64,000 nt of DNA from Actinomycetota bacterium (GTDB lineage Bacteria > Actinomycetota > UBA4738 > HRBIN12), in the NCBI GenBank assembly GCA_035697485.1, contig DASSCU010000056.1:62001-126000 (forward strand). The letters run 5' to 3'. Made by a program: the position numbers and the translations under genes. Below are positions 1-64,000 of this stretch, in pieces. Below the pieces are notes generated by a model. The model made no database searches and had not been told where the DNA came from. It worked only from the letters and a program-made list of their open reading frames with translations. Position 1 is the stretch's first letter; each line of letters begins with the position of its first letter.

Positions 1-1
1 G

Positions 2-772
2 GGTGGTCGGTATTCGCGGGCGGTGCGATCGCCGGCCGGTCGACCGGTCGTACTCGAGGCCGAGCCCCATCCGGTCGAACCGGTCGTGGCGCTTCGGGTG
101 GTCGGCGTCGGCGACGACGTTCCCCAGCTCGCGGCCGTCGTGCAGTCGGTGCGACGCCTGTTCGACCTCGACGCCGACCCGGAGGCGATCGACGCGCGGC
201 TCTGCGCCGATCCCGCCCTCCGCCGGCTGGTGCGTTCGGCGCCCGGGACGCGACTGCCGGGGACTATCGACGGCTTCGAGCTCGCGGTTCGAGCGATCGT
301 GGGCCAGCAGGTCTCGGTGGCCGGCGCCCGCACGACCCTCGGCCGCATCGCCGAGCGGTTCGGGGCGCCGCTGCCCTCGCCGGCTGGACCGATCGTGCGC
401 CTGTTCCCGACGGCCGAGCGGCTCGCCGAGGCTCCCAGCGATGGGTTCGGCATGCCCGTGGCGCGGGCCGACGCGATCGTGGCCGTCGCCCGCTCGGTGG
501 TGGACGGATCGCTCGATCTCTCGGGCAGCGGGGAGCTCGAGCCGACGCTCCGAGCCCTCGCGTCGATCCGCGGCGTGGGGGAGTGGACCACCTCGTACGT
601 GGCGATGCGCGCGTTGCGCGACCCCGACGCGTTCCCAGCGGGAGACCTCGGGGTGCGCCACGGGTTCGCCGCGCTGGGGCTTGCCGACGATGTCGCCTCG
701 ATCCGGGATCGCGCCGAGCGCTGGCGGCCGTGGCGGGCCTACGCGGCGATGCACCTCTGGCACGCCCGGTGA
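2..772 (+). CDS. alkA: DNA-3-methyladenine glycosylase (AlkA type), 5' end outside the window
   Basis: Base-excision repair enzyme that removes alkylated bases such as 3-methyladenine; cytoplasmic. The frame is open to the left edge, so the N-terminus is missing; the GTG at 23 is probably internal, because the residues before it (GGRYSRAV) fit the small N-terminal AlkA domain. The C-terminal part shows the helix-hairpin-helix GPD fold: FELAVRAIVGQQVSVAGART, then the hairpin IRGVGEWTTSYVAMRAL and a following Asp in FPAGDLGVRHG at the position of the catalytic acid. It may be the glycosylase half of an Ada-AlkA fusion, which cannot be judged without the upstream sequence. Family assignment is firm; exact substrate range is inferred. 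Confidence 0.85.
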   Translation, partial: GGRYSRAVRSPAGRPVVLEAEPHPVEPVVALRVVGVGDDVPQLAAVVQSVRRLFDLDADPEAIDARLCADPALRRLVRSAPGTRLPGTIDGFELAVRAIVGQQVSVAGARTTLGRIAERFGAPLPSPAGPIVRLFPTAERLAEAPSDGFGMPVARADAIVAVARSVVDGSLDLSGSGELEPTLRALASIRGVGEWTTSYVAMRALRDPDAFPAGDLGVRHGFAALGLADDVASIRDRAERWRPWRAYAAMHLWHAR

Positions 773-1102
773 TCGGCGTGGGCGCCTTACCTCCGGTTGC
801 TGCGGGCCGGGCTGCTCGGGTCGCCCCTCACGATCTGGGCACAGACGATCCGCATGCGCCTCACACCCGAGGAGATGCGGGGCAGGGTCGTCGGCGTGCT
901 GCGCACCCTGATGCAGTCGACCCCGCCGGTCGGCGGCGCCCTCGCGGGTGTGCTGCTCGGCGGCCCGGCGGTGGCCCTGCCGTTGCTCGTGATGAGCGGG
1001 GTGATGGCGGTCCGGGTTCGTCGGGCTCGTGACCCCCGGCCTCGCCCGCGACGGAGGGGAGAGCGTTCCCGCCGGCCGATATCGACTGTGTCGCAGCCCT
1101 AG
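773..1102 (+). pseudogene. C-terminal remnant of an MFS exporter
   Basis: Directly after the glycosylase stop codon an open frame encodes SPLTIWAQTIRMRLTPEEMR and GRVVGVLRTLMQSTPPVGGA, followed by one hydrophobic stretch. This is the typical end segment of macrolide/enterobactin-type MFS exporters (MFS_1/MFS_3), which normally have 12 membrane helices and about 400 residues. Here only the last two helices or so remain, there is no ribosome binding site, and no N-terminal part lies in any frame upstream because that DNA encodes the glycosylase. The tail after about residue 80 is Arg-rich and looks non-coding. Most likely a deletion remnant rather than a working gene. Confidence 0.6.
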
Positions 1103-1122
1103 TCGTTGGACCCCTCCGGGGC

Positions 1123-1165
1123 GGACCAAATGGTCCAAAGGGGGTGCGTCGAGCCTTCCTACGCT
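1123..1165 (+). promoter_or_regulatory. Palindrome and -10-like hexamer upstream of the APC permease
   Basis: A perfect 14-bp palindrome GGACCAAATGGTCC occupies 1123-1136, and a TACGCT hexamer lies at 1160-1165, about 40 bp before the permease start. The palindrome sits at or just upstream of where a -35 element would be, so it could be an operator for a dimeric regulator. No -35 consensus is visible. The regulator is unknown. Confidence 0.4.
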
Positions 1166-1205
1166 GGCCGTAGAAGGATCGGTGACGCGTGGAAGGCGGT
1201 GCGCC

Positions 1206-2528
1206 ATGAGCACCATTCGAGGTTCGATGACCGTTCGCCAGGCCGCTTTCATCGGAGTGGGTGCCATGGTCGGGGCCGGCATCTTCGCACTGCTCGGCGA
1301 GGCGGGCGCCGTCGCCGGCGCGGCGGTCTGGCTCTCATTCTTGATCGCCGGGGCGATCGCCGCTCTCCAGGGCTACTCGTGGGCAAAGCTCGGCACGAAG
1401 TTCCCGTCGGCGGGTGGTCTGCTCGAGTACGTCACCAGGGGGTTCGGCGAGGGTCACGTCTCCGGCGCGACGTGCTGGCTCACGTTCGGCTCGAACGTGA
1501 TCGTGACGGCGCTGGTTTCCGTCTCGTTCGGGAGCTACGCGGCGTCCATGTTCATCGGCGACGATGCGGCGGCGTGGTGGCCGAAGGTCTTCGCGGCGGT
1601 GCTGCTCGTCGGCATGCTGTGGATCAATATCGTCGGTTCGAAGGCGGTCGCCCGGGTGCAGAGCGTGATCGTGTGGATCGTCGTCGGCGCCCTGCTGTTG
1701 TTCTCAGCCGTCACGATCTGGAACATGGATCCCTCGCTGCTGTCGGTCTCGTCGTACCCGGGCGTGCGGGAGATCATGGCCAGCGTAGCGCTCACGTTCT
1801 TCGCGTTCCTGGGCTTCGGCGTGATCACGTTCACGGCCAAGGACCTGTCCGAGCCGACGCGGCAACTGCCGAGGGCGATGTACCTGGCCCTCGCGATCGC
1901 GACGGCGACCTACGTGGCCGTCGCCCTCGGGGTCTTCGGCACCCTGACGGTCGACGAGGTCATCGCCTCGGGTGGCACGGCGATCGCGGTCGCAGCCGAC
2001 CCGAGCCTCGGTCAATTCGGCTTCTGGCTCATGGGCCTGGTCGGTCTGTTCGCGACGGCCGGCGCGACGAACTCGGGCATCTATCCGGCGAAGGGCTTGT
2101 CCGAGGAGCTCTCGACCAACGGGCAGTTCCCGCCCGTGATGGGTCGATCCCTCGGGAGAGCACCGATCGGGATGCTGATCATGGTGGCGCTCACGATCGT
2201 GCTCGCGGTCGGTTTCGATCTCAACGCGATCGCGAACATCGGTTCCGCCGTCGCACTCCTGATCTTCTCCCTCGTCACGGTCGCCCACCTGCGGATCCGT
2301 GGCCAGACCGGCGCACGACTGGTCCCGCTGATCGTCGCCCTGCTGGCGACGACGGTGACGCTCGCGATCTTCGCGGCCACGACCCTCGCCGAGGAGCCCG
2401 CAGCCACGGCGGCGCTCGTGGCAACGATCCTGGTGTCGATCGGCCTGGATCTCGGGTGGAAGCACCTGCGTCACAGCCGTGGTCCCGGGACGGAAGTCCC
2501 GTCGGGGACCGGGGTCGCGGCGGCGTAG
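1206..2528 (+). CDS. APC-superfamily amino acid permease
   Basis: Inner-membrane transporter of 440 residues with about 12 predicted helices, the normal size for the family. The N-terminal signature GVGAMVGAGIFALLGEAGAV is the helix-1 motif of amino acid/polyamine/organocation permeases, where the unwound GAGIF segment binds the substrate amine. A second typical stretch is ITFTAKDLSEPTRQLPRAM in helix 6 and its loop. The ATG at 1206 was chosen because a GGAAGGCGG ribosome binding site precedes it and the glycine-rich helix follows after about 20 residues; the longer upstream frame is implausible. Substrate is not determined. It lacks the long cytosolic C-terminus of the KimA-like proteins further on, so amino acid or polyamine transport is likelier than K+ transport. 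Confidence 0.85.
   Translation: MSTIRGSMTVRQAAFIGVGAMVGAGIFALLGEAGAVAGAAVWLSFLIAGAIAALQGYSWAKLGTKFPSAGGLLEYVTRGFGEGHVSGATCWLTFGSNVIVTALVSVSFGSYAASMFIGDDAAAWWPKVFAAVLLVGMLWINIVGSKAVARVQSVIVWIVVGALLLFSAVTIWNMDPSLLSVSSYPGVREIMASVALTFFAFLGFGVITFTAKDLSEPTRQLPRAMYLALAIATATYVAVALGVFGTLTVDEVIASGGTAIAVAADPSLGQFGFWLMGLVGLFATAGATNSGIYPAKGLSEELSTNGQFPPVMGRSLGRAPIGMLIMVALTIVLAVGFDLNAIANIGSAVALLIFSLVTVAHLRIRGQTGARLVPLIVALLATTVTLAIFAATTLAEEPAATAALVATILVSIGLDLGWKHLRHSRGPGTEVPSGTGVAAA
2487..2500 (+). promoter_or_regulatory. DosR/DevR-like box 1, upstream of the histidine kinase
   Basis: GGGACGGAAGTCCC is an inverted repeat GGGAC-N4-GTCCC inside the last codons of the permease, ending 38 bp before the kinase start. 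It matches the core of the mycobacterial DosR consensus (GGGACT-N2-AGTCCC). A TAGCAT -10-like hexamer at 2526-2531 puts the box next to the expected -35 region, the position of an activator. The same box with the same left flank (GGTCCC) recurs at 4476 and 4916. Confidence 0.65.
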
Positions 2529-2538
2529 CATCCGTCGC

Positions 2539-3837
2539 GTGACGTCGCGCTCGGACTCCCTGGCCCGCCCGCTCGCCGTCTTCGCCCTGCTCGCGCTCGT
2601 CGCGCTCGGTCTCGTCGCGGGCACCGGCGTCGCGGTGGTGCGCGACGTCGCGACCGACCAGGCGCTCGCCGAGGCCCGTCAGCTCACCGACGTCTCCGCC
2701 CGGCTGGTGGAACGCCGCCTCACCGGCGACGGCCTGCTCACGGGCGACGCCGCCGCGAGCGCCGCCGTCGCGCGCGTCGTGTTCGATGCCGTGCTGGTGG
2801 AACCGATCGTCCGCGTGAAGCTCTGGACGCGGGACGGCCGCATCGTGTATTCGGACGAGAGCCGCCTGATCGGCTCGGAGTACGAGCTTGACGAGGAGGA
2901 TCTCGAGGTACTCGACGAGGGCGGTGTCGTCTCCGAGGTGAGCGATCTGAGCGGTCCCGAGAATCGGTTCGAGCGGGCGTTCGGCGAGCTTCTCGAGGTG
3001 TACACCCGCGTCGAGACGCCCGACGGGACCCCGTTGCTATTCGAGACCTACCAGCTCGCGTCGAGCGTCGCCGAGCGGCGGCGGGAGCTCGCGTCGACGT
3101 TCGTCCCGGTGCTCGTGGTCACGCTCGTGGCGCTTGCCCTGCTGATGGTGCCGATCGCGTGGATGCTCGCCCGACGGGTGCGGACGGCGCAGCTCGAGCG
3201 CGAACGCCTGATGCAGCGGGCGATCGAATCGTCGGATCGCGAGCGTCGACGCATCGCCGGCGATCTGCACGACGGCCCGGTCCAGGAGCTCGCGGGGCTG
3301 TCGATGCGCCTGTCGGCGTCGGCGGAGCAGGTTCCCGACGATGCGGCCGCCGACGTCTTGCGCGATTCCGCGTCGGCGGTGCGTGGGAGCGTGCGGACCC
3401 TGCGGTCCGCGGTCGTCGGCGTTTATCCGCCGAACCTGCAACAGGTCGGGCTCGCCGCATCGCTCTCCGACCTCGTGGCTCGCCTCGGGGCGCACGGCGT
3501 CGACGCCACGGTCGAGATCGATCCCGAGGCGACGTTCGGGCAGGAAGCCGACGCGTTGCTCTACCGTGCCGCGCAGGAGGCCGTGCGCAACGTCGAGGAG
3601 CACGCCGGCGCGAACGCGGTCAGCATCCGGGCGCGGGCGGAGGGACCGCTCGCGGTGCTCGAGGTCGAGGACGACGGGCGAGGCATCGACCCCGAGCGCG
3701 TGGAGCAGGCGAGAGGGGAAGGGCACGTGGGCCTGTCGATCCTCGAGGACCTGGTGGCCGACGCTGGCGGCCGGCTGCTCGTGAGGCCCGGCGGGACGGC
3801 GGGTACCGTCGTGCGCGTGGAGGTGCCGATCCGATGA
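2539..3837 (+). CDS. Sensor histidine kinase, NarX/DegS type (HisKA_3)
   Basis: Membrane sensor kinase of 432 residues from the GTG at 2539. One helix at about residues 9-32, an extracytoplasmic domain of about 150 residues, a second helix at about 187-210, then a HisKA_3 dimerisation domain with ERRRIAGDLHDGPVQELAGL (phospho-accepting His near residue 244) and a HATPase with a DDGRGIDPERV G-box. Its stop overlaps the response regulator start (ATGA), so the two are translationally coupled partners. Unlike mycobacterial DosS/DosT it has no haem GAF domain, so the signal is probably sensed outside the membrane and is unknown. A TAGCAT hexamer ends 7 nt before the start, suggesting a leaderless transcript, and a DosR-like box lies just upstream, suggesting autoregulation. 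Confidence 0.85.
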   Translation: MTSRSDSLARPLAVFALLALVALGLVAGTGVAVVRDVATDQALAEARQLTDVSARLVERRLTGDGLLTGDAAASAAVARVVFDAVLVEPIVRVKLWTRDGRIVYSDESRLIGSEYELDEEDLEVLDEGGVVSEVSDLSGPENRFERAFGELLEVYTRVETPDGTPLLFETYQLASSVAERRRELASTFVPVLVVTLVALALLMVPIAWMLARRVRTAQLERERLMQRAIESSDRERRRIAGDLHDGPVQELAGLSMRLSASAEQVPDDAAADVLRDSASAVRGSVRTLRSAVVGVYPPNLQQVGLAASLSDLVARLGAHGVDATVEIDPEATFGQEADALLYRAAQEAVRNVEEHAGANAVSIRARAEGPLAVLEVEDDGRGIDPERVEQARGEGHVGLSILEDLVADAGGRLLVRPGGTAGTVVRVEVPIR

Positions 3838-4460
3838 TCCGCGTGGTGATCGCCGACGACCACAAGGTCGTGCGCGTCGGGCTCGAACAGCTGCTGCAGA
3901 CGTTCGACGACGTCGAGTTCCTCGGATCGGGAGCGGGCGGCGAGCAAGCCGTCGCACTGTGCGAGCAGCACCGCCCCGACGTGCTGCTGCTGGATCTCTC
4001 GATGCCCGACCTCGACGGCATCGAGGTCACGAAGCGGCTCAGGGACGCCTCCCCCGACACGAAGGTCGTCGTGTTCACGTCGTTCTCCGATCGTGAGCGC
4101 ATCGTGCAGGCGCTCGACGCCGGCGCGGTCGGCTACCTGCTGAAGGACGCCGAACCCGAGGAACTGCACGCGGCGGTGCAGGCGGCGTCGCGGGGTGAGG
4201 CGCCCCTCACGCCGCGGGCCGCGGCCGCCCTGCTGGCGCACCGACGCGACCGGCCCGTCGAGGTCGAGCTCACACCCCGTGAGCGTGAGGTGCTCGGACT
4301 GGTCGTCGACGGTCTGGCGAACAAGCAGATCGCCCGGCGCATGGGCATCAGCGAGAAGACCGTGAAGGGCCACCTGACGAACCTCTTCCAGCGGATCGGG
4401 GTCGCAGACCGCACCCAGGCGGCGCTGTGGGCCGAGCGCACCGGCGCCCTGCGGGACTGA
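3834..4460 (+). CDS. NarL/DevR-family response regulator (DosR-like)
   Basis: Cytoplasmic transcription regulator of 208 residues: receiver domain with acidic IADDH, phospho-accepting Asp near residue 54 (LLLLDLSMPD) and Lys in YLLKDA, then a LuxR-type helix-turn-helix (LTPREREVLGLVVDGL, ISEKTVKGHLTNL). The recognition helix EKTVKG closely resembles EKTVKN of mycobacterial DosR, where both Lys and the Asn contact GGGAC; both Lys are kept and the Asn is Gly here. The GGGAC-N4-GTCCC boxes before the kinase gene and before both downstream secreted-protein genes are therefore its likely targets. The start overlaps the kinase stop. Assignment to the family is firm; the regulon is an inference from box position. 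Confidence 0.85.
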   Translation: MIRVVIADDHKVVRVGLEQLLQTFDDVEFLGSGAGGEQAVALCEQHRPDVLLLDLSMPDLDGIEVTKRLRDASPDTKVVVFTSFSDRERIVQALDAGAVGYLLKDAEPEELHAAVQAASRGEAPLTPRAAAALLAHRRDRPVEVELTPREREVLGLVVDGLANKQIARRMGISEKTVKGHLTNLFQRIGVADRTQAALWAERTGALRD

Positions 4461-4475
4461 GTCGGGAGGGGTCCC

Positions 4476-4489
4476 GGGACCGAAGTCCC
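4476..4489 (+). promoter_or_regulatory. DosR/DevR-like box 2, upstream of first secreted protein
   Basis: GGGACCGAAGTCCC, preceded by GGTCCC and followed by GTTGTGA, lies in the 65-bp gap after the response regulator and ends 36 bp before the ATG at 4526. A CACGAT hexamer at 4514-4519 could be the -10, 24 bp after the box, almost the same geometry as box 1 (25 bp). Confidence 0.65.
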
Positions 4490-4525
4490 GTTGTGAGGGC
4501 CGCGCCGGCCTCGCACGATGGATCC

Positions 4526-4903
4526 ATGCCTGGAACCCGCACCCGTGCCGTCGCGCTCGCGCTGGCGTTGATACTCGCCGCCGCGCCCGCGCATGCCAGC
4601 GACGAGGTGCGTCGTCGCGGCTCGTGTTCCGGCGGCCCCGGGGATTGGACCTTGCGCGTACGGCGGGATGACGGCGTCCTCCGCCTGCGCTTCAAGATCG
4701 ACGACGTGCCCACAGGCCAGTCCTGGCAGCTCTTCATGTCCGACAACGGCACACGTATCTACTCGGGCACGAAGACGTCCGACGCCGGGGGCGAGGTGCG
4801 TGTCTCGAAGCGCACCACCAACCGTGCCGGTTCCGATCGCATCGTCGCGAGTGGCGTGAACACGAAGACCGGTACGACGTGCGAGGGGTCCCTCACCTAC
4901 TGA
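4526..4903 (+). CDS. Small secreted protein, paralogue A
   Basis: A 125-residue protein with a clear Sec signal peptide (hydrophobic stretch ALALALILAAAPAHAS, cleavage near residue 25). The mature part of about 100 residues has two cysteines, one early in RRGSCSG and one late in TTCEGS, which could form a disulphide, and a pattern of alternating hydrophobic residues suggesting a small beta-sandwich. It is paralogous to the next gene: both share RRGSCSG, a D-W pair, NG-I, N-AGSD and a T-CxG end. I do not recognise a named family or function. Its own DosR-like box suggests it is made when the adjacent two-component system is active. Confidence 0.75.
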   Translation: MPGTRTRAVALALALILAAAPAHASDEVRRRGSCSGGPGDWTLRVRRDDGVLRLRFKIDDVPTGQSWQLFMSDNGTRIYSGTKTSDAGGEVRVSKRTTNRAGSDRIVASGVNTKTGTTCEGSLTY

Positions 4904-4915
4904 GCCCTCGGTCCC

Positions 4916-4929
4916 GGGACCGTCGTCCC
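4916..4929 (+). promoter_or_regulatory. DosR/DevR-like box 3, upstream of second secreted protein
   Basis: GGGACCGTCGTCCC with the same flanks as box 2 (GGTCCC before, GTTGTGA after). It lies 81 bp before the chosen start of the second paralogue. A TACGAC hexamer at 4949-4954 may be the -10. The conserved flanks in intergenic DNA argue that this is a functional site and not chance. Confidence 0.65.
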
Positions 4930-5010
4930 GTTGTGACCCCGACCGAGTTACGACGAACCTTGAGCCAGACGGCCGGACGCTCCGGCCGCGAGCCCGAGGA
5001 GGGGATGCAG

Positions 5011-5391
5011 ATGATCGGCAAGTTCCTGCGAGTCGGAGTGGCCGCGATGCTGACGGTGTCCGTGGCCGGAGCCGTGCCCGCGCTGGCCAAGGACGGCGAC
5101 GTGATCCGGCGCGGATCGTGCAGCGGCGCGACCGACTGGAAGCTAAAGCTCTCGCCCGAGGACGGCAAGATCGAGGTCGAGTACGAGGTCGACTCAAACC
5201 GGCGTGGCCAGACCTGGGCGGTGCGCATCGTGAAGAACGGGAACGTGATCTTCCGCGGGAACCGCACGACGAGCGGCCCGAGCGGCTCGTTCGAGGTTCG
5301 GGTCGTGACCTCGAACCCGGCAGGCAGCGACGTGTTCCGCGCTCGCGCGACGCACGCTGGGGAGACCTGCAGGGGCGGCGCGACCTTCTGA
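5011..5391 (+). CDS. Small secreted protein, paralogue B
   Basis: A 126-residue exported protein. The ATG at 5011 was chosen because the GAGGAGGGG ribosome binding site at 4996-5004 then has a spacing of 6; the ATG at 5005 would abut it. The signal peptide runs to about residue 26 (VSVAGAVPALA). The mature domain resembles that of the preceding gene: VIRRGSCSGATDWKL near the start, NGNVIFRGNRT in the middle, NPAGSDVF, and a final GETCRGG, with the same two cysteines. Function unknown. Tandem duplication with a duplicated regulatory box suggests increased dosage or two related ligands. A strong hairpin terminator follows. Confidence 0.75.
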   Translation: MIGKFLRVGVAAMLTVSVAGAVPALAKDGDVIRRGSCSGATDWKLKLSPEDGKIEVEYEVDSNRRGQTWAVRIVKNGNVIFRGNRTTSGPSGSFEVRVVTSNPAGSDVFRARATHAGETCRGGATF

Positions 5392-5425
5392 TCGCGCAGC
5401 GATCGATCGCCTCTCCACAGGTGAG

Positions 5426-5458
5426 CACGAGGCCCGGCGCGGAGCGCCGGGCCTCGTG
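5426..5458. terminator. Perfect 15-bp hairpin between convergent genes
   Basis: CACGAGGCCCGGCGC (5426-5440) pairs perfectly with 5444-5458 around a 3-nt loop. It lies between the convergent secreted-protein gene and the ArsR gene and probably ends transcription from both sides. Confidence 0.8.
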
Positions 5459-5474
5459 GCGTGTTCACCGGGCC

Positions 5475-5825
5475 TCAGCCTTCTTCGATCAGCCGGCGGA
5501 ACGCCTCGAGTCGCTGGTCCCATGTGGCACCGATCGCGCGCATCCACGCTTCCGCCTCGGCGAACGGCGCGGTGCGCAGGGTGAAGCGGCGCTCTCGGCC
5601 GCTTCGCTCGCCCGATGCGAGGCCCGCGAGCGAGAGTTCGGCGAGGTGCTTCGAGGCCGCCTGACGCGAGATGCCGACCCGAGATGCGAGCTCCGTGGCG
5701 GTGAGGGGGCCGTCGATCGAGAGCTCCCGCACGATGGCCCGCCTCGTGGGATCGGCCAGCGCGCCGAAGACTCGCCCGGCCCGGTCGAGCCCGGCCGTCG
5801 TCGAAGGATCGACCGCGGAGGCCAT
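5475..5825 (-). CDS. ArsR-family winged-helix repressor
   Basis: A 116-residue cytoplasmic DNA-binding protein. The winged helix-turn-helix is plain: ALADPTRRAIVRELSIDGPL, then LASRVGISRQAASKHLAELS. No cysteine or histidine metal site of the ArsR/SmtB type is visible, which fits the non-metal subgroup that is commonly paired with an SRPBCC protein. It is the second gene of an operon with the SRPBCC gene (7-bp gap) and probably represses the common promoter, where two palindromes are found. The effector is unknown. Confidence 0.85.
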   Translation of the reverse strand: MASAVDPSTTAGLDRAGRVFGALADPTRRAIVRELSIDGPLTATELASRVGISRQAASKHLAELSLAGLASGERSGRERRFTLRTAPFAEAEAWMRAIGATWDQRLEAFRRLIEEG

Positions 5826-5832
5826 CGTCCGA

Positions 5833-6279
5833 TCAACCCTGCGTGAGGCTCATGTCGGGCGATTCCACGAGGGCCCTGAGCTCCTCGAGCTCCTCGGCCC
5901 ATCCCTGGGCGTTGCCGGTGATCATCTCGTCGCGCTCGTCGTCGGCGAGGGCAGCGAACCCCTCTTCGGTGAGCACGAGGCGCGTGCCGCCCTCGGGGAT
6001 ATCGGTGAGCGTGATGGCGACCCGCGTGGACGGCCGGTCGGAACCCTGCATCCGCCACCGGAAGACGAGTCGTTCCCCGGGTTCCACCTCGTCGATCACG
6101 CCCTCGTCCTCCGAGTCCTGCCACGAGAACCGCACGGCGCCTCCGGGCCGAAGGTCAACCTCGGCCGCGTGCGTGGGGAACCATCGCACCAGCTCCGCCG
6201 GGTCGGTGAGCGCACGCCAAACCCGATCGCGCGGGGCGGCCAGGGTGAGCTCCTTGCGGATCGAGTCGGGAAGGTCCAT
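5833..6279 (-). CDS. SRPBCC/AHSA1-family protein
   Basis: A 148-residue START-like protein: typical opening RKELTLAAPRDRVWRALTDP, the ELVRWFPTHA stretch, a central beta-sheet (VEPGERLVFRW, RVAITLTDI) and a C-terminal helix ending GWAEELEELRALVE. Such proteins bind hydrophobic ligands in a deep cavity; no enzyme activity can be assigned. It is the first gene of the operon with the ArsR repressor and may bind or handle the ligand to which that repressor responds, a pairing seen often in actinobacteria. Confidence 0.85.
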   Translation of the reverse strand: MDLPDSIRKELTLAAPRDRVWRALTDPAELVRWFPTHAAEVDLRPGGAVRFSWQDSEDEGVIDEVEPGERLVFRWRMQGSDRPSTRVAITLTDIPEGGTRLVLTEEGFAALADDERDEMITGNAQGWAEELEELRALVESPDMSLTQG

Positions 6280-6317
6280 CGGCGAATCGCCCCTTCGTCA
6301 CGGGTGCCGCACGACGA

Positions 6318-6367
6318 GCAACCAGCTGGTTGCGGGAACCATACGCAACCCAGCGATTGCGTGTCAA
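6318..6367 (-). promoter_or_regulatory. Promoter with two operators for the SRPBCC-arsR operon
   Basis: On the minus strand TTGACA (6367-6362) and TATGGT (6343-6338) are separated by 18 bp, a near-consensus sigma-70 promoter. The spacer holds ACGCAA-N8-TTGCGT (6343-6362), and just past the -10 lies the perfect 16-bp palindrome GCAACCAGCTGGTTGC (6318-6333). Both share GCAACC half sites. Binding at either would block RNA polymerase, fitting autorepression by the ArsR protein. Confidence 0.75.
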
Positions 6368-6440
6368 GAGGGGCGATCGAGCGCGTCTCCACACGTTCCT
6401 GACGGTCAGGGGCCATCGGGTCCGCGATACTTGGCCGGTC

Positions 6441-8060
6441 ATGGATCCCGAGGTCGTCGAAGAAGCCGTCGAGGTCGCCGAGGCGACCGAGCCGGTCGCC
6501 GTCGGCCCGAAGGGTTCCGATCAGCGGGTCATCCTCGGCAACACGGGTCAGAACGTGCTCGGCCTCGCGATCGGTGCGGTCGCGACGTTCGCCGCCCAGG
6601 TGATCATGACCCAGCGCCTCGGCGACCGCGCCTACGGCGTGGTCACCCTCACCACGCAGTTCGCGTTCATCGCCGCGGCCTTGACTCGCTTCGGCATGGA
6701 CGTCGCGAACGTGCGCCTGGTGGCGATCCTCGTCGGCCGCGGCGAGGCGGCGCGCAGCCGTGCGCTCGTGCGCCGAGCGGGCGTGATCGCGGCCGCCTTC
6801 TCCGTGCCGTTCGGCGTGGTGGCGTGGGCGCTCGCGCCGTGGCTCGCCGAGACCTTCTTCAGCGGCAACGACGCCGCCGTGCCTGCGTTCCGCGCGGCGG
6901 CGGTGACCGTGCCGTTCGCCGCCCTCGCCTTCACGTACATGGGTGCCACGCGCGGCCTGAAGATCATGCGCTACACGCTCTACTCGCAGTGGACCGCCCA
7001 ACCGATCGGCTGGATCGTCTTCACGGTCGGGTTCTGGGCGGTCTGGGCGGCGACGGCGGGCGCTGCCGGTTGGGCGTTCGCGGCGTCGTGGGCCCTCGCG
7101 CTCGCGATCGCCGTGTACGGGTGGCAGAAGGAGGAGCGCCGCTTCCCCCACGAGGTCACAGGCGAGGGCATCCCCGAGGAACGCACCGGCCCGCTGCTGC
7201 GCTTCGGTGCCCTTCGCGCCCCCGCCACGCTCTTCTCCCAGCTGATCTTCTGGACCGACCTGTTCGTGCTGTCACTGCTCTCGAGCGGCCAGGGCGCGGG
7301 GGCCGAGGGGCAGGTCGGGGTCTACAGCGCCGTGCTGCGCGCCGGGCAGGCGCTGTTCCTGTTCCTCACGAGCGTCTCGCTCACGTTCAGCCCCTTCGTG
7401 GCCGACCTGCACCACCGAGGGGAGCGCTCGAAGCTCGATGAGCTCTACAAGCAGGTCACGCGGTGGACGCTCGCCGCGACGATCCCGGTGCTGCTCGTGC
7501 TCGCGATCATGCCCGGCCCCGTGCTGCGCATCTTCGGCGCCGAGTTCGTGCAGGGGCAGACGGCTCTGCGCATCCTGATCGTCGGCATGATCGTGCCGGT
7601 CATGGTGGGCACGGTCGGGTTCATCCTGATCATGGCCGGGCGCACCGGCTGGGACCTGCTCGTCTACATCGGCGGGTTCGCGATCGACGTGGCCCTCGCC
7701 CTCGCCCTCGCGCGTCCTGAGGTGCTCGGCATCGAGGGCGCCGCGATCGCGCAGGCGGCCACGCTCACGTTCAGCGCGATCGCACGGCTGCTGTTGGTGC
7801 GTCGGTTCCTGCGGATCTGGCCCTTCGATCGGTCCTACCTGCGGTTGGTGGGGCCCACCGTGATCGGCGGCCTGGTGACGGCCGCCGCACACGCCGTGCT
7901 GCCCGAGGCTCAATGGCTCGTGAACCTGCTGCTTTCGGCAGCGTTCGGCACCGGGGCATATGCGATCGCGCTGCTCGCGATCGGGCTGAAGCCCAACGAG
8001 CGGACGACGGCGCTGCGCCTGGCCGGCAGGGTCGTCGGCAAGGGGGATGCCGCGGCCTGA
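6441..8060 (+). CDS. MOP-superfamily polysaccharide/lipid flippase
   Basis: A 539-residue membrane protein with about 14 helices, the size and pattern of Wzx/MurJ-like flippases. Recognisable features are the first helix pair (NVLGLAIGAVATFAAQVIMT, RLGDRAYGVVTL) and the repeated half starting near LFSQLIFWTDLFVLSLLSS. It would flip a lipid-linked glycan or other polar lipid across the cytoplasmic membrane. No glycosyltransferase or polysaccharide genes are adjacent, so the substrate is open. The ATG at 6441 precedes an acidic 25-residue leader; the upstream extension of the frame overlaps the divergent promoter and is rejected. A hairpin terminator follows. Confidence 0.8.
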   Translation: MDPEVVEEAVEVAEATEPVAVGPKGSDQRVILGNTGQNVLGLAIGAVATFAAQVIMTQRLGDRAYGVVTLTTQFAFIAAALTRFGMDVANVRLVAILVGRGEAARSRALVRRAGVIAAAFSVPFGVVAWALAPWLAETFFSGNDAAVPAFRAAAVTVPFAALAFTYMGATRGLKIMRYTLYSQWTAQPIGWIVFTVGFWAVWAATAGAAGWAFAASWALALAIAVYGWQKEERRFPHEVTGEGIPEERTGPLLRFGALRAPATLFSQLIFWTDLFVLSLLSSGQGAGAEGQVGVYSAVLRAGQALFLFLTSVSLTFSPFVADLHHRGERSKLDELYKQVTRWTLAATIPVLLVLAIMPGPVLRIFGAEFVQGQTALRILIVGMIVPVMVGTVGFILIMAGRTGWDLLVYIGGFAIDVALALALARPEVLGIEGAAIAQAATLTFSAIARLLLVRRFLRIWPFDRSYLRLVGPTVIGGLVTAAAHAVLPEAQWLVNLLLSAAFGTGAYAIALLAIGLKPNERTTALRLAGRVVGKGDAAA

Positions 8061-8086
8061 AGAGTGCGTTTGCGCGCCGACGTGGG

Positions 8087-8113
8087 GCGGGCGCATGATG
8101 CACATGCGCCCGC
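8087..8113 (+). terminator. Hairpin terminator after the flippase
   Basis: GCGGGCGCATG (8087-8097) pairs perfectly with CATGCGCCCGC (8103-8113) around a 5-nt loop, 27 bp after the flippase stop. No T-run follows, as is usual in high-GC actinobacteria. Confidence 0.65.
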
Positions 8114-8229
8114 ACCCGACCGCTCGTCGAGAGGTGCGAACTGCGACCGATCACCGTGCCCGTCCGCGGACCTCCTCTTGAGCCTGTCGTCCTCGTTCCG
8201 GGCAGTGACGAGACGATCGGAGGATCTCC

Positions 8230-8547
8230 GTGTATCGCCATCGACAGCTCCTCACGGTGAAGGACATCGACGGTTGGAACGAGATCGTCGCCATCACCGA
8301 CGACGTGAACACGCTCTGCGCCGAGCGCGGATGGACGCAGGGCAGATTGATGACGCGCGCGTTCGGCACGTTCAACGAGATGTGCCTGGAGATCGACTTC
8401 CCCGACCTCGCGACCTTCGAGCGTGAGATGAAGGAGTGGTTCTCCGACCCGGATGCGGGAACGTTGATGCGCCGGCTCGACGCCGTGCCGAGGCGCGACA
8501 CGGGCTACGACGAGCTGTGGATGGAGGCTGAGCCGGTCAACGCGTGA
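8230..8547 (+). CDS. Small conserved-looking protein, possible dimeric alpha/beta barrel
   Basis: A 105-residue soluble protein from the GTG at 8230, preceded by GGAGG at a good distance. No signal peptide or membrane helix. The sequence starts with a beta-strand-like RHRQLLTVKDI and has an amphipathic helix (GWNEIVAITDDVNTLCAERG) and a TFEREMKEWFSD helix, a pattern like NIPSNAP/ABM-type ferredoxin-like folds. I do not recognise a precise family. It stands alone between two hairpin terminators. Confidence 0.65.
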   Translation: MYRHRQLLTVKDIDGWNEIVAITDDVNTLCAERGWTQGRLMTRAFGTFNEMCLEIDFPDLATFEREMKEWFSDPDAGTLMRRLDAVPRRDTGYDELWMEAEPVNA

Positions 8548-8561
8548 ACGGGAAGTGGGTT

Positions 8562-8600
8562 CCCGGTCGTGGGTGGTCCCCCCGACGACCCACGACCGGG
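8562..8600 (+). terminator. Hairpin terminator after the small protein
   Basis: CCCGGTCGTGGGT (8562-8574) pairs perfectly with ACCCACGACCGGG (8588-8600), loop 13 nt, 14 bp past the stop codon. Confidence 0.7.
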
Positions 8601-8867
8601 ACGGGTGGAGCCCGACGACCGGCCGGGCGGCGGTGAGCGTTTCCGACCTCCGCCGCACGACCGTGGCCGGGAGCAGATCCCGCGCCGTCGAGCCCCGCGG
8701 CCATCCGGCGCTCGAGCCCACGACGCGCGTGTAGGCGGCCGCGACGGGGTGGGCGAGCACAGCGGCTGGCCACTGCAGGTCCGGACGCGCAGGCTACGCC
8801 CGAGAGGGCTTGAGGGCGATACCGCAGAATCGCTAGGCCGCAGCGCCGATGTGTGCCGCTGACCGGC
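8601..8867. other. Gene-free stretch
   Basis: Between the terminator and the stop of the minus-strand nucleotide-binding protein I see no convincing gene, RNA or repeat. Open frames here are Arg/Pro-rich and have no ribosome binding site or recognisable motif. Confidence 0.4.
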
Positions 8868-9344
8868 TCAGCTCCCGAGCGCCGCGCGGACCGCGTCGGC
8901 CGCGGTCTCGGCACGAACGAGCGGGTCGGCCTCCATGTCGTCGCGCCGCAGGTCCCAGGTGCCGAGTCCCACGACGCGCTTGCCCATCTTCAGGGCGAGC
9001 GCCACCTCGCTCAGCGTGCCGAACTCGCCGCCGACGGCGATCACCGCGTCGGCGCTCCGCGCGACCAGGACGTTGCGACCCTCACCGAACCCGGTGGTCA
9101 CGGCGACGGTGAGGTGCGGGCTCGCGCCGCCGCGATCGTTGCCCGGCAGGATGCCGACCGAGGTGCCGCCCTCGGCCGCCGCTCCCGCGGCGGCGGCGTT
9201 CATCACGCCGCCGAGTCCGCCGCAGACGAGCACGGCCCCGGCGCGCGCGAGCCGTCGCCCCACGTCCTCGGCCATCGCGAGCTCCCACTCGGTGGCGTCG
9301 CTCGCGCCGATCACCGCGACGTAAGGGGCTTCCCGTTGGGCCAT
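8868..9344 (-). CDS. TIGR00725/LOG-like Rossmann protein
   Basis: A 158-residue cytoplasmic protein of the lysine-decarboxylase-like (LOG/DprA-related) fold. It opens with VAVIGASDATEWELAMAEDV, has the glycine-rich VLVCGGLGGVMNAAAAGA, then GILPGNDRGGASPHL, and the characteristic AVGGEFGTLSEVALALKMGK. Related LOG proteins are nucleoside monophosphate phosphoribohydrolases and carry PGGxGT; here the equivalent loop is GGEFGT, typical of the TIGR00725 branch, whose activity is not established. The start is the ATG at 9344, with a GATACT hexamer 7 nt before it. Confidence 0.8.
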   Translation of the reverse strand: MAQREAPYVAVIGASDATEWELAMAEDVGRRLARAGAVLVCGGLGGVMNAAAAGAAAEGGTSVGILPGNDRGGASPHLTVAVTTGFGEGRNVLVARSADAVIAVGGEFGTLSEVALALKMGKRVVGLGTWDLRRDDMEADPLVRAETAADAVRAALGS

Positions 9345-9447
9345 GCCGGTGAGTATCGCAGGGCGGGGCCCGTGGCCCTGCCACGTCGATGGTCGAGGGC
9401 GGTCGTCACAGGGCCGCCACACCCCCACTGTTAGACTGCCGCGCTCG

Positions 9448-9921
9448 ATGGGCCTCCCAACTCGCTCCTGCCTCAGCGCGTCGTTCGGTGTGTTGCTGGG
9501 CCTCGCACTGCTCACGCTCTCGCTCGCCGCATGCACTGAAGACGGGGACCCGCCCGCGGGCGCCGAGGAGTCGCCACAGACGTCGCCGCCGCCCGTCACG
9601 AGCACCGATTCCTACGTCTTCACCGATGCCGCCGGCATCGAGGCCCGACTCACGATCGACGGCGAGGGCGCGATGCTCACGGTCGAGAACGACACCGGGG
9701 CGGCGCTGCCGCGGCCCGGCGTATACGTGCTCGACGCCCGCGACGGCGCCCGCGTCGATTGGATCGTGGTCGACCCCGCAAGCGCCCCGGAAGGGGAGAG
9801 CGAGTGGCAGGTGGAGCGTGCGGCCGTGCCCGAGCCCAAGCACATCGGCCTCGTCGTGTTGCTGTTCGGCGGCGAGGACTACGGTGCGTTCGTTCCGCCG
9901 CAGCCGGGGGCCGCCGCGTGA
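9448..9921 (+). CDS. Lipoprotein of unknown function
   Basis: A 157-residue exported lipoprotein: charged start, hydrophobic LLGLALLTLSLAAC with a lipobox Cys near residue 29, then a Pro/Ser/Thr-rich linker of about 25 residues and a small beta-rich domain (FTDAAGIEARLTIDGEGAML onwards). Its stop overlaps the GTG start of the phosphodiesterase-like protein, so the two are co-translated and the lipoprotein probably acts with it at the outer face of the membrane. A TAGACT hexamer at 9432-9437 may be the -10. Function not recognised. Confidence 0.7.
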   Translation: MGLPTRSCLSASFGVLLGLALLTLSLAACTEDGDPPAGAEESPQTSPPPVTSTDSYVFTDAAGIEARLTIDGEGAMLTVENDTGAALPRPGVYVLDARDGARVDWIVVDPASAPEGESEWQVERAAVPEPKHIGLVVLLFGGEDYGAFVPPQPGAAA

Positions 9922-11639
9922 GGACTCGTCGCTCGCTCGCCGGTCCGATCGCGGCGCTCGCTCTCGGTGGTGCGTTCGTGCTGGCGCCCGGCACGGGCGC
10001 GACGGCGCCGGCGGCGACGGGGCTCTCGCAGACCCAGGCGATGCGGGCCCAGCTCGCAGCGACCGCCTGCGAGGTCCCGACGAAGCTGCTCGTGCGGGGC
10101 TGGCGCGGCCATCGCGCCGACCGAAGCGGCGACATCGACATCATCCCCCAGGAACCCGACTTCGTCGGCACGGGAGGACTGCCGCACTCCGGCCCGTGGG
10201 ACTACGTCGGACAGGTGCCGCTGTTGCTCTACGGTCCGGGCCACATCCAGGCCCGAGGCGAGGTCGACCGCGTCGTCACGCTCGCCGACATCGCGCCCAC
10301 CCAGGGCGAACTGGTCGACTTCCCGTTCGACGCGCCCGACGGCGCACCGCTCTCCGAAGCGCTCGTGCCCGGCGCGGACCCGCCGAAGGTGGTCGTCGTG
10401 GTGGTCTGGGACGGCGCCGGCCGATTCGTGCTCGACGAGTGGCCGAAGTCCTGGCCGAACCTTCAGGGCCTGATCGACGAGGGCACGTGGTACGAGGAGG
10501 CCGAGGTGGGGTCGTCGCCCCCCAGCACGGCACAGATCCACGCGACGATCGGCACCGGGGCGTTCTCCCGCAACCACGGGCTCGTCGCCCACCAGCTGCG
10601 CATCGGTGACCGGCTCACCGATCCGTGGGAAGCCGGCCCACGCTACCTCGTGGCCGCCACGTTCGCCGATCTCTACGACCGCGCGATGGGCAACCGTCCG
10701 GTCGTCGGGGCTCTCGCGACGGTGGCGATCCACCTCGGCATGATGGGCCACGGCTCGCTGTGGGGGGGCGGCGACCAGGACATCGCGGTGCTGCGCGAGC
10801 GGGAGGGGGCGGCGACCCTCGGCGCCGAGGGCATCTCGTGGAACCTCACCAGCAACGTCGCCCCCTACTACCGCATGCTGCCGTACGTGAACGACCTGCC
10901 GCCGATCACCGAGTACTTCGACGAGGTCGATCTGCAGGACGGGGAGGACGACGGCATGTGGCACGAACTCGCTCTCGACGGGGCCCGCGCCGAGGAGGCG
11001 TTGAAGACGCCGGCCCGCATCCCGTGGCAGACGAGGCTGATCGACGAGGTCGTGCAGCGGGAAGGATTCGGCGCCGACGGCGTGCCCGACCTGCTCTACA
11101 TCAATTACAAGCTGATCGACGAGATCGGACACCTCTATTCGATGAACGCCGTCGAGATGCGCGATTCGGTGCAGGCGCAGGACGCCGGCCTGCCGAACCT
11201 GATCGATCTGTTGAACGAGCACGTCGGCGAGGGCGAGTGGGTGATGATGCTCACCGCCGACCACGGCCACACCCCCGACCCCGCGGTGAGCGGCGCGTCC
11301 GTGATCTCGCCGACCAGCGTCGCGAACCTGATCCAGGAGCGTTTCGACACCGACGGCGACGACGTGCGGATCGTGGAGTTCACGCAACCGACCCACATCT
11401 TCATCGACCTCGACGAGATGGAGCAGAACGGCACCACGCTCGAGGAGATCTCGGGGTTCCTGCTCACGGCCACGAAGGGCGACGTGCAGGGCGGGCAATA
11501 CCCGGTCGCACCGACGGTGGCCGACGAGCCCGCGTTCATCGCCGCGTTCCCATCGGAGATGCTCGACACCCTGCCGTGCCTGGCCGGAAGGCTGCCCGAC
11601 CACGGCAGCAAGGACGCCGCCCCCGTCGATCAGGGGTAG
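9918..11639 (+). CDS. Secreted alkaline-phosphatase-superfamily phosphodiesterase
   Basis: A 573-residue exported metallohydrolase (signal peptide to about residue 30). The fold of type I phosphodiesterase/nucleotide pyrophosphatases is shown by VVVVVVWDGAGRF (first metal Asp), a nucleophile region SSPPSTAQIHATIGTGAFSR, YKLIDEIGHLY (Asp and His metal ligands) and MLTADHGHTPD (Asp-His pair). About 130 residues stand before the first metal motif, and they contain a second phosphatase-like fragment (SGDIDIIPQEPDF, LLYGPGHIQ) that resembles the C-terminal half of the same fold. Overlaps the upstream lipoprotein gene by 4 bp and the convergent phosphoesterase gene by 10 bp. Substrate unknown. Confidence 0.75.
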   Translation: MRTRRSLAGPIAALALGGAFVLAPGTGATAPAATGLSQTQAMRAQLAATACEVPTKLLVRGWRGHRADRSGDIDIIPQEPDFVGTGGLPHSGPWDYVGQVPLLLYGPGHIQARGEVDRVVTLADIAPTQGELVDFPFDAPDGAPLSEALVPGADPPKVVVVVVWDGAGRFVLDEWPKSWPNLQGLIDEGTWYEEAEVGSSPPSTAQIHATIGTGAFSRNHGLVAHQLRIGDRLTDPWEAGPRYLVAATFADLYDRAMGNRPVVGALATVAIHLGMMGHGSLWGGGDQDIAVLREREGAATLGAEGISWNLTSNVAPYYRMLPYVNDLPPITEYFDEVDLQDGEDDGMWHELALDGARAEEALKTPARIPWQTRLIDEVVQREGFGADGVPDLLYINYKLIDEIGHLYSMNAVEMRDSVQAQDAGLPNLIDLLNEHVGEGEWVMMLTADHGHTPDPAVSGASVISPTSVANLIQERFDTDGDDVRIVEFTQPTHIFIDLDEMEQNGTTLEEISGFLLTATKGDVQGGQYPVAPTVADEPAFIAAFPSEMLDTLPCLAGRLPDHGSKDAAPVDQG

Positions 11640-13024
11640 CGGATCTTCGGGTCCTCGGGGTCGAGCGACGCCGGCCACCCCGGGAACGTCTCCGGCCAGT
11701 CCCAGAAGTCGTTCGTGGCGCGTACGTGGCGTCCGGGCGAGGGCGGCCGCGGCCTGCGGTCGAAGTCGAACACGTGCTTGTAGTTGTGCGAGTTCGCGAT
11801 GCGCGGGGTGAGATAGGGCAGGTCCCAGTTGTCGGCGATGAACCGCAGCGGCGAGGAGAACTCCGCGAACGCGTCGTCGATGTAGCCGCGTTTCGCGTAG
11901 GGCGAGATCACCATCATCGGCACGCGGAACCCGAGCTCCACGTCGTCGACCGTCGGCGGCGCCACGTGGTCGTACAGCCCGCCCCACTCGTCCCAGGTGA
12001 TGAAGATCGCGATCGACTCCCACATCGACGACCGCATGAGGCCGTTCACGATGTCGGTGACCCAGTTGTGCGCGTGTCGCGTGCTGAACGGTGGGTGGTC
12101 CGACAGCTGGAAGCGCGGCGTGATCCAAGTGACCGGCGGCAGCGCCTCGGCCTCGATGTCGCGCATGATGTCGTCGACCGGCCAGATGTGTCGCTGCCAC
12201 AGCTCGTCGTCGTGGAAGATGTCCTCGATCGACGAGTACGCCTGCCAGATGTAGCCGGCCTGATACGGATCGGCCGAGTAGTAGGCCCAGTCGATGTCGC
12301 GCTTCGACAGCTGGTGGCCGACCGTCTTCATGTCGAAGCATGTGGAGTGCCGGTCGAGGTTACCCCGCGCGTCCTCGACGTAGACGAAGACTTCGTCGCC
12401 GTATGCGTCGCACCCCCAGCTCTTGAACGCGCGACCGTCGTTCAGCTGCTTCACCTTGATGTTCTCGGGGTTGTTGATCGCCCCGCCGGCCTGGCCGGCG
12501 ATCATGTACAGGTGGTTCGGGTACGACGGGCCCGCCACCGACGCGAAGAAGTTGTCACAGAGCACGTACTCGTCGGCCCACTGGAAGTAGCTCGGCACGT
12601 CGGGACGGTCGAACTGCGAGTAGGCGAAGGAGGGTCCGTACTCCCCGATCGCGAACCCGTCCATCTTCCCGTCGTTGTGCATCGCGTGCCACGACGCCGT
12701 GTCGTGGGGAAGATCGCCCGGGAGCCACTCAGGGCAGTGCCGCAGCCTGACCTCCTCGCCCCACCGCATGCCGGTGCGCGTGCCAGCGGCGCCCGGGTAC
12801 CGCCCGAAGATGTTGTCGAAGCTGCGGTTCTCGAGCATCAGGTACACGACGCGGTCGATCGGCCAGCGCGTGGCGAGCTTCTCCGGCGGCATCGGGCTGA
12901 ACGTCGGCCTCGGCTCGGGGCTCGTCGACAGACGGTCGCCGATGCACGAGGTCACGAGGAACCCGGCCGCGGCCGCGGCGGATCGGCTCATGAACTGACG
13001 GCGGGTGAGTCGGTGCGGGTACAC
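11630..13024 (-). CDS. Tat-exported phosphoesterase (phospholipase C / AcpA family)
   Basis: A 464-residue enzyme of the Phosphoesterase family (PF04185). The N-terminus has a twin-arginine signal (LTRRQFMSRSAAAAAGFL) followed by a Cys (TSCIGD) that may be lipidated. Motifs of the family: YLMLENRSFDNIFGRYPG (first metal site), SVAGPSYPNHLYMIAG (nucleophile region) and FITWDEWGGLYDHVAPP (metal-binding Asp/Glu/His). Family members hydrolyse phospholipids or phosphomonoesters outside the cell. The GTG at 13024 has a TAGCCT hexamer 11 nt upstream. It is convergent with the other exported phosphodiesterase, and both may serve phosphate scavenging, although no phosphate regulon site was seen. Confidence 0.85.
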   Translation of the reverse strand: MYPHRLTRRQFMSRSAAAAAGFLVTSCIGDRLSTSPEPRPTFSPMPPEKLATRWPIDRVVYLMLENRSFDNIFGRYPGAAGTRTGMRWGEEVRLRHCPEWLPGDLPHDTASWHAMHNDGKMDGFAIGEYGPSFAYSQFDRPDVPSYFQWADEYVLCDNFFASVAGPSYPNHLYMIAGQAGGAINNPENIKVKQLNDGRAFKSWGCDAYGDEVFVYVEDARGNLDRHSTCFDMKTVGHQLSKRDIDWAYYSADPYQAGYIWQAYSSIEDIFHDDELWQRHIWPVDDIMRDIEAEALPPVTWITPRFQLSDHPPFSTRHAHNWVTDIVNGLMRSSMWESIAIFITWDEWGGLYDHVAPPTVDDVELGFRVPMMVISPYAKRGYIDDAFAEFSSPLRFIADNWDLPYLTPRIANSHNYKHVFDFDRRPRPPSPGRHVRATNDFWDWPETFPGWPASLDPEDPKIRYP

Positions 13025-13097
13025 GGGCGCCTCCGAGGCTACCGCAGCCTCGAGCGGGCCCCCTCACCGGAACCTCCGCACCACCGCCGGCACGATG

Positions 13098-15380
13098 CTA
13101 GCCCCAATGCTCCCCGAGGAACGCCGCCAGCAGCGCGACGGCCCCCTGCTTGTCGAGCGGCTCGTTGCCGTTGCCGCACTTCGGGCTCTGGACGCAGCTC
13201 GGGCACCCGTGCGTGCAGGGGCACTGCCTGATCGCCTCGAGCGTCGCCGTCAGCCACCGCTCGCTGGTCGCCGCGCCGCGCTCCGTGATGCCGGCCCCGC
13301 CCGGGTAGCCGTCGTAGATGAAGATCGTAGTGGCGCCGGTGTCGGGGTGCATCGGCGTCGAGACGCCGCCGATGTCCCATCGGTCGCAGGTCGCGACGAG
13401 GGGCAGCAGCCCGATCGCGGCGTGCTCCGCCGCATGGATCGCACCGGCCACGTCGCGTGGGCCGACCCCCGCGCGATCGAGCACCGTCTGGGGGATCGTC
13501 CACCACACCGCCCGGGTCTCGAGCTCGACCGGCGGCAGCGGCAGGGGGAACTCGTCGAGCGTCTCGTTCGTCGAGACCGACTTGCGCACGTAGCTCACGA
13601 CCTGGTTCGTCACCGAGACCGATCCGAAGCATTGGACGACGTCCCCGATGGTTGACTGCGAACGTGTCTCCCCGATCGCGATGTCGGTGACGTCGCGGGC
13701 CTGCGTGTAGAAGTCGGGGTCGGCGTCACGCACGACGGCGATGCGCGAGACGAGGTCGAGCTCCTGCACGAGATACTGCTCCCCGAGGTGCAGGTAGACC
13801 GCGCCCGGGTGCAGGGTGGCGTAGGCGCGGTGCTCGTCGGCGGTACCGAGCAGCTCGCCGGTGCCGTCGATCACGATCGAGTAGACGTGGCCTCCGCCGG
13901 CGCGCACGTCGACCGCCCGATGGGGCTCGTCGCGGCCGCGATCGTGCCAGGCCTCCCGACGCCGGACGAGCTCGCCGCGGCTGGTCATCGCCTCGACCGA
14001 GGCTCGCACCTCACTGGTGTCGCCGAAGAACGCGAGCTCATCGTCGCGCAGCGGCACCTCCCGTGCGGCGCAGCGCAGATGCGGTTCCCGCACGTAGGGA
14101 TTCGTGGGGTCGATCACGGCGGCCTCCGCCGGCTTGTCGAACAGATCCGCCGGATGGTGCACGAGGTACTGGTCGAGCGGGTCGTCCTGAGCCACGAGCA
14201 CCGCGAGCGAGTCGGTGTCGCGCCGTCCGGCTCGTCCGGCCTGCTGCCACATCGCCGCGCGGGTCCCCGGGTACCCGGTGAGCACCGCCGCGTCCAGCGA
14301 CCCGATGTCGATGCCGAGCTCGAGCGCGTTCGTCGAGGCGACCGCCAGCAGCTCGCCGTCGGCGAGCGCCCGCTCGATGCGCCGCCGATCCTCCGCCAGG
14401 TAGCCGGCCCGGTAGCTCGTGATCTTCTCCCGAAGCTGCGCGTCGCCGACCTCGCGCCGCGTCCACTCGGCGAGCAGCTCGGCTGCCCGACGAGATCGGG
14501 TGAAGCCGATCGCGCGGGTCCCGTCCCTCACGAGCTGCCCGAGGAGCCATGCGCTCTCGGCGAGGGCACTCCGGCGCGCACCGGTCTCCTCGTCCGCGAG
14601 CGGCGGGTTCCACAGGGCGAAGCGCTTCTCGCCCGACGGCGAGGCGTCGTCGGTGATCTCGACGACGTCGTCGAGGCCCGTGAGCCGTGTCGCGAGCTCG
14701 CCGGGGTTCCCGACGGTCGCGCTCGCGAGGCACCATCGCGGCGCGCCGCCGTAGTGGGCAACGAGGCGCCGTAGCCGTCGCAGCACCATCGCGACGTGCG
14801 ACCCGAACACGCCCCGGCACACGTGGGCCTCGTCGACGACCACGAGCGACAGCCGCAGGAAGAAGTCCGCCCACCGAGCGTGATCGGCGAGCAGCGAGAG
14901 GTGCAGCATGTCGGGGTTCGTCATCACGAGATTCGCGTTCGCTCGGATCAGCGGGCGTTCCGCCTTCGGCGTATCGCCGTCGTAGACGGCCGCCTTCAGT
15001 TGCGGCAGCTTCAGTGCCCGCACCGCTCGCAGCTGGTCCCGTGCGAGGGCCTTCGTCGGGAACAGGTACAGCGCGGTGGACTTCGGCGTGGTGATCGCGG
15101 TCTCGGCGAACGCCGTGTTGTACACGAGGGTCTTGCCGCTCGCCGTGCCGGTGGCCATCACCACGTCGCGCCCCGCCCGCAGCGCCGTGAGGCCGTCGGA
15201 CTGGTGTGGGTAGAGGCCGCGCACGCCCGTCAGGCCGAGCCTGGTCACGAGCAGCTCGGGCAGGTCGTCGGGGAACGGCTCGACGACCGGGTCGCGGGCG
15301 GGCAGGACCCGCACGTGCACGAGCGAGTCGCCCACGTCGGGATCGGCCTCGAGGTGCCGCAGGAACGCCGAGGGATCCAC
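13098..15380 (-). CDS. mrfA: DEAD/DEAH helicase with DUF1998 (MrfA/YprA-like)
   Basis: A 760-residue ATP-dependent helicase of the kind that repairs mitomycin-type DNA damage in Bacillus. Order of motifs: Q-like region GLYPHQSDGL, Walker A MATGTASGKT, motif Ib region TNPDML, DEAH in VVVDEAHVCRGVFG, SAT motif LASATVGNP, then helicase-C motifs (ATNALELGIDIGSL with S for the first residue, QQAGRAGRRD), and a C-terminal DUF1998 domain with the four-cysteine cluster CPCTHGCPSCVQSPKCGN expected for MrfA. The GTG at 15380 has TAGCCT 6 nt upstream, so translation may be leaderless. Complete; no oddity seen. Confidence 0.88.
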   Translation of the reverse strand: MDPSAFLRHLEADPDVGDSLVHVRVLPARDPVVEPFPDDLPELLVTRLGLTGVRGLYPHQSDGLTALRAGRDVVMATGTASGKTLVYNTAFAETAITTPKSTALYLFPTKALARDQLRAVRALKLPQLKAAVYDGDTPKAERPLIRANANLVMTNPDMLHLSLLADHARWADFFLRLSLVVVDEAHVCRGVFGSHVAMVLRRLRRLVAHYGGAPRWCLASATVGNPGELATRLTGLDDVVEITDDASPSGEKRFALWNPPLADEETGARRSALAESAWLLGQLVRDGTRAIGFTRSRRAAELLAEWTRREVGDAQLREKITSYRAGYLAEDRRRIERALADGELLAVASTNALELGIDIGSLDAAVLTGYPGTRAAMWQQAGRAGRRDTDSLAVLVAQDDPLDQYLVHHPADLFDKPAEAAVIDPTNPYVREPHLRCAAREVPLRDDELAFFGDTSEVRASVEAMTSRGELVRRREAWHDRGRDEPHRAVDVRAGGGHVYSIVIDGTGELLGTADEHRAYATLHPGAVYLHLGEQYLVQELDLVSRIAVVRDADPDFYTQARDVTDIAIGETRSQSTIGDVVQCFGSVSVTNQVVSYVRKSVSTNETLDEFPLPLPPVELETRAVWWTIPQTVLDRAGVGPRDVAGAIHAAEHAAIGLLPLVATCDRWDIGGVSTPMHPDTGATTIFIYDGYPGGAGITERGAATSERWLTATLEAIRQCPCTHGCPSCVQSPKCGNGNEPLDKQGAVALLAAFLGEHWG

Positions 15381-15416
15381 GCCGGAAGGCTACCGGCGGC
15401 GGGCGACGAAGGGCGC

Positions 15417-16790
15417 TCAGACCTGGCGTCGCGCGGCCACGGCTGCCGCGTCGGCCTCCCGTTCCCTGGCAAGCTCGTCGTAGGGCGCCCGGAACGCGTC
15501 GCGCGCGAGCTGCCGGTAGTTGAACCGGTCGGTCGCCAGCACCCAGACGCCGAGCACGAGGTAGACGATGCCCACGGCGACGCGCTCGATGCCGTGGTAC
15601 TGCTCGGGCACGATGCCGCCGAGGATGAACTGGCCCCAGAACAGGGCGAAGAGGAAGACGGCCTCGCGCAGCGACATCGTGAGGCTCGAGATCACGGCGA
15701 CGGCGAAGAACGACTGCGCGGCGGTGAGGAACAGCTCCTCGCGCTGCACGGTGTCGAGCGGGAGCCCGTGGAGCCCACCGGCGGCGATCGAGAAGACGAT
15801 CGGCAGCGTGCCGACGAGCAGCGTCCACTGGTTGACCTTCGACGAGACGAGCGTGCCGAGGCCCGCGCTCGTGTTCAGTCGCCAGGCATAGAGACCGGCG
15901 ATCAGCAGCTCGGGCGCCTCCGACGCGAGCGGTGCGACCCACTGCACGAGCAGGAACTCGCTCACCCCGAGGGCCTCGCCCGAGAGGACCAGGGCCTCGG
16001 CGAAACGCTCCGCAAACAGCAGGATCACCGCGGCGGCGAAGACCGCGATCGCCCCCACCGTGAGTCGCCGAGGCAGGGTGCCGAACGTGCCGAGGTACCT
16101 CGCCGGGCCGACGAGGTGTGGTTCCTCGGCCGGGGCCCTCGAGACCCTGATCGAGTAGGCGACGAAGATCGCGATCAGGATCGCCGCATCGACCAGCGTC
16201 ACGGAGTGCTTCAGCGGCAGCGTGAGCGAGTAGATCGTGGCCACGGCCAGGTAGCCGATCTCGATCGAGTGCTCGCGGTCGAGGCGCACGCCTTCCCATC
16301 GGCCGTTCGCGGCCCTCACGAGGCGGTTGTTCCGCTTGAGCCGGAAGTAGGCGATGAAGATCACCATCGTCCAGCCGACGCCGATCAGCAGGCGGTTCGC
16401 ACCGGTCATGTTCGCGAGGGCGAGATGGCACGGCGACTCAGTGCCGCCATCGAGCGGCAGGCACGCAGCCCCCGTCTGGGCGAACGACTCACCGCCCTTC
16501 TTCGCGAAGACGAAGTCGACCGCGTACTCGGGCAGCACGGCGATCAACGCGAGGATCGCGATCGCCAGCCCCGCCGAGATGTCGAGCTGTGCGACCTCGG
16601 CGGCCCACGAGAGCATGAAGGCGGCGCCGACGATCGCGACGCCGAACAGGAACGCCTCGATCGGATGGGAGATGTCCGGGTGCGTGAATCGCACGACGAA
16701 CCCTGGGACCGTGAGCGCGAAGGCGACCGCGATCTCGATCTTGGCGCGCGCCGGGTGGACGTCGGTCAGGTCGTCGTGCAGGGTCGTCAT
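15417..16790 (-). CDS. Ca2+/cation antiporter (CaCA family)
   Basis: A 457-residue membrane protein with two homologous halves, each with an alpha-repeat. First repeat: FMLSWAAEVAQLDISAGLAI and AVLPEYAVDFVFAKKGGES; second: VQWVAPLASEAPELLIAGLY with the Glu-x-x-x-Glu acidic pair and SSKVNQWTLLVGTLPIVFS. This is the Na+/Ca2+ or H+/Ca2+ exchanger fold (YrbG/ChaA group). The first repeat is extended by an insertion with three cysteines and an acidic patch (around ACLPLDGGTESPCHLAL). It would export Ca2+ or Na+ against a proton or sodium gradient. ATG at 16790, TAGGCT 9 nt upstream. Confidence 0.85.
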   Translation of the reverse strand: MTTLHDDLTDVHPARAKIEIAVAFALTVPGFVVRFTHPDISHPIEAFLFGVAIVGAAFMLSWAAEVAQLDISAGLAIAILALIAVLPEYAVDFVFAKKGGESFAQTGAACLPLDGGTESPCHLALANMTGANRLLIGVGWTMVIFIAYFRLKRNNRLVRAANGRWEGVRLDREHSIEIGYLAVATIYSLTLPLKHSVTLVDAAILIAIFVAYSIRVSRAPAEEPHLVGPARYLGTFGTLPRRLTVGAIAVFAAAVILLFAERFAEALVLSGEALGVSEFLLVQWVAPLASEAPELLIAGLYAWRLNTSAGLGTLVSSKVNQWTLLVGTLPIVFSIAAGGLHGLPLDTVQREELFLTAAQSFFAVAVISSLTMSLREAVFLFALFWGQFILGGIVPEQYHGIERVAVGIVYLVLGVWVLATDRFNYRQLARDAFRAPYDELAREREADAAAVAARRQV

Positions 16791-16818
16791 GCGAGCGGCA
16801 GCCTACCCCGCGACGAGG

Positions 16819-17766
16819 TCAGTCGCTGGCGGTGGGGCTGGGCGGCACGTTCTTCTTGAACAGCATGCCGTCCTGCTTCGCGTCGGCCACGATCGCGCGC
16901 GCACGCGCCATGTCGAGCGTGACGACCGAAGTGCCGCCGACCATGCCGGTCCCGCCGGGCAGCACGACGTTCTGCACCTTCGCCGGCGGCACCTTCGAGG
17001 ATGTGAAGGCGAGTGCCATGACCTCCGACAACGGGATCTCGGTCTCGATGTTTCGCATGCCTGCCCCGAGCCAGGTGAACAGGCGGGCCTGGTCGGCGCG
17101 GAACTCCTTCTTGAACTGCGTGAGCGAGGCCAGGATCAGCCGGCCGCCGTTCTCCTGCCGGCCGAAGTCGCCCTGCTCGAGGCTGTGACGGTCGCGCGAG
17201 AACGCGAGGGCCTCCGGTCCGGTGAACCGCTGGACCCCCGGCTGGAAGTCGCTGCGGGAGTACGAGTCGACCATCGGGAACGGCACGTCGACCGTGAGGC
17301 CGCCGACCGCGTTGATCATGTCGGTGAAGCCCCAGAACGTCGTGAGCGCCCAGTAGTCAATCGTGACGCCGAAGTTCTGCTCCATCGTGGCAACCATGAG
17401 CTCGGGACCGCCGTAGACCATCGAGGAGTTGATCTTGCCGCTGCCATGGCCGGGGATCGGCATGTAGGAGTCGCGCGGCACGCCGACCAGCACCGCCCGC
17501 TTCTTCGCAGGGTTCAAGAAGATCATGTGCAGCGAGTCACCGAGCGAACGCATCACGTTCTCGCCCTCGCGGGCCCCCGAGCCGATCGCGAGGATCACGA
17601 CCGGCTTGGACCCGGTGAGCGACGGCGTGAACCCGGCGTGCGCCTTGCCCATCACGACGCCGGTCGACTGTGCCCGAGCGGCCACGGTGCCGCTCAGCGC
17701 GCCGAGGCTCGACCCCAGCACCCAGGCCACCAGGGCGACCAAGATGAACGTCGCGCGGCGCCTCAC
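16819..17766 (-). CDS. LytR-CpsA-Psr (LCP) family protein
   Basis: A 315-residue protein with an N-terminal membrane anchor (ATFILVALVAWVLGSSLGAL) and the LCP domain outside. Family motifs are clear: AVLVGVPRDSYMPIPGHGSG, INSSMVYGGPELM, DMINAVGGLTVDVPF and the Arg-rich AFSRDRHSLEQGDFGRQENG. LCP proteins transfer polymers such as teichoic acid, arabinogalactan or capsule from lipid carriers to peptidoglycan. The GTG at 17766 was chosen because it overlaps the stop of the upstream gene (GTGA); the longer frame would run through that gene. Confidence 0.87.
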   Translation of the reverse strand: MRRRATFILVALVAWVLGSSLGALSGTVAARAQSTGVVMGKAHAGFTPSLTGSKPVVILAIGSGAREGENVMRSLGDSLHMIFLNPAKKRAVLVGVPRDSYMPIPGHGSGKINSSMVYGGPELMVATMEQNFGVTIDYWALTTFWGFTDMINAVGGLTVDVPFPMVDSYSRSDFQPGVQRFTGPEALAFSRDRHSLEQGDFGRQENGGRLILASLTQFKKEFRADQARLFTWLGAGMRNIETEIPLSEVMALAFTSSKVPPAKVQNVVLPGGTGMVGGTSVVTLDMARARAIVADAKQDGMLFKKNVPPSPTASD

Positions 17767-18488
17767 GATGCCTCGGCCTCCGACGGCTCGGCGCCGCCGC
17801 TCGCACCCGGCGAGCCCGACGCGCTCGGCTTCGGCTCGCGCTCCTCGTCGCTGCGCTGCACCGAGAACGAGACCACGAGCCACTCGCCGTCCACCTTCTC
17901 GAAGACGAACTGCCCCTTGCTGATCATCTCCACCTGGCCGTCGGCGCCCGTGCCGCGGGCGACGAAGCGCGCACTCCCCTCGACGGCGCGGGGAACACGC
18001 GACGGATCGAGGAGCACATGGACTTTGAGCGTGCTCGGCATCGGTTTGATCGACTCGAACGCCTCACCGGCCTCGGGTCCCGCCGTCAGCACCTCGAGAT
18101 GAGCCTCGGCCGCGTCGCGGGCGTCGCCGGAGAAGAACTCGAACACGTCGTCGTACTCGCCGTCCATCCAGTTGCCCGGGTCGAGGAACGCCATGGTGTA
18201 GAGGTCGTCGAGCTGCTGCGTGACGGCCTCGGAGGGCGCCTGCGCAGCCGCGACGGCTGCCTGATGATTCGGCTTCGCCGAGGTCTCGACCGCCTTCGGC
18301 TTGCCGGCATCGAACGCGAACTCGGGGGTCTCGGGGGTGTCGTCGCGGACGAGGTCAGCCAGCGGCCCGGCCTCACCACCGGACAGCGAGAAGACCGCCA
18401 CCACCGCGAGCGCGACGACCACGAGGGCGCCGACGATCAGGAGGGGCTTCTTCCGGGAAGGGGTGGCTACGTGCCGACCATCTGCCAA
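17763..18488 (-). CDS. Membrane-anchored protein of unknown function, upstream of LCP gene
   Basis: A 241-residue protein with a short basic N-terminus, one membrane helix at about residues 15-36 (LLIVGALVVVALAVVAVFSL) and an extracytoplasmic part. The core from about residue 85 to 215 (LDDLYTMAFLDPGNWMDGEY ... GQFVFEKVDGEWLVVSFSVQ) looks like an NTF2/SnoaL-type alpha+beta domain, ending in a Ser/Pro/Glu-rich tail. It is co-translated with the LCP gene and may help in cell-wall polymer attachment, but this rests on position only. A TAGGCT hexamer lies 9 nt before the ATG. Confidence 0.65.
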   Translation of the reverse strand: MADGRHVATPSRKKPLLIVGALVVVALAVVAVFSLSGGEAGPLADLVRDDTPETPEFAFDAGKPKAVETSAKPNHQAAVAAAQAPSEAVTQQLDDLYTMAFLDPGNWMDGEYDDVFEFFSGDARDAAEAHLEVLTAGPEAGEAFESIKPMPSTLKVHVLLDPSRVPRAVEGSARFVARGTGADGQVEMISKGQFVFEKVDGEWLVVSFSVQRSDEEREPKPSASGSPGASGGAEPSEAEAS

Positions 18489-18614
18489 AACGTGCGGAGC
18501 CTACCGGCGGCGGGGGACCGCGCCAACGACATCGGCGTGAGATTTCCGTGACGGGTACGATGTGTGGCGTCGCAACAGGTGTGCCGGGAAGACTGGTCGG
18601 CGGGAGGAGTCGTC

Positions 18615-20051
18615 ATGTCCGAACCGGTCGCTCCCGACGCGCCTTCGCCTTCCCGGCACGACGCCCTCGCCGAGGTCCGGCCTCCCTGGTCGAGGTCGGA
18701 TCGGCTCGTGCCGAGGCGGGTCGTCCAGCCCTTGCAGGAATTCCTGCAGACCTCGACCGCGAGTGCTTCGCTGCTATTCCTGGCGGTGATCGTCGCGCTG
18801 GTGTGGGCGAATTCCCCGTGGAAGGCCGGCTACGAGGCGTTGTTCTCCACCGAGTTGGCGATCAGGATCGGCTCCCTGGTCGATCTCGACGAGGATCTGC
18901 ACTTCTGGGTCAACGACGGATTGATGGCGTTGTTCTTCCTCGTGGTCGGCCTCGAGATCAAGCGCGAGGTCGTCTCGGGCGAGCTGCGGCAGCTCCGCGT
19001 CGCCGCCCTGCCGATCATGGCCGCGATCGGCGGCATGGTGGCGCCCGCCCTGATCTACCTGGCCGTCGCGGGTGGCGGCGAGACCGGCCGGGGGTGGGGT
19101 ATCCCGATGGCCACCGACATCGCCTTCGCGCTCGGGGTGCTGGCCCTGGCCGCGTCGTACGCCTCGCCCAGGCTGAAGCCGCTGCTGCTCACGCTTGCGA
19201 TCGTCGACGACATCGGCGCGATCATCGTGATCGCGATCTTCTACACGGGCGGTGTCGACGCGACCGCGCTGATTGCCGCGTTCGGGACCGTCGGGCTGAT
19301 CGCGATCGCGAACGCGGTGCACATCCGGTTCATCCTCCTCTACGTGCTGCTCGGCGCGGCGCTCTGGTACGCGACGTATCAGGCGGGGATCCATCCCACG
19401 ATCGCCGGCGTGGTCCTGGGGCTGCTGACTCCTGCGGCCCCGTTCCAGCGTCCGGCGGCGGTCAGCGAGCAGGCTCGTCGCACCGCCGACGAGACGAGCG
19501 ACGATCCCACGGCGGTCGACGACGATGCCCAGTGGTGGATGCGGCTCGCGTGGCTCTCCCGTGAGGCGGTCTCGCCGCTCGTCCGAACCGAGCACGCGCT
19601 GCTGCCCTGGACGAGCTTCGTCATCCTCCCGATCTTCGCGCTCGCGAACGCGGGCGTCGAACTCTCGCTCACGCGGCTCGGGGCCTCGCTGACCGCCCCC
19701 GTCTCGGTGGGCATCTTCCTCGGCCTGGTGCTCGGCAAGCCGGTGGGTGTGCTCCTGGGCTCGTTCATCACGGTGCGCACCGGCTTGGGACGCCTGGGCG
19801 GGGACGTCGGCTGGGGCGATCTGACGGGCATGGGCATGACCGCCGGCATCGGGTTCACCGTGGCCCTCTTCATCGCCGAGCTCGCGTTCCCCCCTGGGCC
19901 GAGGCTCGACGAGGCGAAGACTGCCATCCTGGCTGCATCGCTGGTCGCGGGCGTCGCCGGCTACCTCATCCTTCGGGTGGCGCCGTCGCCAGGCGTCGAT
20001 CCCGGCGACACCGTTCAGAGCGACGCCCTTCAGCGCGACGCCGCTCAGTAG
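18615..20051 (+). CDS. nhaA: Na+/H+ antiporter NhaA
   Basis: A 478-residue antiporter that exports Na+ (Li+) in exchange for protons. The NhaA hallmarks are present: VNDGLMALFFLVVGLEIKRE, MATDIAFALGVLALA and LLLTLAIVDDIGAIIVIAIF with the paired Asp residues that bind the ion. It is longer than the E. coli protein (388) because of an N-terminal extension of about 45 residues and a hydrophilic insertion of about 55 residues (QARRTADETSDDPTAVDDDA). The ATG at 18615 follows a GGGAGGAG ribosome binding site. A TACGAT hexamer at 18556-18561 may be the -10. Confidence 0.9.
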   Translation: MSEPVAPDAPSPSRHDALAEVRPPWSRSDRLVPRRVVQPLQEFLQTSTASASLLFLAVIVALVWANSPWKAGYEALFSTELAIRIGSLVDLDEDLHFWVNDGLMALFFLVVGLEIKREVVSGELRQLRVAALPIMAAIGGMVAPALIYLAVAGGGETGRGWGIPMATDIAFALGVLALAASYASPRLKPLLLTLAIVDDIGAIIVIAIFYTGGVDATALIAAFGTVGLIAIANAVHIRFILLYVLLGAALWYATYQAGIHPTIAGVVLGLLTPAAPFQRPAAVSEQARRTADETSDDPTAVDDDAQWWMRLAWLSREAVSPLVRTEHALLPWTSFVILPIFALANAGVELSLTRLGASLTAPVSVGIFLGLVLGKPVGVLLGSFITVRTGLGRLGGDVGWGDLTGMGMTAGIGFTVALFIAELAFPPGPRLDEAKTAILAASLVAGVAGYLILRVAPSPGVDPGDTVQSDALQRDAAQ

Positions 20052-20557
20052 GCCTGGAAGCGCCCGGTCTCGAGCCACGCTCGGTAGAGCTCGAACCCCA
20101 CGCGCGTGGAGCGCAGCAGCGGTTGGGGCGGATCGTCGAGGTCGACCCAGGCGATCTCACCCATCTCCTCCCCGTCGCCCACCGGCTCGCCCCGCCAACG
20201 GCGCAGCACGAACCACAGCCCGAAGTAGTGCGTCACGTCGCCGTTGGGGTACGTCTCGAGGTGGTTGTCGACGCGCGAGATGCAGGCGAACGCCTCGAGG
20301 TCGGCGGGGTCGGCGTCGAGGCCGACCTCTTCGCGCAGCTCGGTGACGGCGGTGTCGGTGAAGCTCGAACCCCGCTCGGCGCCGCCCCCGGGGATCGCCC
20401 ACATGCCGTTGTCGAGTCGGTGGGCCACCAGCACCCGGCCGTCGTCGCGCACGACCATCACGCTGGCACCGGGCCACAGCACGAGATCGGTGCCGACCTT
20501 CTGACGGACGCGCCACAGCGTGGTGCCCTCGAACCCCATCGCGCGACATGCTCCCAT
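20045..20557 (-). CDS. Nudix hydrolase
   Basis: A 170-residue (ATG at 20557) or 164-residue (ATG at 20539) cytoplasmic hydrolase of nucleoside-diphosphate-linked compounds. The Nudix box is GGAERGSSFTDTAVTELREE followed by VGL: the E-L-x-E-E metal-binding core is intact, but the upstream Glu of the consensus is Ser and the Arg before the core Glu is Thr, so activity may be altered. Substrate unknown. The end overlaps the convergent nhaA gene by 7 bp. The upstream frame extension overlaps the hppA promoter and is not used. Confidence 0.78.
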   Translation of the reverse strand: MGACRAMGFEGTTLWRVRQKVGTDLVLWPGASVMVVRDDGRVLVAHRLDNGMWAIPGGGAERGSSFTDTAVTELREEVGLDADPADLEAFACISRVDNHLETYPNGDVTHYFGLWFVLRRWRGEPVGDGEEMGEIAWVDLDDPPQPLLRSTRVGFELYRAWLETGRFQAY

Positions 20558-20607
20558 GAGCGTCGTCGTGCGCGGCATCCGCGCAGGTCGCAAGGGGAAG
20601 CGTTCCC

Positions 20608-20613
20608 TATACT
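20608..20613 (+). promoter_or_regulatory. -10 hexamer of hppA
   Basis: TATACT is the best -10 element in this GC-rich gap, 63 bp before the hppA ATG. No good -35 is visible at 17-18 bp. Confidence 0.5.
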
Positions 20614-20676
20614 GCACCGGTCGCCCGGCCTGCTCGGGCGCCCCAGAGAGGACTCCACCCGACTTCAGGAGGTTGC

Positions 20677-22971
20677 ATGTTCCGCGTCCTTGCCCAGGAA
20701 GGCGGCCCGCTCGAGGTCACCTTCGGGTCGTTCGAGAACACGTGGCTCTGGATCGTGCTCGCGATCTCGCTCGTGGCGCTCGCCTTCGCCTGGTACCTGC
20801 GGGCGAAGGTGCTCGCTGAGGGCGAGGGCAGTGACAAGATGCGCGAGATCGCGACCGCGATCCAAGAGGGCGCGAAGGCCTACCTCAGGCGGCAGTTCAG
20901 CACGCTCAGCATCTTCCTCGGCATCCTGACCGTGGTGCTGTTCTTCGCGCTGCCCGTCTCCGACGCCGTCACGACGACCCTGCTCGGCATGTCACCGGAG
21001 CTGTCGATCCGGGTCGGACGTTCGATCGCCTTCCTGCTCGGCGCCGGCGCCTCGATGCTGACGGGGTACGCGGGCATGTGGCTCGCCGTGCGTGCCAACG
21101 TGCGCACAGCGAACGCCGCGAAGGAATCCGGCCTTCGCAAGGCGCTCACGATCGCGTTCCGCGCCGGCGGCGTCGCCGGCATGTTCACGGTCGGCCTCGG
21201 CCTGTTCGGGGCGACGCTGATCCTCATCATCTTCGAAGGCGACGCGACCAGCGTGCTGGTCGGCTTCGGCTTCGGTGGCGCGCTGCTCGCGATGTTCATG
21301 CGGGTGGGCGGCGGCATCTTCACGAAGGCGGCCGACGTCGGCGCCGACCTGGTGGGCAAGATCGAGCAGGGCATCCCCGAGGACGACCCGCGCAACGCCG
21401 CCACGATCGCCGACAACGTGGGCGACAACGTCGGCGACTGCGCCGGCATGGCGGCCGACCTGTTCGAGAGCTACGAGGTGACGCTGGTCGCCGCCTTGAT
21501 CCTGGGTGCGGCGGCGTTCGCCGACAGTGAGATCGGCGCGATCGCGGGCGTGATGTTCCCGCTGTTCGTGCGCGCGGTCGGCGTCGTCACGTCGATCATC
21601 GGCATCATGGCCGTGACGCCGCGCTCCGAGGAAGAGCACGGCATGAAGGCGATCAACCGTGGCTTCTTCCTGTCGGCCGTGATCTCCGCGGTGGTCGTGA
21701 TGATCATCTCGGTCACCTACATGGAGAGCTGGCGACCCGGCGTCGCGGTCGCGATCGGCCTGGTGCTCGCCTCGATCATCCAGATCCTCACCCAGTACTT
21801 CACCGACACGAAGTACAAGCCCGTGAAGGAGGTCGCCGACTCGACGGTGACCGGTCCCGCCACGACCGTGCTCTCGGGCTTCTCCGTCGGCCTCGAATCG
21901 GCCGTGTGGGCCGCGCTCGTGGTCGCCGGCACGATCATGGCTGCGTTCCTGCTCGCGGACCCGGAGTCCACGAACCTGTTCGCCGAGCGCCTGTACTTCA
22001 TCGCGTTGTCGGGCATGGGCATGCTCACGACCGTTGGCGTCGTCGTCTCGATGGACACCTACGGCCCGATCAGCGACAACGCGCAGGGCATCGCCGAGAT
22101 GTCGGGCGAGTTCGAGGGCCGGCCGGCGGAGATCCTCGGCGGCCTCGACGCCGTCGGCAATTCGACGAAGGCCATCACGAAGGGTCTTGCGATCGCGACC
22201 GCGGTGATCGCGGCGACGTCGCTGTTCGGCTCGTTCGAGGAGGCGCTGAAGGAAGCCGGGTTCACGTTCGAAGGCATCCGCATCGACCGGCCCGACGTCC
22301 TCGTCGGGCTCCTGGCGGGCGGCACGATCGCGTTCCTGTTCAGCTCGCTCGCGATCCGCGCGGTCGGCCGTGCCGCGGCGCAGGTCGTGGTCGAAGTGCG
22401 CAAGCAGTTCCGCGAGAACCCAGGCATCATGGACTACTCGGTCAAGCCCGACTACGCGCGGGTCGTCGACATCTGCACGAAGACCTCGCTGCGGGAGCTC
22501 CTCACACCCGGCCTCTTGGCGGTGCTCTCACCGGTGATCGCCGGCTTCCTTCTGAAGGAAGAGGCGCTCGGCGGGTTCCTCGCCGGCGCGATCGTCACAG
22601 GGCAGCTGATGGCCGTGATGTTGTCGAACTCCGGCGGCGCGTGGGACAACGCGAAGAAGTACATCGAGGAGGGCCACTTCGGCGGCAAAGGCTCCGACGC
22701 CCACAAGGCGGCGGTGATCGGCGACACGGTCGGTGACCCGTTCAAGGACACTGCCGGACCGGCGCTGAACCCGCTGATCAAGGTGATGAACCTCGTCGCG
22801 CTGCTGATCGCGCCGCTCGTCGTCCAGTACGCCGACGAGACCGCGGTGCGCATCGCGATCGGAGTGCTGGCAGCGGTGATCCTCGGGACCTCGATCTACG
22901 TGTCGAAGGCCCGCAAGTCCGAGCTCGACGCAGCCGCGGAGTTCGCCGACAAGGCCGCCGTGAGCGCCTGA
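20677..22971 (+). CDS. hppA: Membrane-bound proton-pumping pyrophosphatase, K+-independent type
   Basis: A 764-residue integral membrane protein with about 16 helices that couples PPi hydrolysis to H+ transport. The substrate site reads DVGADLVGKIEQGIPEDDPR and ADNVGDNVGDCAGMAADLFE. Near residue 494 the sequence is GNSTKAITKG: Lys in place of the Ala of K+-dependent enzymes, the known mark of the K+-independent H+-pumping subfamily. A strong ribosome binding site (CAGGAGG) precedes the ATG. It supplies proton motive force during energy stress and would help drive NhaA and the proton-coupled K+ importers in this region. The OB-fold gene follows after 28 bp. Confidence 0.95.
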   Translation: MFRVLAQEGGPLEVTFGSFENTWLWIVLAISLVALAFAWYLRAKVLAEGEGSDKMREIATAIQEGAKAYLRRQFSTLSIFLGILTVVLFFALPVSDAVTTTLLGMSPELSIRVGRSIAFLLGAGASMLTGYAGMWLAVRANVRTANAAKESGLRKALTIAFRAGGVAGMFTVGLGLFGATLILIIFEGDATSVLVGFGFGGALLAMFMRVGGGIFTKAADVGADLVGKIEQGIPEDDPRNAATIADNVGDNVGDCAGMAADLFESYEVTLVAALILGAAAFADSEIGAIAGVMFPLFVRAVGVVTSIIGIMAVTPRSEEEHGMKAINRGFFLSAVISAVVVMIISVTYMESWRPGVAVAIGLVLASIIQILTQYFTDTKYKPVKEVADSTVTGPATTVLSGFSVGLESAVWAALVVAGTIMAAFLLADPESTNLFAERLYFIALSGMGMLTTVGVVVSMDTYGPISDNAQGIAEMSGEFEGRPAEILGGLDAVGNSTKAITKGLAIATAVIAATSLFGSFEEALKEAGFTFEGIRIDRPDVLVGLLAGGTIAFLFSSLAIRAVGRAAAQVVVEVRKQFRENPGIMDYSVKPDYARVVDICTKTSLRELLTPGLLAVLSPVIAGFLLKEEALGGFLAGAIVTGQLMAVMLSNSGGAWDNAKKYIEEGHFGGKGSDAHKAAVIGDTVGDPFKDTAGPALNPLIKVMNLVALLIAPLVVQYADETAVRIAIGVLAAVILGTSIYVSKARKSELDAAAEFADKAAVSA

Positions 22972-22999
22972 GGTCGCGAACCGGGAGGGTGCAGACTGC

Positions 23000-23365
23000 A
23001 TGAGCGCGCTCCGTCGCTGGCTCGATCGATTGACCGAGAGCGACGAGGCGCGCCTCGAGGCCGAGACCCAGGATTGGGCCGACTCCGTCCCGGGCAGCGT
23101 GCGCCTCGGCCTGGCGCCGATGCGTGAACGGGTGAAGATCGCGGGCATCATCCGGCGCATCACGGTGCTGCCGATGAGCGGTCATGAGTCGCTCGAGGCG
23201 CTGGTGTCCGACGGCACGGGTGAGGCGCTCGTCGTCTTCATGGGACGCCGCGGCATCGGTGGCTTCACGCTCGGCACCAAGGTCGTCGTCGAGGGTGTGC
23301 TGGGCGAGCAGCGCGGCGGCGGTCCCCCCAAGATGATCAACCCCCGCCTCGAGTTCAGCGCCTGA
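23000..23365 (+). CDS. OB-fold nucleic-acid-binding domain protein
   Basis: A 121-residue soluble protein. An N-terminal helix (WLDRLTESDEARLEAETQDW) is followed by an OB-fold of the tRNA_anti/aspS-like type: ERVKIAGIIRRITVLP, LEALVSDGTGEALVVFMGRR, GTKVVVEGVLGEQRG and a final INPRLEF strand. Similar proteins in actinobacteria often sit beside the trk/K+ uptake or hppA genes; the ligand is not known. Ribosome binding site GGGAGGG at 22983-22989, so probably in an operon with hppA. Confidence 0.75.
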   Translation: MSALRRWLDRLTESDEARLEAETQDWADSVPGSVRLGLAPMRERVKIAGIIRRITVLPMSGHESLEALVSDGTGEALVVFMGRRGIGGFTLGTKVVVEGVLGEQRGGGPPKMINPRLEFSA

Positions 23366-23412
23366 GGCGCCGCGCGATATATCCGCCTCCCGGCGCGGCG
23401 ATCGCGCCGACC

Positions 23413-23494
23413 GTCAAGGGCGCGTGAAAGGCGCGCATCCGCACGTCAAGGGCGCGTCAAGACCACTGCCGGGCAACCACTTCGGTCCTACGCT
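23413..23494 (+). promoter_or_regulatory. kdp promoter with KdpE-like direct repeats
   Basis: Direct repeats GTCAAGGGCGC (23413), GTGAAAGGCGC (23424), GTCAAGGGCGC (23445) and GTCAAG (23456) are spaced 11, 21 (11+10) and 11 bp, one per DNA turn, as expected for an OmpR-family activator such as KdpE. A TACGCT -10 lies at 23489-23494; at 17-18 bp upstream there is no good -35, which fits activator dependence. The predicted start of transcription falls at about 23501, where a GTG opens an 11-codon frame overlapping the next gene. The same 11-11-10-11 array occurs at 34837. Confidence 0.7.
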
Positions 23495-23523
23495 GGCACC
23501 GTGGTACATCGAAAGAGGCCGCC

Positions 23524-23607
23524 GTGGCTGATGTGATCTTCGTGGTCGTGACGCTCGCCGCGTTCGCCACGCTCCTGCTGCTCGTGCGGGGGGTGGATCG
23601 GCTGTGA
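23524..23607 (+). CDS. 27-residue membrane peptide preceding kdpF
   Basis: A GTG-started frame of 27 codons, MADVIFVVVTLAAFATLLLL followed by VRGVDRL. It is one hydrophobic helix with a charged end and overlaps the kdpF start (GTGA), so it is the first gene of the kdp operon. A GAAAGAGG ribosome binding site lies just upstream. Similar tiny proteins sit in front of kdpF in other actinobacteria as far as I recall; it may be a second KdpF-like stabilising subunit or a regulatory peptide. Function unproven. Confidence 0.65.
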   Translation: MADVIFVVVTLAAFATLLLLVRGVDRL

Positions 23608-23690
23608 CCGACGATGTCGTTGGCATCCTGCTGGCGATCGGGCTGATCGTCTACCTCGTGACCGCCCTCGCGTTCCCGGAGCGGTTCTGA
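23604..23690 (+). CDS. kdpF: KdpF subunit of the K+-transporting ATPase
   Basis: A 28-residue single-helix peptide from the GTG at 23604: a short acidic start, then GILLAIGLIVYLVTALAFPE and a final RF. This is the length and pattern of KdpF (about 29 residues in E. coli), which stabilises the KdpFABC complex in the membrane. It overlaps the preceding small frame by 4 bp, and its stop codon shares one base with the kdpA start. Confidence 0.85.
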   Translation: MTDDVVGILLAIGLIVYLVTALAFPERF

Positions 23691-25354
23691 TGGCCGGCTG
23701 GATCCAGCTCGGAACGCTGGCCCTGCTCCTCGTGATCGTCTATCGACCGCTGGGCGACTACATGGCGTGGGCACTCGACTCCCCTCGCACGCTCCGCATC
23801 GAACGGCTCGTCTACCGCCTCGCGGGTGTGCGCCCCGACGCCGAGCAGCGCTGGTCGGGGTACGCGATCTCCGTGCTGGCGTTCTCGGCCGTCTCTGTGT
23901 TGTTCCTCTATCTGCTGCAGCGCGTGCAGCCGTCCCTGCCGCTCTCCCTGGGGTTCCCCGGCGTCGAGCCGAGCCAGGCGTTCAACACCGCCGCCTCCTT
24001 CACGTCGAACACGAACTGGCAGTCCTACGCCGGGGAGTCGACGATGGGTCACCTCGTGCAGATGGCCGGCCTCGCGGTGCAGAACTTCGTCTCGGCGGCG
24101 GTGGGGATCGCGGTCGCCGTCGCCCTGATCCGAGGCTTCACCAGGACCAAGAGCGAGACGATCGGCAACTTCTGGGCCGACCTCGTGCGCGCCACCGTGC
24201 GTACCCTGCTGCCGATCGCATGCATCGCGGCGATCGTGCTGCTCTCGCAGGGCGCGGTGCAGAACTTCAACGAAGCGCGTCAGGTCGCAACCGTGCAGGG
24301 AGCGAGCCAGTCGATCCCCGGCGGCCCGGTGGCATCGCAGGAGTCGATCAAAGAACTGGGCACGAACGGCGGCGGCTTCTACAACGCGAACTCCGCCCAT
24401 CCGTTCGAGAACCCGAATCCGTTCACGAACCTGCTCGAGATCTTCCTGCTGCTGGTCGTCCCGTTCGCGCTCACCGGCACCTTCGGCAAGATGGTCGGCA
24501 ACCGTCGACAGGGATACGCGCTCGCAGCGGTCATGGCGTCGTTGTGGCTCGGTTCGGTGCTGCTCGCGTGGGCCTTCGAGGCGCAACCCAATCCGCAGGT
24601 CGAGGCCGTCGCCGGAGCCGCCGTCGAGGGCGGCAACATGGAGGGCAAGGAGGTGCGGCTCGGCGTACCGGTGAGCGCGGCATGGGCCGCCTCGACGACG
24701 GGCACGTCGACCGGCGGGGTGATCGCCTCGCACGACTCGATGACTCCGTTCGGCGGGGGAGTCGTGCTCGTGAACATGATGCTCTCCGAGGTATCGCCGG
24801 GCGGGGTCGGCTCGGGACTGTACGGCCTGCTCGTGCTCGCCGTGCTCGCGGTGTTCATCGCGGGGCTCATGGTCGGCCGCACCCCCGAGTACCTCGGCAA
24901 GAAGATCGAGCCGACCGACATGAAGCTGGTCTCGCTGTACATCCTGTTGGTCCCCGCCATGGTGCTCGTGCTCACGGGCGTCGCCGTGGTGCTCGATTCC
25001 GCCGTCACATCGATCTTCAACCCCGGGCCACACGGACTCTCGGAGGTGCTGTACGCGTTCACCTCGGGCGCGAACAACAACGGCAGCGCGTTCGGGGGAT
25101 TGAGCGCGAACACGACCTTCTTCAACACCGCGATCGGACTCGCGATGCTGATCGGGCGGTTCGGCTCGATCGTGCTGGTGCTCGGGCTCGCGGGGTCGTT
25201 CGCACGCAAACAGCAGGTGCCCGCGACGTCGGGCACGTTCCCGACGACCTCTCCGCTGTTCGTCGGCTTGGTGATCGGAGTCATCGTGATCGTGGCGGCG
25301 CTGACGTACTTCCCGGCCTTGTCGCTGGGCCCGCTCGTGGAAGGACTCTCGTAG
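23690..25354 (+). CDS. kdpA: KdpA, K+-binding channel subunit
   Basis: A 554-residue membrane subunit related to the Trk/Ktr channel superfamily; it selects K+ and passes it to KdpB. All four selectivity-filter loops are present: FNTAASFTSNTNWQSYAGES, LGTNGGGFYNANSAHPFENP, AASTTGTSTGGVIASHDSM and FTSGANNNGSAFGGLS. Length is normal (E. coli 557). Followed directly by kdpB with no gap. Expressed from the KdpE-like promoter upstream of kdpF. Confidence 0.96.
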   Translation: MAGWIQLGTLALLLVIVYRPLGDYMAWALDSPRTLRIERLVYRLAGVRPDAEQRWSGYAISVLAFSAVSVLFLYLLQRVQPSLPLSLGFPGVEPSQAFNTAASFTSNTNWQSYAGESTMGHLVQMAGLAVQNFVSAAVGIAVAVALIRGFTRTKSETIGNFWADLVRATVRTLLPIACIAAIVLLSQGAVQNFNEARQVATVQGASQSIPGGPVASQESIKELGTNGGGFYNANSAHPFENPNPFTNLLEIFLLLVVPFALTGTFGKMVGNRRQGYALAAVMASLWLGSVLLAWAFEAQPNPQVEAVAGAAVEGGNMEGKEVRLGVPVSAAWAASTTGTSTGGVIASHDSMTPFGGGVVLVNMMLSEVSPGGVGSGLYGLLVLAVLAVFIAGLMVGRTPEYLGKKIEPTDMKLVSLYILLVPAMVLVLTGVAVVLDSAVTSIFNPGPHGLSEVLYAFTSGANNNGSAFGGLSANTTFFNTAIGLAMLIGRFGSIVLVLGLAGSFARKQQVPATSGTFPTTSPLFVGLVIGVIVIVAALTYFPALSLGPLVEGLS

Positions 25355-27343
25355 ATGTTCGACGTCAAGTTGCTCTGGCGGTCGCTCCCCGATGCCTTCC
25401 GCAAGCTCGACCCGCGCCGGATGTGGCGCAACCCCGTGATGTTCGTGGTCGAGATCGGCTCGGTGCTGACGACGGTCCTGTTCGTCCGCGACCCCTCGCT
25501 CTTCGCCGGGTCGATCGCCGTGTGGTTGTGGCTCACCGTGGTCTTCGCCAACCTCGCAGAGGCGGTGGCGGAGGGTCGGGGCAAGGCGCAGGCGGCCGCG
25601 CTGCGGGCCACCCGCACCGAGACGACGGCCCGACGCCTGTTGGCGGACGGGCGCGAGGAGCAGGTGCCCGGCACCCAGCTCGTCCCCGGCGACCGCGTGG
25701 TCGTCGAGGCCGGTCAGGTGATCCCCGGCGACGGCGAGGTCGTCGACGGCGTCGCCTCGGTCGACGAGTCGGCGATCACGGGCGAGTCGGCACCCGTGAT
25801 CCGCGAGTCCGGCGGCGACAGCAGCGCCGTGACCGGCGGCACGAAGGTGCTCTCCGATCGCATCGTCGTCGAGATCACGTCGCGACCCGGCGAGACGTTC
25901 ATCGACCGCATGATCGCGCTCGTCGAGGGCGCGCAGCGACAGAAGACGCCGAACGAGATCGCCCTCAACATCCTGCTCGCGAGCCTCACGATCGTGTTCC
26001 TGCTCGCGACCGTGACCCTGCAGCCGATGGCGATCTACTCGGGCGCCCCCCAGACGATCATCGTTCTCGTGGCGCTGCTCGTCTGCTTGATCCCGACGAC
26101 GATCGGGGCGCTGCTCTCCGCGATCGGCATCGCCGGCATGGACCGGCTGGTGCAGCGCAACGTGCTCGCGATGTCGGGCCGGGCGGTCGAGGCGGCGGGG
26201 GACGTGAACACCCTGCTGCTCGACAAGACCGGCACGATCACGCTCGGCAACCGGCAGGCGGCCGAGTTCCTGCCGGCTCCCGGGGTGACCGTCGAGCAGC
26301 TGGCCGACGCGGCACAGATCACCAGCCTTGCGGACGAGACGCCGGAGGGTCGCTCGATCGTCGTGCTCGCGAAGGAGCGATACGGGCTCCGCGGCCGCGA
26401 CCTCGAGGGCGCCGAGTTCGTGCCCTTCACCGCTCAGACGCGCATGAGCGGCGTGGACCTCGACGGGCGCAGCCTGCGCAAGGGAGCGGCGGACTCGATC
26501 CGCCGCTGGGTCGAGGAGCAGGGGGGGACGGTCTCCGAGGAGGTCGACACGATCGTCGCCGGCATCTCGGTGCAGGGCGGCACGCCGCTGACCGTGGCCG
26601 AGGACGATCAGGTGCTCGGCGTCGTCTACCTGAAGGACATCGTGAAGGAGGGCATGCGGCAGCGGTTCGACGAGCTCCGGGCGATGGGCATCCGCACCGT
26701 GATGATCACCGGCGACAACCCCCGCACGGCCGAGGCGATCGCGTCCGAGGCGGGGGTCGACGACTTCCTCGCCGAGGCGACGCCCGAGGACAAGATGGCG
26801 CTGATCCGCAGCGAGCAGGAGGGCGGCAAGCTCGTCGCGATGACCGGCGACGGCACGAACGACGCCCCGGCGCTCGCGCAGGCCGACGTCGGCGTCGCGA
26901 TGAACACCGGCACGAGTGCGGCCAAGGAAGCCGGCAACATGGTGGATCTCGACTCGAACCCGACCAAGCTGATCGAGATCGTGGCGATCGGCAAGCAGCT
27001 GCTGATCACACGCGGCTCGCTCACGACGTTCTCGATCGCGAACGACGTGGCGAAGTACTTCGCGATCATCCCGGCGATGTTCGCGGCCGTCTATCCCGGT
27101 CTCGACACGCTCAACGTGATGCGGCTCGCCAGCCCGAACTCGGCCATCCTGTCGGCCGTGATCTTCAACGCGTTGATCATCATCGCGTTGATCCCATTGG
27201 CGCTGCGCGGTGTGCGATACACGCCGACCTCGGCGGGCGCCATGTTGCGCAGGAATCTCGGCATCTACGGGCTCGGGGGCATCGTGGCGCCCTTCATCGG
27301 TATCAAGTTGATCGACCTGTTGGTGGGAACGGTGGTGAGCTAG
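25355..27343 (+). CDS. kdpB: KdpB, P-type ATPase subunit
   Basis: A 662-residue P-type ATPase that powers K+ uptake. Motifs in order: [11 protein letters not shown] in the actuator domain, [14 protein letters not shown] with the phosphorylated Asp, [12 protein letters not shown] in the nucleotide-binding domain, and [20 protein letters not shown]. The length is close to the E. coli protein (682). The ATG follows the kdpA stop directly and kdpC follows in the same way. Confidence 0.96.
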
Positions 27344-27907
27344 ATGGGACGTGCGACCCTGTCGGCGTTGCGCATGTTGTTGGTGATGACCGTCGTGGTG
27401 GGCCTGCTGTATCCCCTGGCGGTCTGGGGGATCGGCCGAGTGGCCTTCCCCGACGAGGCCGACGGCAGCCTTATTACCCACGATGGTGAGGTCGTCGGCT
27501 CGTCGTTGATCGGCCAAGCTTTCGAGGGGCCGGCGTGGTTCGTCGGGCGTCCCGATGCGTACGATCCCGCGGCGAGCGCGCCGTCGAACCTCGGCCCCAC
27601 GAACCCGGAGCTCGGCGCCCTGGTCGCCGAGCGGCTCGCCGCGATCGAGGACGACGCCACGGATGGAGCGGGCGTCCCGGTCGACGCTGTCACGGCGAGC
27701 GGGAGCGGCCTCGACCCGCACATCAGCCCCGCGTACGCTCGGTTGCAGGCTCCGCGGGTCGCCGAGGCCCGGGGCCTCGAGGTGGGCGAGGTGATGGCGT
27801 TGATCGAAGGGCGCACGGCCGATCGGACCTTTGGGTTCCTCGGGGAACCTCGCGTGAACGTGCTCGAGCTCAACCTGGCGCTGGAGGAGCTGGCCCCGCT
27901 GCCATGA
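27344..27907 (+). CDS. kdpC: KdpC subunit of the K+-transporting ATPase
   Basis: A 187-residue protein with one N-terminal helix (LRMLLVMTVVVGLLYPLAVW) and an extracytoplasmic domain with the family stretches GSSLIGQAFEGPAWFVGRP, SNLGPTNPEL, PVDAVTASGSGLDPHISPAY and LGEPRVNVLELNLAL. KdpC assists assembly and K+ affinity of the complex. Its stop overlaps the kdpD start. Confidence 0.95.
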   Translation: MGRATLSALRMLLVMTVVVGLLYPLAVWGIGRVAFPDEADGSLITHDGEVVGSSLIGQAFEGPAWFVGRPDAYDPAASAPSNLGPTNPELGALVAERLAAIEDDATDGAGVPVDAVTASGSGLDPHISPAYARLQAPRVAEARGLEVGEVMALIEGRTADRTFGFLGEPRVNVLELNLALEELAPLP

Positions 27908-30459
27908 GTGATCGTCGCCGCGGTGGGCTGCGCATCTACGTCGGCTTTGCGGCGGGCGTCGGGAAGACCTACGCGATGTTGAACGAGGGCCGCCGACGTC
28001 GTGACCGCGGCACCGACGTCGTCGTGGGTTTCATCGAGACCCATGGTCGTGCTCGCACCGCCGAGCAGGTCGCCGACCTCGAAGTGCTGCCTCGCCGCCT
28101 GATCGAGTATCGAGGCTCGACGTTCAAGGAGATGGACGTCGACGGACTCCTGGCTCGGGCACCGGAGGTCGCGCTCGTCGATGAGCTCGCGCACACGAAC
28201 GTGCCCGGGTCTCGCAACGCGAAGCGATGGCAGGACGTCGAGGAGCTGCTGGCCGCGGGCATCGACGTGGTCTCGACCGTGAACATCCAGCACCTCGAGT
28301 CCGTGAACGACGTCGTCGAGCGCATCACCGGGGTCGCGCAGCGAGAGACGATCCCCGACGAGATCGTGCGGGCCGCCGACCAGCAGGAGCTCGTCGACAT
28401 GACACCGCATGCGCTCCGTCGCCGCATGGCCCACGGGAACATCTACCCGCCCGAGAAGGTCGACGCGGCCCTCGGGAACTACTTCCGGGAGGGGAACCTC
28501 GGCGCCCTGCGGGAGCTGGCGCTCCTGTGGATGGCCGACCGCGTCGACGAGTCGCTGCACGAGTACATGCAGACCCACGACATCGAGGGTCCGTGGGAGA
28601 CCCGCGAGCGGGTGCTCGTCGGCGTCACGGGTCGTCCCGATGAGGACGAGTCGCTGATCCGACGTGCCGCGCGCATGGCCACGCGGCGAGGGGGCGACCT
28701 GCTCGCCGTCCACGTCATCCCCGAGGACGGGGTGGCCGACGCCTCTGCGCTCGATGCGACCCGCAGCCTGGTCGGCGCACTCGGCGGCACGTTCCACGAG
28801 GTCGTCGGCGCCAACGTGCCCGATGCGCTCCTCGAGGTCGCCCGAGCCGAGAACGTCACGCAGGTGGTGCTGGGGGAGAGCGACCGGTCGAGGCTCGCCG
28901 AGCTGATCCGGGGATCGGTGATCAACCGAGTGATCCGACGTTCCGGCCCGATCGACGTGCACGTGATCTCGAGCGCCGCGCCGGCGGGCGGGGGCGCACC
29001 GAAGCGGCGACGGGCGTTGGTCGGGCTGCCGGCTTCCCGACAGATCGCGGGGTTCGGGCTCGCCCTCGTCGGACTGCCGCTGCTGACGATCGCGCTGAGC
29101 GCAGCCCGTGGATCCCTCGGCCTCACGGCCGACGTGCTGCTCTACCTGACGCTCGTGCTCGCGATCGGCGCCGTCGGCGGTATCTGGCCGGCCATCGCGA
29201 GCGCGGTGGCCGCCTCGCTCCTTCTCAACTGGTACTTCACGCCCCCGATCCACACCTGGACGATCGCCGAGCCGGAGAACCTGCTGGCGCTCGTCGTCTT
29301 CGTCGCCGTCGCGATCGCGGTGAGCGTGCTCGTCGATCGGGCAGAGCGGTCGCGGGCGGAGGCGGCTCGCGGCCGAGGTGAGGCCGAGGCGCTCGCGCGG
29401 CTGGCCGGATCGCTGGCGGCCGAGGAGGATCCGCTGCCGACGTTGGTGCGGCAGGTCACGGCGACGTTCGGGCTCGAGGGTGCCGCGGTGCTGACCCCGA
29501 CCGCCGACCGAGGGTGGCGGGTCGAAGCCGCGAGCGGCGCGGTGATCGCGTCGCCCGCCGACGGCGACGAGTCGATCGATCTCGAGGACGACGGGGTGCT
29601 GGTCCTGCGCGGCCGCCACCTTCGCGCCGACCAGCGCCGAGTGCTGGCGGCGTTCGCGGCCCAGCTCACGGCGGCCGTGCGGACCCGAGCGTTGGAACGC
29701 GACGTGGCTGAAGCCGAGCGGGTCTCCGAGGTCAGCGACCTTCGGGCGGCGATCCTGTCGGCGGTCTCCCACGACCTGCGGACGCCGCTGGCATCGATCA
29801 AGGCGGCCGCGAGCTCGCTCCGCCAGCGCGACGTCTCGTGGAGCGAGGACGAGCGCGACGACTTCCTGGCCACTATCGAGGAGGAGACCGATCGTCTCAC
29901 CGACCTGGTCGGCAACCTCCTCGACATGAGCCGCATCCAGAGCGGCATGCTCCGGCTCACCCCGAGCAGGGTCGGGCTCGACGAGGTCGTGTTGCGGGCG
30001 CTGGCCAGCCTCCCGGGTCGAGGACACGACGTCGAGGTCGACGTCCCCGAGGACCTGCCGCGGGTCGACGTCGACGCTGCCCTGCTCGAGCGGGTCGTGG
30101 CGAACCTGGTCGCGAACGCCCGGTCGTTCAGCCCCGTGGGCTCCTCGGTCGGTGTCTTCGGATCGGCGGCCGGAGGTCGGGTCGAACTGCGGGTGGTCGA
30201 CCGGGGTCCCGGCATCCCGGCCGAGGATCACCAGCGGGTCTTCGAGCCCTTCCAGCGGCTCGGCGACCGCGCCGGCGTCGACGGCGTCGGTCTCGGTCTC
30301 GCGGTGGCGCGTGGGTTCGTCGAGGCGATGGGGGGCACCCTCACGCCAGACGACACCCCGGGAGGCGGCCTGACGATGGTGGTCGCCTTCCCGCTCGCCG
30401 CGCCGACCGACGCATCCACCGGCGCCGTGGCTGGGCCTTCCGCGGGGGTGGGTCGATGA
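27904..30459 (+). CDS. kdpD: KdpD, osmosensitive K+ sensor histidine kinase
   Basis: An 851-residue full-length KdpD. N-terminal KdpD domain with Walker A GFAAGVGKTYAMLNEG (residues about 14-29), then a universal-stress-like domain to about residue 365, four membrane helices (DUF4118, about 378-480), a GAF domain, HisKA with AVSHDLRTPLASIKAAASSL (His near 623) and a HATPase with a DRGPGIPAEDHQRVFEPF box. It senses K+ limitation or ionic strength and phosphorylates KdpE. The universal-stress domain of KdpD binds c-di-AMP in Firmicutes; that is known of the family, not shown here. Overlaps kdpC and kdpE by 4 bp on each side. Confidence 0.95.
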   Translation: MSDRRRGGLRIYVGFAAGVGKTYAMLNEGRRRRDRGTDVVVGFIETHGRARTAEQVADLEVLPRRLIEYRGSTFKEMDVDGLLARAPEVALVDELAHTNVPGSRNAKRWQDVEELLAAGIDVVSTVNIQHLESVNDVVERITGVAQRETIPDEIVRAADQQELVDMTPHALRRRMAHGNIYPPEKVDAALGNYFREGNLGALRELALLWMADRVDESLHEYMQTHDIEGPWETRERVLVGVTGRPDEDESLIRRAARMATRRGGDLLAVHVIPEDGVADASALDATRSLVGALGGTFHEVVGANVPDALLEVARAENVTQVVLGESDRSRLAELIRGSVINRVIRRSGPIDVHVISSAAPAGGGAPKRRRALVGLPASRQIAGFGLALVGLPLLTIALSAARGSLGLTADVLLYLTLVLAIGAVGGIWPAIASAVAASLLLNWYFTPPIHTWTIAEPENLLALVVFVAVAIAVSVLVDRAERSRAEAARGRGEAEALARLAGSLAAEEDPLPTLVRQVTATFGLEGAAVLTPTADRGWRVEAASGAVIASPADGDESIDLEDDGVLVLRGRHLRADQRRVLAAFAAQLTAAVRTRALERDVAEAERVSEVSDLRAAILSAVSHDLRTPLASIKAAASSLRQRDVSWSEDERDDFLATIEEETDRLTDLVGNLLDMSRIQSGMLRLTPSRVGLDEVVLRALASLPGRGHDVEVDVPEDLPRVDVDAALLERVVANLVANARSFSPVGSSVGVFGSAAGGRVELRVVDRGPGIPAEDHQRVFEPFQRLGDRAGVDGVGLGLAVARGFVEAMGGTLTPDDTPGGGLTMVVAFPLAAPTDASTGAVAGPSAGVGR

Positions 30460-31142
30460 CCCGTGTGCTCGTCGTCGACGACGAACCCCAGATCGTGCGT
30501 GGGCTGCGCACGAACCTGCGGGCGCGTGGATACGACGTCGTGACTGCCCCGGACGGCGAGGAGGCGCTGGCGGCGGCCGCTCGTGAGCGTCCGGACGTCG
30601 CGATCGTCGATCTCGGCCTGCCCGGGATCGACGGGGTCGACGTGATCGAGGGCATCCGTGCGTGGAGCCGCATGCCGATCCTCGTGCTCTCGGCCCGTGA
30701 TCAGGAGCCCGACAAGGTGCGTGCCCTCGACGCCGGCGCCGACGACTACGTCACCAAACCCTTCGGAATGGACGAGCTGCTCGCGCGCCTGCGCGCGGCG
30801 GAGCGGCGGTTGCAGCCGATGGACGAGGCGCCGGAGGTGATCACGGATGCATTCACCGTGGATCTCGGTGCCACCCGTGTGCGCACCGCCGACGGTGAGG
30901 TGCGACTCACGCCGACCGAGTGGCACGTCGTGGAGATCCTCGTCCGCAACCCGGGCAGACTCGTAACCCAGCGCCAGCTGCTGCAGGAGGTCTGGGGGCC
31001 GCACTACCACGATGAGACGAACTACCTGCGCGTGTACATGGCGCAGATCCGACGCAAGCTCGAGCCCGACCCGGCGCGGCCCCGGTACTTCGTCACCGAG
31101 CCGGGCATGGGGTACCGGTTCGAGCCGGAAGGAACCACATGA
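30456..31142 (+). CDS. kdpE: KdpE, OmpR-family response regulator
   Basis: A 228-residue regulator: receiver with acidic VVDDE, phospho-Asp in VAIVDLGLPGIDG and Lys in DDYVTKPFGMDELL, then a winged helix with RLTPTEWHVVEILVRNPGRL and the recognition helix region NYLRVYMAQIRRKLEPD. KdpE activates kdpFABC under K+ limitation; the 11-bp-spaced repeats before kdp and before the second kinase are its best candidate sites. Start overlaps kdpD (ATGA), stop overlaps the next gene (ATGA). Confidence 0.94.
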   Translation: MTRVLVVDDEPQIVRGLRTNLRARGYDVVTAPDGEEALAAAARERPDVAIVDLGLPGIDGVDVIEGIRAWSRMPILVLSARDQEPDKVRALDAGADDYVTKPFGMDELLARLRAAERRLQPMDEAPEVITDAFTVDLGATRVRTADGEVRLTPTEWHVVEILVRNPGRLVTQRQLLQEVWGPHYHDETNYLRVYMAQIRRKLEPDPARPRYFVTEPGMGYRFEPEGTT

Positions 31143-31972
31143 CGACGTCACAGGCACCCGATCGTCCCGACCGCCACGAGGTCGGCGATGCGTCTCGGAC
31201 CCGCCCGCGTCTCGGGGTATCGGGTCGCGTCGCGGCCGCATACGTGCTCGCGGTGGCCGGGACGGCCGCCATCGTGCTGGCCGCGCCCGCGATCCGCGAG
31301 CGGGTCGACCCGGTCGCGACGGGGTTCGGCTTCCTCGTGCTGGTCGTCGCATGTGTCGGCCTCGGCGGGCTCGGCCCGGGGATCGTGGCGAGCGTGCTGG
31401 GGTTCGCCGTGTTCAACTTCTTCTTCCTGCCGCCCTACGAGACGTTCGTGATCGAGAAGTCGCACGACGTGATCGTCTTGTTCGTCTTCCTCGGGCTCTC
31501 GGTGCTGATCTCCGTGCTCGTCGCACGGGCGGATGCGCGGGCCCGCGCCGCCGAAGCGCGGGCCGAGGAGCTCCGTCGCCAGCAGGACCTCAGCCGGTTG
31601 TTGGTCGAGCCGCAACCCGGCCCTCGGCCCTACGAGGGGGTGCTGCGGGTCGTCGTGGCGACGTTCGGCTTCCTCGACGGCGCCCTCTACGTGCAGGAGG
31701 ATCCCGATCGCGGGCTCGTGGAGCAGGCCACGGTGGGAGCGGAGCCCGGGGCCGTGCCGCCGAGCGGCGGGGAGGGCGTGGAACGGCTCCCGCTCAACGT
31801 GGGCAGGCGCAACCTTGGGTTACTGGTGATGCGTGGGGTCCGCGAGCCCCTCACTCCGTCGGAACGCCGCATCTTGGAGGCGTTCGGGAACCAGCTCGCC
31901 CTGCTGCTCGAACGCGACCGCGCCCTGCGGGCAGCGATCGCCGCGGCGTCCGAGTCCTCCGACCGGGGTTGA
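31139..31972 (+). CDS. KdpD-like sensor module without kinase (DUF4118-GAF)
   Basis: A 277-residue membrane protein equal to the middle of KdpD: about four helices (AAAYVLAVAGTAAIVLAAPA, GIVASVLGFAVFNFFFLPPY with the family FFFLPPYETF stretch, IVLFVFLGLSVLISVLVARA), a coiled linker rich in Ala/Arg/Glu and a GAF domain ending in a helix LEAFGNQLALLLERDRAL. There is no N-terminal KdpD or stress domain, no HisKA and no HATPase. The frame is clean, with an ATGA overlap to kdpE, so it looks like a designed part and not debris. It could heterodimerise with KdpD or the second kinase, or act as a decoy sensor. Confidence 0.8.
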   Translation: MTTSQAPDRPDRHEVGDASRTRPRLGVSGRVAAAYVLAVAGTAAIVLAAPAIRERVDPVATGFGFLVLVVACVGLGGLGPGIVASVLGFAVFNFFFLPPYETFVIEKSHDVIVLFVFLGLSVLISVLVARADARARAAEARAEELRRQQDLSRLLVEPQPGPRPYEGVLRVVVATFGFLDGALYVQEDPDRGLVEQATVGAEPGAVPPSGGEGVERLPLNVGRRNLGLLVMRGVREPLTPSERRILEAFGNQLALLLERDRALRAAIAAASESSDRG

Positions 31973-32692
31973 CTACTCGACGCCGCTCTCGCCGTCGATC
32001 GAGTCGGTCGGCACGCCACCGGGCATGTCGGCGCCCACGACCGCGTCGCGGAGGTCGCGCTCGACGGCGGCGCTCGCCAGCGCGAGCACCTCGTCGCCGG
32101 CCGCGAGCACGGTCTCGGGCTGCGGGATCACGACATGGCCTTCTCGCAGGATCGCCACGATCACGGAGTCCGCGGGCAGGCGTAGCTCGTAGACGGCGCG
32201 TCCCACCGACGGCGAGCCCTCTGGCAGCGTCATCTCGACGATCGACGTCTGGCCGCCCCCGAGCCGGATCAAGCGCACGAGGTCGCCGACCGTGACCGCC
32301 TCCTCGACCATTGCGGTGAGGATGTGCGGCGGCGAGACCGCGGCGTCGACGCCCCACTGCTCGGTGAACAGCCATTCGTTCTTGGGATGGTTCACGCGAG
32401 CCAGCGTCCGCGGCACCGCGAATTCCTGCTTCGCGAGCAGCGAGGTCACGAGGTTGTCCTCGTCGTCACCGGTGGCCGCGACGAGCACGTCGGCGGCCGA
32501 GAGCGCAGCGTCCTCGAGCACCGTGGGCTCGCACGCGTCGCCGTGCATCACGTTCACCTTCGGCGCCCACGCCTGGAGCTTCTCGACGAGTCCGCGATCT
32601 TGCTCGATCAGGGTCACCTCATGGCCGCGCTCGACCAGATCGACCGAGAGGTGCCTGCCGACGGCGCCCCCACCCGTGACGATGACCCGCAT
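31973..32692 (-). CDS. trkA: TrkA/KtrA-like K+ channel gating subunit, copy 2
   Basis: A 239-residue cytosolic RCK protein: Rossmann nucleotide-binding N-terminal domain (VIVTGGGAVGRHLSVDLV, GDACEPTVLEDA, VLVAATGDDEDNLVTSLLAK) and a TrkA_C domain (SIVEMTLPEGSPSVGRAVYE onward). These subunits bind ATP/ADP or NAD(H) and often c-di-AMP and gate Trk/Ktr channels. Its ATG overlaps the stop of copy 1 by one base, so they are co-translated. No TrkH/TrkG/KtrB channel gene is in the window; the channel must lie elsewhere or be one of the local transporters. Convergent with the kdp operon without a gap. Confidence 0.9.
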   Translation of the reverse strand: MRVIVTGGGAVGRHLSVDLVERGHEVTLIEQDRGLVEKLQAWAPKVNVMHGDACEPTVLEDAALSAADVLVAATGDDEDNLVTSLLAKQEFAVPRTLARVNHPKNEWLFTEQWGVDAAVSPPHILTAMVEEAVTVGDLVRLIRLGGGQTSIVEMTLPEGSPSVGRAVYELRLPADSVIVAILREGHVVIPQPETVLAAGDEVLALASAAVERDLRDAVVGADMPGGVPTDSIDGESGVE

Positions 32693-33354
32693 CAGTGGCG
32701 TTCCCCGGCCGGCTCGAAGACCTCGTCGAGCGCGTCCATGCCGTCCTTGGTGAGCATCACGACGAGGTAGTCGCCCGACTGGAGCGTGCTCTCCTCGGTG
32801 GGCAGGAAGCCGCCGCCCCCGCGTGACACACCGGCGAGCAGGATCTTGCCCGGCACGTTGAACGACATCACCGGTTTGCCCACCATGTGCGGCGCGACCG
32901 GCATGCGCATGCGCAGCAGCTCGCCGCCGCCGAGCGTCTCGCGGATCTCCTGGCGGTCGTGGAACAGCATCAGCTGGATCTGCTTGACGCCCCATCGCGT
33001 GGTGGCGACGGTCGGGATGTTGAGCCGCTCGTAGATGTCGGCGCGCCGAGGGTCGTAGATGCGCGCCACGACCTTGGGCACGTGGAAGTTCTCGAGCGCA
33101 ACCCGGGCCGAGACGATGTTCGAGTTGTCCCCGCTCGAGACCGCGATGAATGCGTCGGCGTCCTTGATGCCCGCCTCCATCAGCACGTCGCGGTCGAAGC
33201 CCAGTCCGACGACGGTCGTCGCCCCGTCGCCCGGCGGGTAGCGGAAGAAGGCCTCGGGGTTCTTGTCGATCACCGTCACCTCGTGGCCGTCGCCGACGAG
33301 CTCGTTCGACAGCTCGGAGCCGACGCGACCGCACCCCATGATGATCACTCGCAT
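32692..33354 (-). CDS. trkA: TrkA/KtrA-like K+ channel gating subunit, copy 1
   Basis: A 220-residue RCK protein with RVIIMGCGRVGSELSNELVG, an acidic end to strand 2 (TVIDKNPEAF), GLGFDRDVLMEAGIKDADAF and FIAVSSGDNSNIVSARVALE, followed by a TrkA_C domain (MRMPVAPHMVGKPVMSFNVP). It differs considerably from copy 2, so the pair is an old duplication and may form a hetero-octameric ring. ATG at 33354; a TAGGAT hexamer lies 8 nt upstream. Divergent from the Crp/Fnr gene. Confidence 0.9.
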   Translation of the reverse strand: MRVIIMGCGRVGSELSNELVGDGHEVTVIDKNPEAFFRYPPGDGATTVVGLGFDRDVLMEAGIKDADAFIAVSSGDNSNIVSARVALENFHVPKVVARIYDPRRADIYERLNIPTVATTRWGVKQIQLMLFHDRQEIRETLGGGELLRMRMPVAPHMVGKPVMSFNVPGKILLAGVSRGGGGFLPTEESTLQSGDYLVVMLTKDGMDALDEVFEPAGERH

Positions 33355-33456
33355 CGCGGGGCATCCTAGACCACGGTGGGCGCGGCGGCAGTACGTCGCT
33401 CCGAGCTCGACGTGCGGGCCGGGTCGCGCGACGATGGGCGACGGGAGGAAGGTGAC

Positions 33457-34148
33457 GTGAGCGCCCGAGACACGGACCGCGCGATGTGCGCGATGCGACG
33501 ACACGAGTTGTTCGCCGGCGTCCCGGACGACACGCTCGGACGGATCGTGGCGATGGGGCGGATCCGCGCCTATCGGTCCGGCCGTACGTGACGATGCAGG
33601 GAGATCCCTCGCTCGAGGTGTTCGTGCTCCTCGAGGGGCGTCTCGAGATCGCCACGACGTCACCGTCGTCGGGCGCGAAGCTGCAAGGCCGGTTGGCGCC
33701 GGTGCGCCTGTTCGGCGAGATCGGGGTCTTCGCCGAGACCGAGCGCACCGCCTCGGTCCTGTGCCTCGAGGACGCGCGGATCTGGGTCCTCGAGCGGGAC
33801 CCCTTCATCTCGCTGGTGAGCGAGGAGCCGTCGCTCGCGATCGGCCTGCTGCGGGCGTTCGCCAGGCTGGCGATCGCCAAGGAGACGAGCGCGGACGATC
33901 TCGTGTGGCTCCATCTGAAGGGTCGGCTCGCGAAGCGGTTGCTGCAGCTCGCGAACGACGACGGAGCCGACGGGGTGCGGGCGGTGCCGCCGATCTCCCA
34001 GGCCGACCTGGCGAGCCTGTGCGGGGTGAGCCGCGAGAGCGTGTCGAAGACCCTGGCGACCTTCAGCCGCCGGGGGATCGTCCGACGCGACGGTCGCCGG
34101 TACCTGCTGCTCGACCCCGATGCCCTCGAGCATCTCGCGCAAGGGTGA
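33457..34148 (+). pseudogene. Crp/Fnr-family regulator interrupted by a frameshift
   Basis: From the GTG at 33457 (GGGAGG upstream) the frame reads VSARDTDRAMCAMRRHELFA and continues as a normal cNMP-binding N-terminus to AYRSGRT, then stops at 33591. The rest of the protein continues in the -1 frame: MQGDPSLEVFVLLEGRLEI, RLFGEIGVFAETERTASVL, and a C-terminal Crp helix-turn-helix (ISQADLASLCGVSRESVSKT). Adding one base near 33585 would restore RSGRTVTMQGDPS, as in intact relatives. Either a real single-base deletion, a sequencing error, or reinitiation at GTG 33588 giving a protein without the first beta strands. The cAMP site RTAS-like segment (ERTAS) is kept. A hairpin terminator follows. 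Confidence 0.75.
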
Positions 34149-34180
34149 CGGCTCGAGCCGACCCACCCTCGTACACGCGG

Positions 34181-34213
34181 CGACGGATCCGGCCGTGCCG
34201 GCCGGATCCGTCG
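34181..34213. terminator. Perfect 15-bp hairpin between convergent genes
   Basis: CGACGGATCCGGCCG (34181-34195) pairs perfectly with 34199-34213 around a 3-nt loop, between the Crp/Fnr gene and the convergent small membrane protein gene. Probably bidirectional. Confidence 0.8.
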
Positions 34214-34231
34214 TGTGCGACCCGCGGGAGG

Positions 34232-34594
34232 TCAGCAGAAGAGCTTCAGGGCGAGCCTCTCAGGGCATGCCGTCTTCGGAACGACCTCCGCGCCGCCGCC
34301 TGACGTCTCGTTCGCGGTCGCCTCCATCGCGCCCGCGTGATCCTTGGCGACGGTCTGGTCCGGCATGTCCACGAGGCCACGGCCGTGCAGGGCGAAATCG
34401 TTCGCCGGTGCCTCGACCTGGATCTCCGCGACCGGTGCCTTCAACGCCGGGCCGGTCTTCTCTCCGACGTCTCCCGCCAGCCCGATCGTGAGCACCGTGA
34501 CGATCAGCACCATGACCGCCGCGATCCCCACCAACGCCCAGGGCGATCCTGTGTGAACCGACTGGCTCGGGTTCTGGATCCTGGTGGCGTTCAT
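34232..34594 (-). CDS. Small membrane-anchored protein of unknown function
   Basis: A 120-residue protein with one helix at about residues 20-42 (ALVGIAAVMVLIVTVLTIGL) and an extracytoplasmic part of about 75 residues with two cysteines near the end (TACPERL and a final C). The ATG at 34594 is supported by GGGGAGG just upstream, and a TACGGT hexamer on this strand at 34648-34643 can serve as the -10. No family recognised. It is divergent from the second kinase gene, so a shared regulatory region is possible. Confidence 0.65.
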   Translation of the reverse strand: MNATRIQNPSQSVHTGSPWALVGIAAVMVLIVTVLTIGLAGDVGEKTGPALKAPVAEIQVEAPANDFALHGRGLVDMPDQTVAKDHAGAMEATANETSGGGAEVVPKTACPERLALKLFC

Positions 34595-34742
34595 GGCCTC
34601 CCCTTCCGGTCGGTGGCTGCCTCGCTCGCAGCCCTCGGTCCGACCGTAGGAGCAGGAGGTCGGTGGGTCGGCGACCTGGGCCACAGGACGGCGGTGAAGT
34701 CGCTCACACCCGTGAGTGGAAGGGGTCCGGGGAAAGGACGGG

Positions 34743-34787
34743 GCCCGGAGGTCGGGCGGGCTGGAGGGCACCGTCCGGCCTCCGGGC
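34743..34787. repeat. Imperfect inverted repeat in the 319-bp gap before the second kinase
   Basis: GCCCGGAGGTCGG (34743-34755) pairs with 34775-34787 with one G-T wobble, loop 19 nt. It lies about 50 bp before the KdpE-like repeats. It could form a hairpin or be a regulator site; apart from this, the KdpE-like array and the -10 for the divergent gene, I see nothing in 34595-34913. Confidence 0.4.
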
Positions 34788-34836
34788 TTGGTTCGGAGGA
34801 AGGTTCAACTCCTGCTCAGAGCATCGCCCGGGGCCT

Positions 34837-34906
34837 GTGAGAGGGGCGTGAAGGAACGCGGCCGGGGCGTGAAGATCACGTGAAGACCGATCCATGCCGA
34901 TACGCA
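34837..34906 (+). promoter_or_regulatory. Second KdpE-like direct-repeat array and promoter
   Basis: GTGAGAGGGGC (34837), GTGAAGGAACG (34848), CGGCCGGGGC spacer (34859), GTGAAGATCAC (34869) and GTGAAGACC (34880): the spacing 11-11-10-11 is identical to the kdp array at 23413. A TACGCA hexamer at 34901-34906 ends 7 nt before the kinase ATG, which suggests a leaderless transcript. Compared with kdp, the array lies about one turn closer to the -10. Confidence 0.65.
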
Positions 34907-34913
34907 TGGCACG

Positions 34914-36458
34914 ATGGGTAACGCGATGGACCTGGGAGTGAACGAGCCGGAACGGCGCCGGTTCCTCGGCCTGCGCGCCCGCGGGGTCGTGATCGCCGTC
35001 GTCGCACCCGCGGCCGCCGGCGTGGCCTCGATCCCGCTCGCCCGCAATGGGCCGGCGGCCGCGATCGCGCTCTTCCTGCTGGGGATCGTGATCGCGGCCG
35101 TCGCGGGTGGCCTCTGGGCGGGTCTCCTCGCCGCGGTCCTGTCGTCGCTTGGGCTCGTGTTCCTGTCCGAGGCGCAGAGGCTTGCCCTGCAGCTCGAGGG
35201 CACTGAGGAGGCGGTCACCGCGGTGGTGTTCCTGACCGTGGCGCTCGTCGTCGGCATCCTGGTCGGGGGGGCCGCCGAGGATCGGGCACGGGCCAGCCGC
35301 CGAGAGCGCGAGGCGCGGCTGCTCGGGCACCTCTCGTCGAGGTTCGTCTCGGGCGAGGTCCCCGACCGGGTGCTGGACGACTTCGTGCGCGTGCTGCTCG
35401 AGCCGTTCGGGCTGGTCTCGGCCGAGGTGCACGTCGAGCTCGACGGCACCCAGCTCCGCGCGCGCGCGGTGCGCTCCGAGCTCACGCCCGGGGGTCCCGA
35501 CAGCGTGGTGCCGCTCGTCGTCGGGCCGGTCTCGTTCGGCACGTTGCGGGTCGAGAGGCCTGCCGGGCGCAAACCGCTCGGGCCGCATGAGCAGCTGCTG
35601 CTCGAAGCGGCGTCGAAGCAGGCCGCCGCGGCGCTCGACCGTGCCCGGCTCGATGCCCGCGCCCGCTTCGCACAACTCGACGCGGAGACGAACCAGCTGC
35701 GCGCGGCGATGTTCAGCTCGGTGACCCACGACTTCCGAACACCGCTCGCGTCGATCAAGGCGGGAGTCACCAGCCTGCTCGACCCCAGCGTGGAGCACGA
35801 TCCAGTGCAGGAGCGGGAACTGCTCACGACGATCCTCGAGGAGACCGACCGGCTCAACCGGCTGGTCGGCAACATCCTCGACCTGGCGCGCATCCGTGCG
35901 GGCGCGCTGATCCCCGCCCGCAACGAGGCGGGCCTCGACGAGATCGCCGAGGTCGTTGTCGCGCGACTCGTGCCGCGGCTCGGCGACGTGCGCGTCGTGC
36001 TCGACATCGACGACGACGTGCCCTCGGTCGCGGTCGACGAGATGCAGCTCGACCAGGTCATGACGAACCTGCTCGAGAACGCCGCACGACACTCACCCCC
36101 CGGCGACGAGGTCCATCTCTCGGTCGCTCCGACGGACGACACCGTGACCGTGCGGGTGACCGATCGCGGACACGGGGTTCCCGTGGGCGATCGCGAGCGC
36201 ATCTTCGAGGCCTTCTACCGGGGCGCGTCGATCCCGGATTCCCCCGGCACCGGCCTCGGGCTCGCGATCGCGAACGCGATCGTCACGGCGCACGGCGGAC
36301 GCATCTGGGTGGAGGATGCGGAAGGCGGCGGCGCGACCTTCGCGTTCGAGATCCCCGTCTCCGCGCCGCGTCTCGTGCCGGACGATGCGCGCGCGGACGA
36401 CGATGCGCTCTCCGATGCCCGGGTGGGGGTCTCCACCGACCGGGAGGCACCAGCATGA
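34914..36458 (+). CDS. KdpD-like histidine kinase lacking the KdpD/stress domains
   Basis: A 514-residue membrane kinase. DUF4118-like helices occupy about residues 22-125 (GVVIAVVAPAAAGVASIPLA, LFLLGIVIAAVAGGLWAGLL), then a GAF-like domain, HisKA with AAMFSSVTHDFRTPLASIKA (His near 272) and HATPase with NLLENAARHSPPG and DRGHGVPVGDRERIFEAF. It has the same membrane-to-kinase order as KdpD but none of the cytosolic N-terminal KdpD and universal-stress domains. It overlaps the response regulator by 4 bp. Its own promoter carries the KdpE-like array, so it probably belongs to the same regulon and may sense another aspect of K+ or osmotic stress. Confidence 0.87.
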   Translation: MGNAMDLGVNEPERRRFLGLRARGVVIAVVAPAAAGVASIPLARNGPAAAIALFLLGIVIAAVAGGLWAGLLAAVLSSLGLVFLSEAQRLALQLEGTEEAVTAVVFLTVALVVGILVGGAAEDRARASRREREARLLGHLSSRFVSGEVPDRVLDDFVRVLLEPFGLVSAEVHVELDGTQLRARAVRSELTPGGPDSVVPLVVGPVSFGTLRVERPAGRKPLGPHEQLLLEAASKQAAAALDRARLDARARFAQLDAETNQLRAAMFSSVTHDFRTPLASIKAGVTSLLDPSVEHDPVQERELLTTILEETDRLNRLVGNILDLARIRAGALIPARNEAGLDEIAEVVVARLVPRLGDVRVVLDIDDDVPSVAVDEMQLDQVMTNLLENAARHSPPGDEVHLSVAPTDDTVTVRVTDRGHGVPVGDRERIFEAFYRGASIPDSPGTGLGLAIANAIVTAHGGRIWVEDAEGGGATFAFEIPVSAPRLVPDDARADDDALSDARVGVSTDREAPA

Positions 36459-37144
36459 CCCTGGTCCTCGTGGTCGACGACGAGCCGCAGATCCGACGAG
36501 CGCTGCGCACGAGCCTCGAGGCCCACGGCTACGAGGTCGCGACCGTCGGCACCGGAGAAGAGGGCGTCGTGGGCGCCGCCGAGCAGGCGCCGGACCTCGT
36601 ACTGCTGGACCTCGGGTTGCCGGACATCGACGGCACCGAGGTGATCCGACGCGTGCGAGGCTTCAGCGACGTGCCCGTGATCGTGCTGTCCGTGCGGGAG
36701 TCCCAGACGGACAAGGTGGCCGCGCTCGACGCGGGCGCTGACGACTACGTCACGAAGCCGTTCGGTATGGAGGAGCTCCTCGCCCGAGCCCGCGCAGCGA
36801 TGCGCCGCAAGCAGTCCGACGAGCCCGCGGCGCCCGTGATGCGGTTCGACCGGGTCGAGGTCGATCTGCCCAAACGACTCGTGACCCTCGACGGGGAGCA
36901 GGTGCGCCTCACCCCGACGGAGTACGGCCTGCTCGAGGCGCTCGTGACGAACCCCGGGAAGCTGCTGACCCATCAGTGGCTGCTGCGCAAGGTGTGGGGG
37001 CAAGGCTACGGGACCGAGACGACCTACCTGCGCACCTACGTGCGGGCCTTGCGCAAGAAGCTCGACGACGACGCCCAGGCCCCGGCGCTGATCGTCACGG
37101 AGCCCGGGGTCGGCTATCGCTGGGTGGCCGAGATCGCCGGCTGA
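36455..37144 (+). CDS. KdpE-like OmpR-family response regulator
   Basis: A 229-residue regulator: VVDDEPQIRRALRTSLEAHG, phospho-Asp in LVLLDLGLPDIDG, DDYVTKPFGMEELLARARAA, and a winged helix with RLTPTEYGLLEALVTNPGKL and TYLRTYVRALRKKLDDD. Strongly similar to KdpE above, so both may bind the same 11-bp-spaced repeats and compete or heterodimerise. Co-translated with the kinase, and followed after 37 bp by the first KimA-like importer, the probable target of the pair. Confidence 0.88.
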   Translation: MTLVLVVDDEPQIRRALRTSLEAHGYEVATVGTGEEGVVGAAEQAPDLVLLDLGLPDIDGTEVIRRVRGFSDVPVIVLSVRESQTDKVAALDAGADDYVTKPFGMEELLARARAAMRRKQSDEPAAPVMRFDRVEVDLPKRLVTLDGEQVRLTPTEYGLLEALVTNPGKLLTHQWLLRKVWGQGYGTETTYLRTYVRALRKKLDDDAQAPALIVTEPGVGYRWVAEIAG

Positions 37145-37181
37145 CCCGTCAGACTCGTCGCGCGCGTCACGACGTGCGAGG

Positions 37182-39557
37182 ATGCTCGCCGTGCCTGCAG
37201 AGCTGCAACTGCCTCGCAGGGTCGGTGGCGGCCCGCTGAAGCGCCTCTTCGTCGGCCGGGCGATCGCATCGGACAAGGCCGAACACCAGCTCCTGCCGAA
37301 GTTCCTCGCCCTGCCGGTCTTCTCGTCCGACCCGCTCTCCTCGAACGCGTACGCCACCGAGGAGATGATGCTGGTGCTGGTGGCGGCCGGCGCAGGCGCG
37401 CTCACGCTCCGGATGCCGATCGCGCTGGCGATCGCGGCGCTGCTCGCCATCGTCGTCACGTCGTACCGGCAGACGGTGCGTGCGTATCCGACCGGCGGCG
37501 GCTCCTACATCGTCGCGCGAGAGAACCTCGGCACGCTCCCCGGCCTCACCGCAGCCGCCGCGATCCTGACCGACTACGTGCTGACCGTGGCGGTGAGCAT
37601 CACGGCCGGGACCACGGCGATCGCCTCCGTCGCTCCGGAGACCCTCGTGCCGGTGCGGGTGCCGATCGCGATCGGGCTCGTCGCCCTGGTGACGCTCGCC
37701 AACCTGCGGGGAGTGAAGGAGGCCGGCTCCCTGTTCGCGATCCCGACCTACGGGTTCGTGCTGATGATCGGGATCACCCTGGTCGCCGGATTCGTCGAAT
37801 GCCTGGGTGGATGTCCGGTGGCGGATACCGCCGACCTTCCCCTCGAGGTCGAGCACACGCTCTCGTTGTTCCTGATCGCCCGGGCGTTCTCGTCGGGCGC
37901 CACCGCGTTGACGGGCGTCGAGGCGATCGCCGACGGGGTGCCGGCGTTCCGCAGACCCCAGGCGAGGAACGCCGCGACCACCCTCGCCGTGATGGGGGCG
38001 ATGTCGATCACGATGTTCCTCGGCATCACGGCGCTCTCCGTGCTCTTGCACGTACGCATCACGGAGGACATCGCCCACGAGCTGCCGGTGCTCGCCCAGA
38101 TCGGCGACACGGTCTTCGGCGGCGGCATCATGTTCCTGCTGCTGCAGGTGTTCACCGCGGGCATCCTGATCCTCGCGGCCAACACCGCATTCCAGGACTT
38201 CCCGCGGCTCGCCTCGATCCTGGCACGCGACCGGTTCATGCCCTCGCAGTTCCGCAACCGGGGTGACCGGCTCGTGTTCTCGAACGGCGTCGTCGTGCTC
38301 GCGGGGCTCGCGGCGCTGCTGATCTGGGCCTTCGACGCCAACCTGACCCGCCTGATCCAGCTCTACGTCGTCGGCGTGTTCACGGCGTTCACGCTGTCGC
38401 AGGCCGGCATGGTGCGGAGGTGGATGCGCACGAAGGAGGGGAGCTGGAAGCGGAGCGCGGTGATCAACGGCATCGGCGCTGTCACGACCGGCATCGTGCT
38501 CGTCGTCGTCACGATCACGAAGTTCGCCAAGGGCGCGTGGATCGTGATCGTCGCGATGCCGTTCATCGTGCTGTTCTTCTGGGGCGTGCATCGCCACTAC
38601 GAGCACGTGGCGCGCGCATTGCAGGCTCGCCGTCTCACCGGACGTGACGCCGCGAGCGGCACGATGCTGCTGCTGGTTCCCGACCTCGGGCTGGCGACCC
38701 GCGACGCGGTCGCCTACCTGCGGGCGGTCCGTCCGGCCGCGTTCACCGCGCTGTACGTGGGTTCTCCCGATGCGTTCGAGGGCGTAGCGGCCGAGTGGTC
38801 CGTCGTCGCCCCCCGCATGGGCGCCCTGGAGCCGCTTCGCGGTGCCCACCGGCACCTCGTCAGGGCGGTCCGTGGGTACGTGCGGTCGATGCCCCGCCAC
38901 GAGCGTGACCGGTTCCTCACGGTGGTGATCCCCGAGCTGCTCCCTCGCAACACCGTGTGGCAGTTCCTGCGCCATCGGGAGGCGTTCCTGCTCAAGACCG
39001 CGCTGCTGTTCGAGCCGCGCGTGGTCGTGACCGACGTGCCGCTCGTACCGTCGGAGGCCCGACCGAGCTGGCTGGGCGATCGCCCGCTCGAGCCGGAGCG
39101 CACGGTGGTGCTCGTCCCGGTCTCGGCGGTCCACGATCCGACGGTTCGCGCCGTGATCTACGGGAAGTCGCTGCACCCCACCGCGATCGAGGCCATCTAC
39201 ATGGTCACCGACCCCGACGAGGTCGAGGACGTGGTCGACGAGTGGCACGAGCGGCAGCTCGACGTGCCGCTCGTGTTGGTCGAGGCTCCGTTCCGCGACT
39301 TCGGTCCTCCGCTGCTCGAGGAGATCCGCGCGCACACATCCCGGGGCGACACGATCGTCACCGTGGTGTTGCCCGAGCTCGTGCCGCGGCACTGGTGGGA
39401 GAACCTGCTGCACAACCAGACGGCCCTGTTCTTCAAGCGGGTGCTCCTGTTCGAGCCGGGCGTGGTGGTCACCAGCGTGCCGTTCCACCTGTCCGCGCCC
39501 GAGGTCGGGTCCGACCCGACCTCCGACCCGACCGCCGGGGCACCGGCGACGACGTAG
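37182..39557 (+). CDS. KimA-like K+/H+ symporter with duplicated C-terminal domain, copy 1
   Basis: A 791-residue APC-superfamily transporter. The 12-helix part matches the high-affinity K+ importer KimA (YdaO) of Bacillus: LPVFSSDPLSSNAYATEEMM, SYRQTVRAYPTGGGSYIVAR, ARAFSSGATALTGVEAIADG, ILAANTAFQDFPRLASILAR, NRGDRLVFSNGVVVLAG and a GVFTAFTLSQAGM helix. Bacillus KimA (about 607 residues) has one cytosolic stress-like domain; here two related copies follow, about residues 490-615 and 625-785, both with an R/ETVVIPELLP-type strand and a WxxLxHxxxALFxKxxLLF segment. K+ import is inferred from this similarity and the surrounding Kdp and Trk genes. No c-di-AMP riboswitch fits in the 37-bp gap upstream. 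Confidence 0.8.
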   Translation: MLAVPAELQLPRRVGGGPLKRLFVGRAIASDKAEHQLLPKFLALPVFSSDPLSSNAYATEEMMLVLVAAGAGALTLRMPIALAIAALLAIVVTSYRQTVRAYPTGGGSYIVARENLGTLPGLTAAAAILTDYVLTVAVSITAGTTAIASVAPETLVPVRVPIAIGLVALVTLANLRGVKEAGSLFAIPTYGFVLMIGITLVAGFVECLGGCPVADTADLPLEVEHTLSLFLIARAFSSGATALTGVEAIADGVPAFRRPQARNAATTLAVMGAMSITMFLGITALSVLLHVRITEDIAHELPVLAQIGDTVFGGGIMFLLLQVFTAGILILAANTAFQDFPRLASILARDRFMPSQFRNRGDRLVFSNGVVVLAGLAALLIWAFDANLTRLIQLYVVGVFTAFTLSQAGMVRRWMRTKEGSWKRSAVINGIGAVTTGIVLVVVTITKFAKGAWIVIVAMPFIVLFFWGVHRHYEHVARALQARRLTGRDAASGTMLLLVPDLGLATRDAVAYLRAVRPAAFTALYVGSPDAFEGVAAEWSVVAPRMGALEPLRGAHRHLVRAVRGYVRSMPRHERDRFLTVVIPELLPRNTVWQFLRHREAFLLKTALLFEPRVVVTDVPLVPSEARPSWLGDRPLEPERTVVLVPVSAVHDPTVRAVIYGKSLHPTAIEAIYMVTDPDEVEDVVDEWHERQLDVPLVLVEAPFRDFGPPLLEEIRAHTSRGDTIVTVVLPELVPRHWWENLLHNQTALFFKRVLLFEPGVVVTSVPFHLSAPEVGSDPTSDPTAGAPATT

Positions 39558-39566
39558 GCTGGCGAG

Positions 39567-41933
39567 ATGGCCAGGACCGACCTTCCCGCGGCCTCGACCG
39601 GGGTGTTCAAGCGGGTCATGCTCGGCCGGGCTTTCTCGAGCGCGCGGCTCGAGCACACGCTGCTCCCGAAGATCCTCGCGCTGCCGGTCTTCGCGTCCGA
39701 CGCGCTGTCGTCGGTCGCCTACGCCACGGGCGAGATCCTCCTCGTGCTCTCGATCGCGACCGCCGCCCCACAGGGATACGTGCTCCCGATCGCGGCCGCG
39801 GTGTCACTGTTGATGGCGCTCGTGATCGTGTCGTACCGCCAGACCGTGCGGGCATACCCGAGCGGGGGCGGAGCCTACATCGTGAGCAAGGAGAACCTTG
39901 GCCAGGCTCCGGGGCTCGTCGCGGCCGCGGCCCTGCTCTTCGACTACATGATGACCGTCGTCGTCTCGATCGTGGCCGGGGTGTTCGCGATCGGGTCGGC
40001 GCTGCCGGCCGCCAATGAGCACGCGGTCGTGCTCTCGATCTTCTTCGTGGCCTTCGTCACCCTCGCCAACCTGCGCGGCTCCAGGGAGTCGGGCGTGTTG
40101 TTCGCGATCCCGACGTACGGATTCGTGCTCTCGATCGGGACGTTGATCGCGCTCGGGCTCGGTCAGTGCCTCGGTGGCTGCCCGGCGGTGGGTGTCGAGG
40201 TCGAGCCGATCCACGACGCGGCGACGACCGCGGGCACGGTCGGGCTCTTCGTGCTCCTCAAGGCGTTCTCGTCAGGCGCCACCGCGCTCACCGGTGTCGA
40301 GGCGATCTCCAACGGCGTGCCGGCGTTCAAGCGCCCGCAGGCGCACAACGCCGCGACGACGCTCGCGATCATGGGCGGGATCGCGATCTCGATGTTCCTC
40401 GGCATCTCGTGGCTCGCCACACACATCGAGGGCGTCGTCGCGAGCGAAGAGCGCTCGGTGCCGGCGCAGATCGCGATCGCGGTCTTCGGCGAGGGATCGT
40501 TCGGCTTCTTCGTCGTGCAGGTGTTCACGGCCGCGATCCTGATCCTCGCCGCGAACACCGCGTACCAGGACTTCCCCCGGCTCGCGTCGATCCTCGCGCG
40601 CGACCGGTACCTGCCGAGCCAGTTCGTGAACCGCGGCGACCGACTCGTCTTCTCCAACGGCGTACTGGTGCTCGGGCTGTTGTCGGCGGTGATGATGTAC
40701 ATCTTCGACGCGAACCTGAACGCGGTGATCGGACTCTACGTGGTCGGCGTGTTCACCTCGTTCACGCTCTCGCAGTCGGGCATGGTGAAGCACTGGATCG
40801 TGGAGGGCCGCAAGGGCGACGCCGCGATGAAGGGATGGCGACGGTCGATCGTGATCAACTCGATCGGCGCGGTGACGACGTTCGTGGTGCTGATCGTGGT
40901 CGCGGCCTCGAAGTGGTCGAGCGGCGCCTGGCTTTCGATCCTGATCATGGCCCTGCTGGTGCCGATCTTCTACTCGATCCACCACCACTACATGAGCGTG
41001 CGTCGCCAGCTCAGCGCCGGTCGGGTCCGGCCGGGGGCCCCCGGCGAGAACCACGTGGTGCTGCTCGTCCGTGAATTCGACGTTGCGACCGCCGAGGCGG
41101 TGGGATACCTGCGGTCGTTCCGCCCGGAGGACATCCGGCCGGTCTTCCCGTGTCGCGAAGGCGAGGTCGCCCGCGAGGTGCAGGCGCGCTGGCGGTCGTT
41201 CGTCGGATCCGGCATCCCCGATCTGATGCCGATCGAGGCGTCTGGCCTGACATCGGGCATCCGGCGCGTGGTCGACGCGATCGATCGCGGACCCGACGAC
41301 TTCGTCACCGTCGTCGTCCCCGAGCAGCTGCGACCCCAGGGCCTCTTCTCCTACCTCGTGCGCAGCCGCGATCTCGTGCGCCTGAAGGCCAGCATGCTGC
41401 GCACCCCCAACGTGGTCGTCACCGACGCCCCGGTCGTGCTCGCGGAAGGCTCGCCGTCGGGAGCCGGGGGCAAGCCGTTGATCCCGCAACGCACGGTGAC
41501 GCTCGTCTTCCTCTCGTCGGTCAACGACGTGTCGGTGCGCGCCGTGAACTACGCGCGCACCCTCGACGCGACCGAGACGAGAGCGATCTACTTCGACCTC
41601 GATCCCGAGGCCGCGCTCTCGATCGGCGAGGAATGGTTCGACGTCGTCGAGGGCGTACCGCTCGACATCGTTGAGGCGCCGTTCCGCGACCTGTCGATCC
41701 CGATGCTGGCCGAGGTGCGTCGGTACACCGAGCGCGGGGACACGATCGTGAACGTGGTCGTGCCCGAGTACGTCGTGGCGAAGTGGTGGCAGCTCCCCCT
41801 GCACGGTCAGACGGCGCTCTTCGTGAAGCGTCTGTTCCTGTTCGAGCAACGCGTGCTGCTCACGAGCGTCTCCTATCGGCTCGAGACGGATCGGGCATCG
41901 GCCCGCTCCGCCGAGCGTGGGGCGACGAGCTGA
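39567..41933 (+). CDS. KimA-like K+/H+ symporter with duplicated C-terminal domain, copy 2
   Basis: A 788-residue paralogue of the preceding gene with the same order: LPVFASDALSSVAYATGEIL, SYRQTVRAYPSGGGAYIVSK, KAFSSGATALTGVEAISNGV, ILAANTAYQDFPRLASILAR, and two cytosolic repeats, the second keeping HGQTALFVKRLFLFEQRVLL and the first more degenerate (RSRDLVRLKASMLRTPNVVV). The C-terminal copy matches the single domain of Bacillus KimA best. A TAGGCT hexamer at 39555-39560, which includes the stop codon of copy 1, ends 6 nt before the ATG, so copy 2 may also be transcribed alone as a leaderless message. Confidence 0.8.
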   Translation: MARTDLPAASTGVFKRVMLGRAFSSARLEHTLLPKILALPVFASDALSSVAYATGEILLVLSIATAAPQGYVLPIAAAVSLLMALVIVSYRQTVRAYPSGGGAYIVSKENLGQAPGLVAAAALLFDYMMTVVVSIVAGVFAIGSALPAANEHAVVLSIFFVAFVTLANLRGSRESGVLFAIPTYGFVLSIGTLIALGLGQCLGGCPAVGVEVEPIHDAATTAGTVGLFVLLKAFSSGATALTGVEAISNGVPAFKRPQAHNAATTLAIMGGIAISMFLGISWLATHIEGVVASEERSVPAQIAIAVFGEGSFGFFVVQVFTAAILILAANTAYQDFPRLASILARDRYLPSQFVNRGDRLVFSNGVLVLGLLSAVMMYIFDANLNAVIGLYVVGVFTSFTLSQSGMVKHWIVEGRKGDAAMKGWRRSIVINSIGAVTTFVVLIVVAASKWSSGAWLSILIMALLVPIFYSIHHHYMSVRRQLSAGRVRPGAPGENHVVLLVREFDVATAEAVGYLRSFRPEDIRPVFPCREGEVAREVQARWRSFVGSGIPDLMPIEASGLTSGIRRVVDAIDRGPDDFVTVVVPEQLRPQGLFSYLVRSRDLVRLKASMLRTPNVVVTDAPVVLAEGSPSGAGGKPLIPQRTVTLVFLSSVNDVSVRAVNYARTLDATETRAIYFDLDPEAALSIGEEWFDVVEGVPLDIVEAPFRDLSIPMLAEVRRYTERGDTIVNVVVPEYVVAKWWQLPLHGQTALFVKRLFLFEQRVLLTSVSYRLETDRASARSAERGATS

Positions 41934-41991
41934 GGCGCCCGCTGCGGTACGGTTGCCGATGCACGCGTGAGCCGACCGGGAGGCGAGCCAG

Positions 41992-42471
41992 GTGAACATC
42001 CGTCCGGCGACCGAGGACGATGCCGAGTTCCTGAAGACGATGCTGTTCGAGGCCGCCCGCTGGAACCCCGACTGGCCGGCCGAGCCGATCGACGAGGTGC
42101 TCGACGAGCCCGTGCTTCGCCGCTACCACGAGGGGTGGGGAAGGCCCGGCGACGGCGGGGTCATCGCGGAGATCGACGGCATGTCCGTCGGCGCCGTGTG
42201 GTACCGGCAGTTCACGGCCGACGAGCCCGGCTACGGCTTCGTCGACGAGAAGACGCCTGAACTGTCCGTCGCCGTGCAGCCGCTGCATCGCCGCAAGGGC
42301 ATCGGCGGCACGCTGCTGCGCGCCGCGATGGTGCAGGCGCGCGAGGAAGGGTTCCAGACGCTGTCGCTGTCCGTCGCCGTGCACAACCGCTCGCGCATGA
42401 TGTATCAGCGAGTCGGCTTCGAGAAGGTCGCCGAGGAGGGCGACCACTGGACGATGCTCGTCAACCTCTGA
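41992..42471 (+). CDS. GNAT-family N-acetyltransferase
   Basis: A 159-residue acetyl-CoA-dependent transferase from the GTG at 41992. Motif A is VAVQPLHRRKGIGGTLLRAA (the R/Q-x-x-G-x-G/A loop as RRKGIGG), followed by SLSVAVHNRSRMMYQRVGF (motif B with the N..A..Y pattern). Acceptor unknown; the sequence is of the single-domain RimI-like type. A TACGGT hexamer at 41948-41953 may be its -10. Convergent with the secreted beta-propeller gene. Confidence 0.88.
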   Translation: MNIRPATEDDAEFLKTMLFEAARWNPDWPAEPIDEVLDEPVLRRYHEGWGRPGDGGVIAEIDGMSVGAVWYRQFTADEPGYGFVDEKTPELSVAVQPLHRRKGIGGTLLRAAMVQAREEGFQTLSLSVAVHNRSRMMYQRVGFEKVAEEGDHWTMLVNL

Positions 42472-42476
42472 TCGGC

Positions 42477-43367
42477 TCAGGGATAGACGAACTCGAGGAG
42501 ACGCCCGTCGTTCTCGCCCGGATCGGTCTCGTTGTCGACCCCCTTGTCCACGATGAACAGATTGAACACCGCCGGATCGGCGGCGCTCCACGCGAGGACG
42601 ATCCCCGCGCCGCGACGGAGGCCGGCCGCCGAGACGTCGATCATCCTGACCGGTCGACCCCGCATCGTCGTCTCCGCGATCGAATCGTCCCTGCTGCTCA
42701 CGATCAGCAGGTGGTTCGATACCGGATCCACCGCCACGTCCTCCGGTGACCTCGATCCGAGCGGCTTCGTCGGGAAGCTCCGCACCCGATCGTCGCGGGT
42801 GTCGAACCTGTGGTCCCTTCCCGAGCGGATCAGGTAGACGCGGCTCTGTCGTGCAGAGGTGACGATCAGGGATCGTCTCTCAGCATGCCACGCGAGCCCT
42901 TCTGGGTCACGGCATCCGAAACGCTTGGTGTGCAGGATGACCTTGCTGCGATCGTCGCGGGTTCCGATGCGACCGTCCCGGCCGACCCGGATCCGAGCCA
43001 CCTCGTTCCGATCGTCGTCCACGACATAGAGGATCTTCTTGCGGTCCCTCCAGGCGATGTCCTCGGGTTCGGGGGTGGATCTGACCACCGACCGCTTCCG
43101 CAGGAGGCCGCCGTGCCGAGCGGCGACGAAGAGGTTCGAGCCGGACCAGAGCGGCGCGATCTCGTCGACCTCGGCGTCGGAGATGAGGAGAGCGCCCGTC
43201 GAAGGTATGAAGGCGAGCCCGGTCGGGTCGGGACTGGCGGAAGACCATGCCGACGTGTCGGTGACGCGAACCAGGTCTGCCGTCACCGTCGGCGCTGCCT
43301 GAGCGCTCGAAGCGAGCGACACGACCAGCGCGGTCGTCATCATCGCGATCGTCCATCGCTTCCTCAC
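42477..43367 (-). CDS. Secreted beta-propeller protein with Asp-rich loops
   Basis: A 296-residue exported protein from the GTG at 43367 (GAGGAGG upstream, signal peptide to about residue 24). Repeated blade-like units are visible: GLAFIPSTGALLISDAEVDE, PEDIAWRDRKKILYVVDDDR, PEGLAWHAERRSLIVTSARQ and PEDVAVDPVSNHLLIVSSRD, as in SdiA-regulated/NHL-type propellers. Between blades stand acidic loops such as GRDGRIGTRDDRS and GRDHRFDTRDDRV, which could bind Ca2+. No catalytic site recognised. Convergent with the GNAT gene. Confidence 0.75.
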   Translation of the reverse strand: MRKRWTIAMMTTALVVSLASSAQAAPTVTADLVRVTDTSAWSSASPDPTGLAFIPSTGALLISDAEVDEIAPLWSGSNLFVAARHGGLLRKRSVVRSTPEPEDIAWRDRKKILYVVDDDRNEVARIRVGRDGRIGTRDDRSKVILHTKRFGCRDPEGLAWHAERRSLIVTSARQSRVYLIRSGRDHRFDTRDDRVRSFPTKPLGSRSPEDVAVDPVSNHLLIVSSRDDSIAETTMRGRPVRMIDVSAAGLRRGAGIVLAWSAADPAVFNLFIVDKGVDNETDPGENDGRLLEFVYP

Positions 43368-43470
43368 GCGCGACCTCCTCAAATGCCTTAGCTGGGCGTC
43401 AGTGTTCGAGGGGTGGCGTACGCAAACATCGCGCCGTTGGGTGAGGTTCGCTACGGCCGATGGACCAGGC

Positions 43471-44151
43471 TCAGGCCGACGGTTCGAGCGGTCCGCCGGG
43501 GGCGTTCGCGGCGTCGAGGGCCGCGTACTCCTCACGCACCACCTTCCACCGTCGTCGCACGTACCAGACGGCCGCCACGACGCAGAGGGCGGCGATCGCC
43601 CATGAGAACGGCCGCAGGGCACGCTCGACCATCTCCCAGCGGTCTCCGAGCTGGTAGCCCAACCACGCGAGGGCGAACGTCCACGGCACCGCGCCGAGCA
43701 GCGTGTAACAGGTGAAGCGCCAGAACGGCATCCGGACGACACCCGCTGGCAGGGAGATGAAGGTGTTCAACACCGGCAGGACGCGGGAGAAGGCCACGGT
43801 CGCGTCGCCGTGCCGCTCGAACCACTCGTGCGCCTGATCGACCTCGCGAGGGCGGATCAGCAGATAGCGTCCGAATCGGTCGATCATCGGGCGGCCGCCG
43901 ACCGCTCCTGCCCAGTAGGCGGCCCAGGAGCCCACCAGCGTGCCGATCGAGCCGACCGCGCCCACCGCCCAGAGCGAGAGCTCCTGCCCTTCGGCTGCGA
44001 ATCCCGGCGCCGCGAGCGCGCCGCCGAACAACATCGTGACCTCGCTCGGGATCGGCACGCAGGCGGAGCTGAGGGCCATCAGCACGAAGATGGCGACGTA
44101 GCCGTAGCCCGCGACGGCGTCGATCACGAGCTGATGCAGCCACTCGAGCAT
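43471..44151 (-). CDS. DedA-family membrane protein
   Basis: A 226-residue inner-membrane protein with about five helices. The DedA signature is present: SSACVPIPSEVTMLFGGALA near the start, a G-x-x-x-G helix around IGTLVGSWAAYWAGAVGG, FERHGDATVAFSRVLPVLNT with the conserved Arg, and FISLPAGVVRMPFWRFTCYT. DedA proteins move lipids such as undecaprenyl phosphate across the membrane and support proton-motive-force balance. Divergent from topA. Confidence 0.9.
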   Translation of the reverse strand: MLEWLHQLVIDAVAGYGYVAIFVLMALSSACVPIPSEVTMLFGGALAAPGFAAEGQELSLWAVGAVGSIGTLVGSWAAYWAGAVGGRPMIDRFGRYLLIRPREVDQAHEWFERHGDATVAFSRVLPVLNTFISLPAGVVRMPFWRFTCYTLLGAVPWTFALAWLGYQLGDRWEMVERALRPFSWAIAALCVVAAVWYVRRRWKVVREEYAALDAANAPGGPLEPSA

Positions 44152-44296
44152 GGGTATGGACCTCTCGGGCTCGGGAATACGGAGACCGTACCAGCGCGTT
44201 CTTCGGCCTCCGGAAGGGTGTCGGCAGCCATCCCTGAGCGGTGAAGCGTCCTCCCGATGGTACGGTCGCCGCCGGGTTCCCCGCCGACCGGTGGGC

Positions 44297-44326
44297 TTGA
44301 CACCCTCACCCCGAGACCCGTAAAGG
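44297..44326 (+). promoter_or_regulatory. topA promoter
   Basis: A perfect TTGACA (44297-44302) and, after 18 bp, TAAAGG (44321-44326), 10 nt before the topA ATG. The -35 is consensus, the -10 only half; the start of transcription would fall close to the ATG. Confidence 0.5.
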
Positions 44327-44336
44327 TTCCCCCGCC

Positions 44337-46874
44337 ATGGCCAACGGAAAGACACTCGTGGTCGTCGAGTCGCCCGCCAAGGCGAAGACGATCGAGAAAT
44401 ACCTGGGCGGCGACTTCGCCGTCCGGGCTTCGTATGGGCATATCCGGGACCTCGGCAAGGGCTACGGGGGCCTCGGAGTCGACGTGGAGCACGCGTTCAC
44501 GCCCGACTACGTCGTGCCCGAGGACTCGAAGCGTCACCTCGGCGAGCTGAAGAAGGCGCTCAAGGCTGGTTCGGGCGACCTGATCCTGGCGACCGACTAC
44601 GACCGCGAGGGCGAGGCGATCGCGTACCACGTCGCCACCCTGCTGGGCGTCGACCCCGCGACCGCGAAGCGCGTCACGTTCACGGAGATCACGCGCGATG
44701 CGATCCTGGAAGCGTTCGGCCAACCGCGCGCGATCGACCTTCAGCTCTACGACGCGCAAGAGGCTCGCCGCATCCTCGATCGCCTCGTCGGCTATCGCAT
44801 CTCGCCGCTGCTGTGGAAGAAGGTCCGCCCCGGTCTCTCGGCCGGCCGTGTGCAGTCCGTCGCGGTTCGGCTGATCGTCGAGCGCGAGCGCGAGATCCGA
44901 GCGTTCGTTCCCGTCGAGTACTGGAGCGTCGACGTGCGGCTCACGCCCGACGACGTCGAGCAGCCGTTCACCGCCCGGCTCACCCAGGTGCCCGAGGGCA
45001 AGGTCGCCGCGTCGCCCGACAAGAAGGGCGTGCTGCTCGCGGCCGAGGCCGACGCCGCGGCGCACGTCGAGCGGCTGCGCCGCGCGTCCTATCACGTCAC
45101 GAACGTCGAGAAGAAGGAGCGCAAGCGCTCGCCGGCGCCGCCGTTCACGACGTCGACGCTGCAGCAGGAAGCCGCCCGCAAGCTCGGGTTCAGCGCCCGC
45201 AAGACGATGACGCTGGCCCAGCGTCTCTACGAGGGCATCGACCTGCCCGGCGAGGGCACGGTCGGATTGATCACGTACATGCGGACCGACTCCGTGAACA
45301 TCGCCGACACGGCGGTTCGCGAGATCGCCGAGCTCGTGAAGACCGAGTACGGCGAGCGCTACACGCTCGCGGAGCCTCGCCGGTACAGGACACGCAGCCG
45401 CAACGCGCAGGAGGCGCACGAGGCAGTGCGCCCCACCAGCGTGATGCGAACACCCCAACGGGTCGCCGCCTCTCTCGATCGTGACCAGCGACGCCTGTAC
45501 ACGCTGATCTGGCAGCGAACGATGGCCACCCAGATGGCCGAGGCGCGATTCGACCAGGTTGGCGTCGACATCGCCGCGATCACGGCCGCGCAGCAGGGGG
45601 AAGCGAGCGACGGCGACCTCGAGTACGGGCTACGCGCCACCGGGCAGACGATGACGTTCGACGGCTTCATCCGCGTCTACAAAGAGGGCCGCGACGAGGG
45701 GCCCGACGAGGACGCCGAGAAGACGCTGCCGCTGCTCACGGCTGAACAGTTGTTGCGCATGCTCGAGGTGCTGCCCGAGCAGCACTTCACGCAGCCTCCG
45801 CCTCGCTACTCCGAGGCCTCGCTCGTGAAGACGCTCGAGGAGCTCGGCATCGGCCGTCCATCGACGTACGCGTCGATCATCGACACGATCCAGCGCCGCG
45901 AGTACGTGACGCTCGAGGAGAAGCGGTTCAAGCCCACCGACACCGGCGAGGTCGTCACCGACAAGCTGATCGAGCACTTCCCCGACGTGGTCGACGTCAC
46001 GTTCACCGCGTACATGGAAAAGGAGCTCGACGACATCGCCGAGGGCGACCTGCGCAAGATTACGATGCTCGAGGAGTTCTACGGGCCGTTCGAGCGCGCG
46101 CTCGAGAAGGCAGAGCACAGCTTCGAGCGGTTCAGCGAGGAGCTCGACGAGGAGTGCCCGCTCTGTCCGACCGAGGGACGTGAGCCCGGGAAGCTCGAGG
46201 TCAAGCTCGGCCGCTACGGCAAGTTCGTGGGCTGCACGAACTACCCCGACTGCCGCTACATCCGCAACATGGACGGCAGCGTCCGCCCCGAGCCCGAGAT
46301 GCTCGACGAGGTCTGCCCCGAGTGCGGGAAGCAGCTCCAGCGGCGCGTGGGCCGCTATGGGCCGTTCACCGGATGCAGCGGCTACCCCGACTGCCGCTAC
46401 ATCAAGAAGGACCCACCGGTCTCGACGGGGGTGACGTGCCCGCAGTGCGGTGAGGGTGAGCTGATCGAGAAGCGGAGCCGGTTCGGGTCGCTCTTCTACA
46501 GCTGCAGCCGGTATCCGGACTGCGACTGCGCCGTCGGGAACCCTCCCGAGAAGGACCGTCCGTGTCCGGAGTGCGGGTCCCTCCTGCTGCGCCGGCCGAA
46601 GTCGCTGAAGTGTTGGGGATGCGGTGCCGAGCTCGACCTGGAGTTCAACGTCACGAAGAACGGCGACGTCGAGGCCGAGACCGCGGCCCGCGAAGCGAAG
46701 GCCACCGCACGAGCGGCGCGCGCCGCCGCGAAGAAGACGGCGGCGAAGAAGAAGCCGACCGCGCGCAAGAAGAGCGCCGCCAAGAAAAGGACCCCGACGG
46801 CCGCCGCGAAGACGACGACGCCCGGCACGAAGACACCTCAGCCGGCGTCCGACGCTGCCGTTCCCGAGGCGTAG
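44337..46874 (+). CDS. topA: DNA topoisomerase I
   Basis: An 845-residue type IA topoisomerase that relaxes negative supercoils. TOPRIM: LVVVESPAKAKTIEKYLGGD with the catalytic Glu near residue 11, and ATDYDREGEAIAYHV. The active-site Tyr lies in GLITYMRTDSVNIADTA (near residue 314). After the core come four Cys4 zinc fingers (CPLCPTEG...CTNYPDC, CPECGKQL...CSGYPDC, CPQCGEGE...CSRYPDC, CPECGSLL...CWGC) and a tail of about 60 residues rich in Lys and Ala that binds DNA, typical of actinobacteria. Followed after 6 bp by the MFS-tmk fusion. Confidence 0.97.
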   Translation: MANGKTLVVVESPAKAKTIEKYLGGDFAVRASYGHIRDLGKGYGGLGVDVEHAFTPDYVVPEDSKRHLGELKKALKAGSGDLILATDYDREGEAIAYHVATLLGVDPATAKRVTFTEITRDAILEAFGQPRAIDLQLYDAQEARRILDRLVGYRISPLLWKKVRPGLSAGRVQSVAVRLIVEREREIRAFVPVEYWSVDVRLTPDDVEQPFTARLTQVPEGKVAASPDKKGVLLAAEADAAAHVERLRRASYHVTNVEKKERKRSPAPPFTTSTLQQEAARKLGFSARKTMTLAQRLYEGIDLPGEGTVGLITYMRTDSVNIADTAVREIAELVKTEYGERYTLAEPRRYRTRSRNAQEAHEAVRPTSVMRTPQRVAASLDRDQRRLYTLIWQRTMATQMAEARFDQVGVDIAAITAAQQGEASDGDLEYGLRATGQTMTFDGFIRVYKEGRDEGPDEDAEKTLPLLTAEQLLRMLEVLPEQHFTQPPPRYSEASLVKTLEELGIGRPSTYASIIDTIQRREYVTLEEKRFKPTDTGEVVTDKLIEHFPDVVDVTFTAYMEKELDDIAEGDLRKITMLEEFYGPFERALEKAEHSFERFSEELDEECPLCPTEGREPGKLEVKLGRYGKFVGCTNYPDCRYIRNMDGSVRPEPEMLDEVCPECGKQLQRRVGRYGPFTGCSGYPDCRYIKKDPPVSTGVTCPQCGEGELIEKRSRFGSLFYSCSRYPDCDCAVGNPPEKDRPCPECGSLLLRRPKSLKCWGCGAELDLEFNVTKNGDVEAETAAREAKATARAARAAAKKTAAKKKPTARKKSAAKKRTPTAAAKTTTPGTKTPQPASDAAVPEA

Positions 46875-46880
46875 CAGGTC

Positions 46881-48920
46881 GTGGCTTCGGTCGCCGACGA
46901 GGTCGCCGCCCTCCGCGGAACCCGTCCGGCGACGTTCAAGGACCTACTGACGCATCCGGCGTTCTCGCGACTGCTCGCCGCGATGACCATCTCCTCGCTC
47001 GGCGACTGGGTCGGCTTCGTGGCCGTGACGACCCTCGTCACCCGTCTGTCCGGCTCGGTCGCGACGGCTGGCTTCGCGATCGGCGCCGTGATGATCGCTC
47101 GGATGCTGCCGGCGGTGCTCTTCGGTCCGATCGCGGGAGCCCTCGTCGACCGCGTCGATCGCAAGCACATCATGATGCTCTCCGACGTCGGCCGGGGCAC
47201 GATGTATGCGGCGATGGCGTTCGTCGGGGAGCTGTGGGCCATCTTCCTGCTGTCCTTCGCGATCGAGTGTCTCTCGCTGCTGTGGAGCCCTGCCCGCGAC
47301 GCCACCCTGCCGAACATGGTGCCGCGCCGCCAGCTCGGGAACGCGAACGCGATCGGACTGGTGAGCACGTACGCGACCCTTCCGCTCGGGGCGGCGGTCT
47401 TCTCCTTGCTCGCGGCCTTCAGCTCGTGGGTGGGCGCGCGCGTGCCCTGGCTCGGTGCTCGGCCCGAGTCCCTCGCCCTGCTGCTCGACGCGGGTACGTT
47501 CGCGTTCTCGGCGTTCATGGTCAGCCGCATCGCCTTCCCGCCCTCGGCGTCTCGCTCGCTCCACGGGCGGCTCGACCTGGGACGGGTCTGGCGTGATGTG
47601 GTCGACGGGTTGCGCTTCCTGCGCGAGGACTCGATCGCCTCCGCGATGACGGCGGGCATCGTCGTCGCGTTCGCGGCGGTCGGAGCGGTGCTGGCCGTCG
47701 GTCCGATCTTCGTGAGCACGCTCGACGCCGATGCCGCGGCATGGGGCATCATCGTCACCGCGTTCGGCATCGGGATGGGGCTCGGCATGGCGGCCGCGAA
47801 CCAGGTCGCCAAGGTCGTCGACCGGGGGTTCGCGTTCGTCTGGGCCCTCGTTGCGGCGGCCGGCGCCCTGTTCGTGCTGGCGTCGATGCCGAACCTGTCC
47901 CTCGCCGCGGTGGTCTGCGTCTGGCTCGGCGCGTTCTGTGGCCTCGCGTGGGTCAGCGGCTACACGCTGCTGCAGGAGAACGTCGAGGACGAGTACCGGG
48001 GGCGGACCTTCGCGTCGCTCACGACGCTGTCCCGCCTCGGGCTCTTCATGAGCCTCACGCTGTTCCCTATCCTGTCGAGCGTCTATGGCGACTACGAGTT
48101 CTATGTCGGCGGCCAACGCTTCGATCTCTCGGGCACTCGGCTCGCGTTGTGGACGGCCGGGGCGCTCGCTGCCGTCGCCGGCCTCAACACGCGACGCCTG
48201 CTGCATCGCCATCGCCTGTCCCGACCGCAGCCACTCATGCTCGTGCCGAAGCTGAAGCGCCCGCCGTCGACCGGGCTGTTCATCGCCTTCGAGGGCGTCG
48301 AGGGCGCCGGGAAGGGCACACAGATCCGCCTCGCCGAGGAATACTTGCGTGATCAAGTACCTGAAGGGGTGCTCGTCACCCGGGAACCCGGGGGCACCGA
48401 GCTCGGGGAGAAGATCCGAGAGGTGCTGCTCGACCCCGAGACGGGCAAGCTCGACGCACGGAGTGAGGCCCTGCTGTTCGCAGCCGCCCGCGCGCAGATG
48501 GTCTCGAGCGTGATCCGCCCCGCCCTGGCCGAAGGCAAGGTCGTGATCTGCGATCGCTACGTCGACTCGTCGCTCGCCTACCAGGGGTGGGGGCGCGGCC
48601 TCGGTGAGCAGGACGTGCTCACGCTCAACGTCTGGGCGACGCAGGGGCTCTTCCCCGACCTCGTGATCCTGCTCCACCTCGAGCCGGAGCGCGGGTTGCT
48701 GCGTTCCACCGAGGCTCCCGACCGCATGGAGCTCGAAGGGCAGGACTTCCACTCGAAGGTCGCCGACGCCTACCTGAAGATCGCCGAGGAGCACCCCGAG
48801 CGCTTCGTGCTGGTCGACGCCGACCAGAGCCCGGCCGAGGTCTTCGACGACGTGCGCGCCGCCCTGGACAAGGCAATCGAGGAGTACGAGGACTCGAACG
48901 GCGTCGATCCGAGCACCTAG
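46881..48920 (+). CDS. tmk: MFS transporter-thymidylate kinase fusion
   Basis: A 679-residue fusion. Residues about 15-455 form a 12-helix MFS_3-type protein (SLGDWVGFVAVTTLVTRLSG, GPIAGALVDRVDRKHIMMLS, LLQENVEDEYRGRTFASLTT). From about 465 on is a complete dTMP kinase: P-loop AFEGVEGAGKGTQ, LVTREPGGTELGEKIREVLL, DRYVDSSLAYQGWGRGLG and the LID region PDRMELEGQDFHSKVADAYL. The kinase makes dTDP from dTMP; the transported substrate is unknown. The fusion is known in some actinobacterial groups. No start signal is seen at the junction, so a separate kinase product is not expected. Part of the topA-tmk-holB cluster. Confidence 0.92.
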   Translation: MASVADEVAALRGTRPATFKDLLTHPAFSRLLAAMTISSLGDWVGFVAVTTLVTRLSGSVATAGFAIGAVMIARMLPAVLFGPIAGALVDRVDRKHIMMLSDVGRGTMYAAMAFVGELWAIFLLSFAIECLSLLWSPARDATLPNMVPRRQLGNANAIGLVSTYATLPLGAAVFSLLAAFSSWVGARVPWLGARPESLALLLDAGTFAFSAFMVSRIAFPPSASRSLHGRLDLGRVWRDVVDGLRFLREDSIASAMTAGIVVAFAAVGAVLAVGPIFVSTLDADAAAWGIIVTAFGIGMGLGMAAANQVAKVVDRGFAFVWALVAAAGALFVLASMPNLSLAAVVCVWLGAFCGLAWVSGYTLLQENVEDEYRGRTFASLTTLSRLGLFMSLTLFPILSSVYGDYEFYVGGQRFDLSGTRLALWTAGALAAVAGLNTRRLLHRHRLSRPQPLMLVPKLKRPPSTGLFIAFEGVEGAGKGTQIRLAEEYLRDQVPEGVLVTREPGGTELGEKIREVLLDPETGKLDARSEALLFAAARAQMVSSVIRPALAEGKVVICDRYVDSSLAYQGWGRGLGEQDVLTLNVWATQGLFPDLVILLHLEPERGLLRSTEAPDRMELEGQDFHSKVADAYLKIAEEHPERFVLVDADQSPAEVFDDVRAALDKAIEEYEDSNGVDPST

Positions 48921-48954
48921 CAGGCTCGTCGTCGGCCGCCGATACACTCGCGCG

Positions 48955-50070
48955 ATGGTGTTCGCCGTGCTCGGACAGGTGCCCGGGCAACAGCATGCGA
49001 TGGCGTTCCTGCAGGGGGCCGCCGAGCGTCCGCACCACGCGTACGTGTTCGCAGGCCCTGAGGGAAGCGGCAAGTCGCTCGCCGCGCGAGCGTTCGCGGC
49101 CGCGTTGCTGTGCCGTCAGGGTGGCTGCGGCGAGTGCCGCGACTGCCGGCTGGCGTTGAAGGATCAGCACCCCAACGAGTTCCTGGTCGAGCCCGAGGGG
49201 CGCGATATCCACGTGAACACGATCCGCGAGGAGGTCTGGACCCCGGTCTCGCGCACCGCGCCCGAGCCGGGCCGGAAGATCTTCGTGATCCGGGAAGCCG
49301 ACCGGCTCTCACCGGCCGCCGCGGACACCCTGCTCAAGGTGCTCGAGGAGCCGCCTGCCGACGCGGTGTTCCTGCTGATGTCGGCCCGGGCTCATGAGCT
49401 GCCCGACACGATCCGCTCCCGGTGCCACACGGTGATGTTCACGGCGCTCTCCGAGACGTTCGTGGTCGACGTGCTCGTCGGTGAGGGGGTCGACGAGACA
49501 CACGCGCACCTCGCCGCCCGGCTCACCGGCGGCAACCTCGGCCGGGCGCGGCGGCTCGCGGCGACCGACGACGGGCTCGCGTTCCGCGACGCGGCGATCG
49601 ACGCGCTCGACCAGGCGACTCGAGGTCCCGCCGGCGCGCTCGAGGCTGCCGATTCGGTGCTCGCGGCGGCGTCGGGGTACAAGAAGGCGATGAAGGCCGA
49701 CCTCGAGCAAGAGCTCGCCCCGTTCCTCGACGCGAAGGGGCGGCCGGAGGACGTCTACAGGGGCCCGATCCGCCGTATCGAGGTCCGGTTCCAGCGTCGC
49801 GAGCGCCGAGCAGAGCGCGACTACGTCGACTGGGTGCTGCTCGCGGTCTCGGCGCTGCTGCGCGACCGGGTCGCCGCGCAGGTCGGGGCGCGGCGCGACG
49901 AGCTGCTGAATCCCGACCTGGAGCAGGGAAGCGATCTTTCGGTGGTCAGGGCCTCGCGCGGGTTCGCCGGCGTCGAGGCGGCCCGGGCCGAGCTCGCGGA
50001 GGACCTGAACCTCAACACGCGGCTCGTGCTCGAGCGCGCGTTCCTGTGCCTCGCCGAGATCGCTGCCTGA
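48955..50070 (+). CDS. holB: DNA polymerase III delta' subunit
   Basis: A 371-residue clamp-loader subunit. P-loop FAGPEGSGKSLAARA near residue 33, Cys4 zinc module CRQGGCGECRDC, KIFVIREADRLSPAAADTLL, KVLEEPPADAVFLLMS and the sensor LPDTIRSRCHTVMF, then the C-terminal collar domain. Unlike many delta' proteins it keeps an intact-looking Walker A. A TACACT hexamer ends 6 nt before the ATG, so it may have its own leaderless transcript as well as read-through from the tmk fusion. Confidence 0.93.
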   Translation: MVFAVLGQVPGQQHAMAFLQGAAERPHHAYVFAGPEGSGKSLAARAFAAALLCRQGGCGECRDCRLALKDQHPNEFLVEPEGRDIHVNTIREEVWTPVSRTAPEPGRKIFVIREADRLSPAAADTLLKVLEEPPADAVFLLMSARAHELPDTIRSRCHTVMFTALSETFVVDVLVGEGVDETHAHLAARLTGGNLGRARRLAATDDGLAFRDAAIDALDQATRGPAGALEAADSVLAAASGYKKAMKADLEQELAPFLDAKGRPEDVYRGPIRRIEVRFQRRERRAERDYVDWVLLAVSALLRDRVAAQVGARRDELLNPDLEQGSDLSVVRASRGFAGVEAARAELAEDLNLNTRLVLERAFLCLAEIAA

Positions 50071-50085
50071 CGGCGCTCGTCGGGT

Positions 50086-51069
50086 TCACCTGCACGCGAA
50101 CGACCCGCTGTCGCGGAAGGCAGGGTCTGTGGGCAGACCGACCCACGCGTAGCTGTAGCTCTCCTCATGCAGCGTCATCTGAAGCACCCCGAACGCCTTG
50201 TTCTGCACGGCCAGCAGGTTCGCCGGCCGGGGCTTCTTGCCAAGCGGATAGAGCGAGCGGCCACCGGTGCCGACCGTGAACTGGCGGATGCCGTTCACGT
50301 CGCGCGTCCCGTCCGCCGTCTGCGGGGCCCAGCGATGGTAGATGTGGTTGTGGCCGTTGAGGAGCACGTCGACGCCGTGTCCGTCCATCAGCCGCCACAT
50401 GTCGAAGTACATCTCGTTCTCCGAGCCGGCGTTCGGGTTGGTGCCGTCCGGATCCACGAACTTCTCCCACTGCCGCCAGTCGAACGTCGGGTGGTGCTGG
50501 AACGCGAGCGTGCACATCGCGTCGTCGTGGGCGGCCAGATCGGCGGCGAGCCACTCGTACTGCGGGGTGCCCGGACCACAGCCGGGATCGTCGCGGCAGA
50601 TGTCGGAGTTCAACGACACGATGTGCCATTCGCCGAGGTCGAACGAGTAGTAGCCGAGTGGTCCGTTCGCCACGGCCCCGAAATAGTCGAAGTACCCCTG
50701 CGCCCCCTCGGTGCCGTACTCGTGGTTGCCGGGCGTCGGCATCGTGATCGGCTTGAGGGAGCCGAACTGCCGATCCCACACGCGCAGGAACTCATCGAGG
50801 GTGCCGTTGTTGTACTGGAGGTCTCCGAGGGCGAGGAAGCGGTCGGGCGCGAGGTCGGTGATCAGGGCCGCGACCTCGTCGGATCGGCAGGCACCCTCGC
50901 CGTCGCTCTGGCTGAACGACTGGCAGGCGACGTCGCCGACCGCCGTGATCACCGGGTCCGGCCGCGGGGGGGCCGCGACGACCGGCGTGACGGTGCCAGC
51001 CAGCGTCGTCCCGGCGAGCAGCGCGGCGGCGACGGCGAACAACGCAGGACGACTGGGACGGACGGACAT
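50086..51069 (-). CDS. Secreted calcineurin-like metallophosphoesterase
   Basis: A 327-residue exported phosphatase with a signal peptide to about residue 32. The metallophosphoesterase motifs are TAVGDVACQSFS (GD), LALGDLQYNN (GDxxY), MPTPGNHEYG (GNHE), LAFQHHPTF and LNGHNHIYHRW (GHxH). It belongs with purple acid phosphatase type 7-like proteins and has several extra Cys pairs (CRDDPGCGPG). Likely releases phosphate from organic esters outside the cell. The ATG has GAGGAG upstream. Confidence 0.88.
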   Translation of the reverse strand: MSVRPSRPALFAVAAALLAGTTLAGTVTPVVAAPPRPDPVITAVGDVACQSFSQSDGEGACRSDEVAALITDLAPDRFLALGDLQYNNGTLDEFLRVWDRQFGSLKPITMPTPGNHEYGTEGAQGYFDYFGAVANGPLGYYSFDLGEWHIVSLNSDICRDDPGCGPGTPQYEWLAADLAAHDDAMCTLAFQHHPTFDWRQWEKFVDPDGTNPNAGSENEMYFDMWRLMDGHGVDVLLNGHNHIYHRWAPQTADGTRDVNGIRQFTVGTGGRSLYPLGKKPRPANLLAVQNKAFGVLQMTLHEESYSYAWVGLPTDPAFRDSGSFACR

Positions 51070-51141
51070 ACTGACTCCTCTGGTCGGGGTGCGGCGGAGT
51101 CAAGCACGGTTCATGCCGTCGTGGCAATCGGTCGAAAGGCG

Positions 51142-51185
51142 CGTCGCTCATCGGACCGCCGATGCCGACGGTCTGATGAGCGACG
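51142..51185. repeat. 16-bp inverted repeat between divergent genes
   Basis: CGTCGCTCATCGGACC (51142-51157) pairs with 51170-51185 with one G-T wobble, loop 12 nt. It lies in the 226-bp gap between the phosphoesterase gene and the REC gene. Function unknown: it may be an operator or a folded leader. Confidence 0.45.
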
Positions 51186-51295
51186 GGCTCGGTCGGCGAC
51201 ATGTTCCGGCCACCAGCAGGCTCACGGAAAGTGGTGCTGGCATCACTGGCACGGCACCCGAGCCGTGGGACGCTTCTACATGGAGGCACATGATC

Positions 51296-51670
51296 ATGAC
51301 CGTCCGAGTCCTCATCGTCGACGACCAGGAGCCGTTCCGCATGGCGGCGCGCATGGTCGTCGACGCCACCGACGGTTTCGAGGTCGTGGGCGAAGCCGAG
51401 ACCGGCGAGGACTCGGTCACGATGGCGGTCGACCTCACGCCCGACCTGGTGCTCATGGACGTGAACCTGCCCGGCATCAACGGCCTCGATGCCACACGCC
51501 AGATCCTCGCGGGCGGCGAGGGCGCGGTGGTCGTGCTCCTGCTCTCGACCTACGAGGAAGCGGAGTACGCGCCTCGTGCCGCCGAGTGCGGCGCCGCGGC
51601 GTACATCCCGAAGGCGGTCTTCGGGCCGGATCGGCTCGAGGATGCGTGGTCCGCCGCGATCGCCAGCTAG
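51296..51670 (+). CDS. Stand-alone receiver (REC) domain protein
   Basis: A 124-residue response regulator consisting only of a receiver: VLIVDDQEPFRMAARMVV, phospho-Asp in LVLMDVNLPGING, LLSTYEEAEYAPRAAECG and Lys in AAYIPKAVFG. No output domain, so it acts by protein contact or as a phosphate sink. The ATG at 51296 is preferred over 51290 because GGAGG (51282-51286) then has a spacing of 9. Convergent with a large histidine kinase gene only 6 bp away, its likely partner; its sequence is of the NarL receiver type. Confidence 0.8.
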   Translation: MTVRVLIVDDQEPFRMAARMVVDATDGFEVVGEAETGEDSVTMAVDLTPDLVLMDVNLPGINGLDATRQILAGGEGAVVVLLLSTYEEAEYAPRAAECGAAAYIPKAVFGPDRLEDAWSAAIAS

Positions 51671-51676
51671 TCCAGC

Positions 51677-53740
51677 TCAGACTACTGGAACGGATCCGCG
51701 GACGGTCGTGCCGTCCCCCGGGGCGCTCTCGATCGTGAGCTCCCCGCCGATCGAGTCGATGCGGTCGGTCATCCCCAGCAAGCCCGACCCGAGCGTCACG
51801 GTACCGGGGTCGAAGCCCGCTCCGTCGTCGGTCACGGTGAACTCGAGCGATCCGTTGCGCTGGGCGAGCCGGATCGAGGCGGACGATGCCGCCGCGTACT
51901 TCGCGATGTTCTGCAAGGCCTCGAGGCAGGAGAAGTAGACGGCCGCCTCGATGTCCTGGTCGTATCGGCCGACGCGGTCGGCCTCCACAGCGACGGGCGT
52001 CGGTGACTTCTGGGCCTGGGCGGCGAGGGCTGCCTCGAGCCCACGGTCGGCGAGCAACGGCGGATAGATGCCTCGGGCGAGATCGCGCAGGTCGTCGATC
52101 GCGGTCTGCGTCTCCGTCTGCAGTTGCGCGAGCATCTCGTGAGCCTTCGCTGCATCGCGCTCCAGCAACGAATCTGCCAGGCGCAGCTTCACGCCGAGCG
52201 CAACGAGTTGCTGCTGCGCTCCGTCGTGGATGTTCCGCTCGAGGCGTCGCCGTTCCTCGTCTTGGGCCGCGACGAGGCGTTGGCGAGAGGCCCGCAACTC
52301 CTCGATCAGGCGAACGTTCCGCAGCACGATGCCCGCTTGCGCCGCGAGGTCGCGCATCAGCTCCGTGCGCCCGGTGTCGATGGGATCGTTCGCGTGCGAC
52401 GTCGCCGTGAGCGCACCGAGCAGCTCACCCCGGTGGCGCACCTCGACCGCGACGTCGGCACCGGCGAATACGGGGAGCAGATCGTCCGCGGGTCGGCGGA
52501 TCGGCATCGCGTCGAGCACCGACGCCGGCCAGGCGGCTTCCGGCCGGAACTCCCCTCCGACGAGCAGCCACACACGCGCCTCCGCCGCTCGGGTGCTCTC
52601 GCCGAGCACGGCAGCCATCCGTGGCAGCACGTCGTCGGTCGCGTAGGCCTCGGACAATCGCTCGGAGAACTCGGTCAACGCCTCGTAGGGCGTGGCTCGA
52701 CCCCCGTACACGATGCGGTCGCCGATCCTGCGTGCGAGCCTCCAGAGCGGCCAGATCAGCGCCCCGATCACGACGCCCGTGATCCCGACCGCCTGCGTCT
52801 CGTCGGGGGCGATGTCGGTCAGCGGGCTGCTGATGGTGAGGAGGACACCGAGGCCGACCGCCATCACGAGCACCACCGTGAGCGCGAAGATCACCGTCTT
52901 CTTGATCACGAGATCGAGGTCGTAGAGGCGGTAGCGCAGCACCGCGATCGCGGTGGCGACGGGCATGGCGAACAGGAGCGAGGTCACGAAGGTGAACCAG
53001 GCGGCGTCGCCCACGGGCGTGTCGCCGGCGACGAGCAACAGCAGGAGGGAGGTGATGACGACGCTGATGCCGTACACGAACCAGCGCAGCTGTTGGCGCT
53101 CGTCGCCCTGTGCCCGTCGGAACCGGACGACGACGGCGCCGACGGCGCCGGCTGCGGCGGACAGTATCGTGATCGTGGCAGCGAGCCCGAGCCACGTCCA
53201 CGAGGCGATCGCCGGGACGGCGAAGGGGTTGGCCACGTACAGGTCGGTTCCCACCATGAAGGTGCTCGGATGGAGCCCGCTCGCGACGAACGCGATCGCC
53301 GTGCCCGAAGCGATCGCCCAACCGACGACCCGCCATCGTGGCGAGGGGAGCCGCCCGGTGGGGAAGAGCAGCAGCGCGAACAGGAGCGAAGCGACCGCCG
53401 GGAGCATCGCGATCGTGGAGAGGAACTGCGCGAGCCCCGGACCGGGGAGCTGCCCTCGGTCGAGCCCGACGATCGAGTACTCGTTCGCGGCGATCAGCAC
53501 GATCACGCTGAGGCCGATCGTCGCGTAGAGCCACCCGATCGGATTCGTGGGCGCCTTCGCAGCGATCACGAGTCCGATCACGGCGAACGCCGTGATGCCG
53601 ATCGCCATGATCACGATCGACGGAAGCTCTCCGGCATCGGTCGTTGGATCCATCGTCGTGAGGACGATCGCGACCACGAGCAGCGTGACGGCGGCCACGC
53701 CGAGCGTGCGGACCGCAGTCCGAGCGCGTTCCGGAGTCAC
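51677..53740 (-). CDS. Multi-pass histidine kinase with GAF and HisKA_3, copy 1
   Basis: A 687-residue sensor kinase: about 10 helices (residues 10-335), a cytosolic linker with DRIVYGGRATPYEALTEFSE, a GAF domain, then DEERRRLERNIHDGAQQQLV (phospho-His near residue 503) and a HATPase with LEALQNIAKYAAASSA and DDGAGFDP. The loop LLFPTGRLPSPRWRVVGW between helices is shared by all three kinases of this region. The GTG start overlaps the stop of a 59-codon kinase remnant. The signal is unknown; hydrophobic or membrane-derived ligands would fit the architecture. Confidence 0.87.
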   Translation of the reverse strand: MTPERARTAVRTLGVAAVTLLVVAIVLTTMDPTTDAGELPSIVIMAIGITAFAVIGLVIAAKAPTNPIGWLYATIGLSVIVLIAANEYSIVGLDRGQLPGPGLAQFLSTIAMLPAVASLLFALLLFPTGRLPSPRWRVVGWAIASGTAIAFVASGLHPSTFMVGTDLYVANPFAVPAIASWTWLGLAATITILSAAAGAVGAVVVRFRRAQGDERQQLRWFVYGISVVITSLLLLLVAGDTPVGDAAWFTFVTSLLFAMPVATAIAVLRYRLYDLDLVIKKTVIFALTVVLVMAVGLGVLLTISSPLTDIAPDETQAVGITGVVIGALIWPLWRLARRIGDRIVYGGRATPYEALTEFSERLSEAYATDDVLPRMAAVLGESTRAAEARVWLLVGGEFRPEAAWPASVLDAMPIRRPADDLLPVFAGADVAVEVRHRGELLGALTATSHANDPIDTGRTELMRDLAAQAGIVLRNVRLIEELRASRQRLVAAQDEERRRLERNIHDGAQQQLVALGVKLRLADSLLERDAAKAHEMLAQLQTETQTAIDDLRDLARGIYPPLLADRGLEAALAAQAQKSPTPVAVEADRVGRYDQDIEAAVYFSCLEALQNIAKYAAASSASIRLAQRNGSLEFTVTDDGAGFDPGTVTLGSGLLGMTDRIDSIGGELTIESAPGDGTTVRGSVPVV

Positions 53741-53916
53741 GGTGCGGCTCCGATGCGTATCGAACCGCTGACGGTCGTGCCCGTGACGGTCGTGCCCGTG
53801 ACGGTCGTGCCCGCCTCCGGGGCGCTCCCCACCGTCACATCGCGCACGGCGAACTCGAGCGAGCCGTTGCGCGGGGCGGGCTCGATCCTTGCGTCGCTCT
53901 GCTCTGACGTCGTCAT
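53737..53916 (-). CDS. 59-residue remnant of a histidine kinase C-terminus
   Basis: ATG at 53916, stop overlapping the GTG of the downstream kinase (GTGA). The peptide resembles the end of the neighbouring kinases with the middle removed: RIEPAPRNGSLEFAVRD corresponds to the strand before the G-box (compare RLAQRNGSLEFTVTDD), and SAPEAGTTVTG plus VSGSIRIG to the final strand (ESAPGDGTTVRGSVPV). The ATP-binding G-box between them is gone, and the TTVTG unit is present three times because of a 15-bp tandem repeat. It cannot bind ATP as such; it may only survive as a translational leader for the kinase gene. Confidence 0.55.
   Translation of the reverse strand: MTTSEQSDARIEPAPRNGSLEFAVRDVTVGSAPEAGTTVTGTTVTGTTVSGSIRIGAAP
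53770..53814. repeat. Three tandem copies of a 15-bp unit
   Basis: GACGGTCGTGCCCGT repeats at 53770, 53785 and 53800 (the last copy ends in C). It is in frame with the kinase remnant and gives three copies of a five-residue unit. Looks like slippage expansion of the last kinase strand. Confidence 0.8.
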
Positions 53917-54155
53917 GACGACCGTCCCCACTCGATCAGGGCGATGCCTGCCCCGGGTGGCCGGCCAGGCGAGCCGCTGAGGGAGCCGGTGGACCTGTGG
54001 TGGCGCATCCATGATCGGATGGTGACACCGTCCGCTGCTGCGTTCCATGGGCGAGACCACACCTTCTCGCGGCCGGGAACACCCCGGGAGCGGTGGTGCA
54101 GCCATCACGGAGGGAACCGCATGCTCGCGTCATCGTCGTGGCACGTGGACCGGCC

Positions 54156-54188
54156 TACCGTTGGTTCACCGAGAAGAGGAGGCTCACG
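54156..54188 (+). promoter_or_regulatory. -10 and ribosome binding site of the universal stress gene
   Basis: TACCGT at 54156-54161 is a -10 candidate, and GAGGAGG lies just before the ATG at 54189. The 272-bp gap 53917-54188 shows no other clear motif, and no GGGAC-N4-GTCCC box. Confidence 0.45.
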
Positions 54189-54593
54189 ATGACGATCCTC
54201 GTTGGTACCGACTCCAGTGCTGCCGCCGACCTGGCCGTCGAGGGTGCTGCACGGCTCGCCCGCGACCGGAGCGCCCAGCTGCTCGTGCTGCTCGTGCGAT
54301 CTGATGGGGACGTCAAGGCCGCCGTCGACCCCGACCGAGCGCCCGACCCCGGTCGCTACCTCTCGGACATCACCCGACGGTTCCCGGAGGTCACGATGAG
54401 CACTCGCATCGAACGTGGCGAACCGGCCGAGCGCATCTGCGAGGTCGCTGCCGAGATCGGCGCCGACACGATCGTGCTCGGCAACCGCGGCACGAGAGGG
54501 TCGTGGTGGCGCGTGAAGGACAGCGTGCCGAACCTCGTGCTGCGCCACTCGCCGTGCAGCGTCTTCATCGTGGACACGCGGAGGGCCCAGTGA
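54189..54593 (+). CDS. Universal stress protein (UspA family)
   Basis: A 134-residue single-domain Usp: MTILVGTDSSAAADLAVEGA at the start, DRSAQLLVLLVRSDGDV, and the C-terminal nucleotide loop VLGNRGTRGSWWRVKDSVPN followed by HSPCSVFIVDT. In ATP-binding Usps the loop is G-x2-G-x9-G-S/T; here the last G is Asp (KDSV), so nucleotide binding may be weaker. These proteins support survival in stress or dormancy. Its neighbours are kinases and regulators, but it lacks the DosR-like box of the other locus. Confidence 0.88.
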   Translation: MTILVGTDSSAAADLAVEGAARLARDRSAQLLVLLVRSDGDVKAAVDPDRAPDPGRYLSDITRRFPEVTMSTRIERGEPAERICEVAAEIGADTIVLGNRGTRGSWWRVKDSVPNLVLRHSPCSVFIVDTRRAQ

Positions 54594-54622
54594 GGCACCG
54601 TGAGCCGTGGTCTCGCCCCGGC

Positions 54623-55000
54623 TCAGGCGTCCATGTGCTCGACCCAGGCTGCGCGCCAGTCCGGTGCCGGGAACGGCTCGGCCCAGTACGCGGTCTCCTT
54701 GGCGATCTTGCCGTCGCGCATCTCGAAGATGAAGACGGCCTGGTACACGGCCCCGCCCCCGTAGTCGAGGGTGGACTCGGCGACCCACAGGTCGCCCTCG
54801 CCGACGATGCGGCGCGGGGTGATGGTCGGCAGCGCCGGGAACGCGTTGTACACGCCTCGCCGGTTGTCGCCGCCCACGATGCGCTCGCCCGACTGCGGCC
54901 ACTCCATCACGGCGTCCTCGTGGAAGAGGTCGTCCATGCCGGCCACGTTGCGGGCATTGAGGGTGGCCACGAGGGCCTCGACCGTCTCACGTCCAGTCAT
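54623..55000 (-). CDS. SnoaL/NTF2-like protein
   Basis: A 125-residue cone-shaped alpha+beta protein: ETVEALVATLNARNVAGMDD, LFHEDAVMEWPQSGERIVGG, a long beta-sheet (VYQAVFIFEMRDGKIAKETA) ending in WAEPFPAP. The ATG at 55000 has GGAGG at spacing 6, better than the ATG at 55012. Related proteins are small-molecule isomerases, hydrolases or ligand binders; the pocket residues do not let me choose. Convergent with the universal stress gene and upstream of the NarL regulator on the same strand order, 63 bp after it. Confidence 0.82.
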   Translation of the reverse strand: MTGRETVEALVATLNARNVAGMDDLFHEDAVMEWPQSGERIVGGDNRRGVYNAFPALPTITPRRIVGEGDLWVAESTLDYGGGAVYQAVFIFEMRDGKIAKETAYWAEPFPAPDWRAAWVEHMDA

Positions 55001-55063
55001 CGCAACCTCCATCGATCGAGGCCCGGTGGTCGAGCACGGGCCACGGCTGCGGGCGGTGCGAGC

Positions 55064-55732
55064 CTACGCCTGTTCCGTCTCCCGAAGGAAGGCCAGCACG
55101 GCCATCACCCGTCGGTGTACGTCGGGCTCCTCGGTGAGATCGAGCTTGTGGAACAGCGAGTTGATGTGCTTCTCGACCGCCCGCTCGGTGAGGAACAGCG
55201 ACTTCGCGATCGCCGCGTTGTTCTCGCCTTGCGCCATGTGGCTCAGCACCTCGCGCTCCCGGCCCGTGAGCGACGAGAGCGGGGAGTGCGCCATGCGATC
55301 CTTCGCGGCCACCAGCGACTCGACGACCTTCGGGTCGAGCACGCTGCCGCCGCGCGCGACCTCGTTGAGCGCGCGGACGACTTCCTCGACGTCGGCCACG
55401 CGTTCCTTCAACAGGTAGCCCAGGCCTGCCGCCCCGTCCTTCAGCAGGTCGTACGCGTACTCCTCGTCGGCGAACTGCGAGAGCACCACCACCCCGACGT
55501 CCGGGTGCTCGGCCCTGATCGCCTTCGCCGCCCGGATGCCCTCGTCGGTGCCGGTGGGAGGCATGCGGATGTCGGTGAGCACCGCGTCGGGCCGTTGGGC
55601 CTCGACCGCGGCGATGAGCTCGTCGTAGGCTTCGGCCGTGCCGACGACGTCGATGTCGTCGACGCCGGAGAGCAGGGCGATGGTCCCCTCGCGAACCAGG
55701 TAGTTGTCCTCCGCGAAGACCACGCGCAGCAT
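55064..55732 (-). CDS. NarL-family response regulator
   Basis: A 222-residue regulator: VVFAEDNYLVREGTIALLSG, phospho-Asp in DAVLTDIRMPPTGTDEG, YLLKERVADVEEVVRALNEV, and a LuxR helix-turn-helix (SSLTGREREVLSHMAQGENN, LFLTERAVEKHINSLFHKLD). A TACCAT hexamer on this strand (55744-55739) ends 6 nt before the ATG, suggesting a leaderless message. It is divergent from the REC-cyclase gene, whose receiver is very similar, so both probably take phosphate from the same kinases. Confidence 0.88.
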   Translation of the reverse strand: MLRVVFAEDNYLVREGTIALLSGVDDIDVVGTAEAYDELIAAVEAQRPDAVLTDIRMPPTGTDEGIRAAKAIRAEHPDVGVVVLSQFADEEYAYDLLKDGAAGLGYLLKERVADVEEVVRALNEVARGGSVLDPKVVESLVAAKDRMAHSPLSSLTGREREVLSHMAQGENNAAIAKSLFLTERAVEKHINSLFHKLDLTEEPDVHRRVMAVLAFLRETEQA

Positions 55733-55776
55733 GCGCGGATGGTACACGGGCACCCCTCGACGGGAAGGCGGACGGC

Positions 55777-57063
55777 GTGAGCATCACGGTCGTGCTCGGC
55801 GAAGACAACGTGCTGGTCCGCGAGGGTGTGCGCGCCCTGCTCGACTCCTACGAGGACATCGAGGTGGTGGGCGTCGCCGAAGATGCCCCCTCGCTCCTGG
55901 AGGCCGCCGCCGAGCACGTGCCCGACGTCGTCGTGACCGACATCAAGATGCCGCCGAGCTTCCAGCTCGAGGGCATCGACTGCGCCCATTCGATCCGGGA
56001 GCTGCACCCCGACACGGGCGTCGTCGTGCTGAGCGCCCACGACGACGAGGAGTACGCGATCGCCCTGCTTGGCGGCGGCCACAGTGGGCTCGCGTACCTG
56101 TTGAAGGACCGCATCGCCCAGGGCGACGAGCTCGCGCGCGCGATCCGTGAGGTGCATGCGGGCGGGAGTACCGTGGATCCGACGATCGCCGAGCGCCTGT
56201 CCGGGCGTGGCGAGGCTGCCGAACGCGACCGCCAGCTGCTCGACATGATGGCGAAGGGCCTCGGGTACGAGGAGATCGCCGCCGCCCTCGGCACGACCCA
56301 GGAGGCCGTCGACCGTCAGGTGACCGAACTGTTCCGCGGCATGGCGGCAGGCGAGGGCTCGGCCGGCTTGGTCGACGAATTCAGGCGGTTGCACTCCGCG
56401 GTCGTCGAGCAGACCGTCTCGCGCAACACGCTCGCGAGCTTCGTGCCTCAGCAGCTCGCCGAGCGACTCGCCTCCCATCCAGAGACCGCGATCGAGCCCC
56501 AGGAGGTCGAGGTGACCGTGCTGTTCAGCGACATCCGGGGCTTCTCGACGATCGCGGAACGGCTCGGGGCCCGAGACGTCGCCGCCGTCGTGGGCCGACA
56601 CCTCGAGGCGATGGCCGAGGTCGTGGCCGCACACGGCGGCACGATCGACAAGTTCCAGGGTGACGCCGTGATGGCCGTCTTCGGCGCTCCCGAGCCGTTG
56701 CCCGACCACGCCGAACGCGCGCTGCGGTGTGCGATCGCGATGCAGCAGCGACAATCCGAGCTGAACGAGGCCGGCTGGGATGTCGTCGACCTGCCCGAGA
56801 TGGGCGTCGGGATCGGGGTGAACACGGGCAGGGTGATCGCGGGCACGGTGGGTGGCGGCGGGCGTCTCGAGTACACGGTCGTGGGCGACGCCGTGAACAT
56901 CGCATCGCGGCTGCAGAACGAGGCGGCCGGTGGCGAGATCGTCGCGACGGCCACCACGGTCGCGGCCTCGGACGGCATCGCGTGCGAGCCGATCGGCATC
57001 CGGCACGTGAAGGGCCGTGAGGAGCCGGTGGAGGTGTTCCGGGTGTCGGGGGCGTTTCGATGA
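55777..57063 (+). CDS. Receiver-HTH-like-adenylate cyclase fusion
   Basis: A 428-residue protein from the GTG at 55777. Residues 1-125: NarL-type receiver (VVLGEDNVLVREGVRALLDS, phospho-Asp near 55 in VVVTDIKMPPSF). Residues about 148-195: a segment spaced like a LuxR helix-turn-helix (LLDMMAKGLGYEEIAAALGT, TQEAVDRQVTELF) but without the usual Glu/Arg signature. From about 245: class III cyclase with VLFSDIRGFSTIAERLG and TIDKFQGDAVMAVFGAP (two metal Asp, Lys for adenine) and YTVVGDAVNIASRLQNE (adenine Asp, transition-state Asn and Arg). All catalytic residues for ATP cyclisation are present, so phosphorylation should control cAMP formation. Overlaps the next kinase gene (ATGA). Confidence 0.87.
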   Translation: MSITVVLGEDNVLVREGVRALLDSYEDIEVVGVAEDAPSLLEAAAEHVPDVVVTDIKMPPSFQLEGIDCAHSIRELHPDTGVVVLSAHDDEEYAIALLGGGHSGLAYLLKDRIAQGDELARAIREVHAGGSTVDPTIAERLSGRGEAAERDRQLLDMMAKGLGYEEIAAALGTTQEAVDRQVTELFRGMAAGEGSAGLVDEFRRLHSAVVEQTVSRNTLASFVPQQLAERLASHPETAIEPQEVEVTVLFSDIRGFSTIAERLGARDVAAVVGRHLEAMAEVVAAHGGTIDKFQGDAVMAVFGAPEPLPDHAERALRCAIAMQQRQSELNEAGWDVVDLPEMGVGIGVNTGRVIAGTVGGGGRLEYTVVGDAVNIASRLQNEAAGGEIVATATTVAASDGIACEPIGIRHVKGREEPVEVFRVSGAFR

Positions 57064-59093
57064 CCCTGAGCGAGCGGCAGCTCCGACGGCTCGCCAACGT
57101 GGCCCTCGCCATCGTCGTCGTCGGGTCGGCCGCCACGATCGCGCTGGAGATCGCTGCCGGGCGTCCCGACGAGGCGGTGTTTTCCGCACTCCTGCTGTCG
57201 TTCCCCGCGGTCGGCTTCTTCGTCCTCAGCCGTCGCCCGGACAATCGCCTCGCCTGGCTGATGGTGGCGATGGGCGTCGGCGTCGCGATCCTGGGCCCCG
57301 TGCAGGGCTACGGCGCCTACGCCATCGAGCACGACCTGCCGTACGGCCCCCTGGGCCTCGCGCTCGGCGGCCCGGGGTGGGTGCCCTTCATCGCGATCTC
57401 CGGGTTCCTGCTCCTGCTCTTCCCCGACGGGCACCTGCCATCGCCGCGCTGGCGATGGTTCGCATGGATGTGCGGCATCGCCATGGCGATCGTCTTCGTG
57501 GCGATCTGGTTCTACCCGGGTGACTTCGCCGACTCCGGCTATCCCGAGATCGAGAACCCGATCGGTATCGAAGCGATCAAGGCGGTCGATGTCGTCTTCG
57601 GGGCCCTGCTGCTCTCGGCTCCTGTGCTCGTGGTCGGTGGCTTCGTCAGTCTCGTCGTGCGTATGCGTCGGACGACCGACGACGTCGTGCGGCATCAGAT
57701 CCGCTGGCTCGCGTACGCGGCGTCAGTCATGGCCCTGCTCTTCGCCCTATCGTTCATCCCCGGGCTCGGCAACGACGACGCGTGGAACTCGTGGATCCAG
57801 AACCTGAGCGCGATGAGCTTCATGCTGATCCCCGTCGCGACCGGGGTCGCCATCCTGCGGTATCGCCTCTACGACATCGACGTCGTGATCCGCAAGACCG
57901 TCGTGATCGCGATCGTCGTGGCCTTCATCGCCCTCGTCTACGTCGGTGTCGTCGCCGGTGTCGGTGCGCTCGTCGGGTCGAGCGGATCCCCGCTGCTCTC
58001 CGCGTTCGCCGCCGGGATCGTCGCCCTCGTCTTTCAACCGGTGCGGGCGCGGGCGCGCAGGTTCGCCGACCGCATCGTCTACGGCAGGCGGGCGACCCCG
58101 TACGAGGTGGTCGCGACGTTCGGCGAACAGCTCGCCGGCACCTACTCCTCCGACGACGTGCTTCCCCGATTGGCGCGTGTGCTCTTCGAGGGCGTGGGCG
58201 CCGAGCGTTCCGAGGTGCGCATGATCGTGGACGAGGGGCTCCGAACGGTCGCGACCTGGCCGCCCGACGCTCACGAGGCCACCGATGACCTCGTGGTTGA
58301 GGTCCGGCACCAGGGGCAGGTGCTCGGTGCCCTCGCCGTGTCGATGCCGGCCAGCGACCCGATCGACCAGACGCGCGAACAGCTCGTGCAAGACCTGGCG
58401 GCCCAGGCCGGGCTCGTGCTGCGGAACGAGCGACTGACCCAGCAGCTCCGTGCCCGCCTGGCCGACCTGCAAGCTGCACAGAAGCGCCTCGTCACCGCGC
58501 AGGACGAGGAACGTCGCAAGCTCGAGCGCAACATCCACGACGGCGCCCAGCAGCAGCTCGTCGCGTTGCAGGTGCGCCAGCGCCTCGCCGAACAGCTGAT
58601 CGATCGCGACCCCGCCGAGGCCAAGGAGATGGTCGCCGCGCTCCAGGTCGACACCGGAGTGGCCCTCGAGGACCTGCGCGACCTCGCTCGGGGCATCTAC
58701 CCGCCGCTGCTGGCCGACAAGGGGCTCGCCGCCGCACTCGAAGCCCAGGCGAGGAAGTCGCCGATCCCCGTGACGGTCGAGGCCGACGGCGTCGACCGCC
58801 TTCCCCAGGACATCGAGGCAGCCGTGTACTTCTCGGTGCTCGAGGGCCTGCAGAACGTCGCGAAGTACGCCCAGGCGACCTCGGCGACCGTCTCGTTCGA
58901 GCGATCGAACGGGGAGCTGCGGTTCCGCGTCCGCGACGACGGGCGCGGGTTCGATCCCTCCGAGACGGGATACGGCACGGGACTGCAGGGCATCGTCGAC
59001 CGTCTCGGAGCGCTCGAGGGTCGCGTCGAGGTCACGAGCGAGCCGGGGGCCGGCGCGACCCTCAGCGGCAGCGTCCCGGTGCCGGCGTCATGA
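57060..59093 (+). CDS. Multi-pass histidine kinase with GAF and HisKA_3, copy 2
   Basis: A 677-residue kinase with the architecture of copy 1: about 10 helices with LLLFPDGHLPSPRWRWFAWM between them, FADRIVYGRRATPYEVVATF linker, GAF domain, DEERRKLERNIHDGAQQQLV (His near 493), IYPPLLADKGLAAALEAQAR and a HATPase ending GYGTGLQGIVDRLGALEG. The ATG overlaps the stop of the REC-cyclase gene and its stop overlaps the start of copy 3, so cyclase and both kinases are made together. The natural reading is that the kinases phosphorylate the cyclase receiver. Confidence 0.9.
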   Translation: MTLSERQLRRLANVALAIVVVGSAATIALEIAAGRPDEAVFSALLLSFPAVGFFVLSRRPDNRLAWLMVAMGVGVAILGPVQGYGAYAIEHDLPYGPLGLALGGPGWVPFIAISGFLLLLFPDGHLPSPRWRWFAWMCGIAMAIVFVAIWFYPGDFADSGYPEIENPIGIEAIKAVDVVFGALLLSAPVLVVGGFVSLVVRMRRTTDDVVRHQIRWLAYAASVMALLFALSFIPGLGNDDAWNSWIQNLSAMSFMLIPVATGVAILRYRLYDIDVVIRKTVVIAIVVAFIALVYVGVVAGVGALVGSSGSPLLSAFAAGIVALVFQPVRARARRFADRIVYGRRATPYEVVATFGEQLAGTYSSDDVLPRLARVLFEGVGAERSEVRMIVDEGLRTVATWPPDAHEATDDLVVEVRHQGQVLGALAVSMPASDPIDQTREQLVQDLAAQAGLVLRNERLTQQLRARLADLQAAQKRLVTAQDEERRKLERNIHDGAQQQLVALQVRQRLAEQLIDRDPAEAKEMVAALQVDTGVALEDLRDLARGIYPPLLADKGLAAALEAQARKSPIPVTVEADGVDRLPQDIEAAVYFSVLEGLQNVAKYAQATSATVSFERSNGELRFRVRDDGRGFDPSETGYGTGLQGIVDRLGALEGRVEVTSEPGAGATLSGSVPVPAS

Positions 59094-61189
59094 TCACGTC
59101 CGACGATCGCCGAGCGAGCTGGCCCTGGTTCGTCCTCGCGGGGTTCATCGCGATCGCGGTCGTCGGGACCGTGCTCGTTGCCGCCAACGACGAACCCCTG
59201 GGTGCGCAGGTCCCGTACATCATCGCGTTCTCGATGTTCGGGGCGGTCGGCGCGATGATCGTCAGCCGTGACCGGAGGAACGCGGTCGGTGTCCTCCTGC
59301 TCTGGGGATGCTTCACGACGGCGATGTCGTTCATGTCCGGCGAGCTCGCCACGTGGCTCTACGAGCGTGGGGACTCTACCCTCATGACCCGGCTCATGGG
59401 CCTGTTGTCGGGATTCGGATGGTTGTTCGGCATCCTCCCGGTCCTCTTCCTCCTGCCCCTGCTGTTCCCCGATGGTCACCTTCCGTCGCCACGATGGAAG
59501 CCGTTCCTCTGGTGGATCCTCGGGATGTTGTTCGTTCTGTTCATCGCGCTGACCCTCGGTTCCCCCACCGTGAGCACGTCGAGCGACACGATCGTGCTCG
59601 ACAACCCGCTGCACATCGAAGCCCTCGAACGGCTCGCGATCCCCGACGCCGTCTTCGCGGTCCTCTACTTCGGGACGTGGGCGGTCTCCGTCGCGTCCGT
59701 GTTCATCCGGTTCCGCCGGGCCGGCGGCGTTGAACGCCAACAGATCAAGTGGGTCGCGTTCGGGCTGCTCGCAGCCTTCGTCGCGATCCTCGTCTCCGAC
59801 TCCGTGGATGACGCGACGCTGTCCGCGGTCGTCGGCGGCGCCGGGTTCCTCGCGTTCCCGATCTCGATCGGCATCGCGGTCCTGAAGTTCCACCTCTACG
59901 ACCTCGACGTGGTCGTGAAGCGGGCGGTCGTCTACGCGGCGCTGGCCGTGTTCGCGACGCTCGTCTACCTCACGGTCGTGGTGGGCGTGGGGGCGTGGCT
60001 GGGGCGCGACAGCTCCATCCTGACGATGCTCGCCGCCGTCATCGTGGCGGTCACGTTCCAGCCGGTGCGGGCGCGGTTGACGAAGTTCGCCGACCGCCTC
60101 GTCTACGGACGCAGGGCCACGCCGTACGAGGTGCTCGCCGACTTCGCGGAACGGGTCGGCGAGGCCTACCGTGACGACGACCTCCTTCCCCGCATGGCGC
60201 GCGTGCTCGGGGAGGGGGTCGGGGCCGAGCGTGCCGACGTCTGGCTGAAGGTCGACGACGATCTTCGCGACGTGGCGGTGTGGCCCGCTGACGCTCCGAG
60301 GCTCGGCGTCGCGCCGCTCGACAGCCGGGACGTCCCTGCTCTGCAGGGTGCCGACCGCGTCTACCGGGTCGAGCACGCCGGTGAGCTCCTCGGCGCGCTC
60401 GCCGTTCGCAAGCCGCCGAGCGACCCGATCTCGCCCGCCGACGACAAGCTGATCTCGGACCTCGCGGCGCAGGCCGGGCTCGTGCTCCGCAACGTGCGAC
60501 TCACTGAGGAGCTCCGGGCGCGCTTCGAGGACCTCCGCGCGGCGCAGAAGCGGATCGTGGCGGCGCAGGACCGGGAACGTCGCCGGCTCGAGCGCAACAT
60601 CCACGACGGCGCCCAGCAGCAGCTCGTGGCGCTCGCCGTGAAGACCCGTCTCGCTCGCGGCCTGACCGAGCGAGATCCGGCGAAGGCAGCCGAGATGCTG
60701 ACCCAGGTCGAGTCCGAGACCCAGGAGGCGCTCGAGGATCTCCGCGACCTCGCCCGGGGCATCTACCCGCCGCTGCTGGCGGACAAGGGCCTGGAAGCCG
60801 CGCTCATCGCGCAGGCCCGGAAGTGCCCCGTGCCGGTCGAGGTCGCGGCAGACGACGTCGACCGCTTCCCACAGGAGGTCGAGGCGGCCGTGTACTTCTC
60901 GGCGCTGGAGGCTCTGCAGAACACGGCGAAGTACGCGGACGCGTCGCGGGCGACGGTGACCCTGAGCCGCGCGAACGGATCCCTCGAGTTCGCCGTCGCC
61001 GACGACGGTCGTGGGTTCGACCCCGGCGCGACCGGCTACGGTACGGGTCTGCAAGGTATCGCTGACCGCCTCGGCGCGCTCGACGGCGAACTCGAGGTCA
61101 CGAGCCGTCCCGGATCGGGCACGACGGTGCGGGGCCGCCTGCCGGTCGACGCGCAGACGCGCGTCGTCGAGGAGAGGGCTACCTCATGA
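59090..61189 (+). CDS. Multi-pass histidine kinase with GAF and HisKA_3, copy 3
   Basis: A 699-residue kinase, closest to copy 2: helices from about residue 12 to 325 with LLFPDGHLPSPRWKPFLWWI, linker FADRLVYGRRATPYEVLADF, GAF domain, DRERRRLERNIHDGAQQQLV (His near 505) and a HATPase with LEALQNTAKYADASRA, DDGRGFDPG and GYGTGLQGIADRLGALDG. ATGA overlaps on both sides. Since copies 2 and 3 are so alike they may form heterodimers that integrate two signals. Confidence 0.9.
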   Translation: MITSDDRRASWPWFVLAGFIAIAVVGTVLVAANDEPLGAQVPYIIAFSMFGAVGAMIVSRDRRNAVGVLLLWGCFTTAMSFMSGELATWLYERGDSTLMTRLMGLLSGFGWLFGILPVLFLLPLLFPDGHLPSPRWKPFLWWILGMLFVLFIALTLGSPTVSTSSDTIVLDNPLHIEALERLAIPDAVFAVLYFGTWAVSVASVFIRFRRAGGVERQQIKWVAFGLLAAFVAILVSDSVDDATLSAVVGGAGFLAFPISIGIAVLKFHLYDLDVVVKRAVVYAALAVFATLVYLTVVVGVGAWLGRDSSILTMLAAVIVAVTFQPVRARLTKFADRLVYGRRATPYEVLADFAERVGEAYRDDDLLPRMARVLGEGVGAERADVWLKVDDDLRDVAVWPADAPRLGVAPLDSRDVPALQGADRVYRVEHAGELLGALAVRKPPSDPISPADDKLISDLAAQAGLVLRNVRLTEELRARFEDLRAAQKRIVAAQDRERRRLERNIHDGAQQQLVALAVKTRLARGLTERDPAKAAEMLTQVESETQEALEDLRDLARGIYPPLLADKGLEAALIAQARKCPVPVEVAADDVDRFPQEVEAAVYFSALEALQNTAKYADASRATVTLSRANGSLEFAVADDGRGFDPGATGYGTGLQGIADRLGALDGELEVTSRPGSGTTVRGRLPVDAQTRVVEERATS

Positions 61190-61386
61190 CCGCTCGGACA
61201 ACCGCTCGGCCGCGGGGCTTCCGCCGGTTCGAGCGATGGCTGATCGGGCTCGCCTTCGCGGTCATGGCGTTCGTGCTCGAGAAGGTCGTGATGCGCTCGG
61301 TGCGCAAGAAGGGCGCCTCCGAGCCCGAAGAGGTCACGACGATGATCTCCAAGGGCGGGGAGGTCGACGTCGACCTCGATCTCTAG
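61186..61386 (+). CDS. 66-residue single-helix membrane protein
   Basis: Last gene of the cyclase-kinase operon (ATGA overlap with copy 3). A basic N-terminus (RTTARPRGFRRFERWLIGLA), one helix at about residues 19-37, a basic patch (RSVRKKG) and an acidic C-terminus (EPEEVTTMISKGGEVDVDLD). No family recognised. It may be a membrane accessory of the kinases; position is the only evidence. Confidence 0.6.
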   Translation: MTARTTARPRGFRRFERWLIGLAFAVMAFVLEKVVMRSVRKKGASEPEEVTTMISKGGEVDVDLDL

Positions 61387-61397
61387 TCCAGCTCGGA

Positions 61398-63512
61398 CTA
61401 GCGGCGTCGCCGCACGAGGTCGATCACGAGGCCCAGGGTCAGCAACAGGGCGCCGGCACCGAACGTCACCGGCAGCCACGCGGGCACGCGGTCGCTCACC
61501 GCGGTGAGCGCCGTGCCGAGGATCGCCGCACCGGCGGTGAGCGCGAGCGCCAGTCGCCGTCCGGCCCGACGGATCGTGATCTCGAGCGACGCGGCTCGGA
61601 AGTTCACCTCGAGCTTCTGACCCGGTCGTGCGCCGATCAGTCGCTCGACCGCCTCGACGACGCGGTGGAAGCGCACCTTGAACCGCTGCGCCTGATAGAA
61701 GAGCGCCTTCGGATCGGCCTTCGTGGTCATGTCGCGCACCAACGCCCGCATCAGGAACGACCCGGCCACGTCGAACGGGTCGAGATCGGGGTCGAGCTCG
61801 GCCGTCGCGAGCTGCATCTGGGCGAGTGCCTTGCCGGTCAGCGCGAGCGAAGCCGGCAGTGGCACCTCGTGGCGCAACGAGATCTCCGTCATCTCCTGCA
61901 GGATCGGCCCGAGCTGGATGTCGCTGAGCGACGCCGTGCGGTACTTCGCCACCATCTCTCCGATCTCGACGCCGAACGCGTCGACGTCGAGGTCGGTGCG
62001 GTCCATCGCGCCGGCGAGCATCAGCGAGACGTCGGTCAGGAAGGGCACGTCTTCCTGCCAGAACGCCATCAGCAGCAACATCATCTGCTCCCGCATCTCT
62101 GGGCCGACCTCGCCCACCATGCCGAGGTCGAGCAGGTAGAGCGTGTCGTCGGCCGGGCGCCACATCAGGTTGCCCGGATGCGGATCGGCGTGGAAGAACC
62201 CGTCGACCATGATCTGCTTGTAAAAGCTCTCGAGCAGCTGTCGCGCAGCTTCCTTGCGGGCGGGGCCTTCCGGCGCCAGCGAGATCGGACCGCCCTGCAC
62301 GTCCTGCATGACGAGCAGCCTCGACGTGGAGAGGTCACCGTGCACCTGGGGCACGCGCAGACGGGAGTAAGGCGCGATGCTCTCCCGCATCCGGGCCATG
62401 TTCCCGGCCTCCTCGCGGAAGTCGAGCTCGCGGTGCAGCGAGGTCGACAGGTGTTCGAAGACGGCCTGCATGTCGATCACCTGTCGCAGGCCCGGCCGAT
62501 CGGCGATCTTCTCGGCGAACACCTCGAGCAGCGCCAGGTCCTGCTCGATCTGCTCGCGGGCGTCGGGGCGCTGGATCTTCGCCACCACCGGGTCGCCGGT
62601 GGCGAGCGTGGCTCGATGGACCTGCGCGATCGTGCCGGCGGCCAGCGGCGACGGATCGATGTGGTCGAACACGTCCTCCCACGGCACGCCCAGCTCCTGC
62701 TCCATCACCTGCACGACCTGCTCCTCGCTGAGCGGCGGCACGTTGTCCTGCAGGGTCGCGAGCTCCTCGATGTACTCCGGCGGGAGCAGGTCGGGGCGGG
62801 TCGAAAGGATCTGGCCGAGCTTCGCGAACGTCGGCCCGAGTTCCTCGAGCGCGGCCCGTAGCCGCTTGCCCTGTCGGCGTCGCCCGACCGCTCCCTCCTC
62901 GTCCGGGCGCCCGAAGAGCTCCTTCAGGCCGTGCTTGGCGAAGACCGCGGCGATATGGCCGCCCCTCGCGGTCAAACGGGGGGTGATCTCGACCTCCTCG
63001 GCCGCGCTGATGCGCACCCGGGCCGACGTGGGCCGGGGCACGGTCGGCGTCACCTGGCCGTCGCCCGCGGTGTTGACGATGATCACCGTGCAACGCGCGT
63101 TGTGGCTGATGCGATTGGGCACGTTCCCGAGCAGGAACTCCTTGCGACCGGCCATGCCGGCGTTGCCGACGACGAGGACGTCGATCGACCGTTCCTCGGT
63201 GGCCTCGACGATCGCCATGGCCGGATCGTCGTGGATCACCACGTGGCCGTGTCCGCGGTCGCCGGCGACCGTGCGCGCGTACGTCTGCAGGTCGTCGGCC
63301 GCGGACCGTGCGCGTGTGGCCTCGGCGGCGCCGTACTCGGTGTCGGCCGCACTCGACGGCACGATCACCTGCACGATGTGCAGCTCGGCGCCGAACGCCT
63401 CGGCGAACGTCGCCGCCCACCGCACTGCGCGCTCGGCCGTCTGCGAACGGTCGGTGCCGACCATCACGCGCTCGATCGGACCGGAGATCTCGGGCTGGGC
63501 CTCAGCGTTCAT
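61398..63512 (-). CDS. Universal-stress-domain/UbiB (ABC1/ADCK) kinase fusion
   Basis: A 704-residue protein from the ATG at 63512. Residues about 13-145 are a universal stress domain (RVMVGTDRSQTAERAVRWAA, VGNAGMAGRKEFLLGNVPNR with the full G-x2-G-x9-G loop). Residues about 175-640 are a UbiB/ABC1 kinase: GPTFAKLGQILSTRPDLLPP (KxGQ), PSPLAAGTIAQVHRATLATG (Ala-rich loop), VVAKIQRPDAREQIEQD (Lys), HRELDFREEAGNMARM (Glu), FFHADPHPGNLMW and LYLLDLGMVGEVG. Two helices form the C-terminal anchor (about 655-700). ABC1 proteins support isoprenoid-quinone and lipid metabolism through an atypical ATPase; here the stress domain probably adds nucleotide or stress control. Confidence 0.87.
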   Translation of the reverse strand: MNAEAQPEISGPIERVMVGTDRSQTAERAVRWAATFAEAFGAELHIVQVIVPSSAADTEYGAAEATRARSAADDLQTYARTVAGDRGHGHVVIHDDPAMAIVEATEERSIDVLVVGNAGMAGRKEFLLGNVPNRISHNARCTVIIVNTAGDGQVTPTVPRPTSARVRISAAEEVEITPRLTARGGHIAAVFAKHGLKELFGRPDEEGAVGRRRQGKRLRAALEELGPTFAKLGQILSTRPDLLPPEYIEELATLQDNVPPLSEEQVVQVMEQELGVPWEDVFDHIDPSPLAAGTIAQVHRATLATGDPVVAKIQRPDAREQIEQDLALLEVFAEKIADRPGLRQVIDMQAVFEHLSTSLHRELDFREEAGNMARMRESIAPYSRLRVPQVHGDLSTSRLLVMQDVQGGPISLAPEGPARKEAARQLLESFYKQIMVDGFFHADPHPGNLMWRPADDTLYLLDLGMVGEVGPEMREQMMLLLMAFWQEDVPFLTDVSLMLAGAMDRTDLDVDAFGVEIGEMVAKYRTASLSDIQLGPILQEMTEISLRHEVPLPASLALTGKALAQMQLATAELDPDLDPFDVAGSFLMRALVRDMTTKADPKALFYQAQRFKVRFHRVVEAVERLIGARPGQKLEVNFRAASLEITIRRAGRRLALALTAGAAILGTALTAVSDRVPAWLPVTFGAGALLLTLGLVIDLVRRRR

Positions 63513-63651
63513 GCGCGCATCATGGCGGTTCGCGGCCCCGGCGACCAGGCGGTTGTCTGTCGTATCCGCCGCGGGAAACCGAATGCCGTCGGAGGGTGGC
63601 AGCACCCACATGGAACGGGAGAGTCAGGGACGGAGATCTCCAGGTTGGATC

Positions 63652-64000
63652 TCAGGGCAGCAGCGACCGCAGCTCTCGGTAGAAGGTGTGCGCGATCCTC
63701 GCATAACCGATCCGGTTCGGATGAGGATCGCCGAAGTGCCCTACGGAGCAGAACCACGTCCACCGGCAGGCCAGCGCGACGTTGATCGGGAGCCGACCTC
63801 GATCGCGGACGACGACCGTGTCAGTGAAGTTGTCGGTTCGGTACGTCCGTGCCACGTCCGCGACGGTCACCCCCGCGTCGCCATAGGTCGTCTCGAGGCC
63901 ATCGTTCAACACCTGGAAGGCTCGCGCGTCGACCCGCGCCAGATGACGTCCCCCGGGGACGAGTCCCCAGAACCCCAGGAACGGCACGTGGTAGTTCATG
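63652..64000 (-). CDS. GDSL/SGNH-type hydrolase, C-terminal part (5' end outside window)
   Basis: The visible 116 codons end a secreted-type SGNH hydrolase: the last motif GDPHPNRIGYARIAHTFYRE carries the Asp and His of the catalytic triad (D-x-H block V). A Cys pair (CRWTWFC) suggests an extracytoplasmic protein. The Met at 63999 sits in NYHVPFLGFWG, which looks like the interior of the fold, so the start lies beyond the right edge together with the GDSL nucleophile block. Esterase or lipase activity is the family norm; substrate unknown. Confidence 0.7.
   Translation of the reverse strand, partial: MNYHVPFLGFWGLVPGGRHLARVDARAFQVLNDGLETTYGDAGVTVADVARTYRTDNFTDTVVVRDRGRLPINVALACRWTWFCSVGHFGDPHPNRIGYARIAHTFYRELRSLLP

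Follow-up and report, generated by a model that had tools for sequence, protein, structure and literature searches.

The window analysed here is a stretch of 64,000 nucleotides on contig 56, and the genome it comes from measures 3.4 Mb. It carries four consecutive genes on the forward strand, at 55777-57063, 57060-59093, 59090-61189, and 61186-61386, and each shares an ATGA (a 4-base overlap) with the next. The first encodes a response regulator of 428 amino acids in which Pfam recognizes a receiver (Response_reg, 61.7 bits) and a class III cyclase (Guanylate_cyc, 87.3 bits). As a helix-turn-helix (HTH) lies between them, it is called the REC-HTH-cyclase protein here. The second and third encode the paralogous multi-pass histidine kinases HK1 and HK2, both with HisKA_3 and HATPase_c domains in Pfam; HK1 has about 10 predicted membrane helices and an intact H-box. 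A NarL-type response regulator (55064-55753, reverse strand; Response_reg and GerE in Pfam), paralogous to the receiver and HTH part of the cyclase protein, is encoded divergently. Its start lies 23 bases from that of the cyclase gene, a distance that grows to 44 bases with its second possible start, and the two receivers share 54% identity over 127 residues. A preliminary description had reported the operon coordinates and gene order up to 61386, the receiver-cyclase fusion, the two co-translated paralogous kinases, and a divergent NarL regulator with a very similar receiver, and our analysis bears out each of these points. Two members of the recurring gene set were absent from that description, namely HK3, a third paralogous HisKA_3 kinase (51677-53740, reverse strand) assigned from Pfam and the loci of relatives, and a single-domain receiver of 126 amino acids (51290-51670, forward strand). 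The latter is found near the module in about half of the genome pieces from relatives and could possibly serve as a phosphate sink or a third output.

The fourth gene (61186-61386, forward strand) encodes a single-pass membrane protein of 66 amino acids, which had been counted as part of the operon. The ATGA overlap agrees with this, and by position the gene is co-transcribed. Its membership in the signaling module is doubtful, since in most relatives it adjoins a UbiB/ABC1-like gene, including cases in which the cyclase operon is located at another site (L049, L052, and L053, with weak scores). We therefore judged it unlikely to be a module component, and it appears to go together with the gene that follows. 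That gene (61398-63611, reverse strand) encodes a universal stress protein domain fused ahead of a UbiB-like atypical kinase.

The domain layout of the REC-HTH-cyclase protein was derived from Pfam, AlphaFold models, hhalign with shuffled controls, and Foldseek. The receiver (residues 3-127; 55777-56157) is followed by a three-helix HTH (residues 144-191; 56206-56349), linker or transducer helices (residues 196-233), and the cyclase (residues 242-427; 56500-57057), all on the forward strand. The receiver contains the acidic pair E9/D10, the phospho-acceptor D55, S86, and K110, the complete active-site set of a response regulator. D10, D55, S86, and K110 are invariant in all 31 alignment rows that cover them. 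Judged from these residues and those of the catalytic domain described below, both the receiver and the cyclase look functional.

The segment between receiver and cyclase, earlier noted to be spaced like a LuxR HTH, gave only matches below the cut-off in Pfam (Sigma70_r4_2, 18.3 bits; GerE, 15.7 bits), so profile comparison with shuffled controls was used instead. Aligned by hhalign with the HTH profile of the neighboring NarL family, it reached a probability of 96.8 and a score of 61.6 over 47 columns, against a best score of 21.1 among 100 column shuffles and 16.6 for the reversed profile. The whole-family profile also aligns with DevR, VraR, and NarL over the receiver and the HTH. Furthermore, a Foldseek search with residues 1-207 ranked full-length LiaR, VraR, spr1814, and DesR first, over about 200 columns and with high rmsd, presumably due to a different orientation of the receiver and HTH domains. 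By homology, then, the middle segment is a real, albeit degenerate, NarL/LuxR-type HTH, which confirms the earlier suggestion.

Whether this HTH still binds DNA is a separate matter. Its fold and hydrophobic core are retained, and in members from the window's class a TQEAVDRRVTELF-like helix bearing one or two arginines is conserved, as expected if the protein combined cAMP formation with a role as transcription factor, or if it paired with its NarL paralogue to bind promoters as a heterodimer. The recognition helix of the NarL neighbors, however, is almost invariant (RAVEKHINSLFHKL), and its core, EKHIN, is missing from every cyclase-bearing member. In other families Asp, Glu, or Ala occupies these positions of the helix, and the HTH is more acidic in the cyclase proteins, with mean net charges of -3.6 and -2.6 versus -0.9 in the NarL neighbors. 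The fourth helix of GerE domains makes the dimer. In the models the HTH helices are predicted at residues 144-159, 164-171, and 175-190, and the fourth GerE helix is absent, its place being taken by a helix that runs from residue 196 towards the cyclase; the models are uncertain at the junction between HTH and cyclase, with pLDDT below 50 for residues 192-222. By analogy with known class III cyclases, this linker helix is probably a coiled coil. Taken together, we consider retained DNA binding unlikely, and the HTH is better described as vestigial.

The cyclase domain keeps the catalytic residues of class III enzymes. The metal-binding D252 and D296 and the transition-state residues N374 and R378 are unchanged in 32 of 32 family members, and the adenine-selecting pair in the window protein is K292/T367. 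Cya2, CyaB, and CyaC are the solved structures closest in fold according to Foldseek. In the sequence alignment the window protein has Lys/Thr as does the adenylyl cyclase CyaB, whereas in the guanylyl cyclase Cya2 Glu takes the place of this Lys; adenylate cyclase activity has been reported for the Cya2 variant E488K (PMC5995499). The previous statement that all residues for ATP use are present thus stands for the window protein. It does not extend to about half of the relatives, in which Lys is replaced by Gln: among the 32 family members, 16 have Gln and 1 has Asp at position 292, and Ser replaces Thr at position 367 in 12. The purine-selecting Lys is changed in the cyclase domains L050 and L067-L082 (to Asp in L081, otherwise to Gln), often together with Thr to Ser. 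Going by these residues, altered substrate choice is possible in such relatives, and cAMP cannot be assumed to be their product. The same substitutions are what would speak for a product other than cAMP, or a relaxed purine choice, in the family at large. Given the K/T pair, the ATP pattern, in the window protein and most of its class, we regard this as very improbable.

We then looked for the same domain order in other genomes. REC-HTH-cyclase proteins occur in 17 of the 27 genomes of the window's order, where full-length orthologues are 67-89% identical, and in about 20 further genomes among 397 sampled Actinomycetota, at 44-50% identity. Searching at class level gave no genomes beyond the 27 found at order level. 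A pattern-based, non-exhaustive contig scan yielded no full-length relative outside the Actinomycetota. The linkage to the neighboring genes is conserved. HisKA_3 kinases are present in 26 of 33 genome pieces around the cyclase gene, and in 19 of these pieces one lies directly downstream on the same strand; with 19 HisKA_3 genes in the window genome of 3.4 Mb, a HisKA_3 gene would be expected within 8 kb by chance in about 8.5% of cases. Some relatives (L051, L053, L065, and L066) have no kinase in the stretch examined, which counts against coupling to kinases. Among the loci examined from the class, two kinases in a row behind the cyclase gene are confined to the window's genus, and the kinase directly downstream in close relatives matches HK2 best. 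In the 27 genomes of the order, the NarL and cyclase genes occur together in 15, the cyclase alone in 2 (at contig ends in both), NarL alone in none, and neither in 10 (Fisher p 8e-6, uncorrected for kinship).

This conserved linkage also bears on the role of the receiver. Class IIIb cyclases respond to bicarbonate, and the class IIIb-like K/T pair is shared with CyaB. The cyclase might accordingly be controlled mainly without phosphorylation, for instance by bicarbonate, leaving the receiver as a structural dimerizer or a phosphate sink. The invariance of the receiver active site in the 31 rows and the retention of the kinases across the phylum both argue otherwise, and we deem such control as unlikely as retained DNA binding, if not slightly more so.

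The phylogenetic trees point to a single origin. In a tree of the receiver and HTH, all 31 REC-HTH-cyclase proteins group together (100/98), and the clade of neighboring NarL regulators is their sister. The joint node (95/87) also includes one other NarL of the window's own genome, and the remaining NarL-type regulators of that genome fall outside. A tree of the cyclase domain only, a quick tree with limited outgroups, likewise recovered one clade (96) with much the same inner order. As each tree places 31-32 of these proteins in a single clade, one duplication of a NarL-type regulator and one fusion of a cyclase behind its HTH account for the family. A clade restricted to the cyclase proteins and their NarL neighbors was weakly rejected (p 0.03), because the additional NarL, encoded on contig C51, falls inside; in these trees the single origin of the cyclase proteins is unaffected by its placement. 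The single-origin trees, the conserved gene neighborhood, and the conserved active sites give good support to the earlier idea that the output was changed by extension of a LuxR-type regulator. On the same three grounds, coupling of the kinases to the cyclase is well supported at the sequence level.

The system had been described as a phosphorelay, a term that our results do not support. Pfam found no receiver or HPt domain in the three kinases, no HPt domain in the nine genes scanned, and no hybrid kinase. Instead, we consider it likely that the locus encodes a branched two-component system of single origin, in which the kinases act on both the cyclase protein and the NarL regulator and the vestigial HTH and linker transmit the signal to the cyclase. 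The membrane kinases HK1, HK2, and probably HK3 would autophosphorylate and hand the phosphate on to the REC-HTH-cyclase protein, at D55, as well as to its NarL paralogue and perhaps the single-domain receiver. Phosphorylation would dimerize or reorient the receiver, and the HTH, probably no longer DNA-binding, would relay this change together with the linker helix to the cyclase dimer. The rate of cAMP formation from ATP would thereby be altered, by activation rather than inhibition, we infer. A single input would thus have two outputs, a transcriptional one through NarL and a second-messenger one through cAMP. In a variation on this scheme, the vestigial HTH would be an active pairing module through which the cyclase protein dimerizes with its NarL paralogue. 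Phosphorylation would then choose between DNA-binding homodimers and cAMP-making dimers, and gene control and cAMP would be coupled by competition; we rate this as quite improbable.

Under the branched two-component system, cAMP may have its targets among the genome's 18 cNMP-binding domains, none of which is linked to the cyclase protein. The genome also has 46 matches to class III cyclase domains, a point against the proposed system, and the share of the REC-HTH-cyclase protein in cellular cAMP is therefore uncertain. About 8 of these domains cluster at C37:76692-87011. A second, plain receiver-linker-cyclase protein is encoded on contig C51 (2025-3077); a NarL belonging to the same clade and a HisKA_3 kinase lie roughly 3 kb away. 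The proposed system would connect membrane kinases to cAMP in genomes with many class III cyclases, for most of which the inputs are unknown. It would also exemplify a change of response-regulator output, in which a DNA-binding domain shed its recognition residues and stayed on as a scaffold, and a cyclase was appended behind it once, in an old lineage of Actinomycetota. Since a parent-like NarL paralogue adjoins the cyclase gene, this change of output is directly testable.

Like LiaR, VraR, and DesR, NarL/FixJ-type regulators of which the last works with the HisKA_3 kinase DesK, the window protein has a receiver and a LuxR-type HTH with the same spacing, it is adjoined by multi-pass HisKA_3 kinases, and the neighboring NarL regulators are its sister group. 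It differs from them in that neither the usual recognition residues nor the fourth helix is present in its HTH, behind which comes a class III cyclase. The cyanobacterial CyaC, in which autophosphorylation and phosphotransfer lead to activation (Kasahara and Ohmori 1999, as cited in PMC1183210), likewise fuses a phospho-acceptor receiver to a class III cyclase; the window protein, by contrast, carries a vestigial LuxR HTH behind its receiver, with the kinases being membrane proteins in their own right. The working principle proposed here resembles that of the REC-GGDEF diguanylate cyclase DgcR, in which receiver phosphorylation shifts a coiled coil and repositions the catalytic dimer (PMC8041772), although the catalytic domain and product are different and the window protein has an HTH between the receiver and the linker helix. 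A coiled coil acts in a comparable way in cyclase transducer elements (PMC5995499). Cyclase and LuxR domains are combined in one protein in the mycobacterial CHD+LuxR proteins (Rv0386 group), which, as far as described in a LuxR census of 53 Actinobacteria species, are confined to Mycobacterium and lack the receiver present in the window protein (PMC3466318). In the parts of that census consulted, a REC+LuxR+CHD architecture is not named, and a survey of this kind would miss a degenerate HTH. Both receiver-fused class III cyclases and fusions of LuxR domains with cyclases are known, and we judge the REC-HTH-cyclase protein to be a new variant among them.
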